From NCBI GenBank assembly GCA_021790795.1, contig JAJYFU010000015.1, positions 1 to 40,464 on the forward strand: 40,464 nt of DNA. The letters run 5' to 3'. The notes under the pieces are model-generated. The model was not told where the DNA came from, did not search any database, and saw only the letters and a program-made list of their open reading frames with translations. The translations under genes were made by a program, and so were the position numbers. This DNA comes from Pseudomonadota bacterium. GTDB lineage: Bacteria > Pseudomonadota > Gammaproteobacteria > Steroidobacterales > Steroidobacteraceae. Shown here piece after piece: positions 1 to 40,464 of the stretch (its first letter is position 1; every line of letters begins with the position of its first letter).

Positions 1-51
1 CGCAGCAGCCAGGGCATGGCGGTATTCACCGGTATCGGCTACCCGTTCTGA
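1..51 (+). CDS. C-terminal end of a probable outer-membrane beta-barrel protein (partial, 5' truncated)
   Basis: Frame 1 reads RSSQGMAVFTGIGYPF* with an alternating polar/hydrophobic last strand and a terminal Phe, typical of OMP C-termini; stop TGA at 49-51. Confidence 0.5.
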   Translation, partial: RSSQGMAVFTGIGYPF

Positions 52-1061
52 GCCCGTCCGCCGGGCGGCTGGCGCCCCCGCAGATACCCCTCTTCGCGGA
101 ACCACTCCAGGGCGTCCTCGAAGGCCAGCCGGGCCGGACGGGACCGATACCCGAGCTCGCGCTCGGCTTTCTCGCTCGAGAAGTACATGCGCTTGCGGGC
201 CATGCGCACGCTGTCGACGGTCACGCGCGTGGGCTTGCCGCTCAGGCGCGCGATGCCCTCGGCGAAGTACGCGATCGGCAGCACCAGGCCATGCGGCAGC
301 TTCAGGCGCGGCGGGGCGCGTCCCGCGAGGCCGGTGATCTCGATGAGAATCTCGCGCAACGGGAGATTCTCCCCGCCCAGGATGTAGCGCTCCCCGACCC
401 GCCCGCGGTGAAACGCCAGCACGTGCCCGGCGGCGACGTCATCGACGTGCACGATGTTCAGTCCGGTATCCACGTAGGCCGGTGTGCGCCCGAGCGCCGC
501 ATCGAGCACGATCTGCCCGGTGGGCGTGGGCTTCAGATCGCGGGGCCCGACGGGAGCGGCCGGATTGACGATCACCACGGGCACGCCGCGCGCGGCCGCC
601 TCCAGCGCGACCTGCTCGGCGAGAAATTTCGAGCGCTTGTAGTGACCCGTCATGTCCGCGAGCGCCACGGGGGTCTGCTCGGTGCCGGGACCGCCGTCCG
701 CGGGCAAGCCGACGCAGGCAACGCTGCTGGTGTAGACGATGCGCGAAACGCCAGCTCGGTGCGCCGCATTGAGCAGATTGCGCGTCCCATCGACGTTGGC
801 GTGGTACATCGACTGCGGATTCGGCACCCACAGGCGGTAGTCCGCCGCGGCATGAAACACCGCGTCGCACCCCTCGACGGCCCGCCGCAGCGAGGGCTCG
901 TCGGTGAGGTCGCCGATCACTGTCTCCAGCGTGAGCGCCCGCAGATTGCGTCGATCCGAGCTGGCACGCACCAGCGCGCGCACCTGCCAGCCCGCCGCGA
1001 TCAGCGTGCGCGCGAGTGCTGCCCCGACGAAGCCACTCGCTCCCGTGACCAGCGCCTTCAC
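39..1061 (-). CDS. hpnA: Hopanoid-associated NAD-dependent sugar epimerase HpnA
   Basis: GTG start VKALVTGASGFVGAALARTL (Rossmann GxxGxxG), YKRSK catalytic motif, context next to hpnG/shc; the ORF-track start at 1667 is an over-extension. Confidence 0.85.
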   Translation of the reverse strand: MKALVTGASGFVGAALARTLIAAGWQVRALVRASSDRRNLRALTLETVIGDLTDEPSLRRAVEGCDAVFHAAADYRLWVPNPQSMYHANVDGTRNLLNAAHRAGVSRIVYTSSVACVGLPADGGPGTEQTPVALADMTGHYKRSKFLAEQVALEAAARGVPVVIVNPAAPVGPRDLKPTPTGQIVLDAALGRTPAYVDTGLNIVHVDDVAAGHVLAFHRGRVGERYILGGENLPLREILIEITGLAGRAPPRLKLPHGLVLPIAYFAEGIARLSGKPTRVTVDSVRMARKRMYFSSEKAERELGYRSRPARLAFEDALEWFREEGYLRGRQPPGGRAQNG

Positions 1062-1801
1062 GGCCTTGCCCTCCACTGCCCCGCCGTGAGCGCCCGGCGG
1101 GCGGGCAGATCCGGCTCCCCCAGGCGCGCGAGCATGTCGCATGCCGTGCGAAAGCGCCGGGCGAGCCTGTGGACCTCCGCAATGTTCCATGGGGTTAGCG
1201 CCAGACGCCACAGCAGGCTGCCCAGCGCGACCTTCCCTCCACGGCTCGCCGCGACCACCGGCTCGGGCAGCTCGTCGCCGGCGGTATCCACGATCACCCG
1301 CAACACCACGAACGGCACCGCCGCCGACGCGGCGAAGCGCGCCACGGCGGCGCTCTCCATGTCGATCGCCACACAGCCGGTCTCGCGCCAGGCGATCGCC
1401 TTGTCGAGCCGCGAGCCCACGGGGAAACGGCTGGTGAGCAGCGCGTCTTCGCTCACCTGACAATCGCGCGGCAGCGCCGCGAGCACAGCCGCGCGCCACG
1501 GCGCGTGCGCGGCAAGCGGTTGACCTTCGAGCACATGAACCTCCCGCGGCACGAGCACCGCGCCGCAGCGCAGCGCCGGATCGAGGCCACCGGCCGTTCC
1601 GACGCTGGCGAGCGCGGTCGCGCCGGCGCGCGCGAGCCGCTGCGCTGCGGCTTGCGCGGCATCCCACCCCATTCCACTGACGGTGAGCAGCGCATTGTCT
1701 TCGAGTTGCACGACCTCACCTGCGCTGGCCGCGGCCGGAGCGTCCGGGGCAAACGCCCGAGCCTCGGATGCGAGCGCCGCGACGATACCGACGCAGCTCA
1801 A
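1058..1801 (-). CDS. hpnG: Hopanoid-associated nucleoside phosphorylase HpnG (adenosylhopane to ribosylhopane step)
   Basis: VGIVAALASEARAF..., SVGTAGGLDP, VAIDMESAAVARFA typical of the nucleoside phosphorylase fold; probable TTG start at 1801; 4-bp overlap with hpnA. Confidence 0.8.
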   Translation of the reverse strand: MSCVGIVAALASEARAFAPDAPAAASAGEVVQLEDNALLTVSGMGWDAAQAAAQRLARAGATALASVGTAGGLDPALRCGAVLVPREVHVLEGQPLAAHAPWRAAVLAALPRDCQVSEDALLTSRFPVGSRLDKAIAWRETGCVAIDMESAAVARFAASAAVPFVVLRVIVDTAGDELPEPVVAASRGGKVALGSLLWRLALTPWNIAEVHRLARRFRTACDMLARLGEPDLPARRALTAGQWRARP

Positions 1802-1808
1802 GAGCTCT

Positions 1809-3773
1809 CTAGCTCCCCTGGCGATAGGCCGCCAGCGCCCAGAGCGGAAAGTAGGCGCTGTAGCCGTGATACTTGAGGTAGAACACTCGGGGAAAGCCCG
1901 GCGCGGTGAAGCTCGGGTGGCTCCACAGGCCGTGCTGCTGCGTACGCAGTAGAAACTCGACGCCACGGTGCGCCGCCGGCGAGGCCCGCTCGCCGGCGGC
2001 GATCAACCCCAGCACCGCCCAGGCGGTCTGGTAGGGCGTGCTGACGAACGGCCGATCGCCGTAGCGCGCCCGATCGTAACTGTCGTTGCTCTCGCCCCAC
2101 CCGCCGTCGGCGTTCTGGCGCGCGCGCAGCCACTCGACGGCGCGCACCACCGCCGGATCCGTGGCCGCGACGCCGGCGGCCTCGAGCGCCACCAGCACCG
2201 ACCAGGTTCCGTAGATGTAGTTGGTGCCCCAGCGGCCGAACCACGAGCCGTCCGGCTCCTGTTCGCGCCGCAGAAACGCGAGCGCCCGCTCGAGCGCCGG
2301 GCGATCCTGCGGCCGGCCGGCGCGGGCCAACACCGTGACCACCCGCGCGGTCACGTCGCTCGTCGGAGGATCGAGCAGCGCGCCATGATCGGCAAAGGGA
2401 ATGTAATTGAGGTTGTAGTGCGTGTTGTCGGCATCGAAGGCCGCAAAGCCGCCGCCGTCGCTCTGCATGCCGACCAGCCAATCGAGCGAGCGCCCGATGC
2501 TGTGCGCATAGCGCTCGCGACCCTGCGCCGCATGCATCGACCAGGCCACCACCGCGGTGTCGTCGAGATCCGGATAATGGGCATTGCCGTACTGAAACGG
2601 CCAGCCGCCGCTGCGCACCGCCGGCCGGCGGGCGCGCCAATCCCCAACCGGCTCGAGGATCTGGCGGGGCAGCAGCCAATCCAGGCCCCGGCATGCGCCG
2701 GCCAGACTCTCATTGTCGCCCAGCGCCTGCAGCGTCAGGCAGGCCAGGCCCGTATCCCAGACGGGGGAAACGCACGGCTGGCAGTAGGCGCGATCACCCT
2801 GCTCGACCACGAGCTTTTCCAAGGCGCGCTTGGCGGTCACGCGGCGCGGATCGTCGGGTCCGTAACCGAGCAGCACCATCATCTCCAGCGCATTGACCAT
2901 GGCCGGAAAGATGGCCCCCAGACCGTCCTCGCCATTGAGCCGCTCGATCGTCCAGCGCTCGGCTCGACGCAGCGCGCGCGCGCGCATCGCCCGCGGAATC
3001 AGCGGGTCGAGCACGCGGAACGCCCGATCGAGCATGAAGAACATCCGGGCGAGCCATCGGCCTCGCTCGGGCAGGCGGAAGTAGTGACGCTCGTCCTCCG
3101 GGGCCACGATGAACAGCTCCCGGATGTTCACCCGCTGCGGATTGCGCGCCACGGGCTTGAGCGTACACAGCACGAACAGCGGCACCATCACGGTGCGCGA
3201 CCAGTAGGAGACCTTCTCCACATGGAACGGGAACCATCGCGGCAGGAGCATGATCTCCACCGGGATGTACGGCACGGCCCGCCAGGGGACCTGTCCGAAC
3301 AGCGCCAGCGCGATACGCGTGAACACATTGGCGTGCGCCGCGCCACCGCGCGCGAGCACCGCCTCGCGCGCCCGACGCATGTGCTCGGATTGCGGATCGT
3401 CGCCGGCGAGCTTCAGCGCGAAATACGCCTTGATGGTGCACGACAGATCCAGCGCCCCGTCCTGGTAGAGCGGCCAGCCACCCTCGGGCTGCTGGTGCTC
3501 GCGCAGGTAGACGGCCAGGCGCTTCTGCAACCGCGCATCGATCTCATCCAGGTAGTGCATCATCATGATGTACTCGGCCGGGATGGTGCAGTCGGCCTCG
3601 AGCTCGAACACCCAATGGCCGTCCGGCTGCTGCAGACCGAGCAGCGCATCGCGCGCGACGCGAATGGCCCGCTCCAGCGCATCCGGGCGCGCGGCGCGCT
3701 GGAGCGTCTCGCCCAGCGGCCAGGCGGGCGCCGCCGGCTCGGCGCGCGCCTCGAGGTCAAGCGGCTCGTTCAT
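1809..3773 (-). CDS. shc: Squalene-hopene cyclase
   Basis: DXDD motif (DLDDTAVVAWS), multiple QW-type repeats (QQPDGHW, QNADGGWGES, QQPEGGWPLY), about 650 aa; start MNEPLDLE at 3773. Confidence 0.97.
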   Translation of the reverse strand: MNEPLDLEARAEPAAPAWPLGETLQRAARPDALERAIRVARDALLGLQQPDGHWVFELEADCTIPAEYIMMMHYLDEIDARLQKRLAVYLREHQQPEGGWPLYQDGALDLSCTIKAYFALKLAGDDPQSEHMRRAREAVLARGGAAHANVFTRIALALFGQVPWRAVPYIPVEIMLLPRWFPFHVEKVSYWSRTVMVPLFVLCTLKPVARNPQRVNIRELFIVAPEDERHYFRLPERGRWLARMFFMLDRAFRVLDPLIPRAMRARALRRAERWTIERLNGEDGLGAIFPAMVNALEMMVLLGYGPDDPRRVTAKRALEKLVVEQGDRAYCQPCVSPVWDTGLACLTLQALGDNESLAGACRGLDWLLPRQILEPVGDWRARRPAVRSGGWPFQYGNAHYPDLDDTAVVAWSMHAAQGRERYAHSIGRSLDWLVGMQSDGGGFAAFDADNTHYNLNYIPFADHGALLDPPTSDVTARVVTVLARAGRPQDRPALERALAFLRREQEPDGSWFGRWGTNYIYGTWSVLVALEAAGVAATDPAVVRAVEWLRARQNADGGWGESNDSYDRARYGDRPFVSTPYQTAWAVLGLIAAGERASPAAHRGVEFLLRTQQHGLWSHPSFTAPGFPRVFYLKYHGYSAYFPLWALAAYRQGS

Positions 3774-3919
3774 GCGAATCTCGGCGCGCAGGCCGCCGGC
3801 ACATCGGCGCGGGAGCCACCACTTCGGCTGTTGATTGGGCAAGGATGCATGGTTGTTCTTGGGCTAAGCCCTCGGTCCCGTGGTTCCGGCGAGCCCGTTC
3901 CTTCGGTTGAACGGACAGC

Positions 3920-5059
3920 TCAAGGCGCGGCGCCTTGGCACGGCATGCTTTCGCTGTATTCATCCGGGGCGCGCTCCCCGCCGGCGCCGTCGAAGGCGGG
4001 CACGCCCGCCGGCCGCAGCGGCACTTCTTGTGCCGCGAGCGGCAGTCCGCGCGCGGCACGCTCGAACAGGCGCCGCAGCATCGCATCGTTGCGCACCGCC
4101 AGGTTGGTCAGGGTCTGAGTCATCGCCACGGCCGAGCGCGACACCTTCACGTGGCTGCCGGCGGTGAAACCCGGATGGTCGTGGATCTTGCGCAGCGTCA
4201 GCGCCGCGAGCCCGATCGCCCACAGGCAGAACTTGCGGATGCCGGGCTCTTCGCCCGGGATCAGCAGGGTAAAGGCGAGCGCATTGCGCAGGTGGCGGTG
4301 CGCCACCCCGACCAGCTCCATCATGCCGGCATGAAAGCGCGGATCGCTGCGCTCGGGAGTCAGGGTGGCGAGGTCGACGCCATGGCGGCTGAACACCTCC
4401 TGCGGCAGCCAGCACGCCCCGCGCGCGCGATCCTCCCAGACATCCTTCAGGATGTTGGTCATCTGCAGACCTTGACCGAAGGACGGCGCCAGCGCGTAGA
4501 GCCGCCGATGGTGGTGCTCGATCTGGCCCGAGTAGGCGCAGAACAGCTCGGTGAGCGTCTCGCCGACGATCCCGGCGACATAGTAGCAATAGGCGTCCAG
4601 ATCGGTCGCGCGCGCCAGGCCCCGCAGGCTCGCGGTCTGCTGGAATTGATGCATGCCGTGGGCCATCACCTCGATGCAGCGGCAGATGGCGGCGCGTTGG
4701 CGCGGCTCGAAGCGCGCGACCACGCGCATCACGCGCGCGGTGTTGGCCACCAGATCGCGCTCGGCCGCGAGCGCGCTGTCGCTCAGGTGCGGCACCACAT
4801 CGGCGGCGAAGCGCTGCGCATCCTCCCGGCCCTGCACCACGGCCGTGAAGCGCCGCAGAAAGCGATGAGTATCGGCGGCCGAGAGCCTCGGCTCGTCCTC
4901 GATCGTGTCGGCGATGCGGCACAACAGATACGCGCTGGTGACCGGCGTGCACAGCGCCGCGGGCAGCTGCGGAATGGTCAACGCGAAGGTGCGCGACACC
5001 AGCGGCAGGATCTGGTCCTGGAAAGCCGCGTCGGACTCGGGCAGATCTGGCATGAGCAT
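3920..5059 (-). CDS. Squalene synthase, farnesyl-diphosphate farnesyltransferase (Erg9/FDFT1) type
   Basis: SRTFALTIPQLP, first Asp-rich motif DTIED, YCYYVAGIVGETLTELF, second motif TNILKDVWED followed by CWLPQEVFSR; located between shc and the ispA-type gene. Start ambiguous (5059 or 5053). Confidence 0.88.
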   Translation of the reverse strand: MLMPDLPESDAAFQDQILPLVSRTFALTIPQLPAALCTPVTSAYLLCRIADTIEDEPRLSAADTHRFLRRFTAVVQGREDAQRFAADVVPHLSDSALAAERDLVANTARVMRVVARFEPRQRAAICRCIEVMAHGMHQFQQTASLRGLARATDLDAYCYYVAGIVGETLTELFCAYSGQIEHHHRRLYALAPSFGQGLQMTNILKDVWEDRARGACWLPQEVFSRHGVDLATLTPERSDPRFHAGMMELVGVAHRHLRNALAFTLLIPGEEPGIRKFCLWAIGLAALTLRKIHDHPGFTAGSHVKVSRSAVAMTQTLTNLAVRNDAMLRRLFERAARGLPLAAQEVPLRPAGVPAFDGAGGERAPDEYSESMPCQGAAP

Positions 5060-5070
5060 CCCGGAAGAAA

Positions 5071-5976
5071 TCAGTTGCGGCGCGTCAGCAGCCACTCGGC
5101 CACCGCCCGCAGCGGCTCGGCGGCCGCGCCGAAGGGCGCGAGCGATTCGAGCGCCTGCTCGCTCAGACGTCGGACACGCTCCTGAGAGGCGGGAATGCCG
5201 AGGATCACCGGATACGTCGACTTGCCGCGCTCGCGGTCCGATTGGGCCGCCTTGCCGAGCGTGGCCGTGTCGCCGAGCTCATCGAGCAGATCGTCCTGGA
5301 TCTGAAACGCCAGCCCGATCGGCGCGGCGAATTCGGCCAGGGCGCGCTCCCGATGCGGCTCGAGGTCGGGCACACACGCCGCACCCATCATGACGCTGGC
5401 GCGGATCAGCGCCCCGGTCTTCAGCGCATGCATGCGCTCGACCTGCTCGATGTCGAGGCGGCGTCCTTCGGACTCCAGATCGATCGCCTGCCCGCCGGCC
5501 ATGCCGAGACTGCCGATGGCCTCGGCCAGCAGACCCACCAGGCGCGCGCGGACCGCGCTCGAATCGGGTAATCCCGGATCGCGCGCGAGCAGCTCGAAGG
5601 CGAGCGACTGCAGCGCATCGCCGACCAGCAGCGCGGTGGCCTCGTCGTAGGCCTTGTGACAGGTCGGACGGCCACGGCGCAGATCGTCGTCATCCATCGC
5701 CGGCAGATCGTCGTGCACCAGCGAATAAACGTGCATCAGCTCGAGCGCGCAGGCGGCCGCCTCCACGCGCTCCTCGGGCAGCCCCAGCGTGCGCGCCGTG
5801 GCGAGCAGCAGGATCGGGCGCACGCGCTTGCCGCCGCCAAGAACGCTGTAGCGCATCGCCGCGTGCAGCCGCTCGGGCCAGCGGTCCGCGCGCGGCAGGC
5901 GGCGCGCCAAGGCATCCTCCATGCGCGCGCGCCATTGCTCGAGCTGCGCCGGAAAGAACTCAGGCGCCGCTGACAC
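5071..5976 (-). CDS. ispA: (2E,6E)-farnesyl diphosphate synthase / polyprenyl synthetase
   Basis: GGGKRVRP, FARM DDLPAMDDDDLRRGRPT, SARM-like FQIQDDLLD. Confidence 0.93.
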   Translation of the reverse strand: MSAAPEFFPAQLEQWRARMEDALARRLPRADRWPERLHAAMRYSVLGGGKRVRPILLLATARTLGLPEERVEAAACALELMHVYSLVHDDLPAMDDDDLRRGRPTCHKAYDEATALLVGDALQSLAFELLARDPGLPDSSAVRARLVGLLAEAIGSLGMAGGQAIDLESEGRRLDIEQVERMHALKTGALIRASVMMGAACVPDLEPHRERALAEFAAPIGLAFQIQDDLLDELGDTATLGKAAQSDRERGKSTYPVILGIPASQERVRRLSEQALESLAPFGAAAEPLRAVAEWLLTRRN

Positions 5977-7117
5977 GGCGACCTTCCCGGTTCGCGGCCT
6001 GGCCCACCTCGCCGAGCGGGATCCTCACCTCGGCGGGCACCTGCGCCTTCAGCGGCGGCTCCTCGTAGAGCAGCGGCAGCTCGGGAGCCATCGGGCCGGT
6101 CAGGCGCGGCCCGCGCAGCGAGCGCCACAGCGCCTTCAGCGGATGGGCAAACGCGTCATCGACCGCGGTGCCCTCGTAGCCGCAGTGCGCCATGCAGTTG
6201 TTGCACAGCGGGTTGCGTCCGACGCCGTAGCGCTCCCATTCGGTATCCGCCATCAGCGCGCCGAAGCTGTCGGCATACCCCTCTCCGGTCAGCAGATAGC
6301 AGGGCCGCTGCCAGCCGAAGATGTTGTACGTCGGTGTGCTCCAGGGCGTGCACTGGTAGGCCTGATTGCCGGCGAGGAAGTCGAGAAACAGCGCCGAATG
6401 GTTGAACGACCAGCGCGCGCGGCGGGTGCGGCCGCGGGCGAAGATCGCCCGGAACAGGTTCTTGCTCGCGCTGCGGCCGAGGAACACGTCCTGACGGGGC
6501 GCGTGCTGATAGCTGTACCCCGGCGAGACCATGATCCCCTCGACGCCGAGCCGCATCGCGGTGTCGAAGAAATCGGCCACGTCGTCGGGATCTTCGTTCT
6601 GAAACAGCGTGCAGTTGACCGTCACGCGGAAACCCTTGGAGCGGGCCAGGCGGATCGCCGCGACCGCCTTGTCGAACACGCCTTCCTGACAGACCGACTC
6701 GTCGTGACGCTCGCGGTTGCCGTCCAGGTGCACCGAGAAGGTGAGGTACGGGGACGGACGGTACTCGTCGATGTGCTTGGCGAGCAGGAGCGCGTTCGTG
6801 CACAGATACACGAAACGCTTGCGCTGCACGATACCGTCCACGATCTGCGGCATGTCCTTGTGGATCAGCGGCTCGCCGCCCGGGATCGACACCATGGGCG
6901 CGCCGCATTCCTCCACGGCGGCGAGCGCCTTTTCCACCGAGAGGCGCTGCTGCAGGATGTCCTTCGGGTAATCGATCTTGCCGCATCCGGCACAGGCCAG
7001 ATTGCACTGAAAGAGCGGCTCGAGCATCAGCACCAGCGGATAGCGCTTCTGCCCGCGCAGCTTGCGGCTGATGATGTATCGGGCGACCCGGTACTTTTGA
7101 ATCAGTGGAATACCCAA
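5960..7117 (-). CDS. hpnH: Adenosyl-hopene transferase HpnH (radical SAM)
   Basis: CNLACAGCGKIDYP radical SAM cluster motif, GGEPLIH, full-length similarity pattern to HpnH (MGIPLIQKYRVARYIISRKLRGQKRYPLVLMLEPL). Confidence 0.95.
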   Translation of the reverse strand: MGIPLIQKYRVARYIISRKLRGQKRYPLVLMLEPLFQCNLACAGCGKIDYPKDILQQRLSVEKALAAVEECGAPMVSIPGGEPLIHKDMPQIVDGIVQRKRFVYLCTNALLLAKHIDEYRPSPYLTFSVHLDGNRERHDESVCQEGVFDKAVAAIRLARSKGFRVTVNCTLFQNEDPDDVADFFDTAMRLGVEGIMVSPGYSYQHAPRQDVFLGRSASKNLFRAIFARGRTRRARWSFNHSALFLDFLAGNQAYQCTPWSTPTYNIFGWQRPCYLLTGEGYADSFGALMADTEWERYGVGRNPLCNNCMAHCGYEGTAVDDAFAHPLKALWRSLRGPRLTGPMAPELPLLYEEPPLKAQVPAEVRIPLGEVGQAANREGRRVSGA

Positions 7118-7192
7118 ATCCGTCTCCCAGTGTTGTACCGGCGCCCGGGCCGCCGGCCAGCCCCGCCACCGGGGCTGTTGCCTGTTTCCTGC

Positions 7193-7795
7193 CTAACCGT
7201 GCACCAGCGCACGCACGGCCGCCTGGTGATCCCGCCCGATCCGCTCCCACTCCTGGGTGAACCAAGGCGTGAAGCACGCGGTGCCCGCATCGCGCATCTC
7301 GGCATCGAGCGCCTCGGGTCCGATCCAGCGCCACGCTGTGACCTCGGCCCCATTGACGCGCACCGGCGCGGCCGAGCGCCCGATGAATACCGAGCACAGT
7401 TCATGCTCGGCACCCGATCCGTCGAATTGTGCTTGATACTTGAATTTGAATAGAAACTGCAAGGGGCACTTGAGCCCCAGCTCCTCGTTGAGCCGCCGAT
7501 GAATAGCCACGTCCATGCTCTCGGCCTGGCGCGGGTGGCTGCAGCAGCTATTCGACCAGTATAGCGGCCAGAGCCGCTTGCCCGCTGCGCGCTGCTGGAT
7601 CAAGAGCTCGCCGCGGCCATTGAAGATGAACAGCGAGAACGCCCGGTGCAGCAGCCCCGAGCCCTCGTGACAGCGGGCCCGGCTCGCGTGTCCGACCTCG
7701 CGATCGTCGTCGTCCACCAGAATAAGGGACTCGCCTCCGGTCACACCGTCGCTCAGTGGCAACAGTTTGGGCGAAGCGCCGCTCTGATCCATCAT
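7193..7795 (-). CDS. idi: Isopentenyl-diphosphate delta-isomerase, type I (Nudix)
   Basis: WSNSCCSHPR, AIHRRLNEELGL (Nudix-like box), WRWIGPEAL, WFTQEW; internal ATG at 7795 preferred over the ORF-track start at 7936. Confidence 0.9.
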   Translation of the reverse strand: MMDQSGASPKLLPLSDGVTGGESLILVDDDDREVGHASRARCHEGSGLLHRAFSLFIFNGRGELLIQQRAAGKRLWPLYWSNSCCSHPRQAESMDVAIHRRLNEELGLKCPLQFLFKFKYQAQFDGSGAEHELCSVFIGRSAAPVRVNGAEVTAWRWIGPEALDAEMRDAGTACFTPWFTQEWERIGRDHQAAVRALVHG

Positions 7796-7842
7796 GCCGT
7801 CGACCCCGGCGCAGGCCCGAGCGTGTACCCTATGCATCTTGC

Positions 7843-7902
7843 AGGGATTTGAAACCCTCTGGCTCTGTCGCTCATTGGCAGTCCGCAGCGTAGGGATTCC
7901 TA
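7843..7902. promoter_or_regulatory. Candidate operator region in the divergent idi/hpnI intergenic gap
   Basis: Two near-palindromes sharing AGGGATT: AGGGATTTGAAACCCT (7843-7858) and TAGGGATTCCTA (7891-7902). Confidence 0.3.
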
Positions 7903-7950
7903 TGGACATGATAACCGGCTCCACGTTCACTATCACTCCTTGACGACATC

Positions 7951-9099
7951 ATGCTCGCTCTGGGCCTACTCCTTGGCATTCTCGCGCTCGGCTACACGGT
8001 CACAGCCTATCTGGCCGTGCGGCGGGCACGCAACGGTGGCGCCCGACAGCCCCCGCCGCAGCACCCCGCGGTGACGGTTCTCAAGCCGCTCTGCGGGGCG
8101 GAGCCGGGGCTCGAGCAGGCCCTCGACAGCCTGTGCGGACAGTGCGACTCGACTGTGCAGATCATCTTTGGCGTGCAGGATCCGGCCGATCCGGCCCTCC
8201 CGATCGTGCGCGCGCTGTGCGCGCGCTATCCGGCGCTCGACACCGCCATCATCGTCGATCCGAGCCGCCATGGGCACAGCGCCAAGGTCAGCAATTTGAT
8301 CAATATGATGCGCGCGGCACGCCATGACTATCTCGTGCTCGCCGATAGCGACGTGCACGTGCCGCCCGGGTATCTGGCGGGCGTGTGCGCACCCCTCGCG
8401 GATCCTACCGTCGGTATCGTCACGTGCCCATACCGCGGCCGGCCGGGCCGCGCCGTGGGCACGGCGGCCCTGTGCTCCGAGCTCGGCGCGCTGTTCGTCA
8501 ACGACTGGTTCATGCCCTCGGTACGGGTAGCCTCCTGGTTCGGCTCCCGGGCATTCGCTTTCGGAGCCACCATCGCCTTGCGCCGCTCGGTGCTCGAGAG
8601 CATCGGTGGATTCGCCGCCATCGCCGATCAGCTCGCGGACGACTATCGCCTGGGCGAGCTCACCCGCCGCCGCGGTCTGCGCACGGTGCTCTCTCCTGTC
8701 GTGGTGGAGACGACGCTCGATGAGGCGGGATGGCGGGCGCTGGTGCAGCATGAGACCCGCTGGCTGCGCACGATCCGGGCGGTGCGGCCGGCCGGCTATG
8801 CCAGCCTGGGGATAACCTTCAGCTTGCCCGTGGCAGCACTGGGGTATGCGCTGGCGGGCGGCGGGCCGGCCGCTCTGGCCCTGCTGATCGCCACCGCGAC
8901 GGCCCGCGTGATGCTACATTTCGCAGCCGGCGCCCAGGGCCCCGGCCCGATCGGATCCTGGCGCCGCCTCTGGCTGCTGCCGGTGAGCGACGTTTTGGGC
9001 TTTACGCTGTGGTGCTGGGGCTTCGCGACGCGCGAAGTTCAATGGCGCCATGCGCGATACCGGGTGGCCCGTGATGGCTCCGCCCGCCCCGTTACTTGA
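7951..9099 (+). CDS. hpnI: Hopanoid biosynthesis glycosyltransferase HpnI
   Basis: N-terminal TM, PAVTVLKPLCGAEPGLEQAL, LADSDVHV, GGFAAIADQLADDYRLG (GT2 ceramide-glucosyltransferase-like), followed by hpnJK. Confidence 0.92.
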   Translation: MLALGLLLGILALGYTVTAYLAVRRARNGGARQPPPQHPAVTVLKPLCGAEPGLEQALDSLCGQCDSTVQIIFGVQDPADPALPIVRALCARYPALDTAIIVDPSRHGHSAKVSNLINMMRAARHDYLVLADSDVHVPPGYLAGVCAPLADPTVGIVTCPYRGRPGRAVGTAALCSELGALFVNDWFMPSVRVASWFGSRAFAFGATIALRRSVLESIGGFAAIADQLADDYRLGELTRRRGLRTVLSPVVVETTLDEAGWRALVQHETRWLRTIRAVRPAGYASLGITFSLPVAALGYALAGGGPAALALLIATATARVMLHFAAGAQGPGPIGSWRRLWLLPVSDVLGFTLWCWGFATREVQWRHARYRVARDGSARPVT

Positions 9100-9111
9100 G
9101 GACGAGAAGTC

Positions 9112-10536
9112 ATGATGAGAACCCTCTTTCTGCATCCCCCTTCCTTCGACGGCTTCGATGGCGGGGCGGGCTCGCGTTATCAGGCCAAGCGGGAGATTCG
9201 CTCGTTCTGGTACCCCACTTGGCTCGCGCAGCCGGCCGCGCTGGTGCCGGACAGCCGCCTGCTCGATGCGCCCGCCGACGGGCTGTTGATGGCGGACGTG
9301 CTGCCCCTGGCGCGCCAATACGATCTGGTGATCATGCACACCAGCTCGCCGTCATTTCCGACCGATGCGAAAGTGGCGGAGCTGCTGAAAGAGGAGAACC
9401 CCCGCCTGCTCATCGGCATGGTCGGCGCCAAGGTGGCGGTAGATCCGGACGGCTCGCTCAGCGCCTCGAACGCCATCGACTTCGTCGCCCGCGAGGAATT
9501 CGACTACACCTGCAAAGAGGTGGCCGAAGGCCGCCCGTTCAAGGACATCACCGGTCTGTCCTTCCGCCGGCCTGACGGCACGATCGAGCACAACACGCCG
9601 CGGGCGATGATCGAGAACATGGACGATCTGCCGTGGGTGACCCCGGTCTACAAGCGCGATCTGACCATCGAGAACTACTTCATCGGCTATCTGCAGCACC
9701 CTTACGTCTCGTTCTATACGGGGCGCGGCTGCCGCTCCAAGTGCACGTTCTGCCTCTGGCCGCAGACCGTCGGCGGCCACCGCTACCGCGTGCGCAGCGC
9801 CGCCAGCGTCATCGACGAGGTGCGCTGGATCAAAGAGAACATGCCGCAGGTGAAGGAGATCTTCTTCGACGACGACACCTTCACCGACTTCCGCCCGCGC
9901 GTCGAGGAGATCGCCCGCGGCCTCGGCAAGCTCGGGGTCACCTGGTCGTGCAATGCCAAGGCGAACGTCCCGTACGAGACGCTCAAGATCATGAAGGACA
10001 ACGGCCTGCGGCTGCTGCTGGTCGGTTACGAGTCCGGCAACGATCAGATCCTGCACAACATCAGGAAGGGCCTGCGGACCGACATCGCGCGCCGCTTCAC
10101 CAGCGACTGCCGCAAGCTCGGCGTGATCATCCACGGCACCTTCATCCTGGGGCTGCCCGGGGAGACGGCCGACACGATCCGCGAAACCATCAAGTTCGCC
10201 GTCGACATCAATCCGCACACCATCCAGGTGTCGCTCGCCGCCCCCTATCCGGGCACGCAGCTGTACCAGGAGGCGGTCGAGAACGGCTGGCTCGCCGCGT
10301 ACGAGAATCTCAACCTGGTCAACGACCGCGGCATTCAGCTCTCACCGATCAGCTACCCGCACCTGCCGGCCAAGGAGATCTATCACGCAGTGGAGACCTT
10401 CTACAAGCAGTTCTATTTCCGCCCGCGCAAGATCGCCGAGCTGACCGGCGAGATGCTGCGCAGCTGGGAAATGACCAAGCGGCGGCTGCGCGAGGGTGTC
10501 GAGTTCTTCCGCTTCCTCAACGCGCACGAGGCATGA
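9112..10536 (+). CDS. hpnJ: Hopanoid biosynthesis-associated B12-binding/radical SAM protein HpnJ
   Basis: MMRTLFLHPPSFDGFDGGAGSRYQAKREIRSFWYPTWLAQPA; radical SAM CRSKCTFCLWPQ; context. Confidence 0.95.
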   Translation: MMRTLFLHPPSFDGFDGGAGSRYQAKREIRSFWYPTWLAQPAALVPDSRLLDAPADGLLMADVLPLARQYDLVIMHTSSPSFPTDAKVAELLKEENPRLLIGMVGAKVAVDPDGSLSASNAIDFVAREEFDYTCKEVAEGRPFKDITGLSFRRPDGTIEHNTPRAMIENMDDLPWVTPVYKRDLTIENYFIGYLQHPYVSFYTGRGCRSKCTFCLWPQTVGGHRYRVRSAASVIDEVRWIKENMPQVKEIFFDDDTFTDFRPRVEEIARGLGKLGVTWSCNAKANVPYETLKIMKDNGLRLLLVGYESGNDQILHNIRKGLRTDIARRFTSDCRKLGVIIHGTFILGLPGETADTIRETIKFAVDINPHTIQVSLAAPYPGTQLYQEAVENGWLAAYENLNLVNDRGIQLSPISYPHLPAKEIYHAVETFYKQFYFRPRKIAELTGEMLRSWEMTKRRLREGVEFFRFLNAHEA

Positions 10537-10546
10537 GCCCACCCAG

Positions 10547-11416
10547 TTGAAGGCCCTGGTCGTCACCGCGGACGATTTCGGTCTGCACGAGGCGGTCAAC
10601 GAAGCCATCGAGCAGTCCTTCCTCCAGGGCGTACTTTCCGCGGCGAGCCTGATGGTGGCAGAGGCTGCCGCCGATGACGCGGTGCGGCGCGCGCATGCGC
10701 TGCCGCAGCTGGCGGTGGGGCTGCATGTCGTTCTCGCCGACGGCCAAGCGGTGCTGCCCCCGCGGCGCATTCCGGCGCTGGTCGACGGCGCGGGCCGCTT
10801 TCCCGACCGGATGGCACGCGAGGGCGCACGCTTCTTCGCGCTGCCGCGCGTCAGGCGGCAGCTCGAAGCGGAAATCCGCGCGCAGTTCGCGGCCTTCGCC
10901 GCCACCGGGCTGACGTTCGATCACGTGAACGCTCACAAGCACTTTCACCTGCATCCGACGGTGCTCGGCATGCTGCTCGCGATCGGCGCCGAATACGGCT
11001 CGCCGCCGATGCGCTGGCCGCGCGAGCCGCTCTGGGTTGCGCGCCGCGCCGGCGGCGGGCTCGCCGGCGCGCTGCTCACGCCGTGGCTCGCGCTGATGCG
11101 CCGGCGGCTCAGAGCTGCCGGCGTCGAGTGCAACGAGACGGTCTTCGGGATCTGCACCACCGGCGCAATGGACGAGGCGCAGCTGCTCGACATCCTCGCG
11201 CATCTGCCCGAAGGCCTCAGCGAAATCTATCTGCACCCCGCGACGCGCAACGGGCTGACGCCCGGCATGGGCGCCTACCGCCATCGCGACGAGCTGCAAG
11301 CCCTGCTCAGCGCGCGCGTGCGCGCCGCCGTGCGCGCCTCGGGCGCGCGCACCGGCGGCTTCCGGGCCCTGACCGACTCTCCGCGCCCGAGCGGCGAGTC
11401 GCGCCGCGTCGCATGA
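10547..11416 (+). CDS. hpnK: Hopanoid biosynthesis-associated deacetylase HpnK (YdjC/ChbG-like)
   Basis: LKALVVTADDFGLHEAVNEAIEQ; NAHKHFHLHP metal-binding motif; probable TTG start at 10547. Confidence 0.9.
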   Translation: MKALVVTADDFGLHEAVNEAIEQSFLQGVLSAASLMVAEAAADDAVRRAHALPQLAVGLHVVLADGQAVLPPRRIPALVDGAGRFPDRMAREGARFFALPRVRRQLEAEIRAQFAAFAATGLTFDHVNAHKHFHLHPTVLGMLLAIGAEYGSPPMRWPREPLWVARRAGGGLAGALLTPWLALMRRRLRAAGVECNETVFGICTTGAMDEAQLLDILAHLPEGLSEIYLHPATRNGLTPGMGAYRHRDELQALLSARVRAAVRASGARTGGFRALTDSPRPSGESRRVA

Positions 11417-12396
11417 GAATCACGTTCCGGATCGCGCTGTTGGCGGGTCTGGTCGTGCTGATCGGGCTGATCGCGCACGAAGGCACCGCCATCCTCACGC
11501 CCATCGAGCGCGCCGGCTGGGTGCTGTTGTGGCTGGCGCCGCTGCGTGCCGTGCCGATCCTGCTCGACTCGCGCGGATGGCGGGCGCTGATTCCGGAGCC
11601 GGTCAAGGCGGGACGACTGTTCTGGATCGCCTCGGTGCGCGAGGCGGTCAATCGCCTCCTGCCGGTGGCCAACATCGGCGGCGAGCTCGTGGGCATCCGG
11701 CTGCTCGCCGCGAGCGGCGTAGACGGCGTGACCGCCGCCGCCAGTGTCACCACCGAGATTCTGTTGACGCTCTTCAGCCAGTACCTGTTCGTGCTGGTCG
11801 GCGTCACCAGTCTGCTGAGCCTCTCGGGCGCGGTGCACTCCGAGAGCGCCGTGCTGATCGGTCTGGCCGCGTTTCTGCCGGTGATCGTGACGCTGGCCGT
11901 GCTGCTGCACTACGGCTCGCTGTTCGAGCGTCTGGAGCACGTCGCGGTGCGCATGCTCGGCGAGGAGATGCTGCGGTTCCTCAACGGCAAGTGGGCCGCG
12001 CTCGATGCGGCGATCCGCGCGCTGATCAGCGATTGGACGCGTTGGGCGCTCACGCTGCAGTGGCAGATCGCCGGGCTCGGAGCGGGCGCCGTCGAGACTT
12101 GGCTGGCTCTGCGCTGGCTCGGGCATCCGGTGGGCTTCGAGACGGCTATCGTGTTGGAAAGCCTCACCCAGGCGGCGCGCACTTTCATCTTCGTGGTACC
12201 CGCCGGCATCGGAGTGCAGGAGATCACGCTGGTCGGGATCGGGAGCCTCCTCGGGATCGATCCCCAGATGGCCCTCGCCCTCTCGCTGACCAAGCGCATG
12301 CGGGAGATACTCTTTGGCGTACCGGCGCTGCTATCCTGGTACTGGAGTGAGGGAAGAAGGGAGTTACAGCATGTCCGTGGTTCCAGCCGACTTTGA
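11413..12396 (+). CDS. hpnL: Hopanoid-associated integral membrane protein HpnL (lysylphosphatidylglycerol synthase TM-region family)
   Basis: Multiple TM segments, REAVNRLLPVANIGGELVGIRLL, VPAGIGVQEITLVGIGSLLGI; ATGA overlap with hpnK stop. Confidence 0.87.
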   Translation: MRITFRIALLAGLVVLIGLIAHEGTAILTPIERAGWVLLWLAPLRAVPILLDSRGWRALIPEPVKAGRLFWIASVREAVNRLLPVANIGGELVGIRLLAASGVDGVTAAASVTTEILLTLFSQYLFVLVGVTSLLSLSGAVHSESAVLIGLAAFLPVIVTLAVLLHYGSLFERLEHVAVRMLGEEMLRFLNGKWAALDAAIRALISDWTRWALTLQWQIAGLGAGAVETWLALRWLGHPVGFETAIVLESLTQAARTFIFVVPAGIGVQEITLVGIGSLLGIDPQMALALSLTKRMREILFGVPALLSWYWSEGRRELQHVRGSSRL

Positions 12397-13234
12397 GACC
12401 ACCGCCATCCGCCTGGGATCGCCGCAGCACAAACGGTTGCTCGCTCAGTTCTTCATCGAGACCCATCGCGAATACGACCCGGAAAAGATCGACTGGCCGC
12501 CGCTCTCGGGCGAGGAGCTGCGGCGCCTGAGGGGTCTGCCGTTCTGGCAGGAGGCGGTCGCAACCGAGAACGTGACCTCCAGCACCGTCACGGCCGCCGC
12601 GGCCCTGGAGAGCGACCCGCAGCTGAAGCGCGCCATCGCGATGCAGGGCTTCGAGGAGCAGCGCCATGCGCGCCTGCTCGCGGCGCTGACCGCGCATTAC
12701 CGGATTCCGATCGAGTTTCCCGCGCCCTATGCGCCGCGCGACCTGGAGGATGATTTTCTCTTCGCCGGCTTCGGCGAGTGCTTCGATTCGTTCTTCGCCT
12801 TCGGATTGTTCGCGCTGGCGCGCGACTCGGGCCTCTTTCCCGCCGCGCTGGTCGAGGTGTTCGAGCCGGTGATGGAGGAAGAGGTGCGCCACATCCTGTT
12901 CTTCGTCAACTGGGTCAAGGCGCGCCGCGCCGATCTGCCCTGGTGGCGGCGCGCGGCGTTCCGCCTGCGTTGCGGCTCGATCATTCTCAAGCAGGTCGCC
13001 TCGCGCGTGAAGACGGCGCGCAGCCTCGGCGGCGGCGCGCGGGAGTCCAGCGAGAACTTCACGCTCACGGCCCACCGGGACATCGGCCCGCCGGTGAGGC
13101 TGCGCGGACTGCTCGGGACCTGTCTGCGGGAGAACGACCGGCGCATGGGGCATTACGATGCCCGGTTGGCGCGGCCGCGGCTCGTGCCGTCCATCGCGCG
13201 CGTGCTGTACCGGCTGGTGCCGGCGAGCCTCTGA
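12371..13234 (+). CDS. Ferritin-like (class I) diiron-domain protein of unknown substrate, hopanoid-cluster linked
   Basis: E66 (ATEN), E96xxH99 (EEQRH), E136 (GFGEC), E171xxH174 (EEEVRH) form the E/ExxH/E/ExxH four-helix diiron signature; GGGAG Shine-Dalgarno just upstream; 26-bp overlap with hpnL. Confidence 0.8.
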   Translation: MSVVPADFETTAIRLGSPQHKRLLAQFFIETHREYDPEKIDWPPLSGEELRRLRGLPFWQEAVATENVTSSTVTAAAALESDPQLKRAIAMQGFEEQRHARLLAALTAHYRIPIEFPAPYAPRDLEDDFLFAGFGECFDSFFAFGLFALARDSGLFPAALVEVFEPVMEEEVRHILFFVNWVKARRADLPWWRRAAFRLRCGSIILKQVASRVKTARSLGGGARESSENFTLTAHRDIGPPVRLRGLLGTCLRENDRRMGHYDARLARPRLVPSIARVLYRLVPASL

Positions 13235-13246
13235 GCGCGGCCGGCG

Positions 13247-14479
13247 ATGAACGCGTTCACGGCTCTGTTCACCGCGCTGGTGGCCACGGGCGCGACCCTC
13301 GAGTTGTGGCTCGCCGGCCGACAGATCAATGCCGTGCGCGCGCACCGTGAGCGCGTGCCCGAGCCCTTCGCCGGCGAGGTCACTCCCGATGCGCATCGCA
13401 AGGCGGCCGATTACACCGTGGCCAAGGCGCGCCTCGGGCGTATCGCCACGCTGATCGATGCGTTGATCACGCTCGGCCTGACCGTCGGCGGCGGCATCGC
13501 CGCGCTGGACGCGCTGTGGCGGCGCACCGGCTGGGCCGAGCCGTGGCTCGGGCTGGCGGTGATTGCCTCCGTGGCCGCGGGGGTCCTGCTGGTCAACCTG
13601 CCGCTGTCGCTCTGGCGGACGTTCCGGCTCGAGGCGCGCTTCGGGTTCAACCGCACGACCGTGCCCGTGTTCCTGACCGACCTGCTCAAGCAGATCACGT
13701 TGGCCGGAGTGCTCGGGGGACCGCTGGTGCTCGCCGCGCTGTGGCTGATGATGCGCGCCGGACCGGTATGGTGGCTGTGGGCTTTCGGCGGCTGCGTGGC
13801 GCTGATGCTCGCGCTCAGCTGGGCCTGGCCGGTGCTGATCGCGCCGCTGTTCAACCGTTTCTCGCCGCTTGCCGACCCGGCGCTGCGCGCACGCATCGAT
13901 GCGCTGCTCGCGCGCTGCGGCTTCCACTCGAGCGGCGTGTTCGTGATCGACGGCTCGCGCCGATCCGCCCACGGCAACGCCTATTTCACCGGATTCGGGC
14001 GGCACAAGCGCATCGTGTTCTTCGACACTCTGCTCCAGGACCTCGAGCCGCCGGAGATCGAAGCCGTCCTGGCGCACGAGCTCGGGCATTTCCGCCTGCA
14101 TCATGTGCGCTCGATGATGGCGGTGTCGATTGCGACGCTGTTCGCGGGCTTCGCGCTGCTCGGGTGGCTCGCGCGCCAAAGCGTCTTCTACGCCGCCCTC
14201 GGGGTCCCGCATCCCTCGCCGCACGCGGCGTTGCTGTTGTTCGCCCTCGCCGCGCCCGTGGTGTTGGAGTTCGCCACGCCGCTCGGCGCGATGTGGTCAC
14301 GCCGGCACGAGTTCCAGGCCGACCGCTTCGCCGCCTGCCACGCCGACGCGCGCCAGCTGGTGTCGGCGCTGGTGAAGCTCTACCGCAGCAATGCCAGCAC
14401 GCTCACACCGGACCGGCTGTATGCGGCGGTGCATTATTCGCACCCGCCCGCCACCGAGCGGATCGCCCGGTTGCGTTGA
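13247..14479 (+). CDS. M48-family integral membrane metallopeptidase, Ste24/CAAX-protease-1-like
   Basis: HELGHFRLHH zinc motif, EFQADRFA distal Glu motif, multiple TM segments, NRTTVPVFLTDLLK Ste24-like segment. Confidence 0.9.
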   Translation: MNAFTALFTALVATGATLELWLAGRQINAVRAHRERVPEPFAGEVTPDAHRKAADYTVAKARLGRIATLIDALITLGLTVGGGIAALDALWRRTGWAEPWLGLAVIASVAAGVLLVNLPLSLWRTFRLEARFGFNRTTVPVFLTDLLKQITLAGVLGGPLVLAALWLMMRAGPVWWLWAFGGCVALMLALSWAWPVLIAPLFNRFSPLADPALRARIDALLARCGFHSSGVFVIDGSRRSAHGNAYFTGFGRHKRIVFFDTLLQDLEPPEIEAVLAHELGHFRLHHVRSMMAVSIATLFAGFALLGWLARQSVFYAALGVPHPSPHAALLLFALAAPVVLEFATPLGAMWSRRHEFQADRFAACHADARQLVSALVKLYRSNASTLTPDRLYAAVHYSHPPATERIARLR

Positions 14480-14488
14480 TCGGCAGGG

Positions 14489-15037
14489 TCATCTGACTGC
14501 CGCCCCCGGCTGACTCGGCATCAGCACGTCGGCATACAGCTTGTTCCCGACGATGCGCTGATTCGGTACGCAGGTGACGTCCATCTGGATGTTGCGCGCC
14601 GCGAACAACGGCAGAAACGTGTGGCGAAACTCCGTCATGAGATCGCAGTTGCCGCTCAGATACGTGCTGGGGTAGAGCCGCACCCTGCGCCAGTGCGCGG
14701 CCACGAACGGCCCGCCTTTGCCGTGAGCGGCCGGCACCAGAACCCGCATGGTCACCCGCACCGCCGGAAACGGAACGATCTGGTTTCTGACCGGACAGTC
14801 TCGCACCCGCAGATCGCGCGCGCCGAGCCGGCTGAGCAGATGGACGATCGAGTCCTTCAATCCGCGGCAGGTATAGTGAGTGGTGAAGCCCTGATAGGTG
14901 AAATGCACCTCTCGCGACACCCAGACCGCATGAACAGCCTGCGGGGGCTGGGCCGCCCACGCGGGCGCATACCAGAGAACGGCGGCCAGGACCGCCGCAA
15001 CGAATCGAGACGAGATGGAAGACCGCATGGCGATCAC
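14489..15037 (-). CDS. Hypothetical secreted/periplasmic protein with four mature-region cysteines
   Basis: Signal peptide MIAMRSSISSRFVAAVLAAVLWYAPAWAAQ; Cys in HYTCRG, RDCPV, SGNCDL, VTCVPN. Confidence 0.65.
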   Translation of the reverse strand: MIAMRSSISSRFVAAVLAAVLWYAPAWAAQPPQAVHAVWVSREVHFTYQGFTTHYTCRGLKDSIVHLLSRLGARDLRVRDCPVRNQIVPFPAVRVTMRVLVPAAHGKGGPFVAAHWRRVRLYPSTYLSGNCDLMTEFRHTFLPLFAARNIQMDVTCVPNQRIVGNKLYADVLMPSQPGAAVR

Positions 15038-15172
15038 CTCGAAATTGCCCTATGCCTTGCGCTCTTATTAGACTGCGGAATCCGCCGAGAGATCCAGCTT
15101 CGCAGCGCACGTCGGGCTGCCGTGGCGGCACCGTGAGCTTGGCGCGCCGCGATCCGCCCGCTCCAACGGCAT

Positions 15173-17775
<2,603 letters not shown>

Positions 17776-17811
17776 GAAGCGATTCTCTGCGGGGGCGCGG
17801 GGCTGCGCGGC

Positions 17812-18126
<315 letters not shown>

Positions 18127-18207
18127 CTACGGGGGTGATACAAGCAAACCACCTTGGGGCGCGGACTCAGCGCTACCGGGCAGTCAGTGTAACACAGACA
18201 ATCCGAT

Positions 18208-19158
18208 TCAGAGCTGGAGCTCGGCGAGACGGCGCTGAACGTCGCGGTTCCACGACAGCACCTGACGGGCCGGATCGACCCGCTCGGCCCAACCCTCGGC
18301 GCGCATCCACGTCAGCTGGCGCTTGGCCAGTTGCCGGGTGGCCGCAATACCCTGCTCGACCGCTTCGGCAAGGGTGCACTCGCCCGCGAGGTGTGCCCAG
18401 AGCTGGCGGTAACCGACCGTACGCATCGAGGCGTGACCGGCTGACAGATCACCGCGGGCATACAGCCCCCTCACCTCCTCGAGCCACCCCGTCGCCATCA
18501 TGGCGTGGAAGCGCTCGGCGATGCGCCGGTGCAGCTCGGCGCGCTCGCGCGGGACGAGCGCCCAGGCCCACAGCGGTACCCCCGCGAGCGGGCTCGAGCC
18601 CCGACGCTGCAGGTCGGAGAGGCGCTCACCGGTGAGCCGGCACACCTCGAGGGCCCGCTGGATGCGCTGTGCATCGTTGGGTGCGATACGGGCGGCCGCT
18701 TGTGGATCCAGGCGTTGCAACTCGGCGTGCAACGCCGGCCAACCCTCCCGGGCGGCCTGAGCATCGAGGCTGCGGCGCAGCGGCTCGGACGCTTGAGGGA
18801 GCGGTGCCAGCCCGCGGACGAGGGCGCGCAGATACAGCATGGTGCCCCCGACCAGCAGCGGCACCCGGCCGCGCCCCTGGATCGCACGGATGCACTCGAG
18901 CGCCTCGGACACGAATCGCCCGGCCGAGTACCCCTCGGCCGGATCGCACACGTCGATCAAGTGGTGCGGGATCCGGGCGCGCACGGCGCTCGAGGGCTTG
19001 GCGGTGCCGATATCCAGGCCGCGATAAACTTGAGCCGAATCGACACTCACGATCTCGATCGGCGCCTCCTCGGCCAGGCCCTCGGCCCATGCACTCTTGC
19101 CACTGCCGGTCGGCCCGGTGAGCACCAGCACCGGGAGCGCTCTGCGCTCGGCGCTCAT
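18208..19158 (-). CDS. miaA: tRNA dimethylallyltransferase
   Basis: [36 protein letters not shown]. Confidence 0.98.
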
Positions 19159-20913
19159 TCAGCGGCCTCGAAGGAAGAGTTGATCGAGCTCGCGTAAGGT
19201 CAGCCGTGTCCACGTCGGACGGCCGTGGTTGCACTGATTCGACCGCTCCGTGCGCTCCATCTGTCGCAACAGCGCGTCCATCTCCGGCAGCGTGAGTCGG
19301 CGCCGGGCGTGGATCGCGGCACGGCAGGCCAGCGTGCCGAGAAACCGATCCGCCGCCGCATCGAGATGATGACCGGGCGCCTCACGCCCAAGCGCCTCGG
19401 CCACCGATTCCACGATCTTCACGATCTCACCGCCGGCCAGCAGCGGCGGCACGCGCCGCAACGCCAGGCGAGCCGGGCCCAGCGCATCGAGCTCGAACCC
19501 GGCACGCTCCCAGGCCGCGCGCTCGGCGAGCAGCGCATCGAGTTCGTAGGGCTTCAGCTCCACCACGAGCGGCTCGAGCAACTGCTGCGACACTGCCGTC
19601 GCGCCGTCCCGCTCGGCCTTGAGCCGCTCGTAGAGCACACGCTCGTGCGCGGCATGCATGTCGACGAGGATCAGTCCCTCGGGCGTCTGCGCGAGGATGT
19701 AAATGCCGTGCAGCTGCGCCAGCGCCTCCCCGAGCGGACGCGCCGCCTCGGCGGGCGCCTCGACAAGCGGTTCCGGCTCGCGCACGGCGGCGGCCACCGC
19801 CCAGGGGCTGCGCGACTGCCGCTCTCCCTCGCCCGCGAAGTCGAAGCGGCCGGCCTCGACCCTCGGTGGGTGGGGCACGTCGCCGAGCAGCGGCGCGATA
19901 CCCGCCGCGGGGACCGCCGCGGGACCGGGCTGCGTCGCAGCCAGGGCTCGCTCGATCACCCGCAGCACGAACTCATGAATCTGCCGGCTGTCGCGGAAGC
20001 GCACCTCGAGCTTGGCGGGGTGGGCATTGACGTCCACGAGCGCCGGATCGAGCGTCAGATGCAGAACATAGGCCGGATGACGGCCGTGATAGAGAACGTC
20101 GCGATAACCGAGGCGCGCGGCGCTCATCAACAGCTTGTCCCGGACCGGCCGGCCGTTCACGAACCAATATTGCTGGTCGGGCTGGGCGCGCGCGGCCGTC
20201 GGCAGAGCGATCCACCCCTCGAGACGCACCGGGCCGGCGGCGTGACCGACCGCCAGCGCACGCTCCATGAAGGTCTGACCGAGCACTTGCGCGATGCGCG
20301 TCCCGTCGTCGGCCGCGGGCACATCGAGCAGCACGCGCTCGCCGCTGCGCAGCCGGAAGGAGACCTCGGGCCGGGCGAGCGCCAGGCGCTCGAGCAGCCG
20401 CGCGATGTGCCCGAGCTCGGTCGGCGCGGATCGCAGGAACTTGCGTCGCGCGGGCACGTTGAAGAAGAGATCGCGCACCTCGAGGGTGGTGCCGCGGGGA
20501 TGCGCCGCGGGCCGCACCTCGCTCATGGCTCCGCCCTCCAGGATGATTTCGGCCGCATGCGCCGCTTCGGCCGGATGTGACACGAGCCGCAGCCGCGCCA
20601 CCGAGCCGATCGAGGGCAGCGCCTCGCCGCGAAAGCCCAGGGTTCCGATCGCCGCGAGATCCTCGAGAGAGGCGATCTTGCTCGTGGCGTGACGCTGCAG
20701 GGCCACCGGCAGCGATGCCGCGTCAATGCCGCAGCCGTCGTCGCGCACGCGGATCAGTCCCGCGCCGCCCTGCTCGATGTCCACCTCGACTCGGCCCGCC
20801 CCGGCATCCAGGCTGTTCTCGATCAGCTCTTTCACGACAGAGGCCGGCCGCTCGATCACTTCGCCGGCGGCGATCTGGTCGACGAGTTCGCTGGGCAGAA
20901 TGCGAATGGGCAT
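19159..20913 (-). CDS. mutL: DNA mismatch repair protein MutL
   Basis: IRILPSELVDQIAAGEVIERPASVVKELIENSLDAGA, GFRGEALPSI; abuts miaA (TGA-ATG). Confidence 0.98.
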   Translation of the reverse strand: MPIRILPSELVDQIAAGEVIERPASVVKELIENSLDAGAGRVEVDIEQGGAGLIRVRDDGCGIDAASLPVALQRHATSKIASLEDLAAIGTLGFRGEALPSIGSVARLRLVSHPAEAAHAAEIILEGGAMSEVRPAAHPRGTTLEVRDLFFNVPARRKFLRSAPTELGHIARLLERLALARPEVSFRLRSGERVLLDVPAADDGTRIAQVLGQTFMERALAVGHAAGPVRLEGWIALPTAARAQPDQQYWFVNGRPVRDKLLMSAARLGYRDVLYHGRHPAYVLHLTLDPALVDVNAHPAKLEVRFRDSRQIHEFVLRVIERALAATQPGPAAVPAAGIAPLLGDVPHPPRVEAGRFDFAGEGERQSRSPWAVAAAVREPEPLVEAPAEAARPLGEALAQLHGIYILAQTPEGLILVDMHAAHERVLYERLKAERDGATAVSQQLLEPLVVELKPYELDALLAERAAWERAGFELDALGPARLALRRVPPLLAGGEIVKIVESVAEALGREAPGHHLDAAADRFLGTLACRAAIHARRRLTLPEMDALLRQMERTERSNQCNHGRPTWTRLTLRELDQLFLRGR

Positions 20914-20990
20914 GAGATCCGTGCGGGTGACGCGCGCCGGCGGCGCCGGTACAGCCTACCAGGGTTCGACGGGCCGCCGCAGCGCAGGCC

Positions 20991-22199
20991 CTAACCGGCG
21001 TTGTTCGCCACCATCTGACGCAACCGCGCGGCGCGCTCCGCGGCGAACAGCGTGCCGGCGGGCGGATGGTTGCGGAAGTACGCCAGGATCCCCTGGAAGA
21101 TGGCCTCGGCGATACTCTGCTGAAACCAGGGCTGGGTGAGCTTCAATGCCTGAGACGGATCGGACATGAAGTCGGTCTCGATCAGCATCGAGGGGACGGT
21201 GGGCGACTTGAGCACGACGAACGGGGCCTGCAACACGGAGTGGGTCCACACCGGCACATACGGCGCCCGCTCCAGCGCGGTCAGCACGGTGCGCGCCGCC
21301 ACCATGCTGCGGCTGATGGTCGCAGCCTGAGACAGCCCGACCAGGACCGAGGCCAGCGTATGCGAGGTCCCCCGAAGATTCATCCCGCCGAACCGGTCCG
21401 CCGCGTTCTCACGCTCGGCCACCAGGCGGGCCGCTTCATTCGACGCGCCGTGCAGCGAGAGGATGTACACCTCGGCGCCCTTGATGTGCGGGTCCGAGCA
21501 ATCGTTGACATGGATGGACACGAACAGATTGGCGTGATCGCGCTCCGCGATGTGCATCCGCTCGCGCAACGGCACGTAGACGTCGGCATCCCGCGTCATC
21601 GTGGCGAGCATGCCGGGCTGCGCATCGATCAGCTGCGCCAGGCGCCTGCCAATGGCGAGCGTGATGTTCTTCTCCTCGATGCCGTCGATGCCGACCGTGC
21701 CCGAATCGATGCCCCCGTGACCGGGATCGACGGTGATGACGATGTCCCGCCCGTGCAGCGTCGCGACGGTCTTCTTCGCATGCCAGATCGGCGCGCCGCC
21801 CGCGCTCAGCCGCACGACGAGCCGCTGTCCGGCGCCGACGCGCTGCCATGAGAAGTGCATCGCCGCGGCGGAGCGCGTCGTGAACACCAGGCGCAGCGCC
21901 CCGTTGGGTTGGAGTCCCATGCGCACGTCTTCGAGCCACCCGTGCACGCGCGGCAATTGCAGTCCTGGGCCGGTCCGAGTCCCGCGCAAATCCACGACGG
22001 CGCGATCGGGACCGGTCAGCGTGAAATAGCGGTACGGCGTGTACCCGGACAGGTCGAGCGTCGCCTGCGCCTGCTGAGCCGAGGTCGCGACGCTCAGCCG
22101 CATCAAATGATCGGCGCGCAGGCCGGCAGCCAGCGCGGGCCGCATCGCTACAGCACCGCACAGCCCCAGGGAAAGCAAGTAAAAAGCCTTCCTGATCAT
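20991..22199 (-). CDS. N-acetylmuramoyl-L-alanine amidase with AMIN-like N-terminal domain (AmiC/AmiB type)
   Basis: Signal peptide, VDPGHGGIDSGTVG, FVSIHVND, MLIETDFMSDP (Amidase_3). Confidence 0.93.
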   Translation of the reverse strand: MIRKAFYLLSLGLCGAVAMRPALAAGLRADHLMRLSVATSAQQAQATLDLSGYTPYRYFTLTGPDRAVVDLRGTRTGPGLQLPRVHGWLEDVRMGLQPNGALRLVFTTRSAAAMHFSWQRVGAGQRLVVRLSAGGAPIWHAKKTVATLHGRDIVITVDPGHGGIDSGTVGIDGIEEKNITLAIGRRLAQLIDAQPGMLATMTRDADVYVPLRERMHIAERDHANLFVSIHVNDCSDPHIKGAEVYILSLHGASNEAARLVAERENAADRFGGMNLRGTSHTLASVLVGLSQAATISRSMVAARTVLTALERAPYVPVWTHSVLQAPFVVLKSPTVPSMLIETDFMSDPSQALKLTQPWFQQSIAEAIFQGILAYFRNHPPAGTLFAAERAARLRQMVANNAG

Positions 22200-22248
22200 C
22201 GGTTTCCCAGCACTCGTTGATGTATACTCTACGAGTCGGACCGAAATT

Positions 22249-22734
22249 TCAACTCGATTCTGCCCGCTGAAGACCGGTCAGGCGGTCCAGCCAGGCGCCG
22301 CCGGCAGCCGTTTCGGCACGGAGTTGCGCCTCGTGGACGTCGGTCAGCAGGCGCAGCGAGACCCGTAGATCCGCCGGCGGCAGCGCCCCGGCACCCCGTT
22401 CCGGCCACTCGATCACCCACACGGTGCCGGGCAGCGCCCACTCCGTGAGCCCCAGATGCTCGAGCTCCTCGGCGCCGCGCAGGCGGTAGAGATCCAGATG
22501 CACCACGGTCAGCGCTGGGAGTGCATACACCTGGACCAACGTGTAGGTTGGACTGCGCACCGGTCCGGCAACACCGCAGGCGCGCAGAAATCCCTGCGCC
22601 AGCGTGGTCTTTCCGGCCCCGAGCTCGCCGTGCAGATACACCACCGCCAGCGGCGCGCGCGCATCGGGCCGCGTACGCGCCAACCTCGCGCCCAGCGCCG
22701 CCGTATCGGCTGCGGCATTCAGACGTTGACGCAG
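22249..22734 (-). CDS. tsaE: tRNA threonylcarbamoyladenosine biosynthesis ATPase TsaE
   Basis: LHGELGAGKTTLAQGFLRACGV, SPTYTLVQVY, HLDLYRL, IEWPE; start uncertain (near 22734, overlapping nnrD end). Confidence 0.92.
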   Translation of the reverse strand: MRQRLNAAADTAALGARLARTRPDARAPLAVVYLHGELGAGKTTLAQGFLRACGVAGPVRSPTYTLVQVYALPALTVVHLDLYRLRGAEELEHLGLTEWALPGTVWVIEWPERGAGALPPADLRVSLRLLTDVHEAQLRAETAAGGAWLDRLTGLQRAESS

Positions 22735-24200
22735 CGCCGCAACTCCTGAATCACATCGCCCGCCAACAGGCCACGCTGACCGTCCCGCCGGGCCGCCGCA
22801 TCGCCGGCCAGAGCATGCACCAACACCCCGGCGCGGGCGGCCCGCCACGGGTCGCGGCATTGGGCCCAGATGCCGGCGATGACCCCCGTCAGCACATCGC
22901 CCATCCCGGGGCTGGCCATGCCGGGATTCCCGTGCTCGCACAGCGCCGGGACTTCGCCGCCGCGTCCGACGAGCGATCCGGCGCCCTTGAGCACGACTGT
23001 GCCACCGTAGCGCGCGAGCAGCGCGCCGAGCGCCGCCGGACGATCGCGTTGCACCGCCGCGGTCGGGCAACCGAGCAGGCGGCCGGCCTCTCCCGGATGC
23101 GGCGTCAAAACCCAGTCCGGACCTGCCGCCACCGGCCGCGCGGCGAGCAGATTGAGCGCATCCGCGTCGACGACCAACGGCTTGCCGCAGTCCAGCACCG
23201 CATCCAACACTCCACGCGCCCACGCATCCTGCCCCAAGCCCGGTCCCACGGCGATCACGCCACAGCGGGCCGCCGCATCGCGCACGTCTGCCGGCTCTTG
23301 CAGGGCGCGACACATCAGCTCCGGCCGTCCCGCGCCGACGGCTGCGACGTTCTGCGGCTCGACCGCGACCGTCACACGGCCGGCGCCGACGCGCAGGCAC
23401 GCCTCGCCCGCCAGACGTGCCGCGCCGGGCATGCCGCGGCCGCCGCCCACGATCAGCACGTGCCCAAAATCTCCCTTGTTCGCGTCGCGCTCGCGGGGCG
23501 GCAGCGCCCGTTTGATTTCCCCCGCCAGCAGGCGCTCGAGCCGGGGCACGGGCATCTGCGGCACCGCGTCCGTGAGCGCCAGATCATCGAAATACAACAC
23601 GCCGCCATGGGACGGGCCCTCGCCCAGAAACAGGCCGGCTTTCAGTGCGACGAAGGTGAGGGTGCACTCGGCCCGCACAGCCGCGCCCAACGGGACGCCG
23701 GTATCGGCATCGAGCCCCGACGGCACATCGAGCGCAAGAACGGCGCGCCCACTGGCATTGATCCCGGCGATCACCTGCGCAGCGTCGGCACGCACCTCGC
23801 CTGCCAGACCCGTCCCCAGCAGCCCATCGACGATAACGTCACAAGCATCCAGCGCCGGCGCCGAGAAAGGCTGTGTCGATCCGCCAGTGGCGCGCCAGTC
23901 CTCACAAGCCGTGAGCGCGTCCCCACGCAGTCGTTCCGGCGAGGTCGCCGCGAGCACGCGAACGTCGTATCCGGCTTCGCGCGCAAGTCGCGCCACCACG
24001 TAACCGTCGCCCCCGTTGTTTCCCGCGCCGCATACGACCGCGATGCGCCGGGCGTCCGGCCATCGTGACCGCAGACAGCGCAACGTCGCCTCGCCCGCGC
24101 GGCGCATCAGGGTATAGCCGGGAATGCCGAGCGTCTCGATCGCCTGGCGATCGAGCGCCCGCACTTGAGCGGAGCTGTAGAGCGCGGCCGGCAGTCTCAT
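22719..24200 (-). CDS. nnrD: Bifunctional ADP-dependent NAD(P)H-hydrate dehydratase / NAD(P)H-hydrate epimerase
   Basis: YjeF_N: VVCGAGNNGGDGYVVARL; carbohydrate-kinase-like: VLTPHPGEAGRLLG, GNPGMASPGMGDVLTGVIAG; ATG at 24200. Confidence 0.95.
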   Translation of the reverse strand: MRLPAALYSSAQVRALDRQAIETLGIPGYTLMRRAGEATLRCLRSRWPDARRIAVVCGAGNNGGDGYVVARLAREAGYDVRVLAATSPERLRGDALTACEDWRATGGSTQPFSAPALDACDVIVDGLLGTGLAGEVRADAAQVIAGINASGRAVLALDVPSGLDADTGVPLGAAVRAECTLTFVALKAGLFLGEGPSHGGVLYFDDLALTDAVPQMPVPRLERLLAGEIKRALPPRERDANKGDFGHVLIVGGGRGMPGAARLAGEACLRVGAGRVTVAVEPQNVAAVGAGRPELMCRALQEPADVRDAAARCGVIAVGPGLGQDAWARGVLDAVLDCGKPLVVDADALNLLAARPVAAGPDWVLTPHPGEAGRLLGCPTAAVQRDRPAALGALLARYGGTVVLKGAGSLVGRGGEVPALCEHGNPGMASPGMGDVLTGVIAGIWAQCRDPWRAARAGVLVHALAGDAAARRDGQRGLLAGDVIQELRRCVNV

Positions 24201-24232
24201 AGAGTTGATTATACTGGGACTATGGGCCGCGC

Positions 24233-25306
24233 ATGATGCAAGCGACACCGGATCTGCAGGCGCTGAGGCACGAGCTTTCAGCGCGCGCGCGCGCCCTCGG
24301 CTTCTCCGCCCTCGGCATCGCGGGCGTAGACCTGCTCGAGGACGAGCGGCACCTGCTGCGCTGGCTGGACGAGGGCCTGCACGGCCGCATGCACTACATG
24401 GCGCGGCATGGCACGCTGCGCAGCCGGCCGGCGCAGCTGCTGCCCGGAGCGGTACGGGTCGTGAGCGTGCGCATGGACTACTGGCCGGCCGAGGCGCAGC
24501 CCGCCGAGGCGGTCCTCGCCGACCCCGCGGCCGGATACGTCTCCCGGTACGCGCTCGGACGTGACTATCACAAGGTGATGCGCGCGGCGCTCGCGCGCTT
24601 GGCGCGCGAGCTCGCCGAGCGCATCGGTCCGTTCGGCTACCGCGTGTGCGTCGACAGCGCGCCGGTGCTCGAGAAGGCGCTCGCCCGTAATGCCGGCCTG
24701 GGCTGGATCGGCAAACACACCAACCTGATCGCGCGCGAGGCGGGTTCGTGGTTTTTCCTGGGCGAGATCCTGACCGACCTGCCCCTGCCCCCGGATGCGC
24801 CCGCGAGCGCCCACTGCGGCACGTGCACGGCCTGCATGCCGGCCTGTCCCACGGGCGCGATCATTGCGCCCTATCGGCTCGATGCGCGCCGCTGCATCTC
24901 GTACCTGACCATCGAGCTCGACGGCCCCATTCCGCCGCAGCTGCGCCCGGCCCTGGGCAACCGGATCTACGGCTGCGACGACTGTCAGTTGGTCTGCCCG
25001 TGGAACAAGTTCGCGCGCCGCGCCGCGCACCCCGACTTCAAGGTCCGCCACGGCCTCGATGCGCCCCGCCTGACCGAGCTGTTCGCCTGGAGCGAAGCGC
25101 AGTTCGAGGCGCGCATGCGCGGCTCGGCCATCTACCGCATCGGCTACGAGCGCTGGTCGCGCAACATCGCCGTCGCGCTGGGCAATGCGCCGCCCGATCC
25201 GCGGCTCACCGCGGCGCTGCGGCGGCGCCGCGAGGGCGCCTCGGCACTGCTGCGCGAGCACATCGACTGGTCTCTGGCCCGCCATCGGCGGGCGGAGCAA
25301 GGCTAG
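24233..25306 (+). CDS. queG: Epoxyqueuosine reductase
   Basis: CGTCTACMPACPTGAI and CDDCQLVCPWNKFA ferredoxin-type clusters; GWIGKHTNLI. Confidence 0.96.
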   Translation: MMQATPDLQALRHELSARARALGFSALGIAGVDLLEDERHLLRWLDEGLHGRMHYMARHGTLRSRPAQLLPGAVRVVSVRMDYWPAEAQPAEAVLADPAAGYVSRYALGRDYHKVMRAALARLARELAERIGPFGYRVCVDSAPVLEKALARNAGLGWIGKHTNLIAREAGSWFFLGEILTDLPLPPDAPASAHCGTCTACMPACPTGAIIAPYRLDARRCISYLTIELDGPIPPQLRPALGNRIYGCDDCQLVCPWNKFARRAAHPDFKVRHGLDAPRLTELFAWSEAQFEARMRGSAIYRIGYERWSRNIAVALGNAPPDPRLTAALRRRREGASALLREHIDWSLARHRRAEQG

Positions 25307-26151
25307 AGCGTCACCTGCACGTTGTCGATCAGTCGCGCCTTGCCGAGGTGCGCCGCGGTCAACACCACGAGATGCCGGCTCTCGGGCGTGGGCGGACCGA
25401 GATCCTCGGTGCGCTTGATGGCGAAATAATCCACCCGGAACCCCTCGGACTCCAGTGCGCGCAGTCCCTGGCGCTCGATGTTGTCGTACTCGCGCTCGCC
25501 CGCCGCAAGGCGGCTCGCCGCCGCGCGCAGCGCCCGATAGACCGCCGGCGCCCGCGCCCGCTCGGCGTCCGTGAGGTACTGGTTGCGCGAGCTCATGGCG
25601 AGTCCGTCGGCTGCGCGCACCGTCGGCGCCGCAATGATCCGCACGGACATGCAAAGGTCGCTCACCATGCGCCGGATCAGCGTCAGCTGTTGAAAGTCTT
25701 TCTCGCCGAACACCGCGGCATCGGGCTCGCAGATGTGCAGCAGCTTGGCGACCACCGTGGTGACGCCCTGGAAATGTCCGGGCCGGAACTCCCCGCAGAG
25801 GATATCCGACAGTCCCGGCACTTCCACGCGGGTGGCATGCCCCATGCCGTTGGGATACATCTCCTCGACGTCGGGCATGAACATCAAGTCGCAGCCGGCG
25901 GCGCGCAGCATGTGCTCGTCGCGCTCCGGCGTGCGCGGATAATGGGCGAAGTCCTCGTTCGGGCCGAATTGCATGGGGTTGACGAAAATGCTGGCGACGA
26001 AGCGCTCGCCATGCTCCCGCGCCGCTTCGATCAGGCTCATGTGCCCCTCGTGCAGGTTACCCATGGTGGGCACGAACACCACCCGCTCGCCGGCGCGGCG
26101 CCACGCGCGCACCGCCGCGCGCACCTTGGCGATGGTCGTGGCGCGGCGCAT
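25303..26151 (-). CDS. panC: Pantothenate synthetase
   Basis: VPTMGNLHEGHMSLI, FGEKDFQQLTLIRRMV. Confidence 0.98.
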   Translation of the reverse strand: MRRATTIAKVRAAVRAWRRAGERVVFVPTMGNLHEGHMSLIEAAREHGERFVASIFVNPMQFGPNEDFAHYPRTPERDEHMLRAAGCDLMFMPDVEEMYPNGMGHATRVEVPGLSDILCGEFRPGHFQGVTTVVAKLLHICEPDAAVFGEKDFQQLTLIRRMVSDLCMSVRIIAAPTVRAADGLAMSSRNQYLTDAERARAPAVYRALRAAASRLAAGEREYDNIERQGLRALESEGFRVDYFAIKRTEDLGPPTPESRHLVVLTAAHLGKARLIDNVQVTL

Positions 26152-26156
26152 CGGCC

Positions 26157-26984
26157 TCAGAAGCAGTGCTCGGGCGCCGGATAGCTGCGGTCGCGCACCG
26201 CCGCCACGTAGCGCTTGACCGCCTCGAGGTTATCGCCGGCGCCGCTCATGAAGTTGCGCACGAAGCGGGGCTTGCGGCCGCTGGTGATGTCGAGAATGTC
26301 GTACAGCACGAGGATCTGGCCATCGGTGTCGGGACCGGCGCCGATGCCGATCAGCGGCACGGCCAGCTCCGCGGCGACGCGCTTGCCGAGCTCGGCGGGA
26401 ATGCACTCGAGCAGCACCACGTCGGCCCCGGCGGCCTCGAGCCGCTTGGCGTCGGCGATCATCCGCCGCGCCGCCTCCTCCTGCCGCCCCTGCACGCGAA
26501 ACCCGCCGGTCTTGTGGACCGACTGGGGCTTCAAGCCCAAGTGCGCGCACACGGCGATGTCGTGGCCGGCCAGGAACTCCACGATTTCGATCTGCCCGCC
26601 GCCACTTTCGAGCTTGACCATCTGCGCCCCGCCCTCCTGCATCAGCCGCACGGCGTTCTCCAGCGCCCGCTCCTTGGTCGGATAGCTCATGAAGGGCAGA
26701 TCGGCGATGAGGAACGGGCGATGCACGCCGCGCGCCACCGCGGCGCAGTGATAGACCATGTGATCCATCGTCACCGGAACGGTGGTCTCGCGCCCCTGGA
26801 TCACCATGCCGAGCGAGTCGCCGACGAGCACCACATCGACATCGGCCGCATCCAGCAGGACGGCGAAGCTGGCGTCGTAACAGGTCAGACAGGCGATCTT
26901 CTCGCCTTGCGCTTTCATGCGCGCGAGCGTCCCGAGCGTGACGGGAGGACGGTCCGAGTCTCTGAGCTGCAGTTGCGTATACAT
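26157..26984 (-). CDS. panB: 3-methyl-2-oxobutanoate hydroxymethyltransferase
   Basis: ACLTCYDASFAVLLDAADVDVVLVGDSLGMV, GHIGLxPQ-like HLGLKPQSVHKTGGFRVQGR. Confidence 0.98.
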   Translation of the reverse strand: MYTQLQLRDSDRPPVTLGTLARMKAQGEKIACLTCYDASFAVLLDAADVDVVLVGDSLGMVIQGRETTVPVTMDHMVYHCAAVARGVHRPFLIADLPFMSYPTKERALENAVRLMQEGGAQMVKLESGGGQIEIVEFLAGHDIAVCAHLGLKPQSVHKTGGFRVQGRQEEAARRMIADAKRLEAAGADVVLLECIPAELGKRVAAELAVPLIGIGAGPDTDGQILVLYDILDITSGRKPRFVRNFMSGAGDNLEAVKRYVAAVRDRSYPAPEHCF

Positions 26985-27010
26985 GCCCGTAGTTTACTCG
27001 ATCCGACTGG

Positions 27011-27664
27011 CTATATTGCCCGGGCGCCCATCGGATTGTAGTAGAACCGCCCGCGCTTCATGCGGCGGATCGCCGCGAGCAGCTCCTCGTAATCGGCCGC
27101 GTTGTTGACCGGATCGATGGCCGCGGCGTTGACGATCAGCAGCGGCGCGGCCTCGTATTCGTGGAAGAAACGTGCATACGCCTCGTTCAACCGCACCAGA
27201 TACTCCCGGTCGATGTAGTGCTCGTAGCCGACCGCCCGCCGCGTGATGCGCTCGAGCAGCACGTCCACCGGCGCCTGCAGATAGATCACGAGATCGGGCT
27301 TTGGCGGCTGCACGTCGAGGCCGCGACTGACCTGCTCGTACAGCGCGAATTCGGCCTCATCGAGCGTCAGACGCGCGAACAGCCGGTCTTTCTCCCACAG
27401 GTAATCGGCAACACGCAGCGGAGCGAACAGGTCCTTCTGGTTGAGCGCGCCGAGCTGCTGGCAGCGTTGGAAGAGAAAGTACAGCTGCGCCGGCAGCGCC
27501 CCGGAACGCGGGCTCTTGTAGAAACGCTCGAGAAAGGGGTTCGCGCCGGGGTCCTCGAGCACCGGCTGCGCCGAGAGACTCTCGGCCAGCAGCCGCGCCA
27601 GGCTGCTCTTGCCGACCCCGATCGGGCCTTCCACCACGATGAACTGATGCTCAGCGTCGGTCAT
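27011..27664 (-). CDS. Deoxynucleoside (deoxyadenosine/deoxyguanosine) kinase family protein
   Basis: FIVVEGPIGVGKSSLARLLAE P-loop, DRLFARLTLDEAEFALYEQ, YLQAPVDVLLERITRR; ATG at 27664. Confidence 0.9.
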   Translation of the reverse strand: MTDAEHQFIVVEGPIGVGKSSLARLLAESLSAQPVLEDPGANPFLERFYKSPRSGALPAQLYFLFQRCQQLGALNQKDLFAPLRVADYLWEKDRLFARLTLDEAEFALYEQVSRGLDVQPPKPDLVIYLQAPVDVLLERITRRAVGYEHYIDREYLVRLNEAYARFFHEYEAAPLLIVNAAAIDPVNNAADYEELLAAIRRMKRGRFYYNPMGARAI

Positions 27665-27668
27665 GACT

Positions 27669-28193
27669 TCACATGGAGCGGACGTCGGGACTGAGGGATT
27701 GCGGCTCGAGCGGCCATAGACCCTCGGGCGTAAGCCGGGCTCTGAGCTCGGATACCCGGCCGAGCCCAGGCACATCGAGATCCGGGGCGATATCGCCCAG
27801 AGGATACAGAACGAAGTTGCGCTCCACTATACCGGGATGCGGCAAGCGCAGCTGCGGTCCTTCGCGACACTCGCGGCCGAAGACCAGCAGATCGAGGTCG
27901 ATCAGGCGCGGGCCCCAGCGCGGCCCGCCCGGCGTGCGTCCGAGGGCGCTCTCCAGCGCCTTCAGCGCCGCGAACAGGCCATCGGCATCGAGCCGAGTGA
28001 GCAGACCGGCCACGGCGTTGACGAAGTCCGGCTGCGCCACCGGGCCGAACGGGCGCGAGCCGTACAGCGGCGAGCGGCACACCGCAAGCGTCTCCGGCAG
28101 CCCGGCCAGGCGCTCGCAGGCGCGCAGCACCTGGCGCCGCGGGTCTTCCAGATTGCTGCCGATGCCCACATAAGCCGGCTGCCAGCGCCGCAT
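27669..28193 (-). CDS. folK: 2-amino-4-hydroxy-6-hydroxymethyldihydropteridine pyrophosphokinase
   Basis: AYVGIGSNLEDP, RWGPRLIDLDLLVFG, LPHPGIVERNFVLYPL. Confidence 0.97.
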   Translation of the reverse strand: MRRWQPAYVGIGSNLEDPRRQVLRACERLAGLPETLAVCRSPLYGSRPFGPVAQPDFVNAVAGLLTRLDADGLFAALKALESALGRTPGGPRWGPRLIDLDLLVFGRECREGPQLRLPHPGIVERNFVLYPLGDIAPDLDVPGLGRVSELRARLTPEGLWPLEPQSLSPDVRSM

Positions 28194-28208
28194 CGGCCCA
28201 AAACCCGC

Positions 28209-29708
28209 TCAGGACGCGCCGTTGCTCGTACGGTGGCGCCCGCCTCGGCGCCGCCGCCGGCGGCCCGTTTGACCCCCGGGGCGCTCCGGTCCGGCCGCGA
28301 GCGCATCGGCCATGCGGCCCTGCTCTTCTTCCGAGACGCTCTGCAGATCGGTCCACCATTTCGCGATATCGGCCGAGGCCATACCGAACTGCGCGCGCAG
28401 CAGCAGCAGATCGTAGGCGGCCCGGAATCGCGGATGACCGATCAGCCGCAGCGCGCGGCGGCCGCGGGGATGCTCCAGCCGCGGCTGCAGCGCGAACATC
28501 TCGCGCAGGCCGAGCGTGAAGCGTTTCGGTATTGCAACGTGGCGCTGCGCCTCGCGCACCGCCTGATCACAGGCCTCCAGGATCGCGGCAAACTCGTGCC
28601 AGCGCGAGGGCGGCAGGGACTCGATGATCGCGGCGATGGGTCCGTACAGCAGCAGCGCGAGCAGGAACGTCGGGGTGACGGACCGGCTGGCGAGCACGCG
28701 CGCATCGGTATTGGCCAGGCCTTTAATCACCAGCTTCTCGACCAGGCTGCGCGGATGCGCCGCCAGGTACGACTCGACGTTCGGCAGCAGCGCCTCGAGC
28801 AATCCGCGGCGGCGCAAGACGGGCAGGCTGCGCTCGCCGTGGCCGGTGAGAAACAATTTCAGCGTCTCATCGAACAGCCGTGCCGGCGGCACGCCCCCGA
28901 GCAGATCGCGCAGCCGTCCGATCGGCTCGGCGCTGGCCGGCTCGAGCGTGAAGCCGAGCTTCGCCTCGAAACGCGCCGCCCGCAGCATGCGCACCGGATC
29001 CTCGCGGTAGCGCGTCTCGGGATCGCCGATCATGCGCAGTTGCCGCGCCGCGATGTCCTCGGCGCCGCCGACGTAATCCCAGATGGAAAAGTCGGCGATG
29101 TTGTAATACAGCGCGTTGGCGGTGAAATCGCGCCGCCAGACGTCCGCTTCGATGGTGCCGTAAACGTTGTCGCGCAGGATGCGGCCCGTATCGTCGAACA
29201 TCCGCTCGGTATCCGGGACCGGCGCATCGCGGCCGGCATGCTCGGCTTCGAGCAGTGCCGCGCCCGCCTCGGTGACCGGGCCGCCCTGATCGAGCAGCTC
29301 GTCCTCGGCTTGCACCGGCTCGGCGTCGGTGAGCTCGCTCTCGGGCGTCTCCTCGTCCTGGATCGGGGCGCTTGTGCCCCGGAACGTGGCCACCTCGATG
29401 ATCTCCTGACCGAAGAAGACGTGCGCCAGGCGGAAGCGCCGCCCGACGAGCCGGCAATTGCGGAACAGGCGCTTGACCTGCTCGGGCAGCGCGTCGGTGG
29501 CGACGTCGAAGTCCTTCGGCTCCAGGCCCAGGAGCAGGTCGCGGACGCAGCCGCCGACGAGAAACCCCTGAAACCCGGCATCGCGCAGGCGGTAGAGCAC
29601 GCGCAGCGCGTTTGGCGAGATGTGAGAGCGGGATATGGTGTGCTGCGCCCGCGGGATGATCCGGGGCACTACTTGGGGCGCATCGGAGTGCGCATCGGGA
29701 GAATTCAA
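28209..29708 (-). CDS. pcnB: Poly(A) polymerase I
   Basis: GFLVGGCVRDLLLGLEPKDFDVATDALPEQV, RRFRLAHVFF, basic C-terminal tail RRRRRRGGRHR. Confidence 0.95.
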   Translation of the reverse strand: MNSPDAHSDAPQVVPRIIPRAQHTISRSHISPNALRVLYRLRDAGFQGFLVGGCVRDLLLGLEPKDFDVATDALPEQVKRLFRNCRLVGRRFRLAHVFFGQEIIEVATFRGTSAPIQDEETPESELTDAEPVQAEDELLDQGGPVTEAGAALLEAEHAGRDAPVPDTERMFDDTGRILRDNVYGTIEADVWRRDFTANALYYNIADFSIWDYVGGAEDIAARQLRMIGDPETRYREDPVRMLRAARFEAKLGFTLEPASAEPIGRLRDLLGGVPPARLFDETLKLFLTGHGERSLPVLRRRGLLEALLPNVESYLAAHPRSLVEKLVIKGLANTDARVLASRSVTPTFLLALLLYGPIAAIIESLPPSRWHEFAAILEACDQAVREAQRHVAIPKRFTLGLREMFALQPRLEHPRGRRALRLIGHPRFRAAYDLLLLRAQFGMASADIAKWWTDLQSVSEEEQGRMADALAAGPERPGGQTGRRRRRRGGRHRTSNGAS

Positions 29709-29723
29709 TTCGGCGCTTTCTGC

Positions 29724-29751
29724 TTGAGCAATGAATCAGGATACCTATAAT
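29724..29751 (+). promoter_or_regulatory. Sigma70-type promoter for tRNA-Glu
   Basis: TTGAGC (29724-29729), 16-nt spacer, TATAAT (29746-29751); GC-rich discriminator ACCGCGC follows. Confidence 0.7.
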
Positions 29752-29779
29752 ACCGCGCTCCTGCAGCCAGGCCGGCCAC

Positions 29780-29855
29780 GCTCCCTTCGTCTAGAGGCCC
29801 AGGACATAGCCCTCTCAAGGCTGTAACACGGGTTCGAATCCCGTAGGGAGCGCCA
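29780..29855 (+). tRNA. tRNA-Glu(CTC), CCA encoded
   Basis: GCTCCCT/AGGGAGC acceptor stem, TTCGTCTAGAGGCCCAGGACA D-arm typical of tRNA-Glu, anticodon loop C-T-CTC-A-A (29812-29818), GGGTTCGAATCCC T-arm, discriminator G + CCA. Confidence 0.97.
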
Positions 29856-29912
29856 ATAATCAATCACTTACGGCACGTCCACGGGGTGCGTGCCCCCGGA
29901 TATCCCGGCGAG

Positions 29913-29943
29913 GCGCACCCCGGCATATCGCGCGCCGGTGCGC
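29913..29943 (+). other. Hairpin-forming inverted repeat in tRNA-Glu/tamA gap
   Basis: GCGCACC(CC)GGC / GCCGGTGCGC, 10 bp with a 2-nt bulge. Confidence 0.4.
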
Positions 29944-30251
29944 GAAATCTGCCCGGCGACGCCGTCCCCGACCGGCTCACCTCGAGAACCTGATCTGCAA
30001 TCCCGTGATGTGGTCGGGGAGCCCCGCCTCCGCGACACGCTCGGCGAGAGATCCCCAATCAAACAGCGGCCGGGCGCCGCTCGCCCACTCCCGGACAACA
30101 TCGCGCGCACCGAAGCCCGTACAGCCGTCAACAAGAAGGCACTTCTTGCATTACCATTAGGCAGCTTCGCTGTTGGCGGGAGAGGCCCGCGCCGCGGGCA
30201 CGATGGGCCCGGTCATCGGGCACATTCCAAAAAGCAAGCAGCCAGACCCTG

Positions 30252-30316
30252 AGCCGAGCTCTCGTCCGCGAAGCGCAGAGTCGGGCTGGTGAGGCGGGCA
30301 CGCCAGCCCCCGCCTC
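30252..30316 (+). promoter_or_regulatory. Putative structured 5' leader of tamA with competing hairpins
   Basis: Hairpin C AGCCGAGCTCT(30252-30262)/AGAGTCGGGCT(30277-30287), A GGGCTGGTG(30283-30291)/CGCCAGCCC(30301-30309), B GAGGCGGG(30291-30298)/CCCGCCTC(30309-30316); arms overlap or interleave, so C/A and A/B are incompatible. Confidence 0.35.
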
Positions 30317-30326
30317 GGTACGAGGA

Positions 30327-32267
30327 ATGAGGAACCGAATGATTCGTGAGCTGGCCAACGGCGAGTGGAAAGGCCACACCACCAGCGCGGCCCCCCAGAC
30401 ATCCCGTGGCCAACGTCGCGGCCGGACGAGCACCGTGTGCGTGCTCGCACTGCTGCTGTGCTCGGCGATCGCCCTGCGCGTCGCCGAGGCGGCAACGCGC
30501 CTGCCGTACACGGTCAAGTGGACATCCACCGGGAAAGGGGCGATCAACTCGACCCTGAAGATGACCTCGCAGCTCGCGGCGCTGCGCACCACAGCCCCGG
30601 TCGGTCCGTTCGGTCTGATCGCCCGCGCGCGCGGCGATGTGAAGCGCTTGGAGACGGTGCTGCACAGCTTCGGTTACTACGACGGCACAATCACGATCAC
30701 GATCGACGGCGTGGGCCTCGACAGCGCCGGGCTCGGCAAGACCCTGAACGCCCTGCCGAAAGGCAAGGCTGCGCATGTGAAGATCACGCCGGTGCTCGGT
30801 CCCCTGTTTCACATCGGCCGCATCGACATCCAGGGGACGCTTCCCGCGGGCATGAAACGGACATTTGACCTGGCCTCGGGGGCCCCGGCCGTCGCCTCCG
30901 ATGTGTTGGCGGCGCGCGCGAGGCTGCAGAAGCGCTTGCAGGATGCCGGATACGCGCTCGCGACGGTCGCCAAGCCCATCGCCTACGAAGAGCCCGCGCA
31001 GCACCTGCTCAATCTGACTTTTCGCGTGCACAGCGGCCCGCATGTCCGCATCGGATCGATCCGCATCCAGGGACTGCGCCACGTTCGAGAGTCGCTGGCC
31101 ATACGGCAGCTCCCGCTGCATACCGGCGAGCTTTACGATACGGCCAGCGTCGAGAAGGCCCGGCAGGCTCTGCTGCGGCTCGGGCTGTTCTCCAGCGTCA
31201 CGGTCCGGCGGGGCGCTCCCGATCGGCGCCGGCGCGTACCGCTCACATTTCAAGTCAAGGAAAGCAAACGCTTCGCCGTTGGCGTCAACGCCGCCTACTC
31301 GAGCGACCTCGGCGGCAGCAGCGGCGTGAACTGGAGCGACCGCAACGTGCTCGGCGGCGGGCAGCGGCTCAGCGTATCCGCGACGGCCATCGATCTCGGC
31401 GGCACGGTCAGTACCGGCATCGGCTACGACGCGAGAGTCGGGTACGCCATCCCGGATTTCCATCGCCGTGATCAGACGCTAGGGTTTTCGGTTACCGCGC
31501 TCCGGCAGACGCTGGAGGCCTATACGCAAAACGGCGAGATGGCGCGCACCACGCTGACCCGCAGGCTCTCGAGCGACTGGACCGCGACCGCCGGCGCCGG
31601 CTACGAGCACGAGCGCATCCTCCAGCAGGGTCGCAACTACGCTTACAACCTGCTGTCGATTCCGCTCTCGGCACACTTCAACTCCACGGATCTGTCCTCG
31701 CCGCTCCTTGATCCGACTCACGGTTTCAAGATATCGATCAGGGCCGCCCCGACGCTCTCCTCCGGGGCTTCGGGCCAGCAGTGGTTCGTCATCCTGCAGG
31801 GCAGTATCGCGACTTACTTCGACGTGCATCGGCTCTTCCGGAGTGATCCCCCCGGACGCACGGTACTCGCCGCGCGGCTGCTTGCCGGCGTGGCGGAAGG
31901 GGCCAGCCAGTTCAGCCTGCCGCCCGATCAACGCTTCTACGCCGGCGGCAGCGGCACGGTGCGCGGCTATGCTTATCAGTCGGTCGGTCCGCAGTTTCCC
32001 GACGGTTATCCGGAAGGCGGCACGAGCATGCAGGCGGTCAATCTCGAGCTGCGCCAACGCATCGGCACAAGCTGGGGCGCCGTCCTGTTCGCCGATGCCG
32101 GTGGTGTCGCCGCGGGCTCGCAAAGCGTATACCGTGTCGGGGTGGGAATGGGTGTGCTCTATTACACGTCCATCGGACCGATCCGGCTCGACTTCGCCGT
32201 GCCGACGCGCCCGCTGCGCAATGGCGGCAGTTTCGAGGTCTACATCGGCCTCGGGCAGGCCTTCTGA
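30327..32267 (+). CDS. tamA: Translocation and assembly module outer-membrane protein TamA
   Basis: Signal peptide, POTRA-like N-terminus (LHSFGYYDGTITITID), Omp85 barrel (YAGGSGTVRGYAYQSVGPQ, VGVGMGVLYYTSIGPIRLDFAVP), followed by tamB; alternative ATG at 30339 has the better Shine-Dalgarno. Confidence 0.95.
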   Translation: MRNRMIRELANGEWKGHTTSAAPQTSRGQRRGRTSTVCVLALLLCSAIALRVAEAATRLPYTVKWTSTGKGAINSTLKMTSQLAALRTTAPVGPFGLIARARGDVKRLETVLHSFGYYDGTITITIDGVGLDSAGLGKTLNALPKGKAAHVKITPVLGPLFHIGRIDIQGTLPAGMKRTFDLASGAPAVASDVLAARARLQKRLQDAGYALATVAKPIAYEEPAQHLLNLTFRVHSGPHVRIGSIRIQGLRHVRESLAIRQLPLHTGELYDTASVEKARQALLRLGLFSSVTVRRGAPDRRRRVPLTFQVKESKRFAVGVNAAYSSDLGGSSGVNWSDRNVLGGGQRLSVSATAIDLGGTVSTGIGYDARVGYAIPDFHRRDQTLGFSVTALRQTLEAYTQNGEMARTTLTRRLSSDWTATAGAGYEHERILQQGRNYAYNLLSIPLSAHFNSTDLSSPLLDPTHGFKISIRAAPTLSSGASGQQWFVILQGSIATYFDVHRLFRSDPPGRTVLAARLLAGVAEGASQFSLPPDQRFYAGGSGTVRGYAYQSVGPQFPDGYPEGGTSMQAVNLELRQRIGTSWGAVLFADAGGVAAGSQSVYRVGVGMGVLYYTSIGPIRLDFAVPTRPLRNGGSFEVYIGLGQAF

Positions 32268-35200
32268 TGCGCCGGGCGTTGCGCATCGCGGCATGGAGCG
32301 TCTGCGCGGTGCTGCTGCTGGCCGTGCTGAGCGTCACGGCCCTGATCGTCGCCGGCAATACCCGCGCCGGGCGCCATCTGATCGAGCACGAGACGGCGCA
32401 GCTCTCCTCGGGGCGCATGCGCATCGCGGGCCTCGGCGGCCGGTTCCCCTCCCGCATCGATATCGCCAGCATTCAGTTGAGTGACTCGCGGGGTCCGTGG
32501 CTGCGCGCCGCGCACGTCTCACTGCGCTGGTCGCCCCTGGCGCTGCTCGCCTGGAATCTGCACGTCGAGCGGTTCGATATCGGCCAGGTCGATGTGCTGC
32601 GGCGGCCGGTGCCCTCCCGCTCGAGCCGCGCCCGCGGCCCCTCGCATTTGCCGGCCATCGACATCGATCACTTTCGGATCCACACGCTGCAGCTCGAACC
32701 GGCCGCCGCCGGCACCCTGGCGCGTCTGAACGTCCGGGGATCCCTCCATTACCGATCGATGACCGACGCGCGCGCGACCCTGCTCGCGCGGCGCACCAAC
32801 GGCATGGGCCTGTACAGTTTGCGGCTACGGACGGCGCCCGCGGCACTTACCGCCCGCGTCAAGGTCGAGGAGCCGGCAGACGGGCCCCTGCAACATTGGC
32901 TCAAACTCCCGGGACTCGGCCCCCTGGCGCTCGAGGCGAGCATCGAAGGGCCGCCACACGCGGAGACGCTTCGGCTCAGCGCGCACGCGGGAAAACTCGA
33001 CGCCCAAGCCCATGGAACCCTAGATCTCGGCCGACGCTCGGCCGATCTGACCTACGCAATCACCTCTGCGGCCATGCAGCCTCGACCGGGTGTGTCCTGG
33101 CGGCACATCGCGCTCCACGGCCACTGGCGCGGGCCGCTGGCAACGGCACAGGCAAACGGGACACTGAATCTCCAGGGCCTGCGGCTCGCCAATGGCTTGC
33201 GGCTGGGCACCCTCACCGCGAACCTGACCGCCGACGGCCAGGTCCTCACGGTGCACGCCACGGGCCGGCACATCAGGCTGCCGGGACCCCACCCGCGGCT
33301 GCTGCGGGGCTCGCCGCTGAGCGTTGAGGCGACCCTGCAGCTGCATGCGGCGCGCCGTCCGCTGCAGCTCGCGGCGACTGATCGCCTGTTCAGCCTGCGA
33401 GCGCGGCTGCTCACAGCCGGTGCGCGCAGTGCCGCTTTCGATCTGCGGTTGCCGCGACTGTCACCCCTTGCGGCGCTCTACCACGAGCGCATCCACGGCA
33501 CTCTGCGCCTCGTGGGCACGATCGCGCAGCACGGCACGCTCACGCGCCTCGCCGTCCGCGGCGCCGGCCGCGTACGGGGCGCGGGCGTTGCCGCGCGACT
33601 GCTCGGGCCCCACACGCGCCTTCGACTCGAAGCGAGCCTGACGTCAACGAAGGTGCGCTTACGGCGCTTCACGCTCTCGGGACGCGCAATCACGGTGTCC
33701 GCGACCGCGAGAGCGGAGCGCAACCCGCCGGGCGATGCGGCCGGCGCGGTGCGTGCAGTGCATGCCCGCTGGCGGCTCTCCCTGTCCGATCTGGCGCGGG
33801 TTGTCCCCGCGGCGAGCGGGTCGCTGGTGCTCACGGGCTCGGCCCAGGGCCCCTGGCACGCGCTGACACTCCTCGCACGAGCACATTCGAGGCTCTCCTT
33901 GCACGGGGCGCCACCCGAATCCCTCCAGGCCACCGTGCGGGCCCGCGGACTGCCCTCAGCCACCCATGCCGAGCTGCGGGTCGGGGGCACGCTCGCCGGC
34001 GCACCGGTGGCGCTCGAGGTCTCTCTGGTGCGATCCGCAACGCATACCTATGACCTCGACGTACGGCGCATGACCTGGAGAAGCGTAAGTCTCACCGGAC
34101 GTCTGCGTTCGGGCTCGAGCCTCGCGTCCACACGCGGCCAGCTGCGCCTGAGCATCGCGCGGCTGGCGGATCTACGGCCCCTGCTCGCAACGGCGCTCTC
34201 GGGACGCCTCGACGGGACCCTCGCGCTGGCTCCGGTGGCGGGTCGCGCGGGCGCCCGCATGCTGTTGGTCGCCCGCCACCTCGAGGCGCACGGTCTCAAA
34301 GGCGATGTCAGGCTGTCCGCCGTCGGCCCGCTCGATGCGCTGCGTCTCCGGCTCGCGGCCGAATCGCCCGACGTCCACGGCGCGCCCGCAAACCTGACGG
34401 CCACGGCACGGCTCGACCGCCTGCCGCGGTCGCTCGATCTGCGCGCTTTCGCCGCGCACTATCGCGGTCAGACACTGCAGCTGCTCTCGCCGTCGCAAGT
34501 GACATGGTCGGGCGGTCTTGCGGTACGCAATCTGCGGCTCGGGATCCAACGAACCGTCATCGCGCTCAATGGGAGGCTGTCTCCGACGCTCGATGTTCGC
34601 GCGTCGCTTCATCGGCTCGATGCCGGAGTCATCGACGCGTTCGCACCGCACCTGCTCTCGGGCGGCACCCTCAGCGCCGAAGCACGACTCAAGGGCCGCC
34701 GCACCTCGCCGGTCGGCCACGTATCGCTCGAGCTCACCGGCCTGAGATTCGCCGGCCCGGAGACGCAGGGACTGCCGGCGGTCAATCTGCGCAGCCACGC
34801 ACGCCTGCGAGCCGGGGTGGCCGCGGTTTCCGCCGTGCTGGTGGCGGGACCGGCGTCGCGTCTGTCGCTGAGCGGTCGCACGCCGCTCAATCGCGCGGGG
34901 CGGGTTGCGCTGACACTCACCGGCACGATGAACGCTGCGCTGATGAACGCCATCCTCGAGGCCAGAGGCGAGCGCGCGGCGGGAACGCTCACCGTCGATG
35001 CCCGCGTGAGCGGCAGGGAGCGAGCCCCGCGGATCCGCGGCGTCGTCACGCTCGCGAATGGAGATCTGCGCGACTACGCCGAAGGCGTCCACATCGGCGA
35101 CATCAACGCGCGCCTCGTCGGCGACCAGGGTGTCTTGAGGATCTCGAGCCTGACGGCGCGGGCCGGTCCGGGCCACCTGTCCGCGACCGGCACGATCGGG

Positions 35201-36265
35201 ATCCTCCAACCGCGTATGCCGATCGATGTCTCCCTGATCGCCCATCGGATCCGGCCGATCACGAATGACATCCTGACCGCCGATCTCGGTGCCGACATCC
35301 ACGTCGTGGGCACGCTGCGCGATCGCGTGAACGTCACCGGCACCATCCATCTGCACCATGCCGAGATCAGCATCCCGAACGGACTGCCGCCGAATGTCGC
35401 GACGCTGGATGTGATCCGTCCGGGCCAGGCGGTCCAGCCGGTGCGCGCGGCGCACCGATTGGTGATCGGCCTCGGGCTGACCCTGGACGCCCCGCGGGCC
35501 ATATTCGTCCGCGGAAGAGGACTCGACGCCCAGCTCGGCGGCAAGCTAGAAATCGCGGGCACATCCGCCCATCCTCGCGTGAGCGGCGGCTTCTCGATGA
35601 CCCGCGGTACCTTCTCTCTGGCGGGCACGAACCTCGACTTCACGAGCGGCCGGGTCAGCTTCAACGGCGAGGGCCTGCGGCACCGGATCGATCCCACCCT
35701 CGATTTCGTCGCGCAGAGCAGCGTGATGTACACCTCCGCGACGACTGTCACGCTGCGTGTCACGGGCTTCGCGGATGACCCGCGCATATCGCTCACGAGC
35801 AGTCCCCAACTGCCGCAGGACGATCTGCTCGCACTGCTGCTGTTCGGCGAGCCCGCCTCCCAACTCTCGCCTTACCAGCTCGGCGAGACCGGCGCTGCGC
35901 TCGCCACCCTGGACGGGCTCGGCGGATCGGGCGCCAGCAGTCTCAATCCCCTGACCTGGATCCGGCGCCACCTGGATCTGAACACGCTGTCGGTCGCCAG
36001 CGGCCAGCCGACCGGGGCCGCCGCCGCTCCCGGCACGCGGACCGGCGGCGCGAGCGTCACCGCCGGCAAGTACCTGTCGAACAACATATACGTCGCGGCG
36101 ACACACACGACACAAGGCACCAGCCAGATTCGCGTCGATATCGACCTAAGCCGCCACTTGAAGCTCGAGACGCGCCTGGGCAACGGTACCGCGACCACGC
36201 AAGGGACAACTCCGCAGAACGATCCCGGCAGCAGCATCGGCCTGGCCTACCAGCTGCGTTATTGA
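32267..36265 (+). CDS. tamB: Translocation and assembly module inner-membrane protein TamB (DUF490)
   Basis: 1332 aa, N-terminal TM, beta-rich repetitive body, C-terminal GKLEIAGTSAHPRVSGGFSMTRGTFSLAGTNLDFTSGRVSFNG ... GLAYQLRY; 1-nt overlap with tamA. Confidence 0.95.
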   Translation: MRRALRIAAWSVCAVLLLAVLSVTALIVAGNTRAGRHLIEHETAQLSSGRMRIAGLGGRFPSRIDIASIQLSDSRGPWLRAAHVSLRWSPLALLAWNLHVERFDIGQVDVLRRPVPSRSSRARGPSHLPAIDIDHFRIHTLQLEPAAAGTLARLNVRGSLHYRSMTDARATLLARRTNGMGLYSLRLRTAPAALTARVKVEEPADGPLQHWLKLPGLGPLALEASIEGPPHAETLRLSAHAGKLDAQAHGTLDLGRRSADLTYAITSAAMQPRPGVSWRHIALHGHWRGPLATAQANGTLNLQGLRLANGLRLGTLTANLTADGQVLTVHATGRHIRLPGPHPRLLRGSPLSVEATLQLHAARRPLQLAATDRLFSLRARLLTAGARSAAFDLRLPRLSPLAALYHERIHGTLRLVGTIAQHGTLTRLAVRGAGRVRGAGVAARLLGPHTRLRLEASLTSTKVRLRRFTLSGRAITVSATARAERNPPGDAAGAVRAVHARWRLSLSDLARVVPAASGSLVLTGSAQGPWHALTLLARAHSRLSLHGAPPESLQATVRARGLPSATHAELRVGGTLAGAPVALEVSLVRSATHTYDLDVRRMTWRSVSLTGRLRSGSSLASTRGQLRLSIARLADLRPLLATALSGRLDGTLALAPVAGRAGARMLLVARHLEAHGLKGDVRLSAVGPLDALRLRLAAESPDVHGAPANLTATARLDRLPRSLDLRAFAAHYRGQTLQLLSPSQVTWSGGLAVRNLRLGIQRTVIALNGRLSPTLDVRASLHRLDAGVIDAFAPHLLSGGTLSAEARLKGRRTSPVGHVSLELTGLRFAGPETQGLPAVNLRSHARLRAGVAAVSAVLVAGPASRLSLSGRTPLNRAGRVALTLTGTMNAALMNAILEARGERAAGTLTVDARVSGRERAPRIRGVVTLANGDLRDYAEGVHIGDINARLVGDQGVLRISSLTARAGPGHLSATGTIGILQPRMPIDVSLIAHRIRPITNDILTADLGADIHVVGTLRDRVNVTGTIHLHHAEISIPNGLPPNVATLDVIRPGQAVQPVRAAHRLVIGLGLTLDAPRAIFVRGRGLDAQLGGKLEIAGTSAHPRVSGGFSMTRGTFSLAGTNLDFTSGRVSFNGEGLRHRIDPTLDFVAQSSVMYTSATTVTLRVTGFADDPRISLTSSPQLPQDDLLALLLFGEPASQLSPYQLGETGAALATLDGLGGSGASSLNPLTWIRRHLDLNTLSVASGQPTGAAAAPGTRTGGASVTAGKYLSNNIYVAATHTTQGTSQIRVDIDLSRHLKLETRLGNGTATTQGTTPQNDPGSSIGLAYQLRY

Positions 36266-36498
36266 GAAGCGCTGGATCCGCCCCTGCCCGGGCCCGGCGC
36301 GTAGCGCCAAAGACCGTCGTTCGGGCTCCAGGCACCGCCTTGCCCTGCGCCTATTCCGTGCCGACGATTCAGGCTGCGCAATCGCCTCGAGGCCATGCGT
36401 AACGACTGAATCCGCGGCCCAAGGCTCCGGCCTGATGCGAAAGCCGGATGCGATATCATGCTCATTCGGACCACCCACAGCTGGAGGCTAGGCGTCAC

Positions 36499-38415
36499 AT
36501 GGCGAAAGAGCACTTTCCGATTGATCTCAAGCAGTTGCGGCCGCTGAAGCTCGATCCGAGACTGGGCGCGCTGACCGATGCGCAAAAGGCGGATCTCCGC
36601 CACAACATCCAGCTGTGCCGCAACGCAATCGTTTTCTTCACGGCACTGGCGGGCGCCAAGGGCCTGTCGGGACACACTGGCGGCGCGTACGACACGGTGC
36701 CGGAAGTGATGATCATTCGGGGGTTCATCGCCAACGGCGCACCCATCGTGCCCGTCTTCTATGACGAGGCCGGCCACCGGGTCGCCACGCAGTACCTGCT
36801 CGCCGTCCTCGAGGGCGCCATGCCGGCCGAGCGTCTGCTGCATTACCGCGAATTCGACAGCGGCCTGCCGGGACACCCCGAGAAGCAGCTGACCCCGGGC
36901 GTGCACTTCAGCTCGGGCCGGCTCGGCCACCTGTGGGCGTTCTGCAATGGCGTCGCCATGGCGAATCCCGACAAAGCCGTGGTCCTGCTGGGCTCCGACG
37001 GAAGCCAGATGGAAGGCGACGACGCGGAAGCGGCGCGGCTGGCGGTTGCACACCAGCTCAACATCAAGGTCCTGGTGGACGACAACAACGTCACGATCGC
37101 CGGGCACCCCCAGGATTACATGCCCGGCTATGATCTCAGCCGCACCCTGGCCGGCTATGGGCTGACGCTCGCGACCACCCTGGGCGAGGATCTCGACGCG
37201 CTGTACACGGATCTCGCTCGGGCATTCTCCGACACGCGGCCGCAGGCCGTCGTGATCAAGCGCCTCATGGCGCCGGGCATCCCCGGGGCCGAAGGCAGCC
37301 CCAGCGCGCACGAGGTGCTCAAAGCCGAGACCGCGATCCGTTATCTCGAGACGCAGGGCGGCCAGGAGGAGGCGATCGCCCTGCTCAAGGCGGCGCAGCC
37401 CGAGAAATGTCCGCTCAGCTACCGCGGCTCGGCCGGCGTGGGCAAGAACCGTGACGATTTCGGCAAGATCCTCAACGGGATCCTCGATGAGATGAGCCCC
37501 GCGCAGCGCATCGCCAGCGTCCGCGTGTTCGACAACGACCTCGAAGGCTCCTGCGGGCTGCATCACGTTCGCAAACAGCATCCCGAGGTGCTCGTCCGCG
37601 GCGGCATCATGGAGCGCGGCAATTACTCGGCCGCGGCGGGCTTCGGCTCCCAACCCGGCAAGCAGGGCATCTTCGCCACCTTCAGCGCCTTTCTGGAGAT
37701 GTGCGTGAGCGAGATCACGATGGCGCGCTTGAACTTCGCCAACGTCCTCGCCCACTTCAGCCACAGCGGCGTCGACGACATGGCGGACAACACCTGCCAT
37801 TTCGGCATCAACAGCATGTTCGCCGACGGCGGTGTGGCGCCGGTGCACGGCGAGGATACGACACGGCTGTACTTTCCGGCCGACCGCCATCAGTTCGCCG
37901 CGTGCGTCAAGCGCATCTTCAACGACCCCGGGCTGCGGTTCCTCTTCACCACCCGCTCGCCCGTACCCGACATCCTGGATGCGGACGGAAAGCCGCTCTA
38001 TGAAGGCAAACCGTTCGAGCCCGGCAAGGATTCCATCGTGCGCGCCGCGCCGGCCGGCGCCGGCTACATCGTCGCCGTCGGGGAGACCGTGTACCGGGCT
38101 CTCGACGCGCTCATCACGCTGGCGGAACAGGGCATCAATGTGGGGCTCGTCAACAAGTCGACGCTCAACGTCGTCGACCGGGACATGATGGCTCGGCTGG
38201 CGCAGGCTCCCTTCGTGCTCGTCACCGAGGGGTGGAACGTGCGCACGGGGCTCGGCAGCCGCTTTGGAAGCGAGTTGCTGCGCGCGGGATTCAAAGGACG
38301 CTACGACCACCTCGGCACGCATCGCGAAGGCTGCGGCGGACTGTGGCAGCAAATGGGACATCAAGGCCTCGACCCGGCCGGAATCGCCCACGCGGTGAAA
38401 GCGCTGGTCGATTGA
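36499..38415 (+). CDS. Transketolase-like thiamine-diphosphate-dependent enzyme (atypical)
   Basis: GSDGSQMEGDD...VLVDDNN (ThDP GDG-N motif variant), GIMERGNYSAAAGFG (catalytic-Glu region), C-terminal transketolase-type domain; ATG at 36499. Confidence 0.85.
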   Translation: MAKEHFPIDLKQLRPLKLDPRLGALTDAQKADLRHNIQLCRNAIVFFTALAGAKGLSGHTGGAYDTVPEVMIIRGFIANGAPIVPVFYDEAGHRVATQYLLAVLEGAMPAERLLHYREFDSGLPGHPEKQLTPGVHFSSGRLGHLWAFCNGVAMANPDKAVVLLGSDGSQMEGDDAEAARLAVAHQLNIKVLVDDNNVTIAGHPQDYMPGYDLSRTLAGYGLTLATTLGEDLDALYTDLARAFSDTRPQAVVIKRLMAPGIPGAEGSPSAHEVLKAETAIRYLETQGGQEEAIALLKAAQPEKCPLSYRGSAGVGKNRDDFGKILNGILDEMSPAQRIASVRVFDNDLEGSCGLHHVRKQHPEVLVRGGIMERGNYSAAAGFGSQPGKQGIFATFSAFLEMCVSEITMARLNFANVLAHFSHSGVDDMADNTCHFGINSMFADGGVAPVHGEDTTRLYFPADRHQFAACVKRIFNDPGLRFLFTTRSPVPDILDADGKPLYEGKPFEPGKDSIVRAAPAGAGYIVAVGETVYRALDALITLAEQGINVGLVNKSTLNVVDRDMMARLAQAPFVLVTEGWNVRTGLGSRFGSELLRAGFKGRYDHLGTHREGCGGLWQQMGHQGLDPAGIAHAVKALVD

Positions 38416-38425
38416 TCCGCCCCTC

Positions 38426-38446
38426 GCCCGGGGAAGCTCCTCGGGC
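38426..38446. terminator. Candidate bidirectional hairpin between convergent transketolase and chemoreceptor genes
   Basis: GCCCGGGGA-AGC-TCCTCGGGC, 9-bp stem with one G-U; no T-tract on either side. Confidence 0.4.
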
Positions 38447-38473
38447 AGGTGAGGACCGGCCGCGTCGGTGGGC

Positions 38474-40084
38474 TCAACGCCCCCCGCTGGCGACTTCGGC
38501 GACCGGACGGGCGCGGACTCGGCGCGCATCATCGGAGGCCGCCGCGACCCTTGCGGTCCGGTAACGGCCGATCAGCCTCATCAGGCTGGTCGCCTGCTCG
38601 TTGAGCGCCTGGGCCGCTCCGGCGGCCTGCTCGACCATCGCCGCGTTCTGTTGCGTCATTGCATCCATCGACGTCACGGCTCGGTTCACCTGCTCGATGC
38701 CCGAGGCCTGCGCGCTGCTCGACTCGGCGATGTCGGCCATGACGTCCGTCACTTTCTTGACCCGCGTCACGATCTCCCCGAGCACCGCGCCGGACTCGTC
38801 GACCAGCTTGGTGCCCTCGCTCACTTTGTCCACCGAATCGTGGATCAGCGTCTTGATCTGCTTGGCCGCCTCGGCGCTGCGCGAGGCGAGATTGCGCACC
38901 TCGGAAGCCACGACCGCGAACCCCTTGCCCTGCTCGCCGGCCCGCGCCGCCTCGACCGCCGCGTTCAGCGCCAGAAGGTTGGTCTGGAACGCGATCGCAT
39001 CGATCACGCCGATGATGTCGGCAATCTTGCGGCTCGCGGCGCTGATCTCGCCCATCGCACCGACGGCGGCCCCGACCACGTTGCCGCCGCGCTCGGCCTG
39101 CTCGCGCGCCGCCCGCGCCAGCTGCTTGGCCTGCGCCGCGTTCGCCGCGTTGTCTTTCACCATCGTGGTCATATGCTCCATTGACGACGCCGTCTCCTCG
39201 AGACTCGCAGCCTGCTCCTCCGTACGCCTGTTCAAATCGAGATTGCCGCGCGAGATCTCCTCCGCACCGAGTTGCACCGCACGGGAAGTGGTCGCCAGGC
39301 TGGCGACCACTTCCATCATGGCCGAGATCATCGAATTGACCGAACCGGCCAATGCCTTGAAATCACCTGACTTGTCGTCGACGTTCATGCGCGACGTCAG
39401 ATCGCCGTCAACGGCCCGGCTGACTGCCGCGACCGTCTCCACCACCGTCCGCGCTACGTTATCGATCAGCTCGTTGACGCTTTGTGCCAGCAGCAGAAGA
39501 TTGCCGCTCTTGCCTTGCGTCGACATGCGCCGGTCGCTCGCCCCGGCGAGCACCGCCTGAATGACCTCTCGCGTCTCCTGCACCGCGCGATCCAGATCAC
39601 GCGTCTCGACGACCCGCTGTGTGACATCGCGGCCGATGCCCACCAGGCCGGTCACTGTTCCAGTTGCATCCCGCAGCGGCACCTTGGTCGTTTCCAGGTG
39701 CATCAGATGGCCGGCCGGATCCCGGCACTCCTCCTCGCGCGCCGACAGCGGGGTGCCGCAGCGGATCACCGCCTGCTCGTCCTCGTGGTAGCGGGCGGCC
39801 AGCTCCGCGGAATGGAAGTCGAAATCGTTCTTGCCCAACAGCTCCCCGGGCGTCTTCGCCCCCATGACGCGCGCGACCGCGACGTTGGCCAGGACGAAGC
39901 GTCCGTCGACATCCTTGACGTAGAGCAGGTCGGGAAGATGATCAATGAGAGTCCGCAGCATCGCGCGCTCGCGGGCCGCACCGCGTCCCTCGGCGACCCA
40001 CCCTCTGCAGACAAGCCGGTACCCCGCGGCACCGCAGCCGGCCGCAAACACGATGCTGATTGCGTTGAAGAGATAGTCGATCAT
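38474..40084 (-). CDS. Methyl-accepting chemotaxis protein with N-terminal TM and cytosolic PAS domain
   Basis: [51 protein letters not shown] hairpin tip; [25 protein letters not shown]; single N-terminal hydrophobic helix. Confidence 0.95.
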
Positions 40085-40413
40085 CCAAAGTCCCCGACAT
40101 CTCGGGCAAGCGCCAGGATTCCCGATCTGTTACCGCTACACCGAGACACCCATCACGACCCGCGGCGCGCCGACTGTGACGTCTGTCTAAGACCGGACCG
40201 ATGCGAGCCGGTAGCTCACCGCCGGTCGGGACCCGGCCGCCCCGTGCGGCACGGATCGAGCCTCCCGCGACGCTGCGCGCAACGGCGGCCCAGGTGCGCG
40301 CGGGGCGCCTCGGTGCGGGCGAGCCGCGATTGACTCGCACCCGTCGCGATGCCAATCTGATCCGCCGCGGCGCCGCTTCCCGGCGCTCCATCCAGCCACG
40401 ATCGACAGCGCAC

Positions 40414-40464
40414 ATGACTGACTGCGACAGCGTCGCGCCCGCCGCGAGTCCCGCCGAGGATGTC
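40414..40464 (+). CDS. Possible start of a plus-strand CDS running off the window
   Basis: ATG then MTDCDSVAPAASPAEDV, open to window end; no clear Shine-Dalgarno. Confidence 0.2.
   Translation, partial: MTDCDSVAPAASPAEDV

Follow-up and report, generated by a model that had tools for sequence, protein, structure and literature searches.

The 40,464-nucleotide stretch of Steroidobacteraceae DNA that we analyzed (hereafter the window) carries hopanoid genes in its first 12.4 kb, where shc, HpnA, HpnH, HpnI, HpnJ, HpnK and HpnL all score over the NCBIfam cut-offs. They are followed by an open reading frame (ORF) whose 287-aa product we refer to by the working name FER. The features of this region are as follows.

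39-1667, minus strand: ORF with hpnA (sugar epimerase) as its 3' part, residues 204-529 (TIGR03466, 492 bits)
1058-1966, minus strand: hpnG-like phosphorylase (TIGR03468, 155 bits, slightly below the cut-off of 187)
1809-3842, minus strand: shc, squalene-hopene cyclase (TIGR01507, 818 bits)
3920-5095, minus strand: squalene synthase-like protein (TIGR01559, 115 bits, below the cut-off of 287)
5071-5976, minus strand: ispA-type farnesyl diphosphate synthase (NF045485, 345 bits)
5960-7117, minus strand: hpnH, adenosyl-hopene transferase (TIGR03470, 537 bits)
7193-7936, minus strand: idi, type I isopentenyl-diphosphate isomerase (TIGR02150)
7951-9099, plus strand: hpnI, glycosyltransferase (TIGR03472, 416 bits)
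9112-10536, plus strand: hpnJ, radical SAM protein, cyclitol ether (TIGR03471, 823 bits)
10496-11416, plus strand: hpnK, BHT-GlcNAc deacetylase (TIGR03473, 372 bits)
11407-12396, plus strand: hpnL (TIGR03476, 281 bits, cut-off 195.65); the ORF opens at 11083 and the start is tentative
12371-13234, plus strand: FER, predicted diiron ferritin-like protein of clade A, candidate hopanoid C-31 hydroxylase (287 aa)
12566-12568, plus strand: FER ligand codon E66, helix 1, invariant
12656-12667, plus strand: FER ligand motif E96xxH99, helix 2, invariant
12776-12778, plus strand: FER ligand codon E136, helix 3, GxxE, invariant
12881-12892, plus strand: FER ligand motif E171xxH174, helix 4, invariant

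Judging from the gene content, FER ends a near-complete and nearly self-contained hopanoid cluster that would lead to BHT cyclitol ether. The squalene synthase-like protein, which matches HpnC/HpnD more weakly than TIGR01559, is the only one in the cluster where many hopanoid clusters have hpnCDE. The position of idi between hpnH and hpnI is kept in most relatives, including Azomonas. On the other side, an M48-type membrane peptidase (13247-14479, plus strand) starts 12 bp past FER and is conserved there only in the nearest relatives.

The FER ORF is translated over 287 codons without an internal stop. As the preliminary description of this DNA had claimed, it overlaps the end of hpnL by 26 bp and is preceded by a GGGAG ribosome-binding site immediately 5' of its ATG, both of which are borne out by the coordinates and the sequence. 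This start is backed by homologues with an identical starting point; an alternative in-frame TTG (12314), which would lengthen FER, is not required. The same description had pointed to a complete set of diiron ligands (E66/E96xxH99/E136/E171xxH174), and all six residues are found at these positions in the translation. They are identical across 26 homologues, with identity as low as 33%, and in the non-gap columns of 84 distinct FER sequences they are invariant (E66 83/83, E96 84/84, H99 84/84, E136 84/84, E171 82/82 and H174 82/82), the gaps corresponding to truncated copies. This invariance shows that the ligand set is not a chance motif. FER carries the ligand set of the ferritin-like diiron carboxylate superfamily, and it presumably binds iron at this E/ExxH/E/ExxH set and uses O2.

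Profile searches returned no Pfam, NCBIfam or PHROG model that claims FER. AurF (PF11583) scores 14.5 bits where the cut-off is 29.6, in a match that spans only 38 residues, and Ferritin_2 reaches 12.7 bits against 24.7; rubrerythrin is absent from the Pfam matches listed for FER and MiaE gives no NCBIfam match. Across 32 family members, AurF is the best weak Pfam match (15/32, best E 2e-5), followed by rubrerythrin-like matches in 11/32, weak similarity to Ferritin_2, and a single member matching the COQ7-type PF03232 (E 0.055). The best profile match of FER among PDB sequences, the MiaE-like chain 5ux1, is not significant (E 0.12). The search of ferritin-like, MiaE-like and other families called for by the preliminary description has thus been made, with none over cut-off, and we rejected generic ferritin, MiaE and AurF identities, none of which reached its cut-off in Pfam, NCBIfam, PHROGs or PDB profiles. 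An AlphaFold2 model of FER is all-helical (mean pLDDT 85, pTM 0.83), with E66, E96/H99, E136 and E171/H174 each sitting on a long helix. This agrees with the helical architecture expected around the predicted diiron site. When the model was compared with the PDB using Foldseek, the nearest folds were ribonucleotide reductase R2 and R2-like ligand-binding oxidases, the matches being loose (TM about 0.5, best E 1.2e-3, 11-16% identity). Since no curated model claims FER and its fold matches are loose, the family appears to form a separate, previously unnamed group of ferritin-like diiron proteins. We found no earlier description of it in the open-access literature, a scope outside which most subscription journals lie.

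The distribution of FER is closely tied to hopanoid synthesis. Among 385 alphaproteobacterial genomes sampled, 105 carry hpnH and 27 carry FER, and all 27 of the latter carry hpnH (P = 3.8e-17, hypergeometric, with kinship of the genomes ignored). The four FER-positive genomes among 369 gammaproteobacteria are all HpnH-positive, as are 14/14 of the other FER-positive genomes checked. This association does not reflect one inherited event, since the HpnH tree requires 13 or more changes of the FER trait. Conversely, 78 of the 105 HpnH-positive alphaproteobacteria, about three quarters, are without FER. The preliminary description had named homologues with an unrelated function, for example a tRNA hydroxylase, found mostly outside hopanoid clusters, as an outcome that would speak against it; instead, the FER family is confined to hopanoid producers. 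A true HpnJ is found in just 17/37 FER-positive genomes, and for this reason we dropped a specific role of FER in cyclitol ether formation. In one of these genomes (G003, that of locus L027), a second full-length HpnJ-like protein is encoded at C11:11038-12444 (720 bits), besides the copy adjacent to FER.

Gene neighborhoods reinforce this picture. In 32 of the 39 named genome-contig loci, FER comes after hpnK or hpnL, in line with the linkage suggested by the preliminary description. Reyranella FER loci have hpnN nearby and, in one case, hpnH too, and in Cupriavidus metallidurans both hpnH and hpnN lie within about 7 kb of FER. No hpn linkage is seen in Burkholderia or Caballeronia, nor at most of the loci read in the family of genome G169, which is probably Acetobacteraceae. 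FER also occurs on named plasmid-class replicons of Burkholderia, Caballeronia, Paraburkholderia and Cupriavidus, where hpnH is present too in 11/13 records. A conserved partner gene (reductase, ferredoxin) was sought beside the unlinked FER genes and not found; the recurring ORFs there are mostly overlapping antisense frames or synteny common to one genus. Likewise, FER's operon holds no redox partner, and no hydratase is consistently linked to FER. In one B. cenocepacia locus (L041, 13875-24013), the hpn-unlinked FER has a repetitive, adhesin-like ORF of great length some 1 kb away.

In a maximum-likelihood tree, FER sequences split into two clades, A and B, at 100/100 support. Clade A contains the window FER, Azomonas, Burkholderia, Cupriavidus, one Reyranella copy and most others, while clade B contains the second Reyranella copy, Methylococcus and others. 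Residues that distinguish the clades include A143/G, F156/L and Y262/F. Both clades are old. All B-positive alphaproteobacteria sampled are also A-positive, and the G169 family shows 18 tandem A-B pairs, with A first and 51-264 bp between the genes. This nesting of B in A is as expected if hexol needs pentol. In Methylococcus (L136-L142) we found clade B and no A, with B unlinked to hpnH in G531, which counts against a strict order of A before B.

We compared the distribution of FER with that of bacteriohopanepentol (BHpentol) and bacteriohopanehexol (BHhexol), the genes for which were stated to be unknown in a 2025 survey of 54 alphaproteobacteria, where a search of hpn neighborhoods yielded no candidate (PMC12583986). 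In that survey (Table 3), Enhydrobacter aerosaccus, a member of the Reyranellaceae near Reyranella, has 77% pentol plus hexol and 1% unsaturated BHPs, with both free and carbamoyl pentol/hexol present, and Reyranella-type genomes hold both A and B copies of FER. Acetobacteraceae make pentols in 9/10 strains, at 6-50% pentol plus hexol, and Hyphomicrobiales have 0-1% in all strains (PMC12583986, Table 3). FER is present in 79/155 genomes of the G169 family, the probable Acetobacteraceae, and in 0/155 genomes of the order of G294, which we take to be Hyphomicrobiales from an HpnH identical to that of Methylobacterium bullatum; the former count, obtained with the same profile, is a positive control for the latter. 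The Acetobacteraceae assignment draws on genome sizes of 1.9-7.7 Mb, on the 37% GC of G169, which at 2.0 Mb suits Commensalibacter-type members, and on a Komagataeibacter-like neighbor in one member, the best large match of L281 being to a TonB receptor of Komagataeibacter plasmids. Apparent Acetobacter plasmid matches of G169 cover no more than a tRNA-sized stretch, and motif searches of G169 for citrate synthase, PDC or AarC were negative. BHpentol cyclitol ether is among the products of Burkholderia cenocepacia, and Azotobacter vinelandii and Acetobacter are characterized pentol producers (PMC8560942); FER is present in B. cenocepacia and in the Azotobacter relative Azomonas. Methylococcus aminopentol carries hydroxyls at C-30 and C-31, according to the title of a reference, and clade B is found in 6/6 Methylococcus genomes seen, one of them assigned by a PmoC nearly identical to that of M. 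capsulatus. On the HpnH tree, two of the FER-positive genomes sampled, G195 (L171) and G318 (L224), share a clade with G372, an 8-Mb genome of uncertain order; they would be exceptions to the chemotype rule if they belonged to Hyphomicrobiales. The FER copy of G195 is split over two contigs.

The agreement fails for the other methanotrophs. FER is found in Methylococcus and one sister genus among 34 genera of Methylococcales sampled, and it is missing from a genome that its PmoC, nearly identical to 6cxh_C, places near Methylotuvimicrobium. Aminopentol is nevertheless produced by Methylomonas and other type I methanotrophs, and aminotetrol by Methylotuvimicrobium alcaliphilum. A nonhomologous route must therefore exist, and FER is not the sole one. 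Strictly anaerobic Desulfovibrio make aminotetrol as well, which also implies a route independent of O2. Overall, FER presence agrees with chemotype in Reyranella, Burkholderia, Azotobacter relatives, Methylococcus, the probable Acetobacteraceae and Hyphomicrobiales, and its distribution largely follows BHpentol/BHhexol production.

Together, these findings leave us highly confident that FER has a dedicated role in hopanoid biosynthesis. The preliminary description had proposed an O2-dependent enzyme tailoring either the side chain or the rings. The tailoring role is strongly favored by the nesting of FER within hpnH genomes and, of the two activities then considered, hydroxylation of the side chain is favored over ring desaturation as the better fit to the distribution of FER, the activity itself being what we infer. 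Taking the ligands, the model, the restriction to hpnH genomes, the hpn linkage, the paralogues and the chemotypes into account, FER is probably an O2-dependent hopanoid side-chain hydroxylase. We further propose, more tentatively and with somewhat less than even confidence, that the family comprises two successive hydroxylases, A installing the C-31 hydroxyl of pentol and B the C-30 hydroxyl of hexol.

The substrate, carbon position and redox partner that we infer are as follows. FER would be a hopanoid-dedicated diiron oxygenase of the ferritin-like kind, either soluble or peripheral to the membrane. Its clade A members would hydroxylate C-31 of BHT (C35 side chain), or of a precursor, to give BHpentol, to which clade B would perhaps add the C-30 hydroxyl, the order being BHT to pentol to hexol, before HpnI/K/J capping or carbamoylation. 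In the genome that the window comes from, capping of this pentol by HpnI/K/J would yield BHpentol cyclitol ether. An Fe(II)2 center held by four Glu and two His would react with O2 and two electrons, presumably supplied by a general cellular reductase, and the resulting diiron-oxygen species would take a hydrogen atom from the CH2 beside the tetrol and rebound the hydroxyl. Enzymes of the diiron superfamily routinely carry out such abstraction and rebound on unactivated sp3 carbons. Direct hydroxylation of a side-chain CH2 has been doubted, and oxidation plus hydration proposed instead (PMC12583986); diiron oxygenase chemistry would remove this difficulty. That FER does not track HpnJ fits an enzyme acting on the polyol, as Enhydrobacter has both free and carbamoyl forms.

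Other roles have to be weighed against side-chain hydroxylation. Diiron ferritin-like proteins include desaturases, and FER might instead desaturate hopanoid rings (delta-6 and/or delta-11), with clades A and B differing in the bond oxidized. Genes for ring unsaturation are likewise stated to be unknown, and since unsaturated hopanoids too are produced in Burkholderia and acetic acid bacteria (PMC12583986, PMC8560942), these lineages do not separate the two activities. Others do: Enhydrobacter has abundant pentol and hexol with almost no unsaturated BHPs, while Reyranella has both clades, and Afipia broomeae has 43% unsaturated BHPs (PMC12583986), yet FER is absent from the order taken as Hyphomicrobiales. 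Moreover, unsaturation would not predict that B is nested in A, and a sterol-desaturase family protein has already been proposed for it, all of which makes a desaturase unlikely. We also consider unlikely some other O2-dependent tailoring, in which, for instance, the C-32 alcohol would be oxidized to a ketone that is then hydrated, or an as yet undescribed product would be formed. A route to pentols through a 32-oxo intermediate has been proposed (PMC12583986) and the lineage of the window is without a known hopanoid profile, but the partner hydratase is not consistently linked to FER, and direct hydroxylation accounts for the chemotype match in fewer steps.

Two explanations place FER outside hopanoid chemistry proper. 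The preliminary description had suggested that it might guard the oxygen-sensitive radical-SAM enzymes HpnH and HpnJ, which FER could do by scavenging O2 or peroxide like a rubrerythrin. The overlap with hpnL and the rubrerythrin-like matches noted above would suit such a function. It is nevertheless disfavored, and in our view very unlikely, as most HpnH-positive alphaproteobacteria do without FER, HpnJ accompanies FER in fewer than half of the genomes, and the family comprises two specific paralogues and, although located away from hpnJ/hpnH in many genomes, is confined to hopanoid producers. Least credible of all is that a MiaE tRNA hydroxylase, an AurF-type N-oxygenase, a ferritin or an R2-type protein sits in the cluster by chance. 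These share the ligand pattern, and AurF and MiaE show weak similarity to FER, but no curated family reaches its cut-off and strict co-occurrence with hpnH is unexpected for such functions.

Bacteriohopanepentols, bacteriohopanehexols and aminopentol serve as biomarkers, both for particular bacteria and for methane oxidation. FER is a candidate for the missing enzyme that adds the extra hydroxyls to the hopanoid tail, a step behind widely used molecular fossils, and it has probably been missed so far because it lacks a family name and is often encoded at a distance from the hpn cluster. If our reading is correct, at least two independent routes lead to the same hydroxylation, one of them O2-dependent, with an unrelated route in most methanotrophs standing beside that of FER. 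This would bear on how pentol/hexol-type lipids in ancient sediments are read. If the family does consist of two successive hydroxylases, sedimentary penta- and hexafunctionalized hopanes would in part record an O2-dependent trait that belongs to defined lineages.

Among known systems, the AurF/CmlI N-oxygenases (PF11583) have in common with FER that they are soluble helical diiron oxygenases, but they differ in their sub-cut-off score and genomic setting. R2 and R2-like oxidases have the same general E/ExxH/E/ExxH layout, whereas FER is without a ribonucleotide reductase partner. MiaE and MiaE-like tRNA hydroxylases (5ux1) are diiron hydroxylases as well; the distribution of FER instead tracks hpnH. 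The COQ7-type ubiquinone hydroxylase, a family of which FER is not a member, offers a functional analogy as a diiron hydroxylase of an isoprenoid membrane lipid. Closest in genomic behavior are the hopanoid methylases HpnP and HpnR, and HpnO, which like FER are accessory tailoring genes that only some hpnH genomes possess and that frequently lie outside the hpn cluster. These use radical-SAM or aminotransferase chemistry, in contrast to the diiron/O2 chemistry proposed for FER.
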